Of a DNA stretch of 64,000 nucleotides, positions 1-64,000 are shown one piece after another; position 1 is the stretch's first letter, and each line of letters starts with the position of its first letter. Location of the stretch: contig JANQQU010000025.1 in NCBI GenBank assembly GCA_028284905.1, positions 1 through 64,000 on the forward strand. Direction: 5' to 3'. The translations under genes were made by a program, and so were the position numbers. The stretch comes from Calditrichia bacterium. Its GTDB lineage: Bacteria; Calditrichota; Calditrichia; RBG-13-44-9; J075. Below the pieces are notes generated by a model. It ran no database searches. It was given only the letters and a program-made list of their open reading frames with translations, and was not told where the DNA came from.

Positions 1-720
1 GACAGCCCTTTTCAACATTATTCAAAATTATGACAAGGAATTCCGTATTCAATTTTCAAAGATCTCTTATGTATAACCTAATTTTGTCTTGGCACTTAAA
101 TATTTTAATTATTTTACAGTAATAAAAAGGATCCCTTTTTTCAAGTTAAAAATGTGTTAAAATTATTTTTTGTGGATAAATATTCGAATTGTTTTATGAT
201 ATCAATGATAGCTGCCATATTTGAAGTTGCATCAATCTCCGATTTGTGAACGTATTGCCAAAATCAACGAGTTCTTGCTCCTCTGTAAAAAATGCTCAAT
301 GGAATCCTCTTCTTTTTCTCTTTATTTCGGGAGTCGATGAGGATTGGCTCTTTGAGATTTCCCCTTACATGAAACTTTAGAAAACCCTACCCTTACATAT
401 AAAACGAAAATCAGTGAAAATTGTCTTGGCAAGACCGAGGATTTAGATATCAGTTAAGCTTGGGAAATATGACAAATCATCGATGTTGATATCGTTGCTC
501 ATATTATTGCTGGCTGAAGTGCTTTTTTGTTAGATCGGGTAAGTTTTAAATAGTATGAATAGAAGCGAAGAAAATATTCAGTTAAAAATGACGGAATGTG
601 GAAAATGAAAAAAGTAGCGATTGAAAACCTAAAAACAGTTTCAACAGAAGTAAAAATGTTGTCTGAATTCCAAAACTCTTATTCATCTGAAACCGAAAGT
701 ACGACAGGAAATCGCAATTC
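1..720. other. AT-rich stretch without a supported gene
   Basis: This left edge is strongly A+T-rich and has stops in all frames. The only open frame of note (596-805) has no recognisable product and overlaps the hsdM relic in another frame, so I do not call it. No RNA gene, repeat array or clear promoter is visible. Confidence 0.6.
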
Positions 721-818
721 ATGGCAATTAAAAGTTCCAACTCTACTCCTCCCTATGCTCCAGCTGCGACGAGCTGCGCGGCGGAGTGGATGCCAGCCTG
801 TATAAAGATTACATGTGA
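721..818 (+). pseudogene. hsdM: Relic of the 5' end of a type I restriction-modification methyltransferase gene (hsdM)
   Basis: An ATG at 721 opens MAIK. If one A is restored in the A-run at 730-733, the frame continues as KFQLYSSLCSSCDELRG and then GVDASLYKDYM up to a TGA at 816-818. That arrangement (MAIKK, LYSSLW, DELRGGMDASQYKDY) is the well-known N-terminus of HsdM, the DNA adenine methyltransferase subunit of type I restriction enzymes. Only about 30 codons survive. The catalytic domain (NPPF region), hsdS and hsdR are all absent. The recognition comes from memory of the family, not from a search. The fragment sits at the left border of the AT-rich region, as expected for debris of a lost defence island. 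Confidence 0.6.
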
Positions 819-955
819 TAGGACTTGTTGGTGTATCCCTGGCATTATATCTGATGCTTCAAAGTATTAGAAATCGCTTTCATGAACTAATGCGGAATAA
901 TTATAAGCTGATATTGGAGAACTTTAAGCGGATTTATGCCAGCAGGGAAAAATGA
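818..955 (+). pseudogene. C-terminal fragment of an unrecognised protein with one membrane helix
   Basis: Directly after the hsdM relic a start-less open frame encodes about 45 residues ending in a TGA at 953-955. It has a hydrophobic stretch (GLVGVSLALYLML) followed by a charged helical tail (RNRFHELMRNNYKLILENF). It has no start codon of its own and no ribosome binding site, so it looks like the 3' end of a deleted gene fused to the hsdM relic by a deletion. I do not recognise the parent protein. Confidence 0.3.
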
Positions 956-1253
956 CTTTTTGCAGTTGTCTTTGAAAGCGTCTTAAGAACATCCCACCAC
1001 TAATAGTTAGATTTATTCAATTTTGAATTCAATACTTAAAATTTTCTTCTATAATTTCTGGAGGAAATTTTTTGTGTTTAAATTTTTGTAAATATTGGAT
1101 TTCTGGTTGAGTTTGCAAAATTGGTTTAAGAAGGCTATATTAATTTATATATCCAACACATTAAAACTTAATATAGCCTTTAGTCAATCAAACTCAAGCG
1201 AGTAGTTTAAGATCATTTGAGTAATTGATTGATAGATTCTTTGGGAGGGGATT
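956..1253. other. Intergenic, AT-rich upstream region of the large TPR gene
   Basis: No coding potential is visible. It must contain the promoter of the gene at 1254, but I cannot point to specific boxes. A strong Shine-Dalgarno (GGGAGGGG, 1242-1249) closes the stretch. Confidence 0.5.
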
Positions 1254-4200
1254 ATGAAAGAAGGTGTAAAAAGTCAACATAAGCTATTTTCTATACTGAT
1301 ATTTTTTTCAAGCTATTGCAAAATATTTACGGGTTATATTCTTAAAAAATATAGAGAAAAAATCCTCCGAAATTATCTGATAAGTAATCCATTCCCAATT
1401 GCCATAACAGTATTGAAGTACATTAAGTTTCTGCCTTATTTTGTGTTAAGTCTTTTCTTTTACGTGGTTATTTTCGGCTCAAGCGATCCAATTGGAGATA
1501 TCCAAAATATTCTGGATGTCTTTCTCATTAAAGGCCTCTTTGTATTTGTTGTTGTATATATTTGTTTGACTATTCAACGGGCACGCCTCAATTATTTAAC
1601 AATATATCCTCCCAAAAACCTGTACAGAAAAATGTTTATGTCGTTCATTTTGATCGCTTTGCCGTTAGCATTAGCTATATATGATCTTCAAAATTATAAC
1701 TACATAACACAAGATGTTGGGGAATTCGGATACCTTCTTGGAGTTATTTTCATTCTTTTCTCGATAAAATCGATTATTCCTCTGCCTGCTTTAAGGCTTT
1801 CCCAGGTTTTTTTCATGTTGGTTGTAGTGTTCTTTTGTTTATATAGCTTTCTGTTTGAAGTTACAGCTCATCCGCTGCAAATCGATAATCTAAGAAGTTT
1901 ATCTGGCATTGATTTAGTTTATATAATCGGTCTGTCCATGCTCTTTTATTGGGTAAACCAAACAAGAAAAATAATCACTTTTTTGTCAACAAGAATTATT
2001 GTCAATCCATTTGATACTCGGTCTGAAGATAACAAAGAAGATTTACATGCATTAGGGACACTGTTTACGCAGAGTCTAGTGACTGAACTTCATACAATCG
2101 CGAATTTAGGGTCATTAGAGAAAGTAGAAACTGCTAACGCTATCAGAATGGATAGTGATCAAATAAAACCGATAATAGCAGGCTCTTTGGAAAATCTCTC
2201 TCTGGATAAAATGGCCGCAGTTACGAGTGTAGATCTCCCATTTGGCAATATGAAGATAAAGATTCCTGGCTCAATTTTTAAATGGGTTTTAAGCTACTTT
2301 TCCAAACTGCAAATAAAAGGGACGATTATTCGTCGTTTGGATAATTCATATGAGATTTACATTGAAAATGAAGGTAAAAGATCGAATAAGCCAATCCTTA
2401 TACAAGAAACTGTTATTCCTAAATTTTCGACCCGCGTACTCACAGAAAAAGAGATGTGTCAGGTTGCTAGAAAAATTGCTTTAAAACTTGCGCTAGAAAT
2501 GGAAGTTGGAAGCCCATTTTTTACAAGAGAAGAAGGCCTGTCTGAATATTTGCTAGGCCTTCAAGCCAGCGCTGAACAAAAATGGTGGCTGGCAATAGCA
2601 CATTACCGTCGATGTATTGAAGTGGAAGAAACCGTTCAGGGGGAATTTGGCATCGGTCATTATTTGCTTGGAAGCGCTCTGGTTTCACAAGGAAATTATG
2701 AAAAAGGTATCCTCCAACTGCGTATGGCTGAATCCCAGGGCCCCCAAATACCTGAAATTTATTATATGCTAACGCTAGCATTGCTTTACCAAAATTATTT
2801 TCAATTGCATAAAGAGGAGAAAAAATTTATTGAAATGATGCGATATTGCCAAAAAGCGATTTTAATAAAACCTGGATTTGCTGAAGCTTATCATTTAACT
2901 GCGATTTGCTACTATTTAAGGGGGAGAATCCTTGATAGAGAAAACTCTCAAAAATATGAAGAAAAAACTGCAGATTTTGACAAATCAAAAAAATACAACA
3001 ATTATGTATTTAATTATTATCGATCTAGTGTGTTTTTTACAAAAGCATTAAGGCATTACTGGGCAAAAATTATTCAATTGGTCTTGAACGTTAGCTATAG
3101 CGGTAGGGGGGAAATTTCTAAAACAACCTATATAGATATTCTAATTGCTAGCCATCAAAAAGCGGACGCTCTGCGAGGGCTTAGATGTTATAATGAAGCT
3201 GCGCGATATTATGAAGAAGTGTTAATTGGCCTACCTAAAAACCTTCGTACACTTGTAGATTTAGCAAAAAATTATTGCCTTAATAAAAAGTGGAAAAAAG
3301 CAAAGGAAGTAATTGTTCATCGTATTCAAACCATGGATGAGGGAAAATGGGATGCAGATGTTAATCTTTATGCAGGTTGGATGTATGCTGGGTTAGCAAA
3401 CGACAATAAATCAAATTGCAAGGAGCGGTTTGACAATCTAAATAAAAGCTTCTCTCATCTCGACTTTGCCCTCCACCAACGACCGAGGTATATGACACGA
3501 TGGGGACAGAATGATTGGCTTTCTACTTTTGAAGAAGCCTGTAATAGGTTTTTGGAAAACAAAAATATCCCTGTTCGAGGTGAGCTTAAACTTGATTCTT
3601 TTGAAAGCGAGTGTGAGGCAAAAGAAAATTGTGAAGAACATAAAAATATGGCGGCAATATTTTTATGGTGGCTAGGGTGGCGACAATTTACATTCGATTT
3701 TGATCAATCCAAACTAGCTCATCCGGAAGGAGTGGCAAATAATCTAATTTGGGAATCCAACCAATTATCAACAGATGAATCTAAAGGCGAAGATGCTGTA
3801 AACTTCCAATCTCCACAGGATTATAGACTCGGTGAGTATTATCGCTTCTTAATAGATGCACTGGAAGATTTAATCAAACTTAAAAAGGTTGATAAAAGCA
3901 AGGTCGATCCATCGGTGCTTTCAAGGCATTTTTCGAAAGAGATTGAAACTAGAGGTTTAAGTCATTCTTTGAGCTATGCAGCTATTTCTTCTCAGTTATT
4001 GGAAAAATGGCGAAAATTTGAAGAAGGGTGGAAATACCTTGAATCTAAAAAAGGACTAATAGACAATTGTAAACAGCAGTATTCTCTTTGTGATCGACTG
4101 TTTGCAGGAATTTATGCTGAATTTTCTTCTCTAACATCTCTGGTATTAGCATCCGCCCAGGATTATCAGAACTTATATGAAGTTGCGAAAGTCGCATCTG

Positions 4201-6287
4201 AGAATCTAAATAATTGGACTAAGTCTTGGTCGCAAAGATATGATGATATCGATCAGGAGAATGATACAGAAGTCGAACAAAAGTTTAGGTTTAGCCAATA
4301 TGTTGTTAGGTATCAGTTGGCTAGTTTGTATTCATGGGCAGCATATGCATTGTTAAATTACAAGAATGAATCAAACAATTTTTATCCGCCGAAAATGGAA
4401 AAATTTCAATTTACTAATTGGGATAAATTTATTGATAAAAACGATAAAGATATTATACGTAGCGTATTGCTTGATATCGAAGAAGCCCTGAAAATTATGC
4501 CAATGCATCCTTTGGCAATGTCTGTACATTCTGAACTGCTTAGAATCCAAAAACAATTTAGTCCCGCTATTGCTGAATTAGAGAGGTTATTAAAAAAGAT
4601 AGAACCGTTCGATCCTTCCAGAACTGTTGCTCGACCCGGGAGATCTAGTAAAAGCAATGATGAAAAGAAATCAATTCGTAATCAGCTTTACATTAGAGAA
4701 CAATTAATCGGGCGTCAACGGTTTGAAAATTTTGTAAATTCATTTCAAATATATTTGCAGATGTCCAAAATATATGAAGATAAGGGGAATGCCGAACAAT
4801 GTATAGAGCAAATGGCAAAAGCAATATCGGTAACAAAACCCAATCAAGCATCGATACAAAATTTCCTTATACTTTCTAACCGCCTAAAAAATCAGACTCG
4901 TTTTAGAGAAGCTTTCGCAATATTAGATGCAATATTTGTATCTCTAAAAGGTGCCAGGATTGAAGATTCATTATCATTTTTTGCAACTAATGCAATTTCA
5001 ATTCTTAAAACCTCACTTTACAATCGAAAGGGAGAAAACGGTAAATCACTAGAATTAGGGAAAAAAATTGCTCGCAAATATTCCCCAACTAATTATTTGC
5101 TATCCTGGGAAAATTTGACGCCTGAATCTGATGAAAACAAGAATAAACAACATACTTTGTTTTCAGTTAAATTCGAGAACTATCTTCGAGATACCAAACT
5201 CATTAATGCTATGCTGGAAACAGATAGTGAACGATTTAAAAATGAATTCAATTTAGATTATTGGGGAGAGACGGTCTTACAAAGATTTAAGGATCAATAT
5301 ATTCAACTTCTTGAAAGACTTAAACAATATGAAGATCGAATTAAGAATGACAACTATTTAGGCTTAGTTAGAGAGGAGGTAGAAAAAGAAACTAATGAAA
5401 AGCAAAACGAAAAAACGATAGTAGAAAAACCATTGGCATTACCAAAAATATTCAGTAGAGATCGGAATAAATTTCCAAACTTACTTAAACTTGCCTGGCC
5501 TTGGATTATTGTCTATCAAAAAGAAAATGATGTCCAAAATTTCTTAAATCAATTTTTTCAAAAATTATTTAAGCGTAAAACAGACCATACTATTTTAGCA
5601 TGGTTCCATAGATATATTTTAGCTGTAGGAGAATCATCTTTAGAAGAAATAATAAGACTATCGGATCTATGTAATGCAATAGGATACTCCAGGGCTGAGT
5701 TAGATCTCCGCCTAGATTTAGCAGAGACGAATTCGTTGTTTTCCCTAACAATACTTCATTTTATTTATGAAAACGTAGATAAATCTGTTGACGAAGGACT
5801 TGTCCCTCGTATTAAACAAAAACTTGCTCAAAGTTACGACACATTGAGTTGGATTTATTTCCGGTTAAGCAATAAACATGCTCGGAATAGACCGAACAAA
5901 AGGGGGGAGTTTTTAATCAAGGCACAGTCTGCTGCGGAAATCGCATTAAGATATGATCAGCAGATGGAAGTTGTTTTCTACCACCTGGCACGTATACATC
6001 TCACTCAACTAGAAGATGCATGGCAGGGCTTAACATCAAAAAGGAATGAGGAGATTGCTAAAATTGCCCCTGTAATAGATAAACATCTAAGATTGGCTTT
6101 TCGGAATTGGCGATCTGCACAACATCTACCAAAAAGTGAACGACTACAAGTTCAATTGGTTTGGCTCGGAAAAAGATTGTATACATATCAAGAGCGATGG
6201 GATAATAATCATCTTAAGGCATTTGACCTGTTTAGCAATAATGGTATAAATTTACGTATTGGAGAGCAATTTTTAACTAATCAGTAA
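1254..6287 (+). CDS. Large membrane protein with TolB-like domain and TPR repeats
   Basis: A 1677-residue protein. The start is supported by GGGAGGGG just upstream of ATG. Residues about 57-236 hold roughly six hydrophobic segments, so the N-terminus is a polytopic membrane anchor. Residues about 247-425 (RIIVNPFDTRSED, then LGTLFTQSLVTEL, later LQIKGTIIRR) have the layout of the TolB-N/FlgO-like domain that precedes TPRs in many adenylate-cyclase-like and signalling proteins: a PF-N-R opening, a helix, and a GTI/GSV strand. This is inference from pattern. The rest is helical with degenerate TPR-type pairs (for example 427-540 and 1120-1260) and is probably a cytoplasmic protein-interaction solenoid. 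The gene is markedly richer in A+T and lysine/isoleucine codons than its neighbours, which suggests recent acquisition. No enzymatic motif was found. It stands alone, beside hsdM debris. Confidence 0.7.
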   Translation: MKEGVKSQHKLFSILIFFSSYCKIFTGYILKKYREKILRNYLISNPFPIAITVLKYIKFLPYFVLSLFFYVVIFGSSDPIGDIQNILDVFLIKGLFVFVVVYICLTIQRARLNYLTIYPPKNLYRKMFMSFILIALPLALAIYDLQNYNYITQDVGEFGYLLGVIFILFSIKSIIPLPALRLSQVFFMLVVVFFCLYSFLFEVTAHPLQIDNLRSLSGIDLVYIIGLSMLFYWVNQTRKIITFLSTRIIVNPFDTRSEDNKEDLHALGTLFTQSLVTELHTIANLGSLEKVETANAIRMDSDQIKPIIAGSLENLSLDKMAAVTSVDLPFGNMKIKIPGSIFKWVLSYFSKLQIKGTIIRRLDNSYEIYIENEGKRSNKPILIQETVIPKFSTRVLTEKEMCQVARKIALKLALEMEVGSPFFTREEGLSEYLLGLQASAEQKWWLAIAHYRRCIEVEETVQGEFGIGHYLLGSALVSQGNYEKGILQLRMAESQGPQIPEIYYMLTLALLYQNYFQLHKEEKKFIEMMRYCQKAILIKPGFAEAYHLTAICYYLRGRILDRENSQKYEEKTADFDKSKKYNNYVFNYYRSSVFFTKALRHYWAKIIQLVLNVSYSGRGEISKTTYIDILIASHQKADALRGLRCYNEAARYYEEVLIGLPKNLRTLVDLAKNYCLNKKWKKAKEVIVHRIQTMDEGKWDADVNLYAGWMYAGLANDNKSNCKERFDNLNKSFSHLDFALHQRPRYMTRWGQNDWLSTFEEACNRFLENKNIPVRGELKLDSFESECEAKENCEEHKNMAAIFLWWLGWRQFTFDFDQSKLAHPEGVANNLIWESNQLSTDESKGEDAVNFQSPQDYRLGEYYRFLIDALEDLIKLKKVDKSKVDPSVLSRHFSKEIETRGLSHSLSYAAISSQLLEKWRKFEEGWKYLESKKGLIDNCKQQYSLCDRLFAGIYAEFSSLTSLVLASAQDYQNLYEVAKVASENLNNWTKSWSQRYDDIDQENDTEVEQKFRFSQYVVRYQLASLYSWAAYALLNYKNESNNFYPPKMEKFQFTNWDKFIDKNDKDIIRSVLLDIEEALKIMPMHPLAMSVHSELLRIQKQFSPAIAELERLLKKIEPFDPSRTVARPGRSSKSNDEKKSIRNQLYIREQLIGRQRFENFVNSFQIYLQMSKIYEDKGNAEQCIEQMAKAISVTKPNQASIQNFLILSNRLKNQTRFREAFAILDAIFVSLKGARIEDSLSFFATNAISILKTSLYNRKGENGKSLELGKKIARKYSPTNYLLSWENLTPESDENKNKQHTLFSVKFENYLRDTKLINAMLETDSERFKNEFNLDYWGETVLQRFKDQYIQLLERLKQYEDRIKNDNYLGLVREEVEKETNEKQNEKTIVEKPLALPKIFSRDRNKFPNLLKLAWPWIIVYQKENDVQNFLNQFFQKLFKRKTDHTILAWFHRYILAVGESSLEEIIRLSDLCNAIGYSRAELDLRLDLAETNSLFSLTILHFIYENVDKSVDEGLVPRIKQKLAQSYDTLSWIYFRLSNKHARNRPNKRGEFLIKAQSAAEIALRYDQQMEVVFYHLARIHLTQLEDAWQGLTSKRNEEIAKIAPVIDKHLRLAFRNWRSAQHLPKSERLQVQLVWLGKRLYTYQERWDNNHLKAFDLFSNNGINLRIGEQFLTNQ

Positions 6288-6566
6288 GCAAATGTCTAAT
6301 CTCTTTTGAATTTTTAAATAATAGATGTTACTATTTGTGTTTATATTTTAATTCCGGCTCTCAATCAAGTAACTTACCTGATAAGAGCTGGAATTTGTTA
6401 TTTATTTACCCTTGTATGTGTATCAAGACATATATGCATAACTCTTCTGGAATTGATTATTCTCATCGTCAATCCCGCGTGTCCAACCACCAGCGCAACA
6501 TCTCTATCGATTTCCCCGTCTCTTGAAAAAATATGGATCGAAAAGAGACGAAGGCTACCATCTGCA

Positions 6567-7637
6567 ATGAGTATCGAACTACCGAAAATCATCGCTGTAT
6601 TTAATTTCCTGGGAACCATCCAGGCAGTATTGATCGCCCTAACACTGGCAACCGGGAAACAAAGGCAGCGAACCGCCAACCACTATCTTGCTGCTTTATT
6701 ACTGGTGATCGCAACGATTATCAGCGTTGTTACCTTATCCCACATGGAAGGCGTATTCATCTTGGATTTCCTGGAAAAAATTGAATACTCTTTTTCGTTT
6801 TTAGCAGGACCGTTGTTGTTGTTTTATTTCCTGGCTGTCAGCCGCTCCGATTGGAAATTGACCGGGCTAAATTACCTCCATTTTGTGCCAGCAGTGCTTT
6901 GTGCCGTTTATGGTGTTCTGGATTCATATTCCCCGGCTGTTTACTGGTATATCAATATTCGGGTGATTTTACTTCATCAAATGCTTTACACAGCAATTAC
7001 CGGTTATCTCTACTTGAGCAGTAATGTGCGGCAAAGCGTGGAGCGGAAAGGAAACGAAAGTGGGTTCAATTGGGCTCGTAATATTCTGATTTTTATGGTC
7101 TTTGTCCACATGGTGCAGTTCGTCCGGCTTTTTCAATTGCATCCAAATGGATTTGAAGACGTCGTGCCTTTTTTCTGCGCGTTGATTTTTGTCAGCATCG
7201 GATTTATTGGTTTAAAAGAGTCGATGCTCTTTCGGGATTTGCCGTCGGAGGATAAATATGCCAATTCCACCCTGACCGCAGAAATGACCCGGCAATATAA
7301 AGCTAAATTGCTGAGTTATATGGAAAAACAGCAACCCTATTTACAAAAATCGCTGACGTTGAAGATGCTTGCAAAAGAATTGGAGATACCCACTAACCAT
7401 TTATCTCAACTGTTAAATGAGCAGCTGAAACAAAACTTTTTCGATTTTATTAATCATTATCGAATTGTTGCTGCCAGAAAAAAACTGGTTGATATCAGCT
7501 CTGCGCACTACACTATCGAGTCAATCGCCCAGGATGTTGGCTTTCGTTCCCGCTCCACATTTTATGATGTTTTCAGAAAGCAGGTGGGGATGACGCCTTC
7601 GGAATACCGGCGGCAATTTCTGTCAACTGGCGATTAA
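6567..7637 (+). CDS. AraC-family transcriptional regulator with membrane N-terminus
   Basis: A 356-residue protein from the ATG at 6567. An upstream in-frame start at 6453 would add 38 non-conserved, non-hydrophobic residues and is less likely. The N-terminal ~230 residues contain about six to seven hydrophobic helices (for example IIAVFNFLGTIQAVLIALTL and PLLLFYFLAVS). The C-terminal ~100 residues are a classic double helix-turn-helix AraC domain (LTLKMLAKELEIPTNHLSQL, then IAQDVGFRSRSTFYDVFRK and MTPSEYR). This membrane sensor plus AraC layout is common in Bacteroidota-type bacteria and probably links a membrane or exported signal to transcription. The next gene on the same strand, an exported hydrolase 169 bp downstream, is the likeliest target. 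An inverted repeat lies between them. Confidence 0.85.
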   Translation: MSIELPKIIAVFNFLGTIQAVLIALTLATGKQRQRTANHYLAALLLVIATIISVVTLSHMEGVFILDFLEKIEYSFSFLAGPLLLFYFLAVSRSDWKLTGLNYLHFVPAVLCAVYGVLDSYSPAVYWYINIRVILLHQMLYTAITGYLYLSSNVRQSVERKGNESGFNWARNILIFMVFVHMVQFVRLFQLHPNGFEDVVPFFCALIFVSIGFIGLKESMLFRDLPSEDKYANSTLTAEMTRQYKAKLLSYMEKQQPYLQKSLTLKMLAKELEIPTNHLSQLLNEQLKQNFFDFINHYRIVAARKKLVDISSAHYTIESIAQDVGFRSRSTFYDVFRKQVGMTPSEYRRQFLSTGD

Positions 7638-7682
7638 GTCTTAAACAAGAGCATTTCACGATTACCTTTCCGTAAAATTCCT

Positions 7683-7706
7683 TGTCCGACATTAGCATTT
7701 CGGACA
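7683..7706. promoter_or_regulatory. Inverted repeat upstream of the hydrolase gene
   Basis: TGTCCG (7683-7688) and CGGACA (7701-7706) form a perfect 6-bp inverted repeat with a 12-nt spacer, about 100 bp before the hydrolase start. Position and spacing would suit an operator for the adjacent AraC protein. That role is inference only. Confidence 0.3.
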
Positions 7707-7806
7707 GAAACGCACAAACTTTCCGCAAATCAGCCAGTAACTTTCATCGATTAAACATCAGGACGATTTAATCCGGCAACGAATCAAATTAATCGAGGAA
7801 AGAGAA

Positions 7807-9687
7807 ATGAAACTGGCTCAGCTATTATTATGTATCACGATAATTTTCACACTGACGGCATCTTTACCGCAGGCTTTAGTCGCCCAGGAAGGATATAACC
7901 GGCAATATTTCAGCAATAAAAAAGCAGGCGAATTAACGCTGGCACCGTTCAAATTTCATCAATGGGAAGCGGAATCTGGCCGTTTAATCGTGAGGGAAAA
8001 CCGCAGTAAAAAGAACACCAACCTAATTGAAATTGCATTCGTCCGGTTGCCCGCGAAAAATGCTGCTGGGAACCCACCATTGGTTTACCTAGCCGGTACT
8101 GGTAGTTCCGGCATTGATGAAGGAGGAGGGCCGCTCCAGCCCCTCTTCCAAAAACTGAGCGAATTCACCGATGTCATTTTGGTTGACACCCGTGGATTGG
8201 GCCGCGCTCAGCCCAATCTAAAATGCCCTGGATCGATTACCCTGCCATTCGACAGGCCAGTGAATCTGGAGAGTGTCATCAACGCATATGACAGTCTGCT
8301 AAGCGGAGCGAAATCCTATTGGGAAAACGAAGGCGTAGATGTTTACGCCTATAACACTTACGAAAGCGCCACAGATGTTGCTGCCTTATTGGAAGCGCTG
8401 GACATTAAAAAAGCGACATTCATGGGATTTAGTTACGGTACCCATTTGGTTTTGAATATCGTTAAGCGCTTTCCTGAATTAGTTAACCAGGCAGTATTAG
8501 TCGGCACCGAAGGACCGGATCATACCTACAAATTGCCTTCGAATATCCAGCACTCAATTGAGCTAATCTCGCAGCAAATCGATGCCGATCCGGAGATCTC
8601 CCGGGAGATCCCGGATTTTCTGGCGCTGATGCGCGAAGTGACCACAACACTCAAATCGCAACCACAAAAAGTGCGCACAAAACATCCGCGGACCGGTGAG
8701 GAGGTTGAGATTGTCATTGGGATCGCCGATTTGTTTATCGCCAATAAACTCAGTTTAAAACACCGGGAGCGAATCTCCACCTTGCCATATCATTATTACC
8801 TGCTCTCTCAGGGAAATTTCAATCATCTGGCCAGATTAGCAATGAATATGAGAACTATACGTCCCCGTTCGCTGGTTCCCTACATAATGGATTGCGCCAG
8901 CGGTGTTTCAGCAACGCGGATGGCGCAAATTGAATTGGAGAAATTTTCCTTTTTGATGGGAGATTTTTACAATATCCCCAAACCGGAAATATGCCTGCGC
9001 CTCAATGTGCCACTGCTCGATGATGATTTTCGTACCAATCCGATTTCCGATATCCCGACGCTATTTGTGCATCATTCACTGGATATACATACGCCATTGA
9101 GCAATGTCGAGGAAGTAATGGCCGGGTTTGCCAATGGCCATCTCTTAACCGTGAAAAACGAAGGGCACAGTCTATATGCATTTAGCAAATCAGATTTCCA
9201 GGATAGAATTATCGATTTTATAACGAATAGAAAACTTGATAAAGAACATTCTGTATTTGAGTTGGCGCCCATCAAGTATAAACAGTTAATGAAATCGAAA
9301 CCTGCAGCGGCGAATAAAATACCACTCCCGAATGACATCACTATTATGCCACCTTCTCCAGATTTACCAAAAGCGCTTGCCGCAATTTCCGGCCACTGGG
9401 AAGGGAGTTGGGAACTGACGCCGGATTTCAAATTGATTGTTAGTAATATCAGTACAGATGAAGCTGAGATCATTTATGCATTCAATTCAGCACCACGATG
9501 GCGCCTGGAAGCAAGCTATCAGAAATTGAAGGCAGAAGTGGTTAATAGTAAAACGCCGACAATCACCTGGGGGAACGAGAGAATACGTTTCGAGTTTACC
9601 TTGAATGAAAATCGGGACACTATTCAGGGACAGTTTTTTGTGAATGGGAAAGCGATCCAGTCGGCAAGTGGAAAGAAAATAGAGTAG
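7807..9687 (+). CDS. Exported alpha/beta hydrolase (TAP/prolyl-aminopeptidase-like)
   Basis: A 626-residue protein with a GAGGAAAGAG ribosome site before ATG and a signal peptide (LLLCITIIFTLTASL, cleavage near AQ/EGY). The alpha/beta-hydrolase fold is shown by an oxyanion-type segment (YLAGTGSSG), VDTRGLGRA, and the nucleophile elbow GFSYGTH (Ser209). Asp426 (HHSLDIHTP) and His454 (NEGHS) complete the triad. The internal CAS/CLR region and HSLDIHTPL resemble the TAP-like C-terminal part of secreted tripeptidyl/prolyl aminopeptidases, so a peptidase or esterase acting outside the inner membrane is likely. A ~100-residue C-terminal beta domain (from about 520, GHWEGSWEL) is extra. The gene probably belongs with the AraC regulator upstream. 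Confidence 0.8.
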   Translation: MKLAQLLLCITIIFTLTASLPQALVAQEGYNRQYFSNKKAGELTLAPFKFHQWEAESGRLIVRENRSKKNTNLIEIAFVRLPAKNAAGNPPLVYLAGTGSSGIDEGGGPLQPLFQKLSEFTDVILVDTRGLGRAQPNLKCPGSITLPFDRPVNLESVINAYDSLLSGAKSYWENEGVDVYAYNTYESATDVAALLEALDIKKATFMGFSYGTHLVLNIVKRFPELVNQAVLVGTEGPDHTYKLPSNIQHSIELISQQIDADPEISREIPDFLALMREVTTTLKSQPQKVRTKHPRTGEEVEIVIGIADLFIANKLSLKHRERISTLPYHYYLLSQGNFNHLARLAMNMRTIRPRSLVPYIMDCASGVSATRMAQIELEKFSFLMGDFYNIPKPEICLRLNVPLLDDDFRTNPISDIPTLFVHHSLDIHTPLSNVEEVMAGFANGHLLTVKNEGHSLYAFSKSDFQDRIIDFITNRKLDKEHSVFELAPIKYKQLMKSKPAAANKIPLPNDITIMPPSPDLPKALAAISGHWEGSWELTPDFKLIVSNISTDEAEIIYAFNSAPRWRLEASYQKLKAEVVNSKTPTITWGNERIRFEFTLNENRDTIQGQFFVNGKAIQSASGKKIE

Positions 9688-9760
9688 GGGATTCTAAAAA
9701 ACTCAAGGCCCTTGAAAATATTACATATTAGACTCTGAACTATGTTTTGTAATTTTCAAA

Positions 9761-9807
9761 GTTGCTGGTCACTGGTTTGTCTTTATCAGCCACCAGTAAC
9801 CAGCAAC
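9761..9807. repeat. Imperfect hairpin between convergent genes
   Basis: Arms 9761-9776 and 9792-9807 (CTGGT/ACCAG-rich, 16 bp with one mismatch) flank a 15-nt loop. No T-run follows on either strand, so it resembles an intergenic palindromic repeat of the CTGGTTACTGG type more than a classical terminator, although it could still end both transcripts. Confidence 0.5.
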
Positions 9808-9843
9808 AAAAGGAAAAAGGTTAGAATCATTAAGCAATTATTA

Positions 9844-11052
9844 TCAAAGCGTTGGCTTTGTCTTCATGGTAATTGCGATTTTCTCAGTTCCTCGCATTAT
9901 GGTTAAATCGTACGTTGCTGCTTGCATGAAAAGCTCGCGGATACCGTTGAGCGTTAGTTCAGCAACATCTTTACCATCAACAGTAAGAATCTGGTCCTTT
10001 ACCTGAATGCCAGCTTTGTCGGCAGCGAATCCCGGGGCGACCTGGGCAACTCGGATAACCCCGATATCATCGACAGTTGCTGTCAGAAACATGCCACTTT
10101 TATCATCCTGAAAAGCATTCGCATAATCGACATTCGGTTCCAGGATCATCCGGGCAGCTTTATAATCGAAGATGACCCGAAATCGCCTGAGGATCTCCGC
10201 CCCAAACGCGCCATACTTGCTGACTGACAGGGAAAACGAGACCAGCGGTTCGGAAAATTCGAAGGGACCCATGGACATCTTCTCCAGGCGTGTAACAAAT
10301 CCACGCGTTTTTGTCGATTCAGGATCATCGCTGAGGCCAGTAGCGCCCATAACAGGTACTCGTTTCGCCGCCGGATTGACCAGCATGTTCTTATTGACCT
10401 TTTTGCCAATACTGACTCCATAGGCACCGCCACCGGAATCGACCAGGAGATCTGTTTCAACTTTCTTCCCTTCATAGCCTTCAAAGGTGATGCTTACTGA
10501 AGGGAGGTTGCCAAAATCCCGCTGGAAAGTTAGTGGGAGGATGCCACCGCTGCCGTCATAACGGAAACGGTCGGGATCATGAAAAACAACTTCATTACGG
10601 GTATGATCCAACTCGACAGTGAAGCGTTTGAATAATGGCGTGCCGAGAATGCCATGTACTCGCTTTCCCATCATCATTTGCGCACTGGCGGAAACTGCTG
10701 CAACCATCACGCTTTTAGCGGGATACTCAAGATTGCCGAAGGAGATGTTTACCTCCGGCGCGTAGGCATAAGTGACGACGCTGCCTTGAACTGCGCCGCT
10801 GCCACTACGGGGGGCACCGGTCTGAATGTTCAATTCGCGGACAACATCCTGATCGAGCACCAGGCCACTTGCACCGGTGTCGAGGAGTAAGAGGTACGGC
10901 CCCTTGTTCTCAATTTTGGCCTCAATAATGGGAATATTCAAAATCCGTTGCATTGGCAGGCGCTCGAGTTCGGAGTTGCCGGCATTCTCCTCAGCACAAG
11001 CTGTTAGCAGCAGGGATAAAAAGATGCAAAAAGTAAATAGTCTCTTGTGCAT
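9844..11052 (-). CDS. Lipoprotein retropepsin-like aspartyl protease with PDZ domain
   Basis: A 402-residue protein from the ATG at 11052, chosen because AGGAG lies just upstream and the product then opens with a lipoprotein signal (LSLLLTAC, Cys19). The longer frame from 11142 adds 30 residues before the signal and is unlikely. There are two aspartyl-protease half sites, LLLDTGAS (Asp58) and LLVDSGGG (Asp205), so both halves are in one chain as in bacterial pepsin-like/retropepsin-duplicated proteases. A PDZ domain occupies about residues 315-400 (GFAADKAGIQVKDQILTVDG). It probably cleaves exported proteins at the periplasmic or outer-membrane face. The second site has Ser-Gly-Gly in place of Thr-Gly-Ala, so activity of that half is plausible but not certain. 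Confidence 0.85.
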   Translation of the reverse strand: MHKRLFTFCIFLSLLLTACAEENAGNSELERLPMQRILNIPIIEAKIENKGPYLLLLDTGASGLVLDQDVVRELNIQTGAPRSGSGAVQGSVVTYAYAPEVNISFGNLEYPAKSVMVAAVSASAQMMMGKRVHGILGTPLFKRFTVELDHTRNEVVFHDPDRFRYDGSGGILPLTFQRDFGNLPSVSITFEGYEGKKVETDLLVDSGGGAYGVSIGKKVNKNMLVNPAAKRVPVMGATGLSDDPESTKTRGFVTRLEKMSMGPFEFSEPLVSFSLSVSKYGAFGAEILRRFRVIFDYKAARMILEPNVDYANAFQDDKSGMFLTATVDDIGVIRVAQVAPGFAADKAGIQVKDQILTVDGKDVAELTLNGIRELFMQAATYDLTIMRGTEKIAITMKTKPTL

Positions 11053-11134
11053 TTTTGCTCCTGTTCTTAAAGTTTTCAAATTTGGACTGACTAAATTTCG
11101 GGAATAATGAATTATTTCTAAAAGATGTTCTATT

Positions 11135-11220
11135 GTCATCACGAGGCGCTTATTGACGAAGTGATCTCAGCGTTGATTGCACTTCTGAGATTGCTTCGGC
11201 AAAAGTCGCCTCGCAATGAC
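11135..11220. repeat. Palindromic intergenic repeat, copy 1
   Basis: Starts GTCATCACGAGGCGC and ends GCCTCGCAATGAC. The arms form a long imperfect stem around a loop containing TTGCACTT. It is the same family as 30829-30912 and 42477-42562. Confidence 0.8.
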
Positions 11221-11311
11221 GGTGTTAATGAACGTGTCATCCCCTGTCAGCCATTTTTACTAGGGAGATACAAGTCTGCTCTGAATGATCAATCATCGGC
11301 CAGCAGCAGGA

Positions 11312-12172
11312 TTATTCACTCCCGCTGGTATCAAGATATTCAAAAGACTGGAGTCGCATAAAATCCCGTTTGTCGTTCGTCTCGATATCAACGGATTCCG
11401 TACCTAAATAATAGGGCGGTTCTGCAATCAAATAACGATGCTGCACGCGGGCACTTGCCAAACCGGCAGCGGTTTCAACTGCCCAGGCCTTGAATTTTTT
11501 GCCGGCAGCCTTATAATCTTTTTGCGCCAGTACCCGAGCGAAATCCCGACCGGCGATGGCATTACCGCGCGGACTGTAAAACGGATCGAGACGAATTTTC
11601 AGATCCTTCTTTAAGTCCATACAGGCCATTACCCAACTGCCCGGACCAAATCCCGGCTGAGTGAGCGGCATATTCTGATTTTGCGCCTGACCGGTTTCTG
11701 ACATAACAAAGGACATCACCGCTTTATCCTCCATGACATTTGCGACATAGTAATCTTTCGCCTTACCGGGAATCGGTCCAACTTCGAATAACAGACTGAG
11801 ATCTTCGGCATTGACATACATAGATAGGGAGCGAGCATTGGTATCGTCGCTCTGTAAATTCCCCGAATCGATAATATTGATCAATATTGCACGCTTCCCG
11901 TGCCAGGCAATTTCTTCCGCAGTGACAATTACCCGGTCCTGCCGCGCTTCTCCTTTTTGCGGACCGCTACTTACTTTATAATGACGGTCATAAACAGCTC
12001 GAAATGGTCGAAAGTTCTTTAGTTTCACATCCCCGGGGGCAGTCGCTGCCCATTGTTTATTGTCCGCATAAACCTTTTTCTTCGGATGGACATCCTGCTG
12101 CGCGACGAGTGGGTTCATGAGAAACAACACAGTCATTACAGATCCTGAAAACAATTTGTAAATCCACTTCAT
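11312..12172 (-). CDS. Exported protein of unknown function
   Basis: A 286-residue protein with AGAGGT upstream of ATG and a signal peptide (VMTVLFLMNPLVAQ). After cleavage the protein is largely beta-predicted (FRAVYDRHYKV, SLSMYVNAEDLSLLFEVGPI, VQHRYLIAEPPYYLGTE). The FRPFRAVYD opening recalls DUF3108-type periplasmic beta proteins, but I cannot assign a family firmly. No catalytic motif is evident. It lies between the aspartyl protease and the hybrid sensor, all on the minus strand with gaps over 100 bp, so it is not clearly part of an operon. Confidence 0.65.
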   Translation of the reverse strand: MKWIYKLFSGSVMTVLFLMNPLVAQQDVHPKKKVYADNKQWAATAPGDVKLKNFRPFRAVYDRHYKVSSGPQKGEARQDRVIVTAEEIAWHGKRAILINIIDSGNLQSDDTNARSLSMYVNAEDLSLLFEVGPIPGKAKDYYVANVMEDKAVMSFVMSETGQAQNQNMPLTQPGFGPGSWVMACMDLKKDLKIRLDPFYSPRGNAIAGRDFARVLAQKDYKAAGKKFKAWAVETAAGLASARVQHRYLIAEPPYYLGTESVDIETNDKRDFMRLQSFEYLDTSGSE

Positions 12173-12240
12173 GAGATTACCTCTGTTTTTTCTTTGTTAT
12201 AGTTGACGCTAAAAATCTAAAAGAAATGGAGGCGCTGGTC

Positions 12241-12282
12241 TAACACTGTAGCGACGGAGTTTGACACTGTAGCGATTGGGGA
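12241..12282. repeat. Two-unit direct repeat containing ACACTGTAGCGA
   Basis: Two 21-bp units share ACACTGTAGCGA (12243-12254 and 12264-12275), between the hybrid sensor gene and the exported unknown. A 15-base string from it (TTTGACACTGTAGCG) recurs inside the nuclease-family gene near 39660. It might be a direct-repeat operator or chance. Confidence 0.35.
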
Positions 12283-12309
12283 TCGGAAAGACAGTTTTTC
12301 GGGAGAAAG

Positions 12310-15300
12310 CTATTCCCTTACTAAACTTTTTTCCAGCTGCGAGGGTGTATGCCCGAAATGTTCGCGGAAAGACCGGGCAAAATAGGAGAGATTGTTAAAG
12401 CCGGTTTGGAAGGCAATTTCCGATATCGAGCCGGCTTCATTTTCGATGAGCTGTTTCGCTCTTTGCAGACGCATGGAGCGAATAAAGAGCGACGGTGTTT
12501 GATCGGTTAAAGCCTTAACTTTGCGCTGAAATTGCCGCCTGGTCATATTAAAATTCTGCTCGATCGGTCGGGATGCGAGGTCGGGATCTTCGAGGTGCGC
12601 CTCCACGAAAGTGCAGAGCTTTTGCAGAAATACTTCATCCATAGAGGTAATGGCAATATCATGCGGCTGCAAAAAGATTTGACGACTGTATTGGTCTTTT
12701 AGTTTGTCCCGCTGTACGATCAGGTTTCTGATTCTGGCTTCGATTTCCGGAATCTCAAAAGGTTTGGTGATGTAGTCATCAGCACCAAATTGTAGTCCTT
12801 GCAGCTTATTCTCCAGACTTGCTTTGGCAGTAAGCATAATAATGGGAATATGAGAAGTCTTTTCTTCCTGCTTTAAAATCTGACAGACTTCATAACCATC
12901 TTTTTCCGGCATCATTACATCACAGATAACCAAATCAGGAATTGTCTGTTTTACCAGTTCAACGCCATCTATTCCATTGTTGGCTGTAACCACCTGGTAT
13001 GTTTTGGAAAAGTGATTTCTCAGATAACGTAGGATATCCTGATTATCCTCGATGATCACCAAGATCCTCGCATAGTCACTGTTCGCAGCATTCTCTTTCC
13101 TGGCCGGTTTTTCAGGGGGCACTATTTCACTATTAGCCCAAGTTTGATTTCCATTATTGCTGCTGTTTGTTTCCGGCTCAATATATACTTTTTCGGCCGA
13201 AGCTGGTAAACTAACCGTGAAGCGGCTGCCGTTTCCTTGCTCGCTGAACACTCTAATCGTTCCGTTATGAAGGGTGATTAGCTCTTTGCTCAGCGCCAGT
13301 CCAAGCCCCGACCCTTCAAACGAACGGGTGCTGGAATTATCGACCTGATAGAACCTGTTGAAAATAAATTGCAGTTGTTCTTGAGGAATGCCAATGCCAG
13401 AATCGATAATACTGATGATCGCATTACTTGATTTACATTCAATCTTTAGCGATATCTTTCCGAATTGCGGAGTGAATTTAAAAGCGTTCGATAAGAGATT
13501 GTATATAACCTTTTCGAACTTCTCTTTATCAACTTTTGCAATTAATGACAGATGATTGGCGACAAACTCATATTTAATCTTTTTACGCTCCGCTTCGGAT
13601 AAGAACGATTCGAAAACCGGACGTAGGAATCCAACCAGATCGGTATCTTCGGCGCGCAGCTTCATATTTCCGGCTTCCAATTTGCTGATCTCCAGCAATT
13701 GATTGATGAGATTGAGCAGTCGTTGCGAGTTTCGATACATCACTTTTAAATACTTCATATCGCTGTGGCCATAATGCCCGTTCCGGGCAATCAGTTCTTT
13801 CAGCGGGCTGATAATCAGCGTAAGCGGGGTGCGGAATTCATGGGAAATATTGGTGAAAAAGCGGGATTTTAACCGGTCCGCTTTGATCAGTTTTTCTGCC
13901 TGTTGCTCGATAATAATTTTGGCATCTTCAGCCATTTCTTTTTGTTGGGCAAGCTCAAGGGTTCTTTCGGCAACGAGCTTCTCCAGCGCTGTCTTTTGTC
14001 TTTCGATGGACCTTATCCGTATTCGATAAATCCCCAGCGAAAGTATCAGGAAGAAAAGTAGCAGCAAACTGCGGAACCACCAGGTTTGCCACCAGGGCGG
14101 TGCCATAAATAGATTTATCGCAATTCCTGCTTCATTCCAAATACCGTGGCTATTACTCGCTTTTACCCGGAAGGTGTAATCGCCGGGCTGCAGATTAGTA
14201 AGGGTAACATAGTTTTGATTGCCGATGTAAACCCAATCCTCATTCAACCCTTCCAGCCGATATGCATATTGATTTTTGGCAGGATCGCTAAAATCCAACG
14301 CGGTAAACTTAAAAGTGATGATAATATCTTTGTGGGACAACTCGATCCGTTCCAGTTCGGAAGATGCTGCTAGAGCGATTCTTTCTCCTTGTTTTCGGAA
14401 TTCTGTAAAGGTGATTGCCGGCTGGGTTTTCTGACTTGCAATCTCAGCCGGATAGAAGCGATTTAATCCGCTATTACCCCCGAAAAAAAGTTCTCCTCCC
14501 GATGATGCAAAAGAAGCGGCCCGATTAAATTTTATTCCCTGAAGCCCATCAATCGTGGAAAAATTCCGGAATTTTTCCGTTTTTGGTTCGAAGCTGGATA
14601 ATCCGTTTATCGTGCTTAACCACAAGTTGCCTGCCGCATCTGCCTGTATACTTTGAATGCGATTGCTGGGAAGGCCATCATCCATAAAATAGTGTTGGAG
14701 TTTCATCCCATTTTTGTTAACCGACAACAGTTTACTCAAACCACCGCTATAGGAGCCAAACCAAAGCGTCCCCGCCGGATCCTGGTAAATCGAATTGATG
14801 CTATTGTATTTGTGATGAATAAATTTGCCGGTTCGTGGATCCAGTCGGCTGATGCCACCCATCTTTGTCCCGATCCAAATATATCCTTCGCGATCATTGT
14901 AGACTGTCCAGACCTTTGGCCATTTTAGTCCAGATTGTTCTTCGGCGTTTGCCAGATAGGAAGTAAGTTTCCCCCGGGGATTAATCTGATATAATCCTTC
15001 TTCCGTCGCCAGCCAAATAGCATCCTGTTTGTCCCGAATAATTTGATAGACCGGAAATCCCGTAAATGGGCGCTTTTGAAGAAGCGTATAAGGCAGGGAA
15101 GCACCGGTGATTCGGTTAAACCTCAGTAAGCCGGTTTGCGTCCCGATCAGAAAATGATCTTCAGCATCGTTCAGTATCGAATAAATCGCGCCACTGTTAA
15201 GATTAAATTCCCGGGGGGCTGTTTCCACCCTTTGGGAAGGCGTTTCCGCAGGCAGTTGAAGCAAACTGCCCCTTTTCGTGCCGGCCCACAAAAGGTTGTT

Positions 15301-16536
15301 ACTATCCATGAATAAAGCAGTAACCGAGCTCAATGCTTGTGTTTTATGCCGCTTAAATGGCAGTCGCAGTATAGTGAACGTATTTTCCGAATTATAAAGT
15401 TTATAAACCCCGCCAGCGCTGCTGCCCAGCCAAAGAATCCCGGAATTATCCTCACAAATGGCTGCGATTCGATTAGTGTTTAAGTTTAGCTGAACAGCGC
15501 TGAAATTGAATCGCTGGCCGTTACAAAGGGTTTGAATTCCGCCTTCACTTTCAGTTGCTGGATTAACGATCAGTTTATCCAGGCCGTTGCTGGTGCCGAC
15601 CCAGAGCTCCCCCCGGCGATCAACCCGGAGCGAGAGAATGTTGTTATCGCTAAGTACGCTCTCCTGGTTGGAATGCTGGTAATATTGGATAAAGCGGGGG
15701 GGCTTGTCTGGCCCGGAGTGCACAAGCTGATTGAGTCCATTCGTTGTACCGACCCAGAAGCAACCACTGCTGTCCTCAGCAAATGCGCTAATTGTATTGT
15801 TGCTCAAGCTATTGGCATCTTCGCGAGCGTGCAGATATTGAGTGACATCAAAATCAGGGATGTTTTCTGTCCCTCGCCGGACAGGGTTTAACTTGTTCAG
15901 TCCTCCACCATTGCTGCCAATCCAGATATCACCAAAGCGGTCTTCATGAATTGTTGAAATAGAATCGGAGCTGAGGCTTCCGGCTGCAGCATTCTTCTGT
16001 AAATGGTTCACTGCTTCCGGGGATATTTCCCAATTATCAGTGGCGGCATTTTTTAGCGATATAAAATCTTTGAGAACTATCAATCCTGATGCCTCTGTGC
16101 CGATAAAATACTCGCCGGCAGTAGACTGATAGATCGCGTTAATCCGCCCAAAGGGTGCCAATCCTTTCAGGCGAATAAATCGTTCATTTGCGGCGTCGAA
16201 GAGATTTAGATAATCAACCGTAACAACCCATATGTTTCCCGTCCGATCTTCATAGATCTTTTGGATGGAACAGGCCGAAGGGGAGTATTCATCGAAGGGA
16301 TGGCATCGGAAGGTTCTGAAAGTATGACCATCATAACGGGCAACCCCGTTGGCTGTCGCGAACCAGAGCAATCCCTGACTGTCCTGAATGACATCCCGGA
16401 TATTGTCATCCGGAAGTCCATCGGCGATGGTTAATTGAACGTAGTTGCTGTTCCGATTCTGCCCGGAAAGGGAAATGCTGAGCAGGAGGAACAAGATAGG
16501 CAAAACAATTTTGCTGTAGATAGCTCTGCGACGCAT
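12310..16536 (-). CDS. Hybrid two-component system sensor kinase/AraC regulator
   Basis: A 1408-residue one-piece two-component system. The order is: signal segment (IVLPILFLLLSISLSGQ); about fourteen two-component-regulator propeller blades (repeated LWFATANGVARYDG-like units, ~30-740) forming a periplasmic double propeller; a Y_Y_Y domain (~745-810, FTALDFSDPAKNQYAYRLEG); one membrane helix (~817-838); HisKA with NISHEFRTPL (phosphorylated His ~897); HATPase_c (NAFKFTP, DSGIGIP, GSGLGLAL); receiver domain with acceptor Asp in VICDVMMPEKDG (~1203) and Lys in YITKPFE; and an AraC helix-turn-helix at the end (FNNLSYFARSFREHFG). In Bacteroidota such proteins sense periplasmic oligosaccharides and switch on adjacent loci. 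The neighbouring PQQ-type propeller gene, upstream on the same strand, is the only obvious nearby target. Confidence 0.95.
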   Translation of the reverse strand: MRRRAIYSKIVLPILFLLLSISLSGQNRNSNYVQLTIADGLPDDNIRDVIQDSQGLLWFATANGVARYDGHTFRTFRCHPFDEYSPSACSIQKIYEDRTGNIWVVTVDYLNLFDAANERFIRLKGLAPFGRINAIYQSTAGEYFIGTEASGLIVLKDFISLKNAATDNWEISPEAVNHLQKNAAAGSLSSDSISTIHEDRFGDIWIGSNGGGLNKLNPVRRGTENIPDFDVTQYLHAREDANSLSNNTISAFAEDSSGCFWVGTTNGLNQLVHSGPDKPPRFIQYYQHSNQESVLSDNNILSLRVDRRGELWVGTSNGLDKLIVNPATESEGGIQTLCNGQRFNFSAVQLNLNTNRIAAICEDNSGILWLGSSAGGVYKLYNSENTFTILRLPFKRHKTQALSSVTALFMDSNNLLWAGTKRGSLLQLPAETPSQRVETAPREFNLNSGAIYSILNDAEDHFLIGTQTGLLRFNRITGASLPYTLLQKRPFTGFPVYQIIRDKQDAIWLATEEGLYQINPRGKLTSYLANAEEQSGLKWPKVWTVYNDREGYIWIGTKMGGISRLDPRTGKFIHHKYNSINSIYQDPAGTLWFGSYSGGLSKLLSVNKNGMKLQHYFMDDGLPSNRIQSIQADAAGNLWLSTINGLSSFEPKTEKFRNFSTIDGLQGIKFNRAASFASSGGELFFGGNSGLNRFYPAEIASQKTQPAITFTEFRKQGERIALAASSELERIELSHKDIIITFKFTALDFSDPAKNQYAYRLEGLNEDWVYIGNQNYVTLTNLQPGDYTFRVKASNSHGIWNEAGIAINLFMAPPWWQTWWFRSLLLLFFLILSLGIYRIRIRSIERQKTALEKLVAERTLELAQQKEMAEDAKIIIEQQAEKLIKADRLKSRFFTNISHEFRTPLTLIISPLKELIARNGHYGHSDMKYLKVMYRNSQRLLNLINQLLEISKLEAGNMKLRAEDTDLVGFLRPVFESFLSEAERKKIKYEFVANHLSLIAKVDKEKFEKVIYNLLSNAFKFTPQFGKISLKIECKSSNAIISIIDSGIGIPQEQLQFIFNRFYQVDNSSTRSFEGSGLGLALSKELITLHNGTIRVFSEQGNGSRFTVSLPASAEKVYIEPETNSSNNGNQTWANSEIVPPEKPARKENAANSDYARILVIIEDNQDILRYLRNHFSKTYQVVTANNGIDGVELVKQTIPDLVICDVMMPEKDGYEVCQILKQEEKTSHIPIIMLTAKASLENKLQGLQFGADDYITKPFEIPEIEARIRNLIVQRDKLKDQYSRQIFLQPHDIAITSMDEVFLQKLCTFVEAHLEDPDLASRPIEQNFNMTRRQFQRKVKALTDQTPSLFIRSMRLQRAKQLIENEAGSISEIAFQTGFNNLSYFARSFREHFGHTPSQLEKSLVRE

Positions 16537-16583
16537 ACTGAATTAAGACATGAAGATCGGGGATATTGTTGCATACTAGCAGG

Positions 16584-17912
16584 CTATTTCTCAGAGATGC
16601 AGTAGAGGAATTCTGCTCCGCGCAGGTAGAGTTCGTTACCGGCAAGCGCCGCCGAAGCGCTGAAACTGTCTTCAAGTCGGTTGAGCGCCAGCACCTGCGG
16701 ATTGGGATCGTGACTAAAAACCAGCGTAGTGCCATCAAGATCGGTGATGTAGATGCGATTGGCTGCCCCCACCGGGGACCCGTAAACATTGCGAATCGCA
16801 TTCAGTCGAAAAGGGCCGCCGACATCCTTACCGGTTTTAATATCGACGCGGGAAAGGATGTTTTGGTAATGGCGGAGGAAATAGAGGTAGCCTCCATAAA
16901 GCAGGGGAGAGGGAACGTACGGGGTGCCGTGAATGCGCGTCCAGGCCACCCGATCCGTGCCGGTAATATCGCCACGGGCACCATCGAGATGAATCGCCAG
17001 CATTGCCCGCTTTTCGTAGCTGCTGCCAGCAAAGACCATCCCATCCGCCATCACCGGTGAGGCGACAATGTTCGCGGATAAGCCTCCACATTCCCAGATA
17101 ACCGAACCGTCAGTTAGATCATAGCTACGGATGCGCGTGGTGCCGCTGACGATCGCCTGGGTCTTGCCATCATATTCAAAGATGATCGGGGTCGTCCAGG
17201 AGGTAACCTCGTCCCGTAGCACTTTCCAGCGCTCTTTGCCTGTGTTTTTCTCGAGCGCAACGATAAATGATTGTCCTTCGTGATCCCAATTGATCAGCAA
17301 AGTATTGCCATAAAGCGCCGGTGAGCTGGCCTCACCATGACCATGCTTGCTTTGCATTTGCCCGAGATCCGCCTGCCAGAGCAGTTCGCCATTCATATCG
17401 AGGCAATACAAGCCGTTTGAGCCGAAGAAGGCAAATAGATGCTCTCCATCGGTTACCGGAGAGTTAGAGGCCAGACTGCCGGTGTAATGGCCATATTCGT
17501 GGGGAAGCGCTTTATGCACCGTGCGTTGCCAGATAGTCTTTCCACTGCTGCGGCTAATTGCCAGCACAGCAAATTCATATTGATGCGTAACGGGTAGATT
17601 ATCGTGGGCACCACTCGCTTCGCTGTGCTTCGGCGGCAGTTCCTCGCCGTAGGGAATCGCAGTAGTTATATAAACGCGGTCGCCCCAAGCCAGTGGTGTG
17701 GAATGCCCTTTCCCCGGCAGGGCGATTTTCCAGCGGATGTTTTTCGCTTCGCTCCATTCAATTGGAGGATTGGCATGGGGAGCAACACCGGTGCCGAGCG
17801 GGCCGCGCCATTGGCCCCAATAATATTCAGGACCGGATTGGTGTGTTTCCTGGGCAGCTGCCGAAAGTGTCAGTAGTAATATGAACAGAATGATCCGCGA
17901 GTAATATTTCAT
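16584..17912 (-). CDS. Exported PQQ-like beta-propeller protein
   Basis: A 442-residue protein from the ATG at 17912, preferred over 17930 because GGGGA lies 7-8 nt before it. Signal peptide LFILLLTLSAAAQ. Repeated beta-propeller strands of the PQQ/quinoprotein type follow (AISRSSGKTIWQ, LDMNGELLWQADLG, LEKNTGKERWKV, YDLTDGSVIWEC), the W motifs sitting at the end of each blade. It starts with WGQWRGPLGTGVAP, typical of secreted 'PQQ-binding-like' propellers of planctomycetes and FCB bacteria. Residues that would bind PQQ cannot be judged, so it may be a structural or binding protein and not an active dehydrogenase. It ends 48 bp before the hybrid sensor gene on the same strand and may be co-transcribed with it. 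Confidence 0.85.
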   Translation of the reverse strand: MKYYSRIILFILLLTLSAAAQETHQSGPEYYWGQWRGPLGTGVAPHANPPIEWSEAKNIRWKIALPGKGHSTPLAWGDRVYITTAIPYGEELPPKHSEASGAHDNLPVTHQYEFAVLAISRSSGKTIWQRTVHKALPHEYGHYTGSLASNSPVTDGEHLFAFFGSNGLYCLDMNGELLWQADLGQMQSKHGHGEASSPALYGNTLLINWDHEGQSFIVALEKNTGKERWKVLRDEVTSWTTPIIFEYDGKTQAIVSGTTRIRSYDLTDGSVIWECGGLSANIVASPVMADGMVFAGSSYEKRAMLAIHLDGARGDITGTDRVAWTRIHGTPYVPSPLLYGGYLYFLRHYQNILSRVDIKTGKDVGGPFRLNAIRNVYGSPVGAANRIYITDLDGTTLVFSHDPNPQVLALNRLEDSFSASAALAGNELYLRGAEFLYCISEK

Positions 17913-18114
17913 CGTGTTTATCCCCATCATGTAAGAAAATACACCTTATTAAACTATTTAAGAAGAAGAAGTTCAGCTTTTTAAAATCAATCGCTCCTAA
18001 ACATTTAATTGTAGCTGCTGAAGCATTGATTTTTGTTTATCTCCGCTAAACTTGATAAGTTTGGAATATTTTTTCAAAAACAAACGACCGTTGCAATAAC
18101 AGGGATATCTGCTG

Positions 18115-18576
18115 ATGAGTATCGAGGAACGGATAGAAACATTAGGCCTAGCTTTACCACCAGCCCCACCGGCAGGGGGCATTTACAAGCCGATAGTGGT
18201 TACCGGGAATTTACTCTTTGTATCTGGTCAGCCACCGGCGCGGGAAGATGGCAGTTTGATTACCGGGAAAGTCGGGCAGGATCTCTCCCTGGAAGAAGGG
18301 CAATACGCTGCCCGGCAGACGGCATTAACGATGCTGGCGACAATCAAAACGCACTATGGCAGTCTCGATAATATCCGCCAATTAGTAAAAACCCTTGGTA
18401 TGGTCAACTGTCTGCCGGATTTTACCCAGCATCCCCAGGTGATCAACGGCTACAGTCAGCTGATGGTTGATGTTTTCGGTGATGAACGAGGACGTGGGGC
18501 GCGTAGTGCTGTCGGGATGATGCTGCCCGGAAATATCGCGGTGGAAATCGAAGCAATTTTTGAGATTGGCGAATAA
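18115..18576 (+). CDS. RidA/YjgF/YER057c/UK114 family protein
   Basis: A 153-residue protein covering the whole RidA fold: GNLLFVSGQPP, ARQTALTMLATIK, and C-terminal RGARSAVGMMLPG with the conserved Arg that binds the enamine/imine carboxylate in RidA. Canonical members hydrolyse reactive 2-aminoacrylate and related enamines released by PLP enzymes such as serine/threonine dehydratases. Here the next gene, 4 nt downstream, is exactly a PLP enzyme of the D-threonine aldolase/D-serine dehydratase fold. A role in clearing its enamine product is therefore a reasonable inference. First gene of the probable four-gene operon. Confidence 0.9.
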   Translation: MSIEERIETLGLALPPAPPAGGIYKPIVVTGNLLFVSGQPPAREDGSLITGKVGQDLSLEEGQYAARQTALTMLATIKTHYGSLDNIRQLVKTLGMVNCLPDFTQHPQVINGYSQLMVDVFGDERGRGARSAVGMMLPGNIAVEIEAIFEIGE

Positions 18577-18580
18577 GCTT

Positions 18581-19702
18581 ATGCTAAATTTGCCTGCCCC
18601 ACCTTCGCTTGCTGATGAAGATAAAATTCCCAGTCCGGCCCTGTTGATTTTCCCGGAAATCGCCAAACGGAATATTGCCAAAGCGACTGAAATCGCCGGC
18701 AATCCGAAGCGGCTCCGCCCCCATGTGAAAACCCATAAAATGCCGCAAATCATCCAAATGCATTTGGCGCAAGGCATCAACAAATTCAAATGCGCGACTT
18801 TGGCAGAAGTAAAGATGGTGGCAGAAGCCGGCGCCCGGGATGTGCTACTGGCCTATCCGTTGGTCGGACCGGAATATCAATATTTCTTTGAATTTGTGAA
18901 ACAATGGCCGGAGAAAACTTTTTCAGTCGTGGTTGATAATCTCGCTTCCGCGAAATTGCTGGCGGCGAAAGCGGAGGAGAACAGCACTCATCTGGCAACT
19001 TATATCGATATTGATAATGGCATGGAACGTACCGGCATTAAACCGGGGAAGGCCGCGTTTGAGTTATATGCCTATCTCGATAATTCGCCGCATCTGAAAG
19101 CCGCCGGATTGCATATCTATGATGGCCATCTCCATATTCATGATATCGAAAAACGAACACAAGCCTGCGATGCAGCATTTGCAGATATTCTTCAATTTTC
19201 CCAGGATCTCCAATCTGCAGGCTTTTCCTCTCCGGAGTTAATTTGTGGTGGCACGCCCACTTTTCCTGTTCATTCTCAATATGCCGATCGCATACTCAGT
19301 CCCGGCACCTATGTTTTCTGGGATGCCGGCTATGCCAACAGTTTTCAGGACTTGAAATTTGAATATGCCGCCTGGTTGTTAACCCGGGTTGTCAGTAAAC
19401 CGGGTAGCAATAAACTTTGCCTTGATCTGGGTTATAAAGCATTGGCCTCGGAGATGAATGAGTCGCGGGTGGTATTAGCTGGTCTGGATGATGCGAAAAT
19501 GGTTGGGCATAGTGAAGAGCATCTGGTTCTTGAATCCAACTTCGTTGACAACTACAAGGTTGGAGATGTCATATACGCTTTGCCGTGGCATATTTGCCCT
19601 ACTGTTGCGCTTTATGATCGATGCTATGTCGTTGAAAATAAACAATTAATGAGCACCTGGCCGATTGTCGCCCGGCAGCGGACATTTGAAAATTATGCCT
19701 GA
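18581..19702 (+). CDS. D-threonine aldolase / D-serine dehydratase-like PLP enzyme
   Basis: A 373-residue protein from the ATG at 18581, four nt after the RidA stop. A TTG at 18560 is possible but would overlap RidA and add an unconserved heptapeptide. It has the alanine-racemase-type N-terminal barrel with PLP lysine in RPHVKTHK (Lys50). The C-terminal beta domain carries the metal site PWHICPT (His337 and Cys339), the signature of D-threonine aldolases and zinc D-serine dehydratases. Substrate is probably a D-beta-hydroxy amino acid, giving glycine plus aldehyde, or pyruvate plus ammonia from D-serine. The following dipeptidase gene overlaps its stop by 8 nt (ATGCCTGA), so translation is probably coupled. 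Confidence 0.9.
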   Translation: MLNLPAPPSLADEDKIPSPALLIFPEIAKRNIAKATEIAGNPKRLRPHVKTHKMPQIIQMHLAQGINKFKCATLAEVKMVAEAGARDVLLAYPLVGPEYQYFFEFVKQWPEKTFSVVVDNLASAKLLAAKAEENSTHLATYIDIDNGMERTGIKPGKAAFELYAYLDNSPHLKAAGLHIYDGHLHIHDIEKRTQACDAAFADILQFSQDLQSAGFSSPELICGGTPTFPVHSQYADRILSPGTYVFWDAGYANSFQDLKFEYAAWLLTRVVSKPGSNKLCLDLGYKALASEMNESRVVLAGLDDAKMVGHSEEHLVLESNFVDNYKVGDVIYALPWHICPTVALYDRCYVVENKQLMSTWPIVARQRTFENYA

Positions 19703-20771
19703 TAAACCTTTTATTTTTGATGCCCACCTGGATCTGTCCATGAATGCCATGGAGTGGAATCGCGATTTGCGCTGGCCGGTGGCAGATCTCCGCGCTTCTG
19801 AAAAGGGAAAACATGATAAACCGGATCGTGGAAATAGCACTGTCTCTTTCCCGGCACTGCGGGAAGGCAATATTGGGCTGGTAGTGGCGACACAAATTGC
19901 CCGCTACGTGGCACCGAATGGGGAACTGCCCGGCTGGCATTCCCAGGAACAGGCCTGGGCACAAACCCAGGGGCAACTCGCCTGGTATCGTAGTATGGAG
20001 GAGGTCGGCGTGTTGCAGCAAATCAAGGGCGGGAAAGCATTGGCAGATCATCTCCGCCGCTGGCATGCGGATAGTAAAAATACCCCAATCGGTTACATTC
20101 TTAGCCTTGAGGGCGCAGATTCCCTGGTTTCACTCGCGCATGTGGAAAAAGCGTATCAGGAAGGGCTACGTGCTATCGGCCCTGCACACTATGGCCCGGG
20201 CATATATGCCCAGGGAACCAATGCCGCTGGTGGTATCGGTGTTAAAGGGCAGGAATTGCTGAAAGAGATGGAACGCCTGAACATCATTCTCGATGCCACT
20301 CATCTTTGCGACGATTCCTTCTGGGAAGCACTGGATTGTTCTGGCGGGCCGGTTTGGGCCAGCCATAGCAATTGCCGCAGTCTGGTAGCGCATAATCGAC
20401 AGTTTAGCGACGAACAATTGAAAATCTTGCTTGAAAGGGAAGCTGTTATCGGCATACCGCTAGATGCCTGGATGATGGTGCCCGATTGGCAGCGTGGCGT
20501 TTCAACGCCGGAGTCCATGAGCGTTACTCTGGAGACAATGGTCGATCACATCGATCATATTTGTCAATTAGCCGGAAATGCCCAACATGTCGGGATCGGC
20601 AGTGATCTGGATGGTGGGTTTGGCAAGGAGCAGTGTCCCCATGATCTCGATACGATTGCCGATTTGCAAAAACTGCCCCGATTGTTAAAACGAAGAGGAT
20701 ACAGTGAAGAGAATATCGAGGGTATACTTTCGAAAAATTTTATTGACTTTTTATTACGGACCTGGCGTTAG
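19695..20771 (+). CDS. Membrane dipeptidase family (M19) zinc peptidase
   Basis: A 358-residue protein from the ATG at 19695 inside the ATGCCTGA overlap. The longer frame from 19665 would overlap the previous gene by 38 nt. All binuclear zinc ligands of renal-type dipeptidases can be placed: DAHLD (His11, Asp13), SLEGAD (Glu139), DATHL (His203), WASHS (His224) and the substrate-site Asp304 in GSDLDGG. There is no signal peptide, so it probably acts in the cytoplasm. M19 enzymes cleave dipeptides and tolerate D-residues at the C-terminal position. Together with the D-amino-acid enzyme upstream and the symporter downstream this suggests use of L-D or D-containing dipeptides, for example from cell-wall peptides. 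Confidence 0.92.
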   Translation: MPDKPFIFDAHLDLSMNAMEWNRDLRWPVADLRASEKGKHDKPDRGNSTVSFPALREGNIGLVVATQIARYVAPNGELPGWHSQEQAWAQTQGQLAWYRSMEEVGVLQQIKGGKALADHLRRWHADSKNTPIGYILSLEGADSLVSLAHVEKAYQEGLRAIGPAHYGPGIYAQGTNAAGGIGVKGQELLKEMERLNIILDATHLCDDSFWEALDCSGGPVWASHSNCRSLVAHNRQFSDEQLKILLEREAVIGIPLDAWMMVPDWQRGVSTPESMSVTLETMVDHIDHICQLAGNAQHVGIGSDLDGGFGKEQCPHDLDTIADLQKLPRLLKRRGYSEENIEGILSKNFIDFLLRTWR

Positions 20772-20808
20772 TATTTACTCTTTCCAAAGCCCTTGTTCGC
20801 CAGTTACT

Positions 20809-20949
20809 CGTTCCAATCCCGGCTGCCGGGATGGAACGCCATAGGATCAAAACTCTGTTTTGAGTTTGCAAAGAAGATTTAACTGTATACCCTGTGATGA
20901 GCGAAACAGAGTTTCTTGAAAAACGCATCGCAAAACCGGAGTTTTGCGA
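20809..20949. repeat. Cluster of small hairpins between dipeptidase and symporter genes
   Basis: Within 140 nt there are: a hairpin 20809-20838 (CGTTCC..CCCGG / CCGGGATGGAACG, loop CTG, one bulge); AAACTC/GAGTTT at 20850-20867; an 11-bp element AAACTCTGTTT (20850-20860) whose exact complement lies at 20904-20914; and TCGCAAAAC (20928-20936) / GTTTTGCGA (20941-20949) with a 4-nt loop. It may be a composite palindromic repeat that sets differential expression of the symporter. Confidence 0.55.
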
Positions 20950-21021
20950 CGAGAGGAGAATTTATATTAAGCAAGAATGTAAAAAAAAATCTGAACATAG
21001 ATATTTCTCAAGGAGCTAAAC

Positions 21022-22470
21022 ATCGATACCCAGTTATTTCTCATCGTCTTTTTTTCCTATCTCAGTTTAATGATTTTTATCGGTTGGTTCGTGTCCCGCA
21101 AACATCAGGGTGGAGAGGCATTTCTGATGGGCGGTCGCCAGCTCAGCCTGGGATTGTTATTAGGAACAATTATCGCCACGATGGTCGGCACCGGCTCCAG
21201 TATGGGCGCAGTGTCCAATGGCTATCAAAATGGCTGGGGTGGGGCGCTGTTTGGGATTGGCGGCGGCCTGGGAATTATTATTCTTACATTCCTTTTTGCA
21301 GGGATGCGCCGCTATAATTTCCTGACGATGACGGAAGAAATCGCCTTTTATTACGGCGCTAATAAAACCCTGAAAGCAATCGTCGCGTTTATCCTTTATC
21401 TGGCTTCGATTGGCTGGCTGGGCGCGCATATCCTTGGGGGCAGTTTTTACTTAAGCTGGAGCTCCGGACTGGATCTGCTCACCTGTAAAATCATTTCCGC
21501 GAGCGGTTTTGCCCTTTATGTGATTATTGGTGGCTATCTTGCCGTCGTCTGGACGGATACCATTCAGGCCGTCATTCTTTTTTGTGGGTTTATTGCATTG
21601 TCGATTATTGCTATTCCCGCGGCCGGTGGCATGGAAAATATCCAGGCAACAGTGCCTCCGGAAAATTTATCATTTTTAGGGATTGAAAAAAGTGGTTTAG
21701 TGCCGGCGATCTCTTTAAGCGTCGCCATTGCTGTTGGGGTATTGGCGGCGCCCTCCTTTCGCCAGCGGATTTATACCGCACGGACAATTTCATTGGCAAA
21801 AAAGAGTTTTATGATTTCAGCAATCGCATATTTTCTATTCTCAATATTGCCGGTGATTATTGGACTGAGTGCCTATACGATTGATCCGTCGTTAGAAAAT
21901 AGCAACATGGCTTTCCCCTTTATGGCGACAACGATTTTACCACCATTGATCGGAATGCTTGTGCTGGTCAGCGGACTTAGTGCGACGATGTCTTCCGGCG
22001 ATTCGGACGCCTTAACCGGGGTGACGATTTTACTGCGCGATGTCTGGATCGTGCTTACCGGAAAGCTCCCGGCAAAAGAAAATGTGGTGAAATATTCCCG
22101 TTGGGCGATTACCTTCAGCATCCTATTGGCTTTTTCTTTCGGTATTCTGGCGGAAGATATTCTCGGGTACATTACCAAAATGACCTCGACATTAATGTCT
22201 GGTATTTGTGTGGTGGCCGTCCTGGGTCGTCTCTGGAATAGAGCTACCTGGCAAGGTGCTATTGCCGCTTTAATTAGCGGCTCAGCAATCTCGTTTATCA
22301 TTTTGACAAGTGCAGATTATGCTGCCTATTGGGGGAACCCGATTATTCCGGCGCTGATATTTGCAACCATCTCGCATATCATCGTTAGTTTGCTAACGCC
22401 GGCAAATACTGTTTCCCGGGAAGCTGCGTTGGAAATTATCAACCGGGAGCGAAAGGTAATGGATATCTAA
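21022..22470 (+). CDS. Sodium:solute symporter family protein, probable ATC start
   Basis: An SSS-family transporter (482 residues if begun at 21022). The first in-frame ATG (21070) lies in the middle of membrane helix 1, which would leave a truncated helix and no ribosome site. In the same frame, AAGGAG (21010-21015) sits six nt before ATC at 21022, and the codons from there (IDTQLFLIVFFSYLSL) complete a normal first helix. I therefore propose the non-standard ATC, or an ATG changed by mutation or base-calling error. About 12-13 helices follow, including the SSS helix-1/2 signature region (GGRQLSLGLLLGTIIATMVG). It probably imports the amino acid or peptide substrate handled by the three preceding genes. 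Confidence 0.85.
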   Translation: MDTQLFLIVFFSYLSLMIFIGWFVSRKHQGGEAFLMGGRQLSLGLLLGTIIATMVGTGSSMGAVSNGYQNGWGGALFGIGGGLGIIILTFLFAGMRRYNFLTMTEEIAFYYGANKTLKAIVAFILYLASIGWLGAHILGGSFYLSWSSGLDLLTCKIISASGFALYVIIGGYLAVVWTDTIQAVILFCGFIALSIIAIPAAGGMENIQATVPPENLSFLGIEKSGLVPAISLSVAIAVGVLAAPSFRQRIYTARTISLAKKSFMISAIAYFLFSILPVIIGLSAYTIDPSLENSNMAFPFMATTILPPLIGMLVLVSGLSATMSSGDSDALTGVTILLRDVWIVLTGKLPAKENVVKYSRWAITFSILLAFSFGILAEDILGYITKMTSTLMSGICVVAVLGRLWNRATWQGAIAALISGSAISFIILTSADYAAYWGNPIIPALIFATISHIIVSLLTPANTVSREAALEIINRERKVMDI

Positions 22471-22505
22471 GCTGCCATCGGACTGAAAAAAGCGGAATTG
22501 GCAGC
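22471..22505. terminator. Weak hairpin between convergent genes
   Basis: GCTGCCA (22471-22477) and TGGCAGC (22499-22505) pair across a 21-nt loop directly after the symporter stop and just before the convergent membrane-protein gene ends. There is no good T-tract, so it is only a possible terminator. Confidence 0.3.
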
Positions 22506-22514
22506 CTTGGAGGG

Positions 22515-23144
22515 TTAGGGATTCCGCAAAGCTTTCGATACAAATAAATGCGAAGTATGGACATGGTAGCTACACCAACAGGTAATGCCGAGCCACTTGG
22601 CGCCATCCTCATAAAAATATAGCCAGTCACCTATTTCTGTTAGCCAGGGCTCCAGAATGATATCAATACCGACGGACATTGCCAGGAATCCCAATGCCAT
22701 TCCCAGGAAGATGTATTTCGAGCTCAGTATCGTTTCCCGGTAAATAATCAGGTATACCAGCACAGACAGGCCCAATAACAAAAAGATGATCTTTTCATCG
22801 ATGCCGAAATAACGGGCAGCGAGATCTTCGTGAATAAGAAAGAGATCATCCAGCATAAGGTAGGCAGATAAAAGGGCTGAATAGAGCAGAAATCCAAAGT
22901 GTTCTGAGCGATGAATGGTCTGTAAAACGACCGCAGCAAAAAAACTGACGGCAGCTGCAACACACCATAAGAGAATCCCCAGGGAAGATAAAGCCCCAAA
23001 AAGCGGATGAATATTGGCAATGCCGGAAACGTCTGTCGTTAACAAAGGAATGCTAACCCGCCCGGTTGCACCCGCAAATGCGATCAAAGAAAGGATCAGC
23101 AGGGCAGGGACAAGTGTAATTACATACTGGTTTTTAATCAACAA
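22515..23144 (-). CDS. Polytopic membrane protein of unknown function
   Basis: A 209-residue protein from a TTG at 23144, preferred because GAGGGG lies nine nt before it. The frame can extend to a TTG at 23210, but that has no ribosome site. Five to six hydrophobic helices are visible (for example YVITLVPALLILSLIAFAG, YIFLGMALGFLAMSVGIDI). Acidic and histidine residues are concentrated at membrane borders: MLDDLFLIHED and YFYEDGAKWLGI, then CWCSYHVHTSH. Such D/E/H clusters might bind a metal, but I do not recognise the family. It is convergent with the symporter operon and unlikely to belong to it. Confidence 0.65.
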   Translation of the reverse strand: MLIKNQYVITLVPALLILSLIAFAGATGRVSIPLLTTDVSGIANIHPLFGALSSLGILLWCVAAAVSFFAAVVLQTIHRSEHFGFLLYSALLSAYLMLDDLFLIHEDLAARYFGIDEKIIFLLLGLSVLVYLIIYRETILSSKYIFLGMALGFLAMSVGIDIILEPWLTEIGDWLYFYEDGAKWLGITCWCSYHVHTSHLFVSKALRNP

Positions 23145-23491
23145 TGAAATCCGCCCCTCAATTGTATAAATGGTTATTGAAATATTTAGTCGCCTAGTTA
23201 TAACGAGCAAGGCAAACAGAAATTTAAATGATGAAATATCTTTCTAAGGCTGTGCTTGATATTTACTGATAAAATATTCTGAAAACAATAGTAGCCAATT
23301 TCGAATGATTCTAATTTATAATATAACTCTTAGTATTTCGTGATTTATTTCATTCATTGAATTTAGATGGTATTTTTTTTTCCGAAGCGGTGCAGGGGGG
23401 CGTATAAGATACTTAAGAAAGATTTCAACAACTGAAACATATTAATAAATTACTCGTTTCTACATTAATTAGTTTTACAAATGGGTAAATA
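23145..23491. other. Divergent intergenic region, AT-rich
   Basis: Lies between the minus-strand membrane protein and the plus-strand PadR gene, so it should carry promoters in both directions and any PadR operator. A T-rich run (23369-23378) and a G-rich patch (23393-23400) are visible, but no convincing palindrome. No gene is supported here. Confidence 0.5.
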
Positions 23492-23815
23492 ATGAAAAAT
23501 AATTTAGGCGAATTCGAAGAGATTGTTCTGTTGCTGGTCGCAGCCCAGCATGATGAGGCATATGGGCTGTCCATTACCGAGGCGATCGAAAACGAGCTAA
23601 ATCGTTCCGTAACCATGAGCAGTGTGCATACTTCACTGTATCGTCTGGAAGAGAAAGGGTTTGTCCGCTCTCGTGTTGGCGGGGCGACTACTATGCGGGG
23701 AGGGCGGCGCAAGCGGCTTTTTACCATTACTGCATCCGGAAAAACTGCTTTGAAAAAATCTATGGCAGTGCGGCAAAAATTGTGGAACATGATTCCCGCA
23801 ACGGTGATGGAGTAG
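23492..23815 (+). CDS. PadR-family transcriptional regulator
   Basis: A 107-residue winged-helix protein with the PadR layout: helix 1 (FEEIVLLLVAAQHDEAYGLS), recognition region (SSVHTSLYRLEEKGFVRSR), and wing (RRKRLFTITASGKTALKK). The long C-terminal dimerisation helices of larger PadR proteins are short here. The ATG of the ABC permease follows two nt after its stop. PadR next to a 'permease prefix' FtsX protein is a recurring pair in Bacteroidota and Acidobacteria. It presumably represses its own operon until a ligand is bound. Confidence 0.9.
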   Translation: MKNNLGEFEEIVLLLVAAQHDEAYGLSITEAIENELNRSVTMSSVHTSLYRLEEKGFVRSRVGGATTMRGGRRKRLFTITASGKTALKKSMAVRQKLWNMIPATVME

Positions 23816-23817
23816 CT

Positions 23818-26457
23818 ATGAATCAACAGCCGATACAACCCCCGAAACGAGCAGAACGGTTCTTCCAATGGTATTGCCGGAATGAATTGCAGGAATCGAT
23901 TCTCGGTGATTTACAAGAGCGCTTTTATGCTGATCTGGAAAAATTCGGAAAGCGCCGGGCGCGCCTGAAATACTGGCTAAATACGATCCGTTTTATCAAT
24001 CGATATACATTGAAGAACCGCAAGCAGCACACATTCCAAGAGAAAGGAATCAATGTTATGTTCCGTCACCATCTGCTCACTTCCTATCGAAATATCGCCC
24101 GGCATAAGGTATACGCTTTTATTAATATCACCGGACTGGCGGTCGGTTTGGCCAGTTGTTTACTGATCGCAAATTTTCTTTATCATGAAATGAGCTTCGA
24201 TCGTTTTCATGAAAAATCAGAAAATATTTACAGAATTAATACTTTTTTTCAGAATCGATCCGGTGACGCGACAAAGATGGTGAATACCCCACCCGCACTG
24301 GTGCCCGGATTAATGAACACTTTCCCGGAAATAAAATACTCGACGCAGTTGAGATATGCAAGGCGGGCACTCTTCGAAAAAGAGAACCGGCGTTTTTACG
24401 AAAGCAATGGATTCTTTGCCGATTCACTTTTCCTGGAAATTTTTAGCTTTTCTTTGCTTGAGGGGGATAATAGCGTTGCGCTGGATTTGCCAAATACCAT
24501 TGTCCTTAGCTGGGAAATGGCCATCAAGTATTTTGGCAGTTCGGATCCGATGGGGCAAACCCTGACCATGAATAACAATCTCACTTTGAAAGTGACTGGT
24601 ATTCTGGCGCCAATTCCGGACAATTCGCATATACAATTCGATTTTCTGGTGTCATTTCCCACCTACCAGGTGCCGGACGGATACTTATCTGATTTAACCA
24701 GCTGGAGCTGGCTGGGATTTTTAAGCTATCTGGAGCTTCATCCTGGTGCCGACCCAATAGCGTTGCAGGAAAAAATCAAACAATTATATGAGGATAATAC
24801 CTCTGAGAACCGCGCCGATTATATCTTTCAGGTGCAAGCACTGAGTGATATCTATCTAGGTTCCGCGGACCTGGTCGATGATCTGGCCAGTAATATCCAG
24901 ATTGGCAATCGGTTTACCATATATGCCCTGGGTGTTGTTGCCATATTAATTTTACTGATCGCCAGTTTTAATTTCATGAATTTATCCATTGCTGTTTCGG
25001 TCAGCCGGGGGAAAGAAATCGGCCTGCGGAAAATGCTCGGCGCGGATAAAGGTGGCCTGGTTGCACAATTATTGACCGAAGCGGTTGTATTATCCTTGAT
25101 TAGTTTGGCAATTGCCTATTTACTAAGCTGGCTGGCTTTTCCTTATCTGCGTGATCTGCTGGAATGGCAATTATCAATCGATGCTAAACAGGTTCTGTAT
25201 TCACTCCCGTTTGCGTTTACACTAACGTTGTTGCTGGGGATTAGCGCCGGAATTTATCCCGCCCTGAGACTCTCCGGACGGAAGGCGGTCATCGCCTTGA
25301 AAAGCAATATGAAGAATAATCTCAGCGCTGGTGCCAATCTGAGAAAATTGCTCATTGCCGTACAGTTCTGTATCTCAATCTCACTGATCATCGCAACCAT
25401 GGTAATTACTGAACAAATCCAATATTTGTCGAATCAGGAACTGGGTTTCGATCAGGAAAATGTTGTTGTAATTAAACTGCTCCCGGAAGACATGAACCGT
25501 TATTATGAGCCATTTAAGAACAAACTGCTTGAGAATCATCATATCGTTAATGTCAGTCAAAGTCAGCGACCGATGGGCGATCCCTGGCCGGTAAATGCAA
25601 CGCTGGTTGTTGGTCGGGATGAATCCGAAGTGAAGCAGGTATTGGGCAGCCAGGTCGGATACGACTATTTTGAAACCATGGGCATCAAATTGAAAGAGGG
25701 ACGGTCATTTTCTCCGGCATTTGTCGAAGATCCCACCAGAAGCGTTATCCTCAGTGAGAAAACAGTAGATTATTTAGGGTTGGAAGATCCCGTTGGAAAA
25801 GAGATATGGTATTTCTCAATCGATGGTCCACGGACAATCATTGGGGTGGTCGAAAATTTCAACTTTCTCTCACTCCATAGTGAAATTTCTCCGACGTTAT
25901 TGATTATGCCAATTGTCGATGTCAAATATCTCTATGTGCGATTAACCCCCGGAAATGTAGGGGAGAAGATCGCAGCCCTGGAAAATGCTTGGGCAACAAC
26001 AGCGCCGGACGTGCCGTTGGAATTTAGCTTTATGGATGATCAATTGAATCAGCTTTATCAAAAGGAAGCAAATCTTTCTTACCTGATCGGCGGCTTTTCT
26101 GCACTGGCAATTTTACTGGCTTGCCTGGGTTTATACGGTCTGGTTGCCTTTTCGGTGAATCAGCGGAAGAAAGAAGTTGGTATTCGCAAAATTCTTGGTG
26201 CGACAGTCCCTTCGCTGTTATTTCGCTTTTCCCGGCAGTATATCTATCTTATAATCGCAGCAGCAATCGTTGCAATTCCCGCAGTGCAATATGTGCTGAA
26301 CATTTGGTTAGAGAACTTTGCTTACCGGATTGAGATTAGTTGGTGGATTTATCTAATTTCAACTATTGCCTTAATTGTCATTGCGTTCTCTACAATTAGC
26401 TATCAAGCAGTAAAAGCAGCGATGGCAAATCCTGTAAACATTTTACGGGATGAGTAA
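23818..26457 (+). CDS. MacB/FtsX-type ABC transporter permease with prefix domain
   Basis: An 879-residue protein from the ATG at 23818, directly after the PadR stop. A start at 23782 would overlap PadR by 34 nt. Residues about 10-60 (RFFQWYCRNELQESILGDL) are the 'permease prefix' domain. Then come a membrane helix (~96-120), a MacB periplasmic core domain (YHEMSFDRFHEKSENIYRIN), a first FtsX core with three helices (~366-495, EIGLRKMLGADKGGL), a second helix (~510-530), a second periplasmic domain, and a second FtsX core (~754-874, EVGIRKILGATVPSL). It is thus a fused double permease. No ATPase gene lies beside it, so it needs a partner encoded elsewhere. MacB-like systems extrude peptides, lipids or antibiotics, or drive mechanotransmission. 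Confidence 0.92.
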   Translation: MNQQPIQPPKRAERFFQWYCRNELQESILGDLQERFYADLEKFGKRRARLKYWLNTIRFINRYTLKNRKQHTFQEKGINVMFRHHLLTSYRNIARHKVYAFINITGLAVGLASCLLIANFLYHEMSFDRFHEKSENIYRINTFFQNRSGDATKMVNTPPALVPGLMNTFPEIKYSTQLRYARRALFEKENRRFYESNGFFADSLFLEIFSFSLLEGDNSVALDLPNTIVLSWEMAIKYFGSSDPMGQTLTMNNNLTLKVTGILAPIPDNSHIQFDFLVSFPTYQVPDGYLSDLTSWSWLGFLSYLELHPGADPIALQEKIKQLYEDNTSENRADYIFQVQALSDIYLGSADLVDDLASNIQIGNRFTIYALGVVAILILLIASFNFMNLSIAVSVSRGKEIGLRKMLGADKGGLVAQLLTEAVVLSLISLAIAYLLSWLAFPYLRDLLEWQLSIDAKQVLYSLPFAFTLTLLLGISAGIYPALRLSGRKAVIALKSNMKNNLSAGANLRKLLIAVQFCISISLIIATMVITEQIQYLSNQELGFDQENVVVIKLLPEDMNRYYEPFKNKLLENHHIVNVSQSQRPMGDPWPVNATLVVGRDESEVKQVLGSQVGYDYFETMGIKLKEGRSFSPAFVEDPTRSVILSEKTVDYLGLEDPVGKEIWYFSIDGPRTIIGVVENFNFLSLHSEISPTLLIMPIVDVKYLYVRLTPGNVGEKIAALENAWATTAPDVPLEFSFMDDQLNQLYQKEANLSYLIGGFSALAILLACLGLYGLVAFSVNQRKKEVGIRKILGATVPSLLFRFSRQYIYLIIAAAIVAIPAVQYVLNIWLENFAYRIEISWWIYLISTIALIVIAFSTISYQAVKAAMANPVNILRDE

Positions 26458-26880
26458 AGCCGGCAAAAAATATTACTTTTGTTTTTTTCTGAAATATATA
26501 GCGCATGTTTTCGACGCTGGTGATCGACTTTTATCGTCAGCGTAGGCAAAAATACCGAATTGCGCATCTTCCAAATGATGTGCCAAATTTCTCGACCATC
26601 TTTAATATCGAAGACCTTGATAGTTACTTCATTTGTGCCGCTTATCATTCTTGCACAAGTTGGTGCGGCCTTTTACTAACCCAGCGTAATGTTATCCGCC
26701 TTTGTTGCCAAAATTTCATTGGAGTACCAGATTTCTCCATTTTTTTTACGGTGTTCCGAACAGAACTTCCTGAAGAAGACGTCGTATGGAAGAAGTATAT
26801 TCTTCGATATCGAAATGATGAGCCAATAGCTACAGTGAGCCTGAATAAGGGAATTAACAAGGTGATGTGTAATATTGTAT
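26458..26880 (-). pseudogene. Possible decayed gene, unrecognised
   Basis: No intact gene is supported here. On the minus strand one frame reads RKKNGEIWYSNEILATKAD, hits two adjacent stops (about 26675-26680), then continues as MISGTNEVTIKVFDIKDGRE and EIWHIIWKMRN. Upstream of an A-run the continuation is in another frame (FRYRRIYFFHTTSSSG). This protein-like composition broken by two stops and a probable frameshift suggests a pseudogene. The parent family is not recognised, and a chance origin is possible. The plus-strand frame at 26505-26903 looks less protein-like. Confidence 0.25.
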
Positions 26881-26916
26881 ATGATAATCGTACGGGTAAA
26901 TAAGCAGGGGAAAGTT

Positions 26917-27591
26917 ATGAAGTGGATGCAATGGTTGAGTGTTTTATTCTGTTTGATGTTAATTAGCAATGGCCAGGCGCAAATATCGGATTCCTTTTCT
27001 GGTTTATACGGGGGACTGGAAGGTGGGTCGATCAGTTATAATACCCAGATTACTTTTGATGGCGTGGACGATCCCGCCGGGCGAAGCGCTGCCGGCTATG
27101 GTGGGTTTCTTGGATATAATTTCCTCTCGGATAATATGCTGCTTGGTGCAGAATTCATCCTTAATTTTGCATCTGTTCCTGGCCCGTATACTTTCGATCA
27201 AACCACCAATGGGTTTTCCGAGCTGGAGGTTCGACGGGGAACCAGCGCCGGGCTTGATCTCCGCATCGGCTATCTAATTGCCGGACGATTTTTGTTCAAT
27301 GTCAAAGCCGGATACTCGGCCAACTCTCAATCTGTCCGTATTAAGGAAGATCCGTTAGAAATCGATCCGATGGAAATTTCCCGGGAATCTTTTGGCCGTT
27401 TCCAATTGGGCGCCGGTTTTGAAGCCAGCGTGCATCCCAATATCGCGATTCGTTTTTCTTTTCGCACATTAGCCGGCTTTGATCTGGAAAAAGCCGATGT
27501 TGCCGATGTTCCCCCCTTAAACGCCTTCAATCGTTTTGATGTGGAACCGAGTCAGCAGCAGTTCTTTTCGGGTGTGGTTTTGCGTTTTTAG
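26917..27591 (+). CDS. Small outer-membrane beta-barrel protein
   Basis: A 224-residue protein from the ATG at 26917, preceded by GCAGGGGAAAG. An upstream frame start at 26875 has no ribosome site. Signal peptide WLSVLFCLMLISNGQAQ. After it, glycine/aromatic alternating strands are visible (FSGLYGGLEGGSISYNTQI, GYGGFLGYNFLSDNMLLGAE, FLFNVKAGYSANSQ), ending with the C-terminal Phe (FFSGVVLRF) that is the BAM recognition signature. This fits an eight-stranded OmpA/OmpW-like barrel of the 'outer membrane beta-barrel protein' class. Function beyond that is unknown. Confidence 0.8.
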   Translation: MKWMQWLSVLFCLMLISNGQAQISDSFSGLYGGLEGGSISYNTQITFDGVDDPAGRSAAGYGGFLGYNFLSDNMLLGAEFILNFASVPGPYTFDQTTNGFSELEVRRGTSAGLDLRIGYLIAGRFLFNVKAGYSANSQSVRIKEDPLEIDPMEISRESFGRFQLGAGFEASVHPNIAIRFSFRTLAGFDLEKADVADVPPLNAFNRFDVEPSQQQFFSGVVLRF

Positions 27592-27943
27592 CCTCATTAG
27601 CGAACATTTTAATCGTTTTTAGTGTCACACTCACCTTATTATTGCCCGTTTTCTCTAATTATTATTATTTTTTTGAGAAATTACTGGCCATTTATCCCTC
27701 TTTGTTTATATAATAACACATCTTAAAATTAAAATAAATCGAAATGATAACAGTTAGTATGCTCCGATAGCAAAGTAGTGAACGCGGAAGTCTGTAGAAC
27801 CGCGATCATGGACTATTTCAATTCGGTGCTAAAAATATACCTGAGGACGATGATTGCAGGCGTTTATGCCCGTACAGTCCTGAGATATTTGTTGCTCATG
27901 CTTTATTGATCTTCAAGGAATGTCATTTAAAGGAGGGGGTTTT
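27592..27943. other. Intergenic region with a possible structured element
   Basis: About 350 bp with no supported gene. CTGAGGAC (near 27841) and GTCCTGAG (near 27883) can pair with one mismatch around GGC/GCC, so a hairpin may form before the zinc-ribbon gene. A perfect AAGGAGG site lies at the right end. Confidence 0.35.
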
Positions 27944-28171
27944 ATGGGTATGTATTGTCCGAAGTGCGATGAAAATACGATTGAAGAAATTGCGCTGGTT
28001 TTGTGGGATGGCATTGATAAAAATGGTGTGGAAATTGGCGGTGTATTTTATAAGATGGAATGCAAGAGATGCAGAGGACGTTGGGAAGTAGAAAACAAAG
28101 AATGGAGAGCATACATCGGCAGGGATGAAGATTGGACGCCAGGCGCTCTGGGTGATTTTTCCAATAATTAA
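27944..28171 (+). CDS. Small zinc-ribbon protein
   Basis: A 75-residue protein. The ATG at 27944 is chosen because AAGGAGGGGG lies four to five nt before it. The longer frame from 27920 would include the ribosome site. It has two knuckles, YCPKC and MECKRCRGRW, 35 residues apart, giving a four-cysteine zinc ribbon like those at the ends of transcription-associated or nucleic-acid-binding proteins. The C-terminal tail is acidic and contains W residues. Function unknown. It is not part of an obvious operon. Confidence 0.7.
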   Translation: MGMYCPKCDENTIEEIALVLWDGIDKNGVEIGGVFYKMECKRCRGRWEVENKEWRAYIGRDEDWTPGALGDFSNN

Positions 28172-28677
28172 TTTAAGGGAAGACATCAAAAGAATTTCAG
28201 GAAATACTGGCAGACTTTTGCAAAAACTCTCCGCAGTAATACGCAACCTGTGGTTATCATGTTTGTGAATTTTGCAGCAGAATACTCAGGGGAAGTGAAA
28301 TCAGCATTATCGCGATGAAAAAATATTTGCCGCGCCAGTATTGGTCTTTCATTATTTAGTAAAACATAGTTATTGCCCACCGCAAGAATTCAGCGACGCT
28401 GTTATGAATACTCCGTTTCCAGATTCTGAAAAATTGATAGAACTGTATGGTAGAAAAGGATGGTATGTTTTCCCGAAAATTTCCCGGTTTGAGGGAATAA
28501 AATGGGGTGCGCCGAAATCTGTGCTGTTAAAAACTTGGCAAGAGTTAATCTTGTTGATTAAATTTTTACCGCTAATTAAACTATGCTGATCCATCATTAA
28601 TTTTTGATATAGCAATAAAAACTCTCTATATTCCCAGAAATCTTTCAGTCCGAAAAATGCCGAAAAGGGGTATGGGA
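28172..28677. other. Intergenic stretch without a supported gene
   Basis: About 500 bp with short open frames on both strands (plus 28341-28589, minus 28370-28708). Neither has a ribosome site or recognisable motif. The stretch may hold decayed coding sequence and the promoter for the propeller protein that follows. Confidence 0.5.
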
Positions 28678-30810
28678 ATGAAATGCTCATTTCATCTGGT
28701 TTTCGCATTTCTGGTTATTTTAGTAATAAGTGTAATAGCGCAATCCGGTTGGCTTTGGAGTAATCCACAACCTTCCGCGAATATACTGCTTAGTTTATCC
28801 TTTACCGATAATACGAATGCAAAAGGCATCGCGGTTGGGGAATATGGCACAATGCTCCGCACGCTTGATGGTGGCATAAACTGGGAACCGATTCGCAGGA
28901 TAACCGGCCAGCATTTACGCGAGATTTATTTCATAAACAGCAACCTCGGATTTGTCGCTGGTGATTCCGGCATTGTGCTGCGCACTAATAACGGTGGGGG
29001 CAGCTGGGAGCGGCTGAACACCGGAGCTATCGACAATCTGCATGGATTACATTTTAGCGATGAAAATCATGGGACAGTTGTAGGCTGGTCCGGCACCGTG
29101 TTAAGAACTACCGATGGCGGTAACAATTGGGTAGCACAAACCAGCGGCAGTACTCGGGTATTGGAGTCAGTTTTCTTCCTCGACAATAATAGCGGATATA
29201 TTAGCGGTCATAACGGCACGATTCTCCACACTAATGATGGAGGAGCGAATTGGAATAGTCAAACCACTGGTACCACAAACCGGATACAAACAATTTATTT
29301 CACAGATGATAATCATGGTATTGCTGCCGGGCAAAGTGGCACAATCCTCCGCACTACTGATGGTGGGGCGAATTGGGGAAGCATCAGCAGCGGTACCAGC
29401 GCATGGTTGGAAAAAGCCGGTTTCCTCGACAATGATAATGGCTGGATCGTCGGAAGACTGGGCGCGATATTTCGTACTACGGATGGTGGGCAATCCTGGA
29501 GCTCGGATATTGGTATGACTTCTGCCTCATTCCATGGTGCCGCCTTTACCAGTGGAGGACAGGGGCTCATCGTTGGAGGCAGTAGCGGGGGAGGCACAGA
29601 GATTTTCTATTCGACAGACAATGGCCTCAATTGGGATGACCGGATTGTAAGTGCAGGAAATTCGTTTTTTTTGAAAGGTATTTATATTACTGAAAACAAT
29701 AGTGCAACCGCCGTCGGCACCGACGGCACCATCTTACATAGCAGCGATGGAGGGGAAAGCTGGACACAACGAAGCAGCGGGGTAACCGGGGCGCTTAATG
29801 ATGTTCATTACCGTACTCCGGAAAATGGATTTGCGGTAGGAAACTCCGGCATATTACTGGAAACTACGGATGGCGGTTTAACCTGGAATGGTCGTGATAG
29901 CGGCACAGATCGCTTTCTGAACTGTATTCAGTTTGTTGGGCCAGATTCCGGCTGGATTGCCGGGAGTGCAGGAACAATTTTGAAAACAACCGATGGTGGT
30001 GTCACCTGGGATGAAATTACCGGCTTGACTTCAGTAAGTTTGTTTGGTCTATATTTTAGCGATACACAGCACGGCACAGCGGTTGGCCAAGCTGGCGTCG
30101 TCTTTCGCAGTGGGGATGGCGGTAGCAGTTGGGGACAGCAGACCAGTGGTGCCGGGGCAACGCTTTTTGAGACACATTTTTCATCCGAAGACACCGGATG
30201 GGTGGCCGGCGCTAACGGTGTTATTATTTACACCGATAACGGCGGGCAAAGCTGGTCGCAGCAATCCAGCGGTACAAATGAATCACTTACTGGAATTTTT
30301 GAAAGTGCACCGGGTGTCGTTACCGCTGTTGGTGTGGACGGCGCAATTGTGCATACCACCAATGGCGGGATTAACTGGCAAGTAAAACCGCCTCTTTCCC
30401 GCTCCGATTTATGGACACTCTTTTTTACCGATCCCAACAATGGCATAATGGTCGGCGATAAAGGAACGATCTTTAAAACCACTTCCGGAGGGATCGTTTC
30501 AATTGGCAATTTTCCCGGCGCCCAACTGCCTGAGCGCATGACACTCGCGCAAAATTATCCCAATCCGTTTAACCCAGCGACAACAATTCACTACGATTTA
30601 GAACAGTCCGCCCATGTTAGATTGACGGTATTCAATATTCTCGGGCAAGTGATAAATGTTTTGGTTGATGAAAAACGGGCGGCCGGTAATAATATGGTGA
30701 CCTGGGATGGCAGAGATTTGCAAGGGCGTGAAGTTAGTTCCGGTATTTACATTTATCAAATTCGAAGTCGGGGAGAGGTTCAGAATCGGAAGATGGTATT
30801 ACTCCGTTGA
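28678..30810 (+). CDS. YCF48/BNR-type beta-propeller surface protein with C-terminal sorting domain
   Basis: A 710-residue protein from the ATG at 28678, seven nt after AAAAGGGG. Signal peptide (FLVILVISVIAQS). Then about thirteen 43-44-residue units of the YCF48/Hcf136 type follow (GxxGTILRTTDGGxNWxxQxSGT, LxxVxFxDxNxGxxVG), expected to build one or two beta-propellers. The last ~85 residues form a FlgD-like/type IX-style sorting domain (LAQNYPNPFNPATTIHYDL to the end RKMVLLR). The protein is thus exported across the outer membrane or anchored on the surface. In related bacteria such proteins are binding or structural, and no enzymatic residue set is apparent. Confidence 0.92.
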   Translation: MKCSFHLVFAFLVILVISVIAQSGWLWSNPQPSANILLSLSFTDNTNAKGIAVGEYGTMLRTLDGGINWEPIRRITGQHLREIYFINSNLGFVAGDSGIVLRTNNGGGSWERLNTGAIDNLHGLHFSDENHGTVVGWSGTVLRTTDGGNNWVAQTSGSTRVLESVFFLDNNSGYISGHNGTILHTNDGGANWNSQTTGTTNRIQTIYFTDDNHGIAAGQSGTILRTTDGGANWGSISSGTSAWLEKAGFLDNDNGWIVGRLGAIFRTTDGGQSWSSDIGMTSASFHGAAFTSGGQGLIVGGSSGGGTEIFYSTDNGLNWDDRIVSAGNSFFLKGIYITENNSATAVGTDGTILHSSDGGESWTQRSSGVTGALNDVHYRTPENGFAVGNSGILLETTDGGLTWNGRDSGTDRFLNCIQFVGPDSGWIAGSAGTILKTTDGGVTWDEITGLTSVSLFGLYFSDTQHGTAVGQAGVVFRSGDGGSSWGQQTSGAGATLFETHFSSEDTGWVAGANGVIIYTDNGGQSWSQQSSGTNESLTGIFESAPGVVTAVGVDGAIVHTTNGGINWQVKPPLSRSDLWTLFFTDPNNGIMVGDKGTIFKTTSGGIVSIGNFPGAQLPERMTLAQNYPNPFNPATTIHYDLEQSAHVRLTVFNILGQVINVLVDEKRAAGNNMVTWDGRDLQGREVSSGIYIYQIRSRGEVQNRKMVLLR

Positions 30811-30828
30811 AGTATTAATTTTTCGATT

Positions 30829-30912
30829 GTCATCGCGAGGCGCTTTTGCCGAAGCGATCTCTATGTTGCATGCACTTTTGAGATCGCTTCGGCAAAAGCG
30901 CCTCGCGATGAC
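30829..30912. repeat. Palindromic intergenic repeat, copy 2 (perfect 33-bp arms)
   Basis: The 33-base arm 30829-30861 is exactly complementary to 30880-30912 (GTCATCGCGAGGCGC at the outer end). The 18-nt loop contains TTGCATGCACTT. It lies right after the propeller gene and could end its transcript. Confidence 0.9.
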
Positions 30913-30963
30913 TTCTTTTCGTGTCATTTCTAAACTCTCCTAAAAATCAAAGAAAGGAAATTC

Positions 30964-31455
30964 TTGAAGGAAGACCGATTCCTGGAAGAATCTGAGGATT
31001 ATGTTAATTATCCCAGATTATGGAATTTCGTTAGTGGACAGTTTCAATGTGGATTAGGCTCTGTCCATGGCCCGAGTCATTGGCGCCGGGTGGAGGAGAA
31101 TGGTTTATATCTGGCGAAGAAATCCGGGGCTAACTTAACTGTCGTCCGGTTGTTTGCCGTTTTTCATGACAGCCGTAGGGAGAATGATTACACCGACCCC
31201 CAGCATGGTTTAAGAGGTGCAGAATTAGCGTATCAATGCAGAGGGGATTTGTTCGATATCCGCGATGAGGATTTTGAAAAATTGTATTTCGCCTGCGAGC
31301 ATCACACCCATGAGAGATTCAATGAAGACCCAACGATTGGGACATGCTGGGATGCAGACCGTCTCGATTTACCACGGGTTGGTATTTCGCCAAGTGAAGA
31401 ATATATGAGTACCGAATTCGGAAAAGAAATTGCTCGTAGCGGAGGATTCTCTTAA
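30964..31455 (+). CDS. HD-domain phosphohydrolase
   Basis: A 163-residue protein from a TTG at 30964, with AAAGGA six nt upstream. No ATG lies near the start in frame. HD-domain metal ligands are visible: HGPSHWRRV (first His), then the HD pair in VFHDSRREND, followed by a late Asp in WDADRLDL. The family hydrolyses phosphate esters, nucleotides or phosphodiesters. The exact substrate cannot be told from sequence. The layout 'SHWRRV...HDS.R.ND' resembles small stand-alone HD proteins of unknown substrate. No operon partner. Confidence 0.8.
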   Translation: MKEDRFLEESEDYVNYPRLWNFVSGQFQCGLGSVHGPSHWRRVEENGLYLAKKSGANLTVVRLFAVFHDSRRENDYTDPQHGLRGAELAYQCRGDLFDIRDEDFEKLYFACEHHTHERFNEDPTIGTCWDADRLDLPRVGISPSEEYMSTEFGKEIARSGGFS

Positions 31456-31475
31456 GATATCATTGCTATACGTTA

Positions 31476-34418
31476 TTAATGATCAGCTTTGCTCAAATCC
31501 TGGAATTCTTTCGCCTTTTCGACATTCCCACTTTTTTCATGTAATCTGCCAAGCAATATCGCTGTCTGGCGGGTTTTTTCGTCGGTAAGTCCCCGATGTT
31601 GTTTTTGTAAACTAAACACTTCCTGAAGCAGCGATTCCGCTTTGCTAAATTCGTTGCGCTGCAGACAAAATTCACCATAAACAAACAGTCCGTTCCAAAG
31701 CCGGGGATTGTTCTCCTTAACGCTGCTGCGAAATAGCTTTACCCCTGTATTCAATAGCGAATCTGCCAGCTGAAAATCGTCTCTTTCCCCGGCGATAAGG
31801 CCGCGTTGCGTATAACTTTCCGCTACTGCCGGGTGGGCTTCACCAAACAGATTTTGAAAAAGGTGAGCAGCAGCGATGTAAGCCGAATCGGACTTTACCC
31901 ATTGTTTTTGATCATGATAAACGGATGCCAGGGCAATGAGTGCATTTCCGGTCAGGCGGTGGGATTTCCCAAACACTTTACTGCGTAATGCTACCGCGCG
32001 CACCAGCAATTCTTCCGCTCTTCGTAAGTCTCCCTTCCGTTGCAGCAGCATTCCCTGGTAATACACTAATTTCACATATTCCGGATGGGATTCCCCATAA
32101 ACTTTCCCAATGATCGTTTCTGCCTCCTGAAAGCATGCTTCTGCTTCTGTAAATTCACCCTGCCGTCCAAGGATGCCAGCCAGATGGGTGAGACTATAAG
32201 CGACTTTCGGATGTTCTTCTCCCAGGGACGTACGACGGATTTGCAAGGCCCGGCGGTGTAATGCTTCCGAGGAGTCGACGCGTCCCATAATTTCACTGAG
32301 CTGTGCCATACTGGTGAAGGTATAGGCGAGGGTAGGGTGATCATCCCCGAGCAGTTTCTGATCGATATACAGGGATTGCCGCAGCATACTGTCGGCAGTT
32401 ACGAAATCTCCTTTATCGCGCAATAATTGCCCCAGGTTAAAATAAGTTGTCGAAGTCTCCTGATGTTCTTCACCGACCACCCGGCGTAATATTTTAATAC
32501 CCTTGCGAAAGAGTTTCTCCGCCGGTTCATAATCATTCTTTTCATGAAGTAGCAATGCGACATTATTGATTGTCGTAGCATAAGCAACGTTTTCCGGCGC
32601 ACCGTTCGCTTCCATTACCGCTAGTCCTTTATTATACCAGGTTTCTGCGGCATCGTATTCGCCCAGATCGTTTTTCAGCCAGCCGAGGAAATTCAGGGTG
32701 GTGACGTAATCATCAGTGTGGGATGCCTCCAGCGTTTTCTGGATTTCGATTGCCGCAATATATAACGATTCCGCCTGAGCAAAATTGCCGAGCATATGAT
32801 GATACTCACCCAGTGCCTGCATGCTTCTCGCCGTCCCGGCAATATCTGCAGCAGCTTCATTGTTGCGGAGGGTCAGCGATTTTTCCAACAGCGGTTTGGC
32901 GCGGGCATATAATCCAAGGTTGTTGTATACTCTGCCAATCACTTCCGAGAGTGCTGCTTTCACTTCCGGCTGGGAGGTTAGCTCCTGGTCCAGCCTTTTC
33001 GCCCCTTCATCGAGTAACTCCCGGGCTGTAACTGCCTCCCCGCGGGATTGATTGGGATCCGATATCGCAAAGATGCTGGTAAGAAATTCGGTAATTTGTG
33101 ATGCTTTCTGTGCCTCCAAACGCGCACGGTCTCTTTCTTCTGCCAGGCGGATAGTGTAGAAGCTGATCAGCGTTGCCAGGAGGAGAAGGGTCATTGCACT
33201 ACTGATAACAGCGAGGCGATGGCGCCGGATAAATTTCCCCGCCCGGTATTGAAAAGCATCCCCACTGGCAGAGACCGGTTTGTCATCGAGATAATTTCGT
33301 AAATCGTTGATGAACTCATCAATATACTGATACCGGCGTTCCGGTTCTTTTCGTAAGGCTTTCAAACAGATATTGTCGAGATCGCCACTCAGTTGCTGCT
33401 TTAACCTGGTAATACTAAGCTGGCGTAAGCGGGCTGTGTTTTCCGGTGAAGATTCTGTCGCTTTTGTAGAAGCGTTTTTCAGAAATAAACCGGTGCTCGG
33501 TTTTAAAGGATCCGTATGGCAAACGGCATCAACTAACGCAGCGACAGAATGGCTGTCCAGCCGGTAAGGAGGATTACCGGAAAGCAACAGGGAAAGGATC
33601 ACGCCCAGCGAATAGATATCCGAAGCGGTGGTTACCGCTTCTCCGCGAATTTGTTCGGGGCTGGCATATTCCGGCGTCATGGCCATCAAACCAGCCTGGG
33701 TAATTGTCTGCATGATAGCGTCATCGCTCTCGAGAAATTTGGCGATACCAAAATCGAGAAGCTTCACTTCACCGCTTCCGGTTACCATGATATTGCCCGG
33801 CTTTAAGTCCCGATGGATGACCAGATTGCGATGCGCATAACGCACTGCTTCACAAACTTCAATGAATAAACTTAGCCGGTCTTCAATAGATAGTTGGTTA
33901 CGGTCGCAATAGCAGTGAATCGGTTCGCCATCCACATATTCCATGGTGAAATAGGGATCACCATTTGTTGTAACGCCACCATCGAGCAGGCGAGCAATAT
34001 TCGGATGTTCCAGACGTGCCAGTATCTGCCGCTCGTTACGAAAGCGACTGAGGACTTCCCGGCTGTTTCTGCCGTTCTTGATCAGCTTCAAAGCGACCTG
34101 TTGTTTGAATTCACCATCGGAGCGCTCGGCAAGATAGACAGCGCCCATGCCACCAGTGCCAATCAGCGCTATAATACGGTAATTCTCAATTTGTGTGCCT
34201 GGCGCCAGGGTGTCCGGGGCGAGTGCTATGCCATCCAGCGCATGGCCATCCAGCATGCTGTGTGGACTGTCGTCTTCGGAAAGAAGTTGCATTATTTCCC
34301 GATAAAGTTCATCATTTCCCGCACATGCTTCCTGCACAAACGCCTCCCGTTTATCGATTGGGAGTTCGATCGCCGACTTAAAGATGGATTCTATTTTATC
34401 CCAGGTGTTTTGATTCAT
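31476..34418 (-). CDS. Membrane-anchored Ser/Thr protein kinase with TPR repeats
   Basis: A 980-residue protein. The first ~75 residues are a helical lead (DELYREIMQLLSEDD). The protein kinase domain (~80-385) contains glycine loop IGTGGMGAVYLAE, VALKLIK (catalytic Lys), HRDLKPGNIM, LDFGIAKFLE and TPEYASPEQIRG, so all Hanks motifs are intact. One membrane helix follows at about 400-422 (VISSAMTLLLLATLISFYTI). The rest (~470-970) is a row of kinesin-light-chain-like TPRs (YNNLGLYARAKPLLEKSL, LNFLGWLKNDLGEYDAAETW). An ECF sigma factor gene lies directly upstream on the same strand, a conserved pairing in which kinase and sigma factor act together. The TPR part probably recruits partners on the far side of the membrane. 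Confidence 0.95.
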   Translation of the reverse strand: MNQNTWDKIESIFKSAIELPIDKREAFVQEACAGNDELYREIMQLLSEDDSPHSMLDGHALDGIALAPDTLAPGTQIENYRIIALIGTGGMGAVYLAERSDGEFKQQVALKLIKNGRNSREVLSRFRNERQILARLEHPNIARLLDGGVTTNGDPYFTMEYVDGEPIHCYCDRNQLSIEDRLSLFIEVCEAVRYAHRNLVIHRDLKPGNIMVTGSGEVKLLDFGIAKFLESDDAIMQTITQAGLMAMTPEYASPEQIRGEAVTTASDIYSLGVILSLLLSGNPPYRLDSHSVAALVDAVCHTDPLKPSTGLFLKNASTKATESSPENTARLRQLSITRLKQQLSGDLDNICLKALRKEPERRYQYIDEFINDLRNYLDDKPVSASGDAFQYRAGKFIRRHRLAVISSAMTLLLLATLISFYTIRLAEERDRARLEAQKASQITEFLTSIFAISDPNQSRGEAVTARELLDEGAKRLDQELTSQPEVKAALSEVIGRVYNNLGLYARAKPLLEKSLTLRNNEAAADIAGTARSMQALGEYHHMLGNFAQAESLYIAAIEIQKTLEASHTDDYVTTLNFLGWLKNDLGEYDAAETWYNKGLAVMEANGAPENVAYATTINNVALLLHEKNDYEPAEKLFRKGIKILRRVVGEEHQETSTTYFNLGQLLRDKGDFVTADSMLRQSLYIDQKLLGDDHPTLAYTFTSMAQLSEIMGRVDSSEALHRRALQIRRTSLGEEHPKVAYSLTHLAGILGRQGEFTEAEACFQEAETIIGKVYGESHPEYVKLVYYQGMLLQRKGDLRRAEELLVRAVALRSKVFGKSHRLTGNALIALASVYHDQKQWVKSDSAYIAAAHLFQNLFGEAHPAVAESYTQRGLIAGERDDFQLADSLLNTGVKLFRSSVKENNPRLWNGLFVYGEFCLQRNEFSKAESLLQEVFSLQKQHRGLTDEKTRQTAILLGRLHEKSGNVEKAKEFQDLSKADH

Positions 34419-34486
34419 TGAGGTGTGCTTTTTTGAAGTGATTGTTCCTCGAATTGTTCTTTCTGCTCACTTTTAATTCGCTATTT

Positions 34487-34519
34487 CCATTCATCCTGAG
34501 CCTGCTGAAGGATGAATGG
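34487..34519. repeat. Perfect hairpin between sigma factor and kinase genes
   Basis: CCATTCATCCT (34487-34497) pairs with AGGATGAATGG (34509-34519), loop 11 nt. The sequence TCATCCTGAGC..GAAGGATGA is a dispersed intergenic palindrome type seen in many bacteria. Its place inside the sigma-kinase operon could damp downstream expression. Confidence 0.65.
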
Positions 34520-34543
34520 AGGTTAATGCAGTTTTAATAATCG

Positions 34544-35122
34544 TCATTCCGGGGTATCTCTTAACTCTTTGCTTAACCAGGCGCGGGCGAGGCGCCAGTC
34601 CAGGCGAACTGTCGGGATGGAAACGCCCAATGTTTCGGCAATCTCTTCGTGGGTTAAGCCGCCAAAAAAACGATACTCAACCACATTGGCCTGGCGCTCA
34701 TTTAGGGAAGATAAACGGGTCAGTGCTTCATCAAGATCGAGCAATCTTTCCGAGCGCCATTCCGCCCCAAAAGCTGCTTCATCGAATGTTGCGACCATCG
34801 CTCCGCCACCGCGCTTTTGGGCATTGCGCTGGTTGGCATAATTAATGAGAATCCGGCGCATCGCCTGCGAGGCAATCGCAAAAAAATGTGCGCGATTTTG
34901 CCAGTTGACGTTTTTCTGATTAACTAGTTTTAGATATGCTTCGTGTACTAATGCGGTGGTGTTTAGGGTGTGACCGGGACGCTCGCCATACAATTGCCGG
35001 TGGGCGATCTGCTGCAGGCCATCATAAATCAGCGGCATCAGCTGGTTGACAACTTCCCGGTTGCCGTCACTGATTTCGCTCAACAGCCTTGTTATTTCCT
35101 TCTGATGGCCATCCCATTCCAT
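34544..35122 (-). CDS. ECF-type RNA polymerase sigma factor
   Basis: A 192-residue sigma-70-family protein. Region 2 spans roughly 20-95 (LNTTALVHEAYLKLVNQ, RAHFFAIASQAMRRILINYA) and region 4 about 135-190 (LSSLNERQANVVEYRFFGGL, THEEIAETLGVSIPTVRLDW). The ALVHEAYLKL and AHFFAIASQAMR strings belong to the subgroup annotated as 'ECF sigma/Gemmata-like, Sig-70 X6', which is normally encoded next to Ser/Thr kinases. That is exactly the arrangement here, with the kinase-TPR gene 126 bp downstream. There is no anti-sigma gene, so control by phosphorylation through the partner kinase is the likeliest mechanism (inference). No clear ribosome site before ATG. Confidence 0.92.
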   Translation of the reverse strand: MEWDGHQKEITRLLSEISDGNREVVNQLMPLIYDGLQQIAHRQLYGERPGHTLNTTALVHEAYLKLVNQKNVNWQNRAHFFAIASQAMRRILINYANQRNAQKRGGGAMVATFDEAAFGAEWRSERLLDLDEALTRLSSLNERQANVVEYRFFGGLTHEEIAETLGVSIPTVRLDWRLARAWLSKELRDTPE

Positions 35123-35266
35123 GTTTGAAATTACTAAATATTCCCGATGCTGTCAATTCTTTCTTCGGGGGATTACCACTTTCCACGGGTTTTGTTGCGC
35201 TAAAGATTTTCTTTTACCAGCCCGAAAATATTCACAGTATTTCGGGCTGGTTTACTTGATTTAAAA

Positions 35267-35896
35267 TCAATTCGGCTCTGCCAACAAAGCTTGCTCCCGG
35301 TCAGTCATCCAGGCCTCAATTTCCGCTACGGAAGGATTCGTTACGCTAATCCATTCTTTACAGTATTCGAATTCTTCCTTCAAGCGTTTTTTGGAAATGT
35401 GATCGAGGTTTCTCTCCTGCGCATCCCAGCGCGGACCTCCCAGCCAAACTGCCGCAAACATGATGCGTGCTTTCAAGGGAGAAGTGCCGCCGGCGAGGCA
35501 GGCTTCGTAAAACATTCTATGCACATCTTGCCAGGGGCGCTTTTTAAACTGATTGGGGGTAATCTGCTCATTTTCCGACTGGCAATAGGCATCATGAATA
35601 ATCGCGGCTTTTAGGAATTCGCTTTCAAAACGCCCATCGCTGAGCCACAAGGCTAGCCGCGGTACTGAGGCGCCATCGGTTAGAGTGCCTTTCGGTGCGG
35701 TCCATTCCACGCCGCTGGAATCGACAAACACCAGTTTTTCATCAACCAATTCTTTAAAATCGCCAATCTCTTTCAGGGTAACATTCTCCGGGGTAAATCC
35801 GGTTTTAGGGGTATCGTCCGCTTTTTCATCAGTGCAACCGATAAGCAGAATCGCAATCATTGATAACAACACTATCATTATATTTGAAATTCTCAT
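35267..35896 (-). CDS. DUF1353-family lipoprotein
   Basis: A 209-residue protein from the ATG at 35896. AGGA lies seven to eight nt before this ATG and overlaps the codons of the alternative start at 35911. Lipoprotein signal ends in AILLIGC. The domain TLTDGASVPRLALW followed by AAIIHDAYC is the DUF1353 signature, a family often found in phages and as small cell-wall-related proteins with no established activity. The Asp-Gly-Ala-Ser and His-Asp residues look like a possible active site. No partner gene adjoins. Confidence 0.8.
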   Translation of the reverse strand: MRISNIMIVLLSMIAILLIGCTDEKADDTPKTGFTPENVTLKEIGDFKELVDEKLVFVDSSGVEWTAPKGTLTDGASVPRLALWLSDGRFESEFLKAAIIHDAYCQSENEQITPNQFKKRPWQDVHRMFYEACLAGGTSPLKARIMFAAVWLGGPRWDAQERNLDHISKKRLKEEFEYCKEWISVTNPSVAEIEAWMTDREQALLAEPN

Positions 35897-36308
35897 TTTA
35901 GTATTCCTCATCGTTTCGGTTAAAAGTTAACGCATAAATTTTAGAACTTCATATATTCTGTTCTGACTGCCTTTAAGAGTAATAAAGAGAAAGTGGGGGA
36001 TAAATGCTAATATTTAGAGCACAAAAACTAATGTTGATGTAACACTTATCGATTTCGAAAGCGTTAAGAAAACGACAAAATAAACATCCGGCAAATTTTT
36101 TTCAATTAAGTAAACCTAACGCTAATACTAACCTTTTATGGCATTTATTCCCATCATCAAAATTGCTTTAAGTCAATCATTGCCGTTTAAGCATTGATAT
36201 AGGCGATTTGCGAGGAATTTAATTGTGCCGGTTAATTAAAGATTATATTATGGTGAACCCCGGGCCAATGAATAACAATGATCGTATTTAGATAAGCTGG
36301 TATTATCG
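35897..36308. other. Intergenic, AT-rich
   Basis: About 410 bp between divergently oriented genes (lipoprotein left, methyltransferase right). It should hold two promoters. I see no palindrome, RNA motif or open frame that I could support. Confidence 0.5.
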
Positions 36309-37121
36309 ATGTCTGATAAAAAGAATCTAACCGAGCAGCAAAAAGTTTTTGTAGAGAAATATGCCCGGCCACGTTCTTCAATCTTGAAAGAAATTACCAG
36401 CAATATAATCGGGCATGATGCCGGGTTAAATGGCTATACAACACTGGCGCAAGCGCAAATGCTTTCTGAACAGCTCAATCTGGAAGAAAATGATTATTTG
36501 CTGGATTTAGGATGCGGATTTGGCTGGCCGGGGTTTCATGTGGCTGAATGCAGCGGCTGCAATGTTATTGCCACGGACTTAACGCCGCTGGCACTTCAGC
36601 ATGCCCGGCGTCAGGCAGATGCTTTTAAAATGAAAGGAAACGTCGATTTTGTTGCCGTTGACGCCACTGAATTGCCATTTCCCACAGACTTTTTTTCGGC
36701 GATTATCCATTCCGATGTGATGTGCTGAATTCCCGACAAACTCTCCGTGCTGAGAGAATGCCACCGCGTCCTGAAGCCAGGAGGACAAATTGCCGGATAT
36801 GTTATTTATACCCCAATGCATCTGAATGCGGAAGAAAAGAAAAAGGCTTCGGAGTGGGGACCCGGCGATGTCGTCGCAAAGGAACTGCCGGGCGCATTAT
36901 TACGAAGAGCCGGTTTTAAGTCGATATACGAGAAAGATGTTACCGATAATTACCGGGCAACTTGTCAAGACTTTATTCTTGCTCGCGAAAGATATGCCCG
37001 GGAGTTGCGGGCGGATTTCGGGGAAGCAGTCGCAGATATTGAGCTGGAGAAGAAGCGGGCCACATTAACTGGTATACAAGAAGGCCTGTTACGGCGAATG
37101 TATGTCTCCGGTCAAAAATAA
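36309..37121 (+). CDS. SAM-dependent methyltransferase with in-frame TGA (candidate selenoprotein)
   Basis: The frame opens at ATG 36309 and runs 270 codons to a TAA at 37119-37121, broken only by a TGA at 36726-36728 (codon 140). Before it stand the class I methyltransferase motifs: LLDLGCGFGWPG (SAM site, ~60-71), IATDLTPLALQHA and VAVDATELPFP. After it the domain continues in the same frame (IPDKLSVLRECHRVLKPGG, the usual post-motif). The TGA follows a Cys codon (HSDVMC-TGA). From memory, homologues often have a second Cys here (VLCC), which would make this a Cys/Sec exchange site. A stem-loop lies 12 nt downstream. The alternative is a gene killed by a single nonsense mutation. The 131 downstream codons show no other lesion. 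Confidence 0.75.
36735..36762 (+). promoter_or_regulatory. Candidate bacterial SECIS stem-loop
   Basis: CTCTC (36741-36745) pairs with GAGAG (36752-36756) around the hexaloop CGTGCT. Below it a 2x2 A-A internal loop is followed by CA/TG pairs. Seventeen nt separate the TGA from the apical loop, and a G occurs in the first two loop positions. Both fit the bacterial SECIS consensus as I know it. The upper stem has only five pairs, so chance is not excluded. Confidence 0.4.
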
Positions 37122-37128
37122 TGCTGTT

Positions 37129-37142
37129 TGGCAAATTTGCCA
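37129..37142. promoter_or_regulatory. Perfect 14-bp palindrome before the acetyltransferase gene
   Basis: TGGCAAATTTGCCA is a perfect palindrome, 27 nt before the GNAT start and just after the methyltransferase stop. It could be a binding site of a dimeric regulator. No other copy was noticed. Confidence 0.3.
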
Positions 37143-37168
37143 CTTAACCTTTAATCTCTGAGTGATAT

Positions 37169-37603
37169 ATGAAGATTCGTCCTGCCGAAATTTCCGATCT
37201 ATCGAAAATTACCGAACTATCCGCTCAACTGGGATATCCAGTTTTCCGGGAGGATGTGGAAGTTCGACTACGGCAAATGCTGTCGAAAGATGACCATATA
37301 ATTCTGGTTGCCTGTTATGCGGATAATGATGTCATAGGATGGATTCATGCCTTTCTGGCCTATCGAGTTGAATCCGCGCTTTTTGCCGAACTGGGTGGCT
37401 TTGTGGTTGATGAAAATCATCGGGGAAAGGGGATCGGTAAGCAATTATTAAACGCTGTGGAAGACTGGTGCCGCGCCCGGGATGTTGGAAAGTTGCGGGT
37501 GCGCACGCGTGCTGATCGGGCGGATGCGCATGGATTTTATGAAGCCGCCGGTTTTCAAAGAACAAAAACGCAGTTGATTTTTGACAAGCCTTTGGGGGAA
37601 TGA
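37169..37603 (+). CDS. GNAT-family N-acetyltransferase
   Basis: A 144-residue single GNAT domain: IRPAEISDLSKITELSAQLG (strand 1/helix 1), ELGGFVVDENHRGKGIGKQL (acetyl-CoA loop RGKGIG) and DAHGFYEAAGFQRT (final strand). The family transfers an acetyl group from acetyl-CoA to small amines or protein N-termini. Substrate cannot be inferred. It follows the methyltransferase by 47 nt on the same strand, so the two may be co-transcribed. Ribosome site weak (GAGTGA). Confidence 0.88.
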   Translation: MKIRPAEISDLSKITELSAQLGYPVFREDVEVRLRQMLSKDDHIILVACYADNDVIGWIHAFLAYRVESALFAELGGFVVDENHRGKGIGKQLLNAVEDWCRARDVGKLRVRTRADRADAHGFYEAAGFQRTKTQLIFDKPLGE

Positions 37604-37720
37604 GCAGATTGGCAGATGAGCAGATGAGCAGATGAGCAAGTTTGTTGAAAACTTCTATTGGGAGCAATATAGTAACACTGAACTCTTAACACTGAACTTT
37701 GAACTCTAACCTTGCACTCT
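37600..37720. repeat. Short tandem repeats (GAGCAGAT units, then AACACTGAACT units)
   Basis: Starting in the GNAT stop codon, the 8-bp unit GCAGATGA occurs three times in a row (37612-37635) with a degenerate fourth before it. About 40 bp later, AACACTGAACT and related units occur two to three times (37674-37705). These are likely slippage-prone intergenic repeats. No coding role. Confidence 0.6.
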
Positions 37721-37781
37721 CATCCAGAAAATTGTATTTTTATCGCAGTTTTTGATAGGAAGTTTAATAAGGGTTTTAAAG

Positions 37782-38075
37782 ATGATTATCCGCAATTCGG
37801 ATTATGATTTTGAGCAAGAGGAATTAACCACGGTTAGTTTGATCCCGCAATACCGGGTTTTGCTTCATAATGACGATGTCAATACAATGCATTTTGTCGT
37901 GGCTTGCCTGATCAAAGTTTTTGGATTCAGCGAATCCCAGGCTTTTCAGGTGATGTATGAGGCGCATCTGAAAGAGGTGGCATTATGCGTCACCGAACCC
38001 TTCGAGATCGCAGAATTGCATCGGGATCGTTTGATCGCTTTTGGCCTTCTCTCAACGATCGAAGAAGAAAATTGA
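37782..38075 (+). CDS. clpS: ATP-dependent Clp protease adaptor ClpS
   Basis: A 97-residue protein from the ATG at 37782. The frame extends to 37752, but without added conservation. The ClpS core is clear: YRVLLHNDDVNTMHFVV with the Asn-Asp-Asp that binds the free alpha-amino group of N-degrons, then VMYEAHLKEVALCVT with the conserved His, and the ending FEIAELHRDRLIAFGLLSTI. ClpS delivers substrates with N-terminal Leu, Phe, Trp or Tyr to ClpAP. No clpA lies beside it, so its unfoldase partner must be elsewhere. The N-terminal extension needed to tune ClpA is short here. Confidence 0.92.
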   Translation: MIIRNSDYDFEQEELTTVSLIPQYRVLLHNDDVNTMHFVVACLIKVFGFSESQAFQVMYEAHLKEVALCVTEPFEIAELHRDRLIAFGLLSTIEEEN

Positions 38076-38132
38076 CGATTGTAAAGAATATCAGCATTGA
38101 TTTAAATGGCTAAGAAAACATTTCCGAATAAT

Positions 38133-38489
38133 CTAATAATCCCGAATATTTTTCCGGCGTAAACGATTTGCCAGGGTGCGCATCACTGCCAGGGCAAAGG
38201 ATGGATTTTCTTTTACCATTTCCAGAAAGAGCTGCTCGTCTACGGGAACCAGTTTACATTGCCCCATAGCGATTGCTGTTGCGCTGCGGGCGCTGGTATC
38301 AATCAGCGCCAATTCGCCGATAATCTCGCCAGCCTGAATTTCACCGATTAATCTTCCTTTAAACAATATATCCACTCGTCCTTCGAGTATGACATACATG
38401 ACCTTCCCCGGATCCCCTTCATTAAAAATTGTCATCCCGGTGGAAAACTCTTGATACTCTTTATTCTGAAAAAACTTGGAAAAATCCAT
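38133..38489 (-). CDS. Stand-alone cyclic-nucleotide-binding domain protein
   Basis: A 118-residue protein with a very good ribosome site (CAGGAGATAAT before ATG). It is only a cNMP-binding beta-barrel: FNEGDPGKVMYVILEGRVDI, then the phosphate-binding cassette GEIIGELALIDTSARSATA, in which Glu and Arg for ribose/phosphate contact are present. No DNA-binding helix-turn-helix, channel or kinase part is attached. It ends with a short basic helix (ANRLRRKNIRDY). It could be a free sensory subunit for another protein. It is convergent with clpS and not linked to it. Confidence 0.88.
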   Translation of the reverse strand: MDFSKFFQNKEYQEFSTGMTIFNEGDPGKVMYVILEGRVDILFKGRLIGEIQAGEIIGELALIDTSARSATAIAMGQCKLVPVDEQLFLEMVKENPSFALAVMRTLANRLRRKNIRDY

Positions 38490-38906
38490 ATTATCTCCTG
38501 CTGCCTTAAATTACGCCGCTAGTATGTAAATGCTGTGGCCATTAAATTACTATCCTGCTAAGTTAATATCTGGAGCCGAGCGCGAAAACCGCTATTCTCA
38601 ATTTATGTTATTATTGCGTAAAAAATTAAAAGTTGGTGGAATAAAAAATTTTCGGGCAGATATTACCCTTGCCTAATAATATGATTAATAAATGAGAATT
38701 TTCGCCGCGTAATCATCTCTCATCTTTTGAGCCGCATAGCTTTAAGTGCTTCCTGGACTGTTCTCAGAGCTGACTGGATAATCCCTTAATCCTAATACAC
38801 TTAAATTAAGCATTGGAATGTGACTAATTCCAATACCGCAATCCAGGATTTCTTTAACTTTAGTCAAATAAAAAACAAAATCTGGAATTATTAGGAGGGC
38901 AGTAAA
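38490..38906. other. Intergenic region without a supported gene
   Basis: About 415 bp between divergent genes, AT-rich. Promoters for both must be here. A strong GGAGG site (38895-38899) precedes the nuclease-family gene. Open frames on either strand have no ribosome site. Confidence 0.5.
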
Positions 38907-39740
38907 ATGGGAAAAGTTTTTTCTTTTGCATCCTGGAATGTCGAACATTTTCGGAATAACCCTGAACGGATCGATCGCGCGGTAGAATTTTTGGCAAATG
39001 CCGATCCTTCCTGTGGGGAAGCGCCGGATGTCTTTGCAATTTATGAAGTTGAAGGGAGTCAGGTCTTTGCGGAAATTATGCGTCAGATGCCTACCCACAG
39101 TTTCTTTATTACCGAAGCGGAAATTTCCCAGAATATACTTGTCGGCATCCGGCATGGACTAAACGGCTTTGTGACACAACGGGAAAAACTGAAATCCGGG
39201 GTGCCCAGTTTGCGACCCGGGGCATTGGCAACTATTCAAAAAGAAGGCGTGTTATACAGCATACTTTTTCTACATTTGAAGGCTGATGATAGACCCCGGT
39301 CCTGGGGATTACGAGACGATATGACCCTGAGTATTCGTAGCCTGAAACGAAAACTGGATGATCTTGCCGACACTGAAGAAGGTGCAAATTTTCTGGTAAT
39401 GGGCGATTTTAACAATGTTGGAATGGACCTGGCTTACAGCAATAAAGATTTTAGCGGCGATGAAGAGTTAGCGCGCTATAATTCCCGCTTTAGCAGTCGC
39501 AAGCTTCGCCTGCTTTCGAAAACTGCCGATCTCACTTTCTCAAATGGCTCAACCAGCGCAACCGAACCTGCCGATCTCGATCATGTATATGCATCACGAC
39601 ATTTGAATTTTCATCGTTTTGAAAATGATGCGGAAGTGCTGGTGCGTGGATGGCCGGAATTTGACACTGTAGCGGAGCAGGATGCATTTATCGCTGATTA
39701 TTCCGATCATGCGCTTCTTTACGGAGAAGTACACGATTAA
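38907..39740 (+). CDS. Endonuclease/exonuclease/phosphatase-family protein
   Basis: A 277-residue protein with GGAGGGCAG before ATG. EEP-fold motifs are in order: FASWNVEHF (Asn metal/phosphate contact), YEVEGSQ (Glu metal ligand), HLKADD, MGDFNNVG (Asp-Asn pair), DLDHVYAS and a C-terminal YSDHALLYGEV (catalytic His). There is no signal peptide, so it acts in the cytoplasm on DNA, RNA or a phosphoester. The family is too broad to choose. It ends at a strong terminator shared with the convergent surface-protein gene. Confidence 0.88.
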   Translation: MGKVFSFASWNVEHFRNNPERIDRAVEFLANADPSCGEAPDVFAIYEVEGSQVFAEIMRQMPTHSFFITEAEISQNILVGIRHGLNGFVTQREKLKSGVPSLRPGALATIQKEGVLYSILFLHLKADDRPRSWGLRDDMTLSIRSLKRKLDDLADTEEGANFLVMGDFNNVGMDLAYSNKDFSGDEELARYNSRFSSRKLRLLSKTADLTFSNGSTSATEPADLDHVYASRHLNFHRFENDAEVLVRGWPEFDTVAEQDAFIADYSDHALLYGEVHD

Positions 39741-39794
39741 AATCAACTAAGATGAGGTAATCTGACTTTTCGATTGTTCAAATTAAATTGAAGT

Positions 39795-39834
39795 AAAAGC
39801 GGCCGAAAAAGATAAACTTTTCGGCCGCTTTTTT
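39795..39834. terminator. Strong bidirectional rho-independent terminator
   Basis: A 15-bp perfect stem (39795-39809 with 39818-39832, core GCGGCCG) and 8-nt loop is flanked by A-run and T-run. It lies between the convergent nuclease-family and FG-GAP genes and suits termination on both strands. Confidence 0.88.
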
Positions 39835-39849
39835 AGATGTTATTACGAT

Positions 39850-42309
39850 TTAGCGAAGTAAAATCATCTTCCGGCTCAACTCGCCATTTTCGCTGGTTAA
39901 CCGGTAAAAGTAAATGCCGGAGGTTTGTCCAGCGGCGTTCCAACGCACTTCATGCTGGCCGGCATTGCGGTAGCCGGAAATCAGTGTGGCAACTGTTTCT
40001 CCTAAAGTGTTGAATATCTTTAAACTGATTGTCCCAGCCTTATCCAGATCGAAGCGAATAGTTGTGGAGGGATTAAATGGATTAGGATAATTGGAATATA
40101 AGCGACTCTCCCGGATAATCTGCGGGGAATCATCCAGTGCAAGCACTACCGAGAGATTTTCATGCCAGATAATTTCATGGGTTCGTCCGGAAGTGGAAAA
40201 CACATCGACATCATTATCACCATCAATATCAACCGCGAATACAGCCGTCGCCCCAAAAAGATTGCTGGAGGAGATGAGATGCTCGGTAAAATTTTCTGTG
40301 CCATCATTTTCGTACCAGGAAATTTTGTCATCACCATAGGATGAAGAAAGCGCATCGATATCACCATCATTATCAATGTCGATCGCAAAGACAGCATTTG
40401 CCTGATCGGCATCGAGAGTGATGGCATGTTCACTGAACTGTGCGGTGCCATCATTTTCATACCAGGCAATTTTATCATCCAGCGCCGAGGCGGAGAGAAC
40501 ATCAATATCGCCATCAGCATCAATATCTATTGCGGATACATCTTTTGCCCAACGGGCATTGTTGCTGATGACAATTTCCGTAAATTGTTCATCCCCATCG
40601 TTTTTGTACCAGGCGATTTTGTCATCCTCGTAGGAGGCAGAAAGGACATCGATATCGTTGTCATTATCCAGATCGGCAGCGAAGACTGCACTGGCCACAT
40701 CAGCGTTTAGACTTATTGTGTGCTCGCTAAACTGCTGATTGCCATCATTTTCATACCAGGCAATTTTGTCATCACTGGCGGAAGCGGAGAGGACATCGAT
40801 ATCACTATCATCATCCAAGTCGATGGCAAAAACCGAATTCGCTCCTTCGGCATTTGTGGTAATCAAATGCTCATTAAAGTTTCCGCTGCCGTCATTTTCA
40901 AACCAGCTAACTTTATCATGATCGTAGTCCCCGAAAGTCGCCAGAACATCCACATCCTGGTCCGCATCCAAATCAATCGCGAAAAGAGAATTCGGTTGTT
41001 CGTTCCCGTGGTAAATCGTATGGGGCGCGAGTTCGCGGCTGCCATCATTTTCGTACCATAGCAAAGCGCCGGTGTAAAGGTTGAATTCCCCGGTAGCGGC
41101 GGAGAGCAAGTCCATATCGCCGTCGCCATCAACGTCTGCCGCAATTACTGAGCGTGCCCATTCGGTGCTGGTAGCAGTCACATGTTCATCAAACTGCTGA
41201 TTGCCATCGTTTTCATACCAGGCAATTTTGTCATCATGATAGGAAGCGGAGAGGAAATCGACATCCTGATCATTATCGAGATCAATGGCGAAGACCCATT
41301 CCGCGCCATCCGCATTGCCGGAAACGGTATGGGCAGTAAACTGGTTGCTGCCATTGTTTTCAAACCAGGCGATTTCATCCGCATTGAAGGCGGCGGAGAT
41401 GACATCGATGTCCGTATCGCCATCGACATCGATTGCATAGACGGAATTTGCCCCGATAACGCTGCTGGATATTGTCCGGGGGGTAAACTGCTCGGCGCCA
41501 TCATTTTCGTGCCAGGTGACCTGGTTTTCTTCAGCAGAGGCGCTGAGAAGGTCGATATCGCTGTCCCCGTCGATATCTATCACATAAACCGAAAGTATAC
41601 CGGCAGGGGCATTGCTGATGTCATGCCGGGTAAAATTCTCATTGCCGTCATTTTCGTACCAGGCGAATTCATCGTCAATAAAAGCAAGTGCGCTCACCAA
41701 ATCAATGTCGCCATCGGTATCGAGATCGACTGCTGATAGCGATCCATTGACGCCGATGGTAGATGTCGGGATGCGATGTTCAGTAAATTGCAAATGTTCA
41801 TTTTGTTCATACCATACGATATCATTGGCGGTCAGGGCGATGATATCCGGATCGTTGTCATTATCAAGATCAACGGCGCTTACTGCAGTTGCAAACGTTG
41901 CCTGAGTACTGAGGGTGTGCTTGAGGAAATTTTTATTGCCATCATTCTCATACCAGAATATCGCATTGTTTTGCCGGGCGGCCGCCAGTACATCGATGTC
42001 ATTATCGCCATCAATATCAGCGGCAAAAACGGAGCTGGCAGCACTTGCATCATCGTCAATAATATGCTGCAAAAACTTTTCAGAACCGTTATTCTCGAAC
42101 CAGGCAATTTTATTGTCCAATTCCGATGCAGACAGTTTATCAATATCCCCGTCATTATCGAGATCAATCGCGTATACTGCTTTTGCACCGAAGGCGCCCA
42201 GCGCCCCTCCGACAACAGTTTGTTGCGCAAATGGAATCTGACCGGATAGTTGCAAGCTTAAAGAGGCGATTAATACGAGCGAAACCAAGAAGCATCGAGC
42301 GTAATTCAT
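39850..42309 (-). CDS. FG-GAP/VCBS-repeat surface protein with C-terminal sorting domain
   Basis: An 819-residue protein from the ATG at 42309, which has AAAGGAGAT just before it. The frame extends to 42372 without a ribosome site. Signal peptide (VSLVLIASLSLQLSGQ). About fifteen units of ~47 residues follow, each like DLDNDGDIDVLSASxxDDKI then AWYENDGxxxFTEH. The DxDxDGDxD loops bind calcium as in integrin-alpha FG-GAP propellers. The C-terminal ~85 residues are the YPNPFNP sorting domain ending RKMILLR. Expected to be exported to the cell surface as calcium-stabilised propellers. Repeat units are nearly identical at DNA level, so copy number may vary between strains. Confidence 0.93.
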   Translation of the reverse strand: MNYARCFLVSLVLIASLSLQLSGQIPFAQQTVVGGALGAFGAKAVYAIDLDNDGDIDKLSASELDNKIAWFENNGSEKFLQHIIDDDASAASSVFAADIDGDNDIDVLAAARQNNAIFWYENDGNKNFLKHTLSTQATFATAVSAVDLDNDNDPDIIALTANDIVWYEQNEHLQFTEHRIPTSTIGVNGSLSAVDLDTDGDIDLVSALAFIDDEFAWYENDGNENFTRHDISNAPAGILSVYVIDIDGDSDIDLLSASAEENQVTWHENDGAEQFTPRTISSSVIGANSVYAIDVDGDTDIDVISAAFNADEIAWFENNGSNQFTAHTVSGNADGAEWVFAIDLDNDQDVDFLSASYHDDKIAWYENDGNQQFDEHVTATSTEWARSVIAADVDGDGDMDLLSAATGEFNLYTGALLWYENDGSRELAPHTIYHGNEQPNSLFAIDLDADQDVDVLATFGDYDHDKVSWFENDGSGNFNEHLITTNAEGANSVFAIDLDDDSDIDVLSASASDDKIAWYENDGNQQFSEHTISLNADVASAVFAADLDNDNDIDVLSASYEDDKIAWYKNDGDEQFTEIVISNNARWAKDVSAIDIDADGDIDVLSASALDDKIAWYENDGTAQFSEHAITLDADQANAVFAIDIDNDGDIDALSSSYGDDKISWYENDGTENFTEHLISSSNLFGATAVFAVDIDGDNDVDVFSTSGRTHEIIWHENLSVVLALDDSPQIIRESRLYSNYPNPFNPSTTIRFDLDKAGTISLKIFNTLGETVATLISGYRNAGQHEVRWNAAGQTSGIYFYRLTSENGELSRKMILLR

Positions 42310-42441
42310 GATAAATCTCCTTTTAAGTAGACATAAAAAGCGTTTGCATGAAAACGTATTTACTTGCAGCATTTATCCGAAAGTGAGGGAGAGGGAAAAT
42401 GATCTAACGAATCGTGTCCGCGCAGGAATGAATTTAAAATA

Positions 42442-42603
42442 TTGGTAGTGTTAAAGAAGTAATGCTATTTAAATCCGTCATTGCGAGGCGCTCTTTGCCT
42501 AAGCAATCTTTAAAGTGCATACAACCATGAGATCGCTTCGGCAAAGAGCGCCTCGCGATGACAGCTAAATCAACTTTTAGCATTACATGTTTAACACTAC
42601 CAA
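42442..42603. repeat. Composite inverted repeat enclosing palindromic repeat copy 3
   Basis: The inner element 42477-42562 (GTCATTGCGAGGCGC to GCCTCGCGATGAC) is the third copy of the palindromic family, its loop in reversed orientation. Outside it, 42442-42466 (TTGGTAGTGTTAAA..GTAATGCT) is complementary to 42579-42603 at 22 of 25 positions, so the whole 162 bp is a nested palindrome. The other two copies lack these outer arms. Confidence 0.75.
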
Positions 42604-42725
42604 AATATCAACAGGTGTTTAATTTCACCGGCCCAGACGAATGAACTATTCGCCTGAGTCTTAATCCTAATACAGCCAATACACCCTTAACCCGCCATTT
42701 TGGGTAGGATTTGATTGGGGGCGAG

Positions 42726-43589
42726 CTAATTCTCATCTTTGGAGAAAAGCCAGCGTATTCCCTGGCGGAATGAGTTCGTAACGGCGGAGAAGTGATTTTC
42801 CCCTTCCAGGGTGACTGTTTTCAGTTGCCAGGGTAAATCTTCCCGGGCGGTCCAGTGTTCAATCCATTTCATTGCTGGTTCACGGAAACGCGGCACATCC
42901 TCTGAGCCACTGGAGACGAACAATCGCGGTTGCGTCGCCTGCTGGTTCTCCGGGGGAGTGGTTTCCAGGAAAAAGGGGAGATTCCGATGCAAGGCAGGAT
43001 TGCTGGCTATGTACCCCCAGAACATATCCGGATTAGTTTGGGCAGTATAAAGCACGAACTGCCCACCGAGAGACTGACCAAAAATAATTCGCTGGTTCGG
43101 ATTGGAAGGATAATTCTTTTCTATCAGGGGGAAAATTTCTTCCCGGAAAATTTGCTGGAAATTACCGGCACCGCCCCAGAAATCCCGTTCCTCGGATTTT
43201 GCAGTAAAATCTCTACTGCGTTGATTTCCTTTTCGCCAGTCGCTGGTGCCATAAGATATACCGACAATAATTGCTGTTGGGGAATCCTCAGCCAGTTTCA
43301 AATACCAATAATAAGAAGAGAGCATGGGAAAGGTATTGCCCCCATCAAGGAGATATATGGTTGGATATTGTTTTTCCGGTTCGGGATCGTTCGGAACGCG
43401 CACGTATATATGGTAGGTTTGTTCTATGACCTCAGAATTTAGCTCATGATAACGAGTATCGCCTAATCCCTGTAAGTATTGAATTTCCGCTTTTTGTGCA
43501 ATGGTCGGAAAGATAAAACAAGCAGTGAGTAGAACAGCGACTAAAAGTCGATAAACGGTTTTTCCCTGGCCCGGTATATTTGTCCGCAT
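42726..43589 (-). CDS. Exported alpha/beta-hydrolase esterase (esterase D/IroE-like)
   Basis: A 287-residue protein with GGGGATAATT before ATG. Signal peptide (LLVAVLLTACFIFPTIAQ). The fold of the 'putative esterase' family (PF00756): YPTIYLLDGGNTFP, AIIVGISYG, nucleophile elbow FGQSLGG, late GSEDVPRF, and catalytic His in GENHFSAV. Related enzymes hydrolyse siderophore esters, feruloyl esters or S-formylglutathione. With a signal peptide and no siderophore genes nearby, the substrate is open. The extra AEDSPTA insertion matches IroE-like members. Followed 95 bp upstream by the S1/P1 nuclease gene on the same strand. Confidence 0.85.
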   Translation of the reverse strand: MRTNIPGQGKTVYRLLVAVLLTACFIFPTIAQKAEIQYLQGLGDTRYHELNSEVIEQTYHIYVRVPNDPEPEKQYPTIYLLDGGNTFPMLSSYYWYLKLAEDSPTAIIVGISYGTSDWRKGNQRSRDFTAKSEERDFWGGAGNFQQIFREEIFPLIEKNYPSNPNQRIIFGQSLGGQFVLYTAQTNPDMFWGYIASNPALHRNLPFFLETTPPENQQATQPRLFVSSGSEDVPRFREPAMKWIEHWTAREDLPWQLKTVTLEGENHFSAVTNSFRQGIRWLFSKDEN

Positions 43590-43684
43590 AATTATCCCCG
43601 ATTAGCTGAATATTGATTTTCACTTAGTTATTATCGCTATTCTACCACTAATTCTGCCTGGAGGTTGCAAATGTGCCCGAAAAT

Positions 43685-44680
43685 TTATTCAGCGGAGAAA
43701 ATCTCGTTGAACAATATGCCCAGGCGAATGCCGGACTTTGTAGCCAATTCCCGGCAAACCTTGCCACCATTGCGATAATAATCTTCTCCGGGCGTAATCC
43801 CTTCCAGTGTATTTCCACTTTCTTCCGCAGCCAGCACAGGTTTCAGAATATCAGCGGTGTAGGTGTGGATCTCCGCCAGTTCCCGGCTTTCCTGCAGCCA
43901 GTCGTTCGGGGACATTACCTTGCGAAATGGGGCGTCCGGGTTGTTCAAGTTTTCATTGTCCAGCAACTCTGCTGCATCCCGGCGCAGCCGGTTAAAAGTG
44001 CGATTCCGGCCGAGCAGTCCATCCCAGGTACTGTGCAGATTGTTTCTTTGCCCGATTGGAATCAAGTTGCCACCGCGATCGCCTTTCGGGAAAAGATTCG
44101 GAGAGAAAAGCGCAGTGGCATGCAAAGGTTGGTGGCTGTCCGCAACGAGATGAACCAGCCAGCAAATGTGCAGGGCGCGTAGTTCCGCCGGATGGGATTT
44201 ATCTTTCAGGATGCGAAGGGAATTTTTGATAGCCTGGATAATATTGTAATTGCCATTATCCAATCCGGTAAAAGGATCTTTCGGAACTGGCGGGATGCTT
44301 GGGCCTACAGCAGCCTCATGGGCGTCATTGGCAAAGAAAGGAATGTTTACCCAATGCCAGCGGCTGCGGTGAAAGCGTTTACGGGTATCACCATCAAAAC
44401 CGCGGGCGATGTCCGGCCATACACCGGCTTGTGAGAGTAACCAGCGTTGCTGCAGCTCCGGCGTGCCCTCTTTGATGGCATCAGGCATTTCATTGAGAAA
44501 ATCTGCCTGAAATCGGGGATGCTGTTTTAAGAGTTCAAATAATGCATCACGGGTTCCTTCGTCCAACTGCTCATAGGCAATTAAGGCGATTACCCGGTGT
44601 CCGTCGGCATTGTAAGCAAATAGATGAGAAAAAAGGAATGTGCTAAAGAGGATGTAGATGATCGGTAGAAAACGTTTCAT
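43685..44680 (-). CDS. Exported S1/P1-type nuclease
   Basis: A 331-residue protein with AAGGAG six nt before ATG. Signal peptide (YILFSTFLFSHLFA). The trinuclear zinc residues of S1/P1 nuclease are visible: mature N-terminus YNADGHRV (the usual Trp is replaced by Tyr), PDAIKEG/VWPDIARGFD, WHWVNIP, LVHLVADSHQPLH, GDRGGN and LHSTWDGLL. It should cleave single-stranded DNA/RNA and remove 3'-phosphates outside the inner membrane, likely for nucleotide scavenging. The Trp-to-Tyr change at the N-terminus, whose amino group coordinates zinc, is unusual but probably tolerated. Confidence 0.9.
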   Translation of the reverse strand: MKRFLPIIYILFSTFLFSHLFAYNADGHRVIALIAYEQLDEGTRDALFELLKQHPRFQADFLNEMPDAIKEGTPELQQRWLLSQAGVWPDIARGFDGDTRKRFHRSRWHWVNIPFFANDAHEAAVGPSIPPVPKDPFTGLDNGNYNIIQAIKNSLRILKDKSHPAELRALHICWLVHLVADSHQPLHATALFSPNLFPKGDRGGNLIPIGQRNNLHSTWDGLLGRNRTFNRLRRDAAELLDNENLNNPDAPFRKVMSPNDWLQESRELAEIHTYTADILKPVLAAEESGNTLEGITPGEDYYRNGGKVCRELATKSGIRLGILFNEIFSAE

Positions 44681-44703
44681 GGTGGCTCCTTAAGTGCAAA
44701 AAA

Positions 44704-45213
44704 TCAGTCGTTTAAAATCAGAATATATTCTCGCATTTCTTTGTTGCGGGCGTTGGCAAAACCTTTATCTTCACCATTTACCTGAAAACCGCATTTCTCA
44801 AGCACTCTTTTCGATGCGTGATTATCATGGACAACCCTGGCATAAAGCGGGCGCACTGTTTGAACCTTGAGAAATGCTTGCAGCGCGTTGGTGGCCAGTC
44901 CTTTTCCCCAGAATGCTTTGCCCAGCCAGTAGGTGATTTCCGGCTCTCCGAACCAGTCATGGCTGAGGATATAGCCGGCAATGGCATCATCATATAATAT
45001 GGTGCGAATGAGAACATTTTTATCTGCCAGCACTTTTTGCCAATGTAGTTGAAAAGCTTCGGCATCATCGGGATTCTTTTTAGTGAAGGCCGCCATATAA
45101 TTGGCCTCGGGATCTCGCTGTTGTTCAAAAAAAGTGGTAAGATCATCGTCCAGGAATTCCCGCAGTGAAAAACCGCTACTGGATTGTAGGAAATGATCCT
45201 TCGGTTCGCTCAT
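44704..45213 (-). CDS. GNAT acetyltransferase, RimJ/RimL-like
   Basis: A 169-residue protein with CAGGAACG before ATG. GNAT domain of the RimJ/RimL/'acetyltransferase 3' group: FSLREFLDDDLTTFFEQQRD, ITYWLGKAFWGKGLATNALQ (acetyl-CoA loop GKGLAT), RVVHDNHASKRVLEKCGFQV. Members acetylate ribosomal-protein N-termini, amino acids or antibiotics. It directly precedes the S1/P1 nuclease gene (23 nt) on the same strand and may share its transcript, with no evident functional link. Confidence 0.88.
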   Translation of the reverse strand: MSEPKDHFLQSSSGFSLREFLDDDLTTFFEQQRDPEANYMAAFTKKNPDDAEAFQLHWQKVLADKNVLIRTILYDDAIAGYILSHDWFGEPEITYWLGKAFWGKGLATNALQAFLKVQTVRPLYARVVHDNHASKRVLEKCGFQVNGEDKGFANARNKEMREYILILND

Positions 45214-45540
45214 AATCGTTCCTGTTGGCTTGCAAGCTGGTTTATATATTTTTTAGCGATAAGTTTCACAGCCTGTTTGATTCAGAAAAACATACAAATT
45301 TTTTCGGGGAGATGCAATTGCTGACGGAGTGGAACAGATCGGGTGAGCAGCAAAGATAAAAGCATAAAAAATAGATATGTTGATTCTGTAAATAAATCTG
45401 TGAAAAGCTTCGCAGAAAATATAAATTAAACGCGATCTTTGAATGGCATCCCGGAGATCTTGCAAACCCGAGGCAAGAATTATCTCCTGGTTTTTGAAAA
45501 CATCGAAAAGGGATATCAGGGTAACAGAAAGGATACGAGT
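45214..45540. other. Intergenic region before the SLC12 transporter gene
   Basis: About 325 bp between divergent genes. Open frames on the minus strand (45253-45562) are start-poor and lack motifs. The plus frame of the transporter extends into this stretch, but its ribosome site places the start at 45541. Confidence 0.45.
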
Positions 45541-47814
45541 TTGGTGCAAGGTAATGATTCAACCAGAGAACCAGCGCAAGCGCCTGTGGAAATAAATCCA
45601 GCTGTAGATGCTGTAAACGATGGGGCGAATCCGGAAATTGACGCCAAGTTGGTCGGTAGTGGGGATGAGACGATCGGCGGCCGTAAGTTTGGCACCTTTA
45701 ATGGCGTCATTCGACCGACGATACTGACGATCCTCGGCGTAATGATGTATTTACGCGAAGGATGGGTTGTGGGGAATGCCGGATTAGGCGGGGCGGTTCT
45801 CATTATTCTGATGTGCTACTTTATTACCGGAGCGACGGCATTATCCCTTTCGTCAATTACTACCAACATTCGTTTGGGAGCTGGTGGCGTATTTACCCTT
45901 GTCACGCAAAGTCTTGGGCTGGAAGTCGGCGGTAGCATCGGCATACCATTCTATCTCGCACAAGGGATGTCCGTTGCAATGTATATCTATGGTTTTATGG
46001 AGGGATGGGTGCATATTTTTCCGAATCACTCTCCCTTGCTCGTGGTAATCGCAGTATTTGCGGTTGTCTTTGCACTTTCCTATATCAGCACCACGCTGGC
46101 ATTCCGGGTGCAAATTTTTGTAATGATCGGGGTGATTCTTGCCCTGGGATCTATCTTTCTCGGATTATACAGCGCACCGGTATTACAGAATCCCACTTTC
46201 TTTGGCAGCTTCGAAAATGCCAATTATTGGATATTGTTTGCTGTTTTCTTCCCGGCCTCCACTGGTATTATGGTTGGGGCGAGTATGTCTGGAAACCTCA
46301 CTGATCCCCGTAGAAGTATTCCGGCGGGGACAATGACAGCCTGGGGGCTTTCCCTGTTAATATACCTGGTATTGGCAATTTGGTATTCGCTGGTAGCGAC
46401 ACCGGAGGAATTACGCGGTAATTTAACCATTGCCATCGAAAGAGCGTATTGGGGGCCGGCGGTGTTGATTGGCATTCTCTCTTCCTGCTTTACCGCGGCG
46501 TTGAGCTCTTTTATCGCTTCTCCCCGTACTTTGCAGTCTTTGGGAAAACAGAAAATTCTTCCCTTTCCGGAGTTCTTTGGCAAATTACATAATGATGAGC
46601 CGCGAAACGCTATTCTTGTCACCGGTGGAATGGTGCTGATTATCTTGCTGTTGGGAGATTTAAACGCCATCGCACAGATCGTTACGGTCTTTTTTCTGAT
46701 GACTTATTTTATTGTGAATTTTATTCTGCTGATTGAAAAGAAACTGAACCTGATCAGCTTTCGCCCGACATTCCGCATTCCGATATTAGTTCCTTTTTTG
46801 GGAAGTTTGTCCTGCCTTACCGCAATCGTTGTCGTCAGTCCTTTACTGGGACTTACCTGTGTGCTTCTAAGCATTACGATTTATATCTATCTGGACCGGC
46901 GGGCACTGGAAGCACCATATGAAACACTGAATAGCGGCCTGTTTATTTCGATCGCCAATTGGGCAGCGCGTAAAATCGCCCTGGATGCCCGGGCAAATCA
47001 TCTGCGATCCTGGAAACCGGATATTCTTTATCCGGTGGAACGGACCACCCAATTGCAGGGATATTACCGTCTGCTGCTTTCCCTGGCGCGCCCGCAGGGA
47101 TCTGTACAGGCAATCGGGGTTAAAACGAAAAAGCATTCCCGCTTGCTTCGTGGGCTGGATAATGTCATACGGGATATTCGCATGGATGGGATCTACGCAT
47201 CTTCCGCAATCATAGAATCGCCGGACTTTTTATCCAGTTTGAGAACAGCTGTTTCTGTAATGAAAAGTCCATTCTTCGAACCGAATATTTTATTCTCTCC
47301 GGTCAGCGATCGCACGCAGGAAGAGTTACAGGGAATGCTGGAAATTGCCGGCGAAAACCAGCTCGGCGTGGTTTTTCTCGCACGGCATCCCGACACTGGT
47401 TTGGGCAGAGGGCGGCAGATGAATATCTGGATTCGTGAACAATCACCAGACTGGCAATTGAGCTTCAGCATGGCCAATATCGATCTGCCACTGCTGTTGG
47501 CTTTGATGCTGATAAAAAACTGGGATATCCGCCTGCGCCTCATCACGCTGGTGGACGATCCTGCGGAAATTGAAAACGCGCGCCGATACTTGCAAAACCT
47601 GATGGCCCTTGCGCGAATTCCGAAAGGATACAGCATTGTCGCAGATAGTGCCAACTTTCGCGATTATATTGACGGTGATGCGCCTCATGCCGATTTAAAT
47701 TTATTCGGATTAACCAATAAAATTGATAAAAAGGCGATGGAAGAGCTGGTTAAAGAAACTGAAAGCACTTGTCTTTTCGTTAAAGATTCCGGTCTGGAAA
47801 GTGTGTTAATGTAA
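45541..47814 (+). CDS. Cation-chloride-cotransporter (SLC12/APC) family protein
   Basis: A 757-residue protein from a TTG at 45541. AAAGGA lies seven nt before it, and an upstream TTG at 45439 has no ribosome site. An acidic N-terminal tail of ~55 residues is followed by FGTFNGVIRPTILTILGVMM, the signature start of the SLC12 fold, then 12 membrane helices (unwound helix-1 GVMMYLREGW; helix 6 FFPASTGIMVGASMSGNL). The ~250-residue cytoplasmic C-terminus (RGLDNVIRDIRMDGIYASSA) is the SLC12 regulatory domain. Family members move K+, Na+ and/or Cl-. Bacterial homologues are few and mostly uncharacterised. Ion specificity cannot be read from sequence by eye. Confidence 0.9.
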   Translation: MVQGNDSTREPAQAPVEINPAVDAVNDGANPEIDAKLVGSGDETIGGRKFGTFNGVIRPTILTILGVMMYLREGWVVGNAGLGGAVLIILMCYFITGATALSLSSITTNIRLGAGGVFTLVTQSLGLEVGGSIGIPFYLAQGMSVAMYIYGFMEGWVHIFPNHSPLLVVIAVFAVVFALSYISTTLAFRVQIFVMIGVILALGSIFLGLYSAPVLQNPTFFGSFENANYWILFAVFFPASTGIMVGASMSGNLTDPRRSIPAGTMTAWGLSLLIYLVLAIWYSLVATPEELRGNLTIAIERAYWGPAVLIGILSSCFTAALSSFIASPRTLQSLGKQKILPFPEFFGKLHNDEPRNAILVTGGMVLIILLLGDLNAIAQIVTVFFLMTYFIVNFILLIEKKLNLISFRPTFRIPILVPFLGSLSCLTAIVVVSPLLGLTCVLLSITIYIYLDRRALEAPYETLNSGLFISIANWAARKIALDARANHLRSWKPDILYPVERTTQLQGYYRLLLSLARPQGSVQAIGVKTKKHSRLLRGLDNVIRDIRMDGIYASSAIIESPDFLSSLRTAVSVMKSPFFEPNILFSPVSDRTQEELQGMLEIAGENQLGVVFLARHPDTGLGRGRQMNIWIREQSPDWQLSFSMANIDLPLLLALMLIKNWDIRLRLITLVDDPAEIENARRYLQNLMALARIPKGYSIVADSANFRDYIDGDAPHADLNLFGLTNKIDKKAMEELVKETESTCLFVKDSGLESVLM

Positions 47815-47864
47815 TTAAGCGTTTGCTATGCGAAAACAGAGAATCTGTTTCTAAGCCATATTCT

Positions 47865-48311
47865 TTAATGATAAAGATTCTTCTCTTCCGGTGGAGAGAA
47901 ACCTTCCGGGGTGAAGTCTCCATTGGTGAGACCGGATTGTAACCGCTGATCTATTGCGCCACGCCAGGTGGTTTGGACTACTGTGCCGTAGGTGTTTGTT
48001 GCCAGTTTCTGAATGATATTTGTCTGCCGGTTTAACAAAAGGAAATTTGTAGAGCCGTTTTTCTCGTATTGCAAACCGATTTTTTGCTCAAAGGGAAAAT
48101 CCCGGTAAGCCTTCTCCAAAGCTTGTGCGGTTTCCAGTGATGATACTTCCCCGGGCATTGTAATAATTTTGTAGCCGGGAGGGGCAGCAAGAATTACCCC
48201 GGACAACTCATCCAGGGAGTGATTGTTGCCGCTTGATAAAGCAGAAAATATCCAAAAGAAGGACAGTAAAGCCAGCCCGGCGATGATGAATCCTAAACGT
48301 TTTTTTGTCAT
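47865..48311 (-). CDS. Small membrane-anchored protein of unknown function
   Basis: A 148-residue protein from the ATG at 48311, with AAAAGG directly before it. The frame extends to 48359 without a ribosome site. A single N-terminal membrane helix (FIIAGLALLSFFWIF) is followed by a ~105-residue soluble domain with aromatic/beta character (KIITMPGEVSSLETAQAL, STNFLLLNRQTNIIQKL). I do not recognise the fold. Downstream of, and convergent with, the SLC12 gene. Confidence 0.55.
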   Translation of the reverse strand: MTKKRLGFIIAGLALLSFFWIFSALSSGNNHSLDELSGVILAAPPGYKIITMPGEVSSLETAQALEKAYRDFPFEQKIGLQYEKNGSTNFLLLNRQTNIIQKLATNTYGTVVQTTWRGAIDQRLQSGLTNGDFTPEGFSPPEEKNLYH

Positions 48312-48438
48312 ATCCTTTTCCGGCTCAATTAAGAACGACAGTTGGTTACCTAAAGCCATTCGCTTTTGACAGATGGAAACTATAATCGCCGGAAAATAGG
48401 ATATCTCAAACCATGGTGCAAGGAGAAAATAGCCCTTA

Positions 48439-49362
48439 CTAAATTTCTGCAGGGACGCTTTCCCGGGATGGTTTCACTAAATTATTCTTTCGTACAAACA
48501 ACATCCATCCGGAGATAAAACCATATAACAACATCGAAGATACCAGTTCATAAAAATGTGCCTCTCGGACTAAAACGGGCATGTAAGGATTGGGAAAGAG
48601 TCCGAGTGGCAGTGAAATTAATATTGCAAATGTTATTCCGACGACCAACGCAATTTCCCAGCGTTTCCCCGGTATCATCCAAACCACTAACAGTGCCAGG
48701 AAGGCCCATAATATTCCCCGAATAAACTGGAATGGAATTAATAATGTATCCTGAAAGAAAAAGAGATTTGCCATATGTGTAAAAAAAGGCTGGATATCTG
48801 AAGAACCGGTATAATAAACCCGCACTGCTTCCGACTGCCAGGCGACCCAATAACCAAACAATAAGTAAACAGCGACATAAACTGCAGCTAATATTCCAAT
48901 CGACTTCCAGAAACCTTCCGGTGCAGAATTAGTAAGAGGCGCCTCTGCACTTGTTCGCCATTTATTAAATATTAGAACTGCGAGCGGTGCAAAAATGAGC
49001 GCTCGTAGTGCGCCGGAGAGTATAACATCTCTGAGCATGGCCGAAGACATATTAACAGCATCATTAAAATAAAGGGTTTCGATTTGCGTTATAAAAGTTT
49101 CTACGCCGAAATAGATAATGAAGATAGCGCCGGCAAGCCGCCAGCCCCTCCATTGAGAGCGAATAAGCAGATAAGCAAATAGACTGCTGTAAATTAGGGA
49201 AATAATCAGTAAAGCCTGTCCGGCCTGCGCTTCTTCTGCCGGGGTAAAATTGCCACCCTCACCACTCATTAACATCCCACTGACGGCATAAGAAATAAGC
49301 GTTACGAAAAAAAGTAATAACATGCGAAAAGCTAACCATAACGAACGTTTCAGATTTGCCAT
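48439..49362 (-). CDS. Polytopic membrane protein of unknown function
   Basis: A 307-residue protein from the ATG at 49362 (GAGGTG a few nt before). A GTG two codons upstream is equally possible. About eight hydrophobic helices are predicted by eye (LAFRMLLLFFVTLISYAVSG, ALLIISLIYSSLFAYLLI, ALRALIFAPLAVLIF, IPFQFIRGILWAFLALLVVW). No conserved catalytic cluster was noticed and the family was not recognised. It precedes the small anchored protein on the same strand with a gap of ~130 bp. Confidence 0.6.
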   Translation of the reverse strand: MANLKRSLWLAFRMLLLFFVTLISYAVSGMLMSGEGGNFTPAEEAQAGQALLIISLIYSSLFAYLLIRSQWRGWRLAGAIFIIYFGVETFITQIETLYFNDAVNMSSAMLRDVILSGALRALIFAPLAVLIFNKWRTSAEAPLTNSAPEGFWKSIGILAAVYVAVYLLFGYWVAWQSEAVRVYYTGSSDIQPFFTHMANLFFFQDTLLIPFQFIRGILWAFLALLVVWMIPGKRWEIALVVGITFAILISLPLGLFPNPYMPVLVREAHFYELVSSMLLYGFISGWMLFVRKNNLVKPSRESVPAEI

Positions 49363-49691
49363 AATCACCTCAACCTTTAAACGGATTTACGAAATGTGTT
49401 TAACCCCTCAAAGTAATACGTAAAAGGAATAGTAATAGGTTCAGTTCGATAAAGGTTTAAAAGTGACATTCTTATATAACTTACGCCACCTCTTTTACAG
49501 GAATCTCCAATCAGGTATGGAATTTTTTCCCAAAATTGTGGAATTACTCACAAGGATTAGCTGAATTTGCCATAAATAAACGAATGAACGTCGTTGCAAA
49601 GTTTAGTAATAAACTGCAGGAAGGCAGTAACAGACGTTTGAATTTCCACAAATTCTCGAACGCCTAATATACAGTTCAGGAGGAACTCGTA
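49363..49691. other. Divergent intergenic region
   Basis: About 330 bp between divergent genes and presumably promoter-bearing for the surface-protein operon to the right. AT-rich. An AGGAGG site (49679-49684) precedes the GTG start at 49692. No gene or RNA supported. Confidence 0.5.
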
Positions 49692-50699
49692 GTGAGACGA
49701 TCCGCGTTCATTATTCTATTCCTATCATTATGCTTTTTTAGTAGCGACAGCTTGTTTGGCCAGGTGCGCTACGAAATTATCGGTGCCTCGAAAAGCACAG
49801 TGGTGATTGTTAATCCGACCGCTGAAAAATTATCAATCGGAGATCGCTTTACTGTGCAGCGAAAGACGCGCCGCAATATTCAAACCCTCGCAATTGTTGA
49901 AGTCGATCGGTTTCTTGGAAAGTTTTGCCGCTTACGTATCCGGCAACAATTAATGAGAAAAGCCCCGAAAGCCGGCGACTTTATCACACCTTATGATGCC
50001 CGTGCAGTGCCAAGAAATGAAGCGCCGGCAACCGAAATGCCGGTTCGCGAAAAACCGCGGCAGAAAGCTGTCACAGCAACCTCTCTGGAAAGACCGCTGA
50101 ATTTCCGGGTCGGCCTAACCGCTGGTTTGGGATTTTCCAACTTTCAGGGATATGAATTTACCGCTGGTAAATACAATTTTACCCGCTCCGGTTTGTTTCC
50201 CGTTGGCGCGCAAGTGTTGCTGGGAATTTCATTGATTGAAATCGGCGCTGAATTCAGTTATGCGATTTATCCCTTCACTTTTAACCGCGAAGAAGCCGAC
50301 GGCACCGTCTTTTGGGTGGATGAACTTGCCCAGATGCAACTGGGCGGCGTTCTACGCTTACATATCCTCAAGGGACCGGCGAAAGCTTTTCTCCGTGGTG
50401 GATTGGGATACTATATGGGCGATTTTTCCCGCACTTATGATCCCGCGATCCGCACGAGTGTAACGAATGAAACCGGCGCGATACTGCAGGATCAGGAAAT
50501 TGAGTTGGATAGTTCTCCGGGATTTAACATTGGCGGAGGTTTCGGCTATCGTGGCGCCTTCATCGAGTTTGTCTATCATTTTGTCGACCGGGAGCGCACG
50601 CTCATGTTGCCCAATGCCAGCGGTCAATTGCAGGAAACCAAGCTGGGCATTAATGCAGACAACGGATTGGTGCAAGTCGGCATTTTATTAACGTTGTAA
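49692..50699 (+). CDS. Outer-membrane beta-barrel protein with N-terminal SH3-like domain
   Basis: A 335-residue protein from a GTG at 49692, with CAGGAGGAAC a few nt before. Signal peptide (FIILFLSLCFFSSDSLFGQ). Residues ~25-85 (YEIIGASKSTVVIVN, GDRFTVQRKTRRNIQTLAIV) look like a small beta domain resembling the C-terminal domain of FlgT. A Pro/Lys-rich linker (~100-135) follows, then a barrel (FRVGLTAGLGFSNFQGYEF, VGAQVLLGISLIEIGAEFSY, FNIGGGFGYRGAFIEFVYHF) ending in VQVGILLTL. First gene of a three-gene surface-protein operon; it may anchor or help present the large protein encoded next. Confidence 0.75.
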   Translation: MRRSAFIILFLSLCFFSSDSLFGQVRYEIIGASKSTVVIVNPTAEKLSIGDRFTVQRKTRRNIQTLAIVEVDRFLGKFCRLRIRQQLMRKAPKAGDFITPYDARAVPRNEAPATEMPVREKPRQKAVTATSLERPLNFRVGLTAGLGFSNFQGYEFTAGKYNFTRSGLFPVGAQVLLGISLIEIGAEFSYAIYPFTFNREEADGTVFWVDELAQMQLGGVLRLHILKGPAKAFLRGGLGYYMGDFSRTYDPAIRTSVTNETGAILQDQEIELDSSPGFNIGGGFGYRGAFIEFVYHFVDRERTLMLPNASGQLQETKLGINADNGLVQVGILLTL

Positions 50700-50764
50700 T
50701 TTAATATAAAACAATATATAAAGTAGCTTTTAGAGCGGCCCAAAATCATAACAAAGGAATTGGT

Positions 50765-53700
50765 ATGAAATATCATGGACGACCTTTCACCGTTCCCGCG
50801 ATTGCAGTTTTCTTAATCGTGATGCTGAACGGATTGCTTTTTTCTCAGGATACTTCTCGGATGAGTGAAGCGGAATATCAGGCGCTGAAAGCAGCCGGTA
50901 AATTATCCCAACCGAACTTATCTGTACCGAATGTTACGATACAACCCGAGAATAAAATCTCCCCCCAGGTAAAAGTGGTGACGAATGGATTAATGGTGCC
51001 ATTGGATAGCACTTTTTCCGTCGTACCGTTTTTAAATGGATCCCCCCCGGAATATCGAAATGATGATGGATTCACCGACCCGATTCCGTTATCCTTCATT
51101 TTTCAGTTCTACGGAACGCCATTTACAGAGGTATACATTAATAACAACGGTAATCTTTCGTTTGGTGATGCATTCTCTACTTTTACCCCACAGGGATTTC
51201 CGATTGCCGGCTTCCCGATGATCGCGCCTTTTTGGGGCGATGTTGATACCCGGGCAGCAGGCAGTGGGCTGGTTTACTATCGCTCCGAACCTAACCGTTT
51301 GATTGTGACCTGGGATGGTGTCGGATATTTTAGCAATCATGATGATAAGCGGAATACGTTTCAGGTGATCATTACCGATGGCACCGATCCATTGGTTGGC
51401 ATTGGTAACAATGTCTGCTTTAGCTACGATGATATGCAATGGACGACTGGTGATGCTTCCGGCGGCAGCGGAGGTTTTGGAGGCAGTCCGGCTACTGTTG
51501 GCGCTAACAAAGGCGATGGTGCTAATTTTGCACTCGTTGGCCGTTTTGACCATGAGGGTGTCGATTATGACGGCCCCGGCGGCAATAACGACGGCGTCAG
51601 TTATCTGGATTATGATAGTTTCTGTGCCAACATCATTGAGGGCGCTGGCACAATTTCCGGCAACGTATTCCTCGATGATAATGGTAATGGCATCCGCGAT
51701 ATCGGAGAAGGACCATTACAGGGGTGGACGGTTAGACTGGATCCCGGTCCGCAATTTACCAGAACCGATGTAAACGGTAATTACTTCTTTAGTTTTTTAA
51801 CCCCGAACACATATACCGTTAGCGAATTAGTATTGCCGAACTGGCAGCAAACTTTTCCCGTAGCACCGGGAACTCATACCATTGTTATCGATTCCGGGCA
51901 AACGTTTATTGATGTCGATTTTGGGAACCGGCCGTTGGCAAATGTGCAGGATCTGCGGGTCAGCGTGGCGGGAGGCGTTGCCCGTCCGGGATTCCAGAAA
52001 TTCTACGGCATCGCCTACGAAAACCGCGGCACTATCGACACGGACGGTGATGTCATTTTCGCTTTACCACCGGAGCTTGGTTTTATTGAGAGCAGTCCGG
52101 GCGGTGTATACAATGCCGGTGCCCATACCGTAACCTGGGATGTTGGTCTGTTATCGCCGGGATTCGTTGGTTGGGAATGGGTGAAAGCGCAAATTCCACC
52201 GACACAGCCATTGGGATCTTTCCTGACATCATCCGCAACCATTGAGCCGCTCGCCGGTGATGCGAATCCGCTCGATAATGTTGACAGCGAAACCCAGGTC
52301 GTCCGCGGCTCTTTCGATCCGAATGACAAGCTGGTTTCCCCGGAAGGAATCATCGCTGATGACCAGTGGTTGACCTACCAGGTGCGCTTTCAGAACACCG
52401 GCACCGATACAGCCTTCACCGTTGTTGTGCGGGATATGCTCGATGAAAACCTCGATCTTACAACGCTGGAAGTTGGTGCCAGCAGCCATCCCTTCGACTT
52501 TACCATTGTAAATCCACGGGAATTAGTCTGGACCTTTAATAATATCCTTTTACCGGACAGTAACGTCAACGAACCGGCAAGCCATGGATTCCTAAAGTTT
52601 AAAGTGCGGCCGGTGCCTGGCATTGCGCCGGGAACATTCCTAGAAAACAGCGCGGCGATTTATTTCGATTTTAACCTGCCGATTATTACCAACACGGTGC
52701 AGAATCAAATCGAAATTCCCATCACACTGGGGGAAATTACCGTAACACCACTCAGCATTGCCTATGGCAGTGTTGCCCTTGGCACTTCTGTGAATCAAAC
52801 TGTAGTGATACGCAATGATGCCTCAGTCGGAGACATCAATGTCTCTTCAATCTCATTGACTGGTTTAAGCAGTGGTCAATTCTCGATATTTAGTGGCGGC
52901 ACTACGCCTTTCATCCTAAAACCGGGGCAAAGCAGAAGCGTCGTTGTTCGCTACAGCCCACTGATTTTAGGCGCCCATGGTGCCAATTTAAGAATCGAAA
53001 GTGACGATGCCGATGAGGGGATCGTTAATGTGGCGCTTACCGGAAATGGTACTGGCGGACTGCCCGATTTTAAAATTAGCTCGGATACTTTGCGATTCGG
53101 ACGGGTGACGGTTGGTGAAAACTATTCGCAAAAATTCTATATCTGGAATGCGCCGGGTGCCACTGCAGATTTGGACATCACCTCCATACTGTTGTCGGGC
53201 ATTGATAAAAGTTTCTTCGGCTATACCGGTTTTACCCTGCCATTTACCCTGTCCCCTGGTGATAGTCAGGAGATTATGGTGAACTTTTTCCCGGGAACCC
53301 TCGGTGCAAAGAATGCCACTATTCAGATCGGCAGTAACGATCCTGCGAATAATACTGTCACTTTAGTATTAGACGGTGATGGTAATATTAATCTAAGCAC
53401 TTCGGTCTTGCAGAACCCGGCCGCCAGCAAATATGCCGATATCGTCGTGGTCAGCGATGTGCAATTACAGAATATGCCGGTGCTGGGTGTTTACGTACTG
53501 CCGGATACATCGCTGCTAAGTCTGTCGGTGGTTAGTAATTCACCACGTGTGTACCGCGCCCCTTACGAATTTACTGGCAGCGGCACTTACAATATCTTCA
53601 CACGCACGGCTGATACCGGTATCGACACTACCTTTAACCGCTCTTTTGGAGTGGTGTTGGCAAAGCCGGGCAGTGCCGCGAGGATAAGCGCACTTGATGG

Positions 53701-54304
53701 CCGCGCAACCCTCAATGTCGCTGCAGATGTGTTAGACACTGATACTTATCTGCTTAGCGACTATCAGGAAAGAGAAGATGAGATCGTTTATCAATTTGGC
53801 CCGGCTGCGCGTTTTAGCCAACCTTTGAGTATCGAAATCGCCTACGATCCACAGCGTTATCCAAATCCGGAGAAATTATTCGTCTATCAAAAATCTGGTA
53901 GCGAATGGATTGCCCTGAACAGCCAGGTCTTCCTGGAGAAAACCGTGGTTCGGGCATTTACGGAGAAACTCGGTGAGTTTAAGCTTGGCTATAACAGCAA
54001 CTTTGAAGGCAGCAATTTAGTGCCGCTCAATTATGCCCTGAAGCAAAATTATCCCAATCCGTTCAACCCATCGACAACAATCGAGTATGATCTGCCGGAA
54101 GATGGGGCCGTGCAGTTAACAGTCTATAATAACCTTGGCCAACGCGTACGCACGCTGTATAACGGTGCGCAAATTGCCGGCGCGCATAAACTGATTTGGG
54201 ACGGCCGGGACGATCAGGGCAACCCGCTGGCCAGCGGTATTTATTTTTATTCATTGAAAACAATTAAACTGAGTCAAACCAAAAAGATGTTATTAATCCA
54301 CTAA
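50765..54304 (+). CDS. Large multidomain surface protein (nidogen-like, SdrD_B-like, ASH domains, C-terminal sorting domain)
   Basis: A 1179-residue exported protein; AAAGGAAT precedes ATG. Order by eye: signal peptide (~1-28); nidogen/NIDO-like domain (~85-285, with FYGTPFTEVYINNNGNLSFG, APFWGDVDTR); an SdrD_B/prealbumin-like unit (ISGNVFLDDNGNGIRDIGE); DUF11-like beta domains (~395-655, GSFDPNDKLVSPEG); two ASH/choice-of-anchor-D modules (~660-880, VTPLSIAYGSVALGTSVNQT and RFGRVTVGENYSQKF); and the YPNPFNP sorting domain ending KKMLLIH. The layout is that of a modular adhesin or matrix protein delivered to the surface by the type IX-like route. The three-gene operon places it between a barrel and a TPR lipoprotein. 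Confidence 0.88.
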   Translation: MKYHGRPFTVPAIAVFLIVMLNGLLFSQDTSRMSEAEYQALKAAGKLSQPNLSVPNVTIQPENKISPQVKVVTNGLMVPLDSTFSVVPFLNGSPPEYRNDDGFTDPIPLSFIFQFYGTPFTEVYINNNGNLSFGDAFSTFTPQGFPIAGFPMIAPFWGDVDTRAAGSGLVYYRSEPNRLIVTWDGVGYFSNHDDKRNTFQVIITDGTDPLVGIGNNVCFSYDDMQWTTGDASGGSGGFGGSPATVGANKGDGANFALVGRFDHEGVDYDGPGGNNDGVSYLDYDSFCANIIEGAGTISGNVFLDDNGNGIRDIGEGPLQGWTVRLDPGPQFTRTDVNGNYFFSFLTPNTYTVSELVLPNWQQTFPVAPGTHTIVIDSGQTFIDVDFGNRPLANVQDLRVSVAGGVARPGFQKFYGIAYENRGTIDTDGDVIFALPPELGFIESSPGGVYNAGAHTVTWDVGLLSPGFVGWEWVKAQIPPTQPLGSFLTSSATIEPLAGDANPLDNVDSETQVVRGSFDPNDKLVSPEGIIADDQWLTYQVRFQNTGTDTAFTVVVRDMLDENLDLTTLEVGASSHPFDFTIVNPRELVWTFNNILLPDSNVNEPASHGFLKFKVRPVPGIAPGTFLENSAAIYFDFNLPIITNTVQNQIEIPITLGEITVTPLSIAYGSVALGTSVNQTVVIRNDASVGDINVSSISLTGLSSGQFSIFSGGTTPFILKPGQSRSVVVRYSPLILGAHGANLRIESDDADEGIVNVALTGNGTGGLPDFKISSDTLRFGRVTVGENYSQKFYIWNAPGATADLDITSILLSGIDKSFFGYTGFTLPFTLSPGDSQEIMVNFFPGTLGAKNATIQIGSNDPANNTVTLVLDGDGNINLSTSVLQNPAASKYADIVVVSDVQLQNMPVLGVYVLPDTSLLSLSVVSNSPRVYRAPYEFTGSGTYNIFTRTADTGIDTTFNRSFGVVLAKPGSAARISALDGRATLNVAADVLDTDTYLLSDYQEREDEIVYQFGPAARFSQPLSIEIAYDPQRYPNPEKLFVYQKSGSEWIALNSQVFLEKTVVRAFTEKLGEFKLGYNSNFEGSNLVPLNYALKQNYPNPFNPSTTIEYDLPEDGAVQLTVYNNLGQRVRTLYNGAQIAGAHKLIWDGRDDQGNPLASGIYFYSLKTIKLSQTKKMLLIH

Positions 54305-54336
54305 TCTTGGGTGGTTACACGGAAGGAGCAATATCA

Positions 54337-54951
54337 ATGCGAAGAATGAATATAGTTAGCAATTTGATTGCCGTCTTGTTCTGGTTAATTGCCGGATGTA
54401 ATGGCATCATCACCCAGGATGGTATCTTTTCCTATGAAGATCTGGTTCGCCAGGGATGGGAAGCGTTTCAGAATGGCAACTATCCCGAAGCCAGTGGAAA
54501 ATTTCTGGAAGCAAAAGAATTGAATATTAACCGGGCGGAAAGCTTTACCGGGCTGGGTTGGAGTTATTTTAAAATGGATAGTCTGGCAAATGCCGTAAAG
54601 GAGTTTAGCATTTGTGCTTCTCAGAATGATCCGACAGCCGATCTGCATGCCGGCTGGGCATTTGTGCTCAACGCACAGAAAGATTATTCGAATTCCAATT
54701 TACGGGCCACAGAAGCGCTTGCTTTGGATTCTCTCTGGCGTTTCGACTACGGACTGTTTCTCGATCAGGGCGACCTTTTTCTGCTCCGTGCAGAAAATTA
54801 TTATTTGCTCGGATTGTTTTACCAGAGCTTAGTCGAAGTTCAGCGCATAAACGCCACGTTTACTGCTAACCTGGGAACAGCAGAAGGCATTGCCGCACTG
54901 GCTGCCGAAATTGAACGTCTCAAAACCGGCGATGAAATAACCGGTCCCTAG
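54337..54951 (+). CDS. TPR-repeat lipoprotein
   Basis: A 204-residue protein from the ATG at 54337 with GGAAGGAG nine nt before it. Lipobox IAGC (Cys near residue 21) after the hydrophobic stretch NLIAVLFWLIAGC. Tetratricopeptide helices follow (VRQGWEAFQNGNYPEASGKF, FTGLGWSYFKMDSLANAVKE, DLHAGWAFVLNAQKDY). Third gene of the operon with the barrel and the large surface protein; it may scaffold export of, or interact with, its neighbour on the periplasmic side of the outer membrane. No enzymatic motif. Confidence 0.8.
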   Translation: MRRMNIVSNLIAVLFWLIAGCNGIITQDGIFSYEDLVRQGWEAFQNGNYPEASGKFLEAKELNINRAESFTGLGWSYFKMDSLANAVKEFSICASQNDPTADLHAGWAFVLNAQKDYSNSNLRATEALALDSLWRFDYGLFLDQGDLFLLRAENYYLLGLFYQSLVEVQRINATFTANLGTAEGIAALAAEIERLKTGDEITGP

Positions 54952-54965
54952 GATTTTCTTTTCAG

Positions 54966-55002
54966 CGATTTCTTCTCCTCTATTCCGGGGGAGAAGAAAT
55001 CG
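54966..55002. terminator. Hairpin terminator between convergent genes
   Basis: CGATTTCTTCTCC (54966-54978) pairs perfectly with GGAGAAGAAATCG (54990-55002), 11-nt loop. The T-run is weak, but the placement between convergent stops supports a bidirectional terminator. Confidence 0.6.
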
Positions 55003-55012
55003 AAATTAATGA

Positions 55013-55795
55013 CTATTTTCCATTACTACTATTTTCCAAGCGACGCATTATCCCATCAAGCGCAGTATTCATTGCGGCAAACCAATCCTGCTTTTCCAAC
55101 TCTCTTAAAACTTGTTCGTTTAATCCCCCGGCAGTTAAGCACTCCTGACTAAGTGCTTGCAATTGCTGTGGATTTGCAGCGAGCGTTAGGTTTGCTAATG
55201 CTTCCGTTAGGGAAGCTGAATAAAGTGCCGCCTGATCATCCGGAACGCCCTGTGCGGCCATCCAGGCGGCATTCTCCGCGACCCAGCGAAAAAATGTCGC
55301 CATTACCGCACTACCGGCAGCAAATGTGCGAAAATGTGCTTCATCGTTTAGCGGAATCACCTGACCGATGTTTTGAAAAAATGCTTCCACTAGCGGATCG
55401 GGAGGGCAGACAGGAATTGGTCCTTTGCCAATTTCCACCGGGGGCATAGGAACAGCACGATGTATTTTCGTTGCGGGAGAGAGCAGGGGAGCGAGTATTG
55501 AAAGTTTCGTTCCGGAGACAAGGCTAATTATCGTTTGCGTCGAACGGAAATGGAGTTGTTTTAGAACCGCTTCACACTGTTCCGGTAAAACTGCAATGAT
55601 AACCAGATCGCAATTATCAACAAGAGATTGATTATCATCATATATGGTTATGCTGGGAAAGCTCCTGACAAGCCTGGCAGAGCGCGCATTACTTCGACGG
55701 GTAATTAAGATTTGCCCTGAATAATTTCCTGCCGTCAATAACCCGGTTATAATCGCTTCACTAATGGCACCAGTGCCAATAAAACCAACTGTCAT
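55013..55795 (-). CDS. proC: Pyrroline-5-carboxylate reductase family protein
   Basis: A 260-residue protein from the second ATG of an ATGATG pair, with AAGGA six nt before it. Rossmann domain VGFIGTGAISEAIITGLL; NADP-site Arg/Ser ITRRSNARSA; VIIAVLPEQC; ISLVSGTK; the conserved proline segment HRAVPMPPV; and a C-terminal dimer domain with SLTEALANLTLAA and LTAGGLNEQVL, matching the GG(T)ND/E region of ProC. The usual P-N-T after R is P-M-P here, so substrate preference may differ from canonical proline synthesis. The family member could equally reduce related imino acids. Symbol used in the family sense. Confidence 0.75.
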   Translation of the reverse strand: MTVGFIGTGAISEAIITGLLTAGNYSGQILITRRSNARSARLVRSFPSITIYDDNQSLVDNCDLVIIAVLPEQCEAVLKQLHFRSTQTIISLVSGTKLSILAPLLSPATKIHRAVPMPPVEIGKGPIPVCPPDPLVEAFFQNIGQVIPLNDEAHFRTFAAGSAVMATFFRWVAENAAWMAAQGVPDDQAALYSASLTEALANLTLAANPQQLQALSQECLTAGGLNEQVLRELEKQDWFAAMNTALDGIMRRLENSSNGK

Positions 55796-55836
55796 CATCT
55801 GTCCTTTTTACCTATGCGCACGCGGTTCAGAAAAGC

Positions 55837-56241
55837 CTACTTTTTCGGTAAATTTAATTGCGATCGTAAAAAAGACAATCGCTTCTCGATGCTACTCTTT
55901 GCTGCGGCAAGGGTATCGGCATCAGGAGTGTAGTTTTCGGCCTTCATTCGCGCAATTTCTCTGCGAATAATTGCCAGGGCAGAACATTGCCATTCTCCCT
56001 GGCTGCCGGGCATCTTTTCATAATATTTTTTAACCGGCGTTGTTGCATCCAGCATTGCCTGCAGGAAAACCGGAATATTGTCATCAGCCGTTTCAATTTT
56101 CCTAAAGGCATCGATGGCATCCCGCTGCCCATCGCGCAATTGCGATGCGACATCGCCATCGCTATTCATACATTTCACGATGTTTTCTGTCGCTTCACGG
56201 GTAGCCTCGATAATCAGTACTTCTTTTAAAATGTTATTCAT
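55837..56241 (-). CDS. Small alpha-helical protein of unknown function
   Basis: A 134-residue mostly helical protein (EVLIIEATREATENIVKCMN, AFRKIETADDNIPVFLQAM), no signal and no membrane helix. I find no recognisable motif. It is followed on the same strand by the ProC-like gene 40 bp downstream, so a shared transcript is possible. Confidence 0.5.
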   Translation of the reverse strand: MNNILKEVLIIEATREATENIVKCMNSDGDVASQLRDGQRDAIDAFRKIETADDNIPVFLQAMLDATTPVKKYYEKMPGSQGEWQCSALAIIRREIARMKAENYTPDADTLAAAKSSIEKRLSFLRSQLNLPKK

Positions 56242-56283
56242 TTTCTTTGTTATCCAGGTTAATTGCGCTGAAATCTAAAAAAG

Positions 56284-56319
56284 AAAAAGGCGTAATACCA
56301 GTAAGGTTTACGCCTTTTT
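56284..56319 (-). terminator. Rho-independent terminator of the lysine-repeat gene
   Basis: AAAAAGGCGTAA (56284-56295) pairs with TTACGCCTTTTT (56308-56319), 12-nt loop. Read on the minus strand it follows the repeat-protein stop and is trailed by a T-rich tract. Confidence 0.85.
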
Positions 56320-56346
56320 CAGAAGTGTTGCCGGGTTTATTTCGGA

Positions 56347-56940
56347 TTATTTCTTTTTCACAGCGGCGGCTCTTTTCTTAGTGCCATCAGCTTTGTTAAC
56401 GCCTGCTGCCCGTTTTTTGGTGCCGTCCGCCTTATTCACACCTTTAACTCTTTTTTTGGTGCCATCTGGCTTGTTAACACCTGCTGCGCGCTTTTTAGTG
56501 CCGTCTGCTTTATTCACACCCTTAATTCTTTTCTTGGTGCCGTCAGCTTTGTTAATACCGGCAGCCCGTTTTTTGTCGCCATCAGCTTCATTCACACCCT
56601 TCACTCTTTTCTTGGTGCCGTCAGCCTTGTTAACGCCTGCTGCGCGCTTTTTAGTGCCATCAGCTTTGTTCACACCTGCTTTTTTGTAAACATCGCCATC
56701 TTCTTGCTTCACGGTAACGGATTTGGCAACATTACCTTCTTCATCTTTACCGACTTTTACTACCTTGGTATTGCCTTCTGCATCCTTGGTTACTTTGACA
56801 CCTTTTTTGCCAGCTTTCTCTTCTTTTTCTTCAACTTTTTCCATCTTTTCTTCACTTTGTACTTCCTGTGCAGTTACATTTACAGACAACAAGAACACCA
56901 TCAAAAAACTGCCGGCTAATACTAAACTGATTCTTTTCAT
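56347..56940 (-). CDS. Exported lysine-rich repeat protein
   Basis: A 197-residue protein. Signal peptide (LVLAGSFLMVFLLSVNVTAQ). Residues 26-45 are acidic/basic mixed (EEKMEKVEEKEEKAGKK). Residues 46-88 contain two looser repeats (TKDAEGNTK, GKDEEGNVA). Residues 89-192 are eight 13-residue units of the form GVNKADGTKKRAA or GVNKADGTKKRVK, alternating in pairs, and the tail is AVKKK. The repeat part carries no acidic partner for most of its lysines, so the mature protein is very basic. It may bind polyanions (DNA, cell-surface polysaccharide) outside the cytoplasm. No family recognised. It has its own strong terminator. Confidence 0.8.
   Translation of the reverse strand: MKRISLVLAGSFLMVFLLSVNVTAQEVQSEEKMEKVEEKEEKAGKKGVKVTKDAEGNTKVVKVGKDEEGNVAKSVTVKQEDGDVYKKAGVNKADGTKKRAAGVNKADGTKKRVKGVNEADGDKKRAAGINKADGTKKRIKGVNKADGTKKRAAGVNKPDGTKKRVKGVNKADGTKKRAAGVNKADGTKKRAAAVKKK
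56365..56676 (-). repeat. Eight 39-bp tandem coding repeats
   Basis: The eight 13-codon units of the lysine-rich protein, nearly identical at DNA level, with a 78-bp higher-order period (RAA-type and RVK-type units alternate, broken at the last unit). Prone to copy-number change. Confidence 0.85.
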
Positions 56941-57312
56941 TTTCTAATCCTCCGATAAATAACGATCAATAGACGTTTTATAATTTTAACTGCTGCGAAT
57001 AAATAAAACAAATGACATGCCAGAAATTGTAGTTTTCTATTTAAGTATTTGTTTTGATTTAGTTTAAATCGCCTGTTTTTTAATTCGAGAATTACTGTAA
57101 CGGATGAAATGTCCGTCAGGGTACGCAAAATTGTGTCAAAAAGTACAACTCCAAATTGCTTTGGATACGGTAAATTCCCAGAACGCTGCTAAAACCTTGT
57201 ATCTTTGCAGGGGCTGATTCGTATGGAGAGAGCTGACGCGACTATCTGAAAATAGTCATTGATAAATCCATATTGATTTAAACCAATATTATAAACTGTT
57301 AGAGGAATACTT
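56941..57312. other. Divergent intergenic region
   Basis: About 370 bp between the minus-strand repeat-protein gene and the plus-strand exported protein. AT-rich, presumably with two promoters. Nothing else supported. Confidence 0.5.
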
Positions 57313-57867
57313 ATGCGAATGACGATGACGCTCTTACTTTTGTTATACTTCTCCTTGCTGCTGCCAGCCCAGGAAACATCCAAATCTGATGCCGCCAGTA
57401 AAATTCTCCAATCGTTTGTCGGGGAGTGGGAGGGAAGTGCCACCGCCTACTATCCCCGCCAGGAAGATAAAGCGCCCCGAAAAGAATCCATTACCGTCAA
57501 CGCCCGAAATATGCTGAAAGATACTTATGTTGAATGTAGTTCAGTTTGGACGCAACCCAATGGCGACTATCGGGAACTGATGATATACTGGAATTACAAT
57601 ACCCGCGCAGACAGCTTTCAAATCTTATTTCTTTATGACAATTGGCCCGGGCGGGTGAATTATAAACTGCATTTTGATCCGGAAAATCGCACCTTGAGTG
57701 GTTATGATACTTTCACCGGAAGGGGCGGCGTGCCCGCCGAAGAAAAGGTGGTATGGCAAATTTCCGAAGATGGCAATGAAATTCGCTGCACCGAATACAT
57801 TCACTATCAAACCGATCCGGCAGATTACTGGCCAAAGACATTTGAGTTCGTCTGGCGACGAAAATAG
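57313..57867 (+). CDS. Exported DUF1579-like protein
   Basis: A 184-residue protein with GAGGAATACTT before ATG. Signal peptide (LLLLLYFSLLLPAQ). The mature part is a small beta-barrel-like domain opening with FVGEWEGSATAYY and containing repeated aromatic strands (YRELMIYWNYNTRADSFQIL, YDTFTGRGGVPAEEKVVWQI), resembling DUF1579/'heme-binding-like' lipocalin-type proteins of unknown ligand. No operon partner. Confidence 0.65.
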   Translation: MRMTMTLLLLLYFSLLLPAQETSKSDAASKILQSFVGEWEGSATAYYPRQEDKAPRKESITVNARNMLKDTYVECSSVWTQPNGDYRELMIYWNYNTRADSFQILFLYDNWPGRVNYKLHFDPENRTLSGYDTFTGRGGVPAEEKVVWQISEDGNEIRCTEYIHYQTDPADYWPKTFEFVWRRK

Positions 57868-57892
57868 GATGCTTTATTCCTTTTAAGTTGGC

Positions 57893-57933
57893 AATAGTTC
57901 AAATCGCCCTGAAGTAGGGCGTTTTGAACTATT
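57893..57933. terminator. Hairpin between convergent genes
   Basis: 18-base arms 57893-57910 and 57916-57933 (17 of 18 pairs, loop GAAGT). Placed between two convergent stops, so a bidirectional terminator is likely although the T-run is weak. Confidence 0.6.
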
Positions 57934-57942
57934 GAAATCATT

Positions 57943-59076
57943 CTATTCAACCGATTGAGTCGGGCGATTATGGATAATATCCTTTAAAGTGCTTTTTATT
58001 TCTTTATAATTTTCGCAGGAGTTATTGGTTAAAATAACCAACGTTCTGTTATCCTCAATTTCGCGGTGAAGTGTTGTCCGGAAACCAACCCAGCCCCCAT
58101 CATGCTCAACGATCCTCTTGCCGTCTATCTCACCAATGCCCCAACCAAACCCATAGTCGTAAGTACTGCCGTCATTCAATACCGTTGGCGAAAATGCCAT
58201 TTCCAATGTTTTTTTGCTGACCAGTTTTTCCGTGTAAAGTGCCTGGTCCCACTTTAAAAGATCTGCCGGCACGGAATATACTTCGCCATCCCCGAACATA
58301 CCATTGACGTAGTGCTCATCGTTAGCTGCATACTTACCATCCTCACCCAGTCGATAGCCATAAACGCGGCGATAGATGTACGGATCTTTAACCGGACTAT
58401 AAAGAAGCGTTTGTCTCATTTCCAGGGGGCCGAAGATATGATCCTGAAGAAACTGGTCGAAAATTTTACCGGAAATATTTTCCACTATGAGAGCTAATAA
58501 AACATAGCCGCTATTGCTGTACTCCCACTTTTCACCGGGTTGAAATTGAGCAGGTGGCTGGTGTTTTACCAGCATATCAAAAGCATCGTAGCCGGTGGCA
58601 ATTTTTCGATTAGGCGTTCCTTTGTTGGGGATATCCCAATGCTCATCCAGCAGGGCAATATAATCGGGCACTCCGGACGTGTGATTAAGGAGATGTCTGA
58701 CTGTCATTCCCGGATAAGGCCATTCTGCCAAATATTTCCTGATATCATCACCATAGTTTAATTTTTCTTTTTCAGCAAGTATCATGATAGACATCGCTGT
58801 AAACGCTTTGGAAACTGAAGCGAGGCGGAAGGGAGAATTTGATTGAATGTTTTCCATCGTTTGGTAATTGGCGATTCCGAAAGATTTATTATAGAGAATT
58901 TTCCCTTTTTCAGCATACATCACTGTCCCATTGAAAGACTTGTTCAGATAAACAGTTTTCAGGTATTCATCTATTCTTTCTGTTAAGGTATCAGCAAAGA
59001 GCAGAGATGCTGGTAGTATTAATAACAATAAAAACAAATAATTAACGGCGGAGTTTGTTCGGTTTCTTATCTGCAT
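57943..59076 (-). CDS. Exported serine hydrolase (class C beta-lactamase/PBP4-like family)
   Basis: A 377-residue protein with GAGGTAAGG before ATG. Signal peptide (LFLLLLILPASLLFA). Serine beta-lactamase-fold motifs: SVSK as SxxK (Ser87, Lys90), YSN as YxN (Tyr186, Asn188), and HDGGW near 322 in the KTG/HxG place. The family includes esterases, D-aminopeptidases and muropeptide-editing enzymes. True antibiotic resistance is not implied. Neighbouring regulator 59245-60513 lies 168 bp upstream on the same strand but is not clearly linked. Confidence 0.88.
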   Translation of the reverse strand: MQIRNRTNSAVNYLFLLLLILPASLLFADTLTERIDEYLKTVYLNKSFNGTVMYAEKGKILYNKSFGIANYQTMENIQSNSPFRLASVSKAFTAMSIMILAEKEKLNYGDDIRKYLAEWPYPGMTVRHLLNHTSGVPDYIALLDEHWDIPNKGTPNRKIATGYDAFDMLVKHQPPAQFQPGEKWEYSNSGYVLLALIVENISGKIFDQFLQDHIFGPLEMRQTLLYSPVKDPYIYRRVYGYRLGEDGKYAANDEHYVNGMFGDGEVYSVPADLLKWDQALYTEKLVSKKTLEMAFSPTVLNDGSTYDYGFGWGIGEIDGKRIVEHDGGWVGFRTTLHREIEDNRTLVILTNNSCENYKEIKSTLKDIIHNRPTQSVE

Positions 59077-59244
59077 GCCTTACCTCATCTGGATAGTGGG
59101 TTTTTGATATATCAGCTGATTGCGGACAGGGGCATAGATAAAAAATAAAATTCATAAATCAAAAAATAAATATGAGATTGCGGAAAAAGGTGTGAAAAAA
59201 ACAGTGCTCTTAGGGCAGGCTGGTAATCTATTTACAGTTAAAAA

Positions 59245-60513
59245 TTATTGCAATGCCCGAACAAAACTTTCACGGTATTCAGCCGGGTGTATTTCTTTAA
59301 GATAAGTTATTTCTGCATTACTACTGGCTCGATCGAATCCTGAGACTTTAAGAATTGCCACGAAATATTCCGGAATCTGTTGATGTCTGGCCAAGATCGC
59401 TGCTTTCAATTCTGCCAGTTCCCGGGGATCACTGAACATTTTTACCGCTTTTACTTGTGAATCATAGCCAAATCCGGCTATCAGGAGATAATTCTCCATG
59501 TTTTGACCCGGGAGTTTCGCGACAAGGGCGAGATCGACTATAAAGCGGCTCTTTTCGAAGTTATGAAAGGTATTTAAGACGATCGTAGTATCTTCTTCTA
59601 TGTAAATGGTGCCGTCCCACCAGGGTTTGGTTTGATAACGAATTGGCAGATTAGCCGTAAGATTTTTCAGCGCCCGCAGGTTTTTAAACTCGCCAACATA
59701 GATCAAATTACGATCTTTGATAAAATCAATCTCGATTTCAGAGGAAAAATTTATATCCATTGGTTTATTAAATGCGGAGAAAACCGGATAAATATCTACC
59801 ACATTAAAAATACTGTTATGTGGTAATTCTCCTAAATTCCATTTTTCGATCTGTTTACCAGGGTTTTCCTGAATAAAAACATCCAGAGATTCTTTCTGAT
59901 TAATTTCATAGTCCTGAATACGCCGCATCCGATTTACTGCTGAATCATATTCGTGAAATATTAAAAAATCGCCAATGACCAGCGAAGTCGACAGGTCATT
60001 AAAAAAGCTGCCCCAAATAGGGTCGGTTTTATCAATCAACAGCTGCTGTGCTGGAGAACTCGATACATTCATTTTATCATAAATAAGGAAAAGGGTCGCA
60101 ATACCGAAGAGGATGGCAAACACTTTATAAATATTGAAACGGCTTCTCTTAGTGGTTACATCAGAAGTAGTCCCCTGGTTTATTACTGGATTGAACTCAG
60201 TAAACTTTACCTGATAATGCCCCTTGGGGATACTGAGGCGAATACTATCACCCTTGCCCTCGTTTTCGTAATAACCGTTTAATTTTTTGCGAAGATTGTG
60301 AATCTGTACACGGACAGACGTGTCTTCCGAAGGGTTGAAGTCAGTCGGTTTATTGAAAACATCGATTGCGATAGTGACCTCTTTCGGCACTTCACCACGG
60401 AGAGAGGCATCTACCAGATAGCGGAGTAGCCGCTGGTATTTTGTGCCATCCCGAAAAGGCCCACTAGCCAGAATTTTTTCCAATACTTCCTTTTGTATGG
60501 CCGAATCAATCAT
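59245..60513 (-). CDS. Membrane-tethered winged-helix transcriptional regulator
   Basis: A 422-residue protein. Residues ~10-105 (KYQRLLRYLVDASLRGEVP, DVFNKPTDFNPSEDTSVRVQ, IHNLRKKLNGYYENEGKG, ending IPKGHYQVKF) are the winged-helix DNA-binding module that in many bacteria precedes TPR or cyclase-like TolB domains. One membrane helix follows at about 127-146 (VFAILFGIATLFLIYDKM). The outer ~275 residues have no recognised fold and probably sense an extracytoplasmic signal. It is divergent from the beta-galactosidase gene, sharing a 290-bp upstream region, so it is the likely controller of that gene. Confidence 0.8.
   Translation of the reverse strand: MIDSAIQKEVLEKILASGPFRDGTKYQRLLRYLVDASLRGEVPKEVTIAIDVFNKPTDFNPSEDTSVRVQIHNLRKKLNGYYENEGKGDSIRLSIPKGHYQVKFTEFNPVINQGTTSDVTTKRSRFNIYKVFAILFGIATLFLIYDKMNVSSSPAQQLLIDKTDPIWGSFFNDLSTSLVIGDFLIFHEYDSAVNRMRRIQDYEINQKESLDVFIQENPGKQIEKWNLGELPHNSIFNVVDIYPVFSAFNKPMDINFSSEIEIDFIKDRNLIYVGEFKNLRALKNLTANLPIRYQTKPWWDGTIYIEEDTTIVLNTFHNFEKSRFIVDLALVAKLPGQNMENYLLIAGFGYDSQVKAVKMFSDPRELAELKAAILARHQQIPEYFVAILKVSGFDRASSNAEITYLKEIHPAEYRESFVRALQ

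Positions 60514-64000
<3,487 letters not shown>

Follow-up and report, generated by a model that had tools for sequence, protein, structure and literature searches.

The window analysed here is the whole 64,000-nucleotide stretch of DNA from a Calditrichia bacterium, and its plus strand encodes a class I SAM-dependent methyltransferase at positions 36309–37121. The reading frame comprises 270 codons, including one UGA, and ends in TAA. Its sole break is a TGA at 36726–36728 (codon 140), which lies directly 3′ of the TGC codon for Cys139 and is followed by 130 codons to the stop. A single Pfam domain, Methyltransf_11 (residues 65–161, E = 1.4e-19), spans the TGA, and the class I assignment is drawn from a Rossmann-like fold and a glycine-rich SAM motif, as seen with Pfam, AlphaFold and Foldseek. 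These observations bear out an initial annotation, made from the letters alone, which had described a 270-codon frame clean but for this TGA, a Cys codon directly before it, and methyltransferase motifs on both sides. The UGA thus sits inside one coding frame, as is expected of a bacterial selenoprotein gene.

Several other features surround this codon. Within the gene, a spacer (36729–36740) separates the UGA from a SECIS-like stem-loop on the plus strand (36741–36756), which is made up of CTCTC (36741–36745), the loop CGTGCT (36746–36751), and GAGAG (36752–36756). A GNAT acetyltransferase gene on the same strand (37169–37603) lies 47 nt downstream of the methyltransferase gene and is possibly co-transcribed with it; such a gene was not seen beside the methyltransferase at the Acidobacteriota orthologues examined. 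It terminates with TGA at 37601–37603, so TGA is a normal stop in the window, as had been stated at the outset. Further upstream, the minus strand of positions 31476–35122 encodes a Ser/Thr protein kinase with TPR repeats and an adjoining ECF sigma factor, which are likely to be a signalling pair.

Orthologues and the residue at position 140

The search for orthologues used an alignment in which the window protein was joined by copies varied on purpose, which served only to widen the patterns to GCGxGWPG and C[HRY]RVL[KR]PGG; matches from the widened patterns were verified with the unaltered window protein. Two orthologues from Vicinamibacterales, L078 and L079, came from the genome collection, and each has the TGA at this codon, reading HADTFC, then the TGA, then IPDKLSVLRECHRV. 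A search of the phylum and class of the genome carrying L079 added L190, L191, and L192, with one TGA each, and also L167, in which two adjacent in-frame TGA codons (L167:1882–1887, positions 139 and 140) lie between ADVF and IEDKLSVLR, before a single strong 8-bp hairpin. The predicted product of L167 would carry a Sec-Sec pair. These six orthologues, from draft Acidobacteriota genomes of which at least two are MAGs, share 37–44% protein identity with the window protein and have TGA at the identical codon. Together with the window gene, the seven TGA-bearing genes span at least two phyla.

One homologue with Cys was found, a full-length gene on a contig from a viral collection (L053), with Cys-Cys at the site (HSDLLCCLEDK). 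Within the close group formed by the seven TGA members and L053, position 140 is never anything but TGA or Cys. The initial annotation had proposed aligning homologues at codon 140 and had thought Cys/Sec exchange natural there; the alignment gives six independent orthologues in which the UGA is conserved and one homologue, the only close one with a sense codon, in which it is exchanged for Cys. Its statement that this methyltransferase group often has Cys there (VLCC) held in part, in that L053, the nearest Cys homologue, has LLCC, but distant methyltransferase homologues from generic searches have mostly His at position 140, and also Leu, Asn, Tyr, and Trp. The Cys residues conserved in the close group are those at 84, 139, and 140 (the latter two Cys or Sec), with Cys151 in seven of the eight members; no other conserved Cys occurs in this group.

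A KSB1 methyltransferase homologue at L018:1501–2163, on the same contig as L082, shows an apparent frameshift just before the SAM motif. L018 was considered as a further TGA case and rejected: its TGA precedes the domain and the site itself is Asn. An exact 8-mer scan of genome contigs found nothing, and no orthologue was found in 39 further genomes of the window's phylum. The window gene was probably acquired by transfer.

The RNA element after the UGA and the selenocysteine machinery

The published model for bacterial SECIS elements, as described in PMC13188914, has a loop of 3–9 nt with G in the first two loop positions, a stem of 4–16 bp, a spacing of 16–37 nt, and an energy of at most −7.5 kcal/mol. 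All seven members satisfy the geometry and six reach the energy cut-off. The window hairpin has a 5-bp stem that starts 12 nt after the UGA, with G at loop position 2 and 17 nt from the UGA to the apical loop (5′ arm counted); its energy is −7.4 kcal/mol over 45 nt and its shuffle z-score is −0.67. The published model cannot decide by itself, because it is passed in full by 29% of the window's coding codons (2.7% in a stricter form). The distance and loop composition noted in the initial annotation stand, but judged alone the window hairpin is weak evidence and it is conservation that decides.

The core CTCTC-CGTG(C/T)T-GAGAG, 17 nt after the UGA, is kept in six of the seven members. In L167 the stem is lengthened to 8 bp. 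The seventh member, L192, has the stem in a shifted register (GCTCTCG-GTGCTA-CGAGAGT), with synonymous codon changes of TCC to TCG and of AGA to CGA. Over the 42 nt 3′ of the TGA, the six orthologues are 69–90% identical to the window gene, compared with 43–49% in the remaining gene. Pairs of identical residues share the same codon in 68% of cases in codons 141–153, compared with 43% elsewhere; of 250 sliding windows, those with the highest codon identity overlap codons 141–153. Against a null in which synonymous codons are sampled at random according to the usage of each gene, nucleotide identity to the window gene exceeds that expected from protein and codon usage in five of six pairs (P = 0.0004–0.006, values that are not independent as the seven members are related); for L192, the identity is not above the synonymous-codon expectation. 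This conservation of the nucleotides 3′ of the TGA beyond the needs of protein and codon usage supports the selenoprotein reading. The hairpin element is absent from the Cys homologue L053, and scanning viral contigs with a DNA pattern of the SECIS core gave no match.

The initial annotation had also proposed a search for selA, selB, selD, and tRNA-Sec, and all four are encoded in the host genome, an 8.55 Mb draft in 93 contigs: tRNA-Sec at 73 bits (tRNA-SeC in ARAGORN), selA at 531.6 bits, selB at 349.5 bits over the frame, and selD at 388.6 bits. The selA gene is divided between the ends of two contigs (L012 and L013; G000 C46 and C28) and spans an assembly break. Host SelD (L014, G000 C21:22816–23739, minus strand) reads MTKEEITKLTHLVTCAG-U-ASKIG, with its own in-frame TGA (CAG-U-ASK) and, 16 nt on, a 5-nt loop CGGGT atop a 5-bp stem; the host therefore needs Sec for a known selenoprotein. 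For the orthologues, selB scores above cut-off in the genomes of L078 (G098) and L079 (G099), and tRNA-Sec was detected in G099 and G166. No tRNA-Sec above cut-off was found in G098, a MAG, among the 150 of 1393 candidates scored. ARAGORN also reports a 90-nt 'tRNA-Pyl' with anticodon CTA in this Vicinamibacterales genome (L160:1503–1592), which is a misprediction or else a tRNA that reads amber.

Because the UGA and an almost unchanged hairpin are shared by seven related genes, which come from at least two phyla, we consider it very probable that UGA140 is read as Sec and that the gene at 36309–37121 encodes a selenoprotein. The conserved UGA, the conserved RNA element, the Sec machinery, and the Cys homologue all support this interpretation, which the initial annotation had put forward as a candidate; the two of its refutation tests that were run, on the Sec machinery and on the homologues at codon 140, came out in its favour. 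An ordinary nonsense mutation would instead have left a recent pseudogene, cut at codon 139. A change from Trp or Leu was suggested by the first generic homologues, which lack Cys at position 140; some distant relatives do carry Trp or Leu there, residues whose codons can differ from TGA by a single base, and the lack of an orthologue in the 39 other genomes of the phylum leaves no local measure of selection. The idea was dropped after the TGA orthologues turned up. Six genes from other lineages, as diverged from the window gene as described above, carry TGA at exactly this codon with the frame intact beyond it, and a pseudogene is accordingly most improbable. A sequencing or assembly error at 36726–36728 is conceivable in a draft genome, but the same TGA stands in six separately assembled genomes, and we give this explanation the least credence of all. 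Readthrough in which a near-cognate or suppressor tRNA inserts a residue other than Sec, namely Trp or Cys, at the UGA would suit the Cys codon of L053 and the Trp found at this position in some distant families. However, ordinary genes in these genomes end in UGA, Sec machinery is present, and the SECIS-like element is conserved at standard spacing, all of which make such readthrough very unlikely.

Active site and possible chemistry

In the AlphaFold model of the window protein (pLDDT 93, pTM 0.91), the closest solved folds identified by Foldseek are phosphoethanolamine N-methyltransferases (PMTs), with TM about 0.8; other near folds are the small-molecule N- and O-methyltransferases TleD, RebM, and MitM. 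In sequence alignments, residue 140 falls on the His of a PMT motif that reads ILHI in the Arabidopsis enzyme and ILHL in PvPMT. The putative catalytic dyad of PvPMT consists of Y16 and H129, which are 3.2 and 4.8 Å from the SAM methyl (PMC4357015). The ILHL His is position 132 in the 4mwz chain and is taken to be H129, its number shifted by a three-residue tag; the structure of a PfPMT H132A mutant (3ujc) is among the Foldseek matches. From this alignment with the dyad His, Sec140 would be expected adjacent to the SAM methyl group.

The reading of UGA codon 140 as Sec by SelB and tRNA-Sec, guided by the hairpin that follows 17 nt after it, is well supported. Sec140 would pair with the preceding Cys139 (Sec with Sec in L167) after strand β4, and would occupy the place of the PMT dyad His, near the SAM methyl. 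We speculate that the Cys-Sec pair might bind and activate a soft metal(loid) or chalcogen, which would then be methylated.

A different use of Sec, to which we give an even chance, is that Sec140 and Cys139 form a redox switch (a selenenylsulfide), or that Sec stands in for the catalytic His of an otherwise ordinary O- or N-methyltransferase, with no metal(loid) involved. The nearest folds, those of small-molecule methyltransferases, are in line with this, as is the view that most known selenoproteins are redox proteins (PMC13188914). Against it, by analogy, stand the vicinal Cys-Sec motifs of SaoL and HgcA, which are organomercury and mercury-methylation proteins, and of the metal-binding MbdU (PMC13188914), and the precedent of a Sec-containing arsenite methyltransferase, ArsM. 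It is because of these motifs and this precedent that a metal(loid) or chalcogen role is favoured; a substrate of this kind, held by the Cys-Sec pair, is a tentative suggestion with somewhat less than an even chance of being correct. Redox switch or His replacement on the one side and metal(loid) activation on the other are about as likely.

Taken as a whole, the proposal is that these enzymes form a new selenoprotein family whose Sec (or Sec-Sec, from tandem UGA codons and one SECIS) would replace the catalytic His and play a direct part in methyl transfer, with a metal(loid) or chalcogen as the probable acceptor; we consider it possible, though a little more apt to fail than to stand. If true, Sec at the position of a methyltransferase catalytic dyad would bring methyl transfer within the reach of Sec chemistry and provide a concrete protein to test. 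The natural series of Cys-Cys, Cys-Sec, and predicted Sec-Sec at one site offers a ready-made way to ask why Sec is used, and L167, with its two adjacent UGAs before one SECIS, offers a natural case for tandem-UGA decoding. Standard annotation would truncate these genes at codon 139.

Relation to known methyltransferase and selenoprotein families

No NCBIfam model reaches its cut-off for the window protein or the members tested. A 2026 review of 119 selenoprotein families contains, judged by the motifs given, no methyltransferase with vicinal CU or UU at this site (PMC13188914). On these scores and published motifs, the methyltransferases described here appear to be a selenoprotein family that has not been catalogued before.

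The best NCBIfam match for all members tested is the DVU_1556 family methyltransferase (NF045667), at 58–68 bits against a cut-off of 155; the description of that model makes no mention of a selenoprotein. MduS (NF045649) resembles the window protein in having a methyltransferase domain with Sec, but the window protein scores 36.9 bits against its cut-off of 380, and the MduS motif is CxxU with two Sec (PMC13188914), whereas the window family has vicinal CU or UU. ArsM (NF008823; also NF041536 and NF041537) is likewise a class I SAM methyltransferase selenoprotein, with weak similarity of about 60–64 bits. The cut-offs of these models (263, 575, and 510 bits) are far above the scores of the window family, the window protein itself reaching 59.9 bits against 263. 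The Sec motif of Sec-containing ArsM is UxxG (PMC13188914), and ArsM relatives have N-L at positions 139–140, in contrast to Cys-Sec in the window protein. The phosphoethanolamine N-methyltransferases (AtPMT1/2, PfPMT, and PvPMT) are the closest in fold and, at about 16–22% identity to the window protein, have at this site the dyad His on which Sec140 aligns, instead of Cys or Sec.
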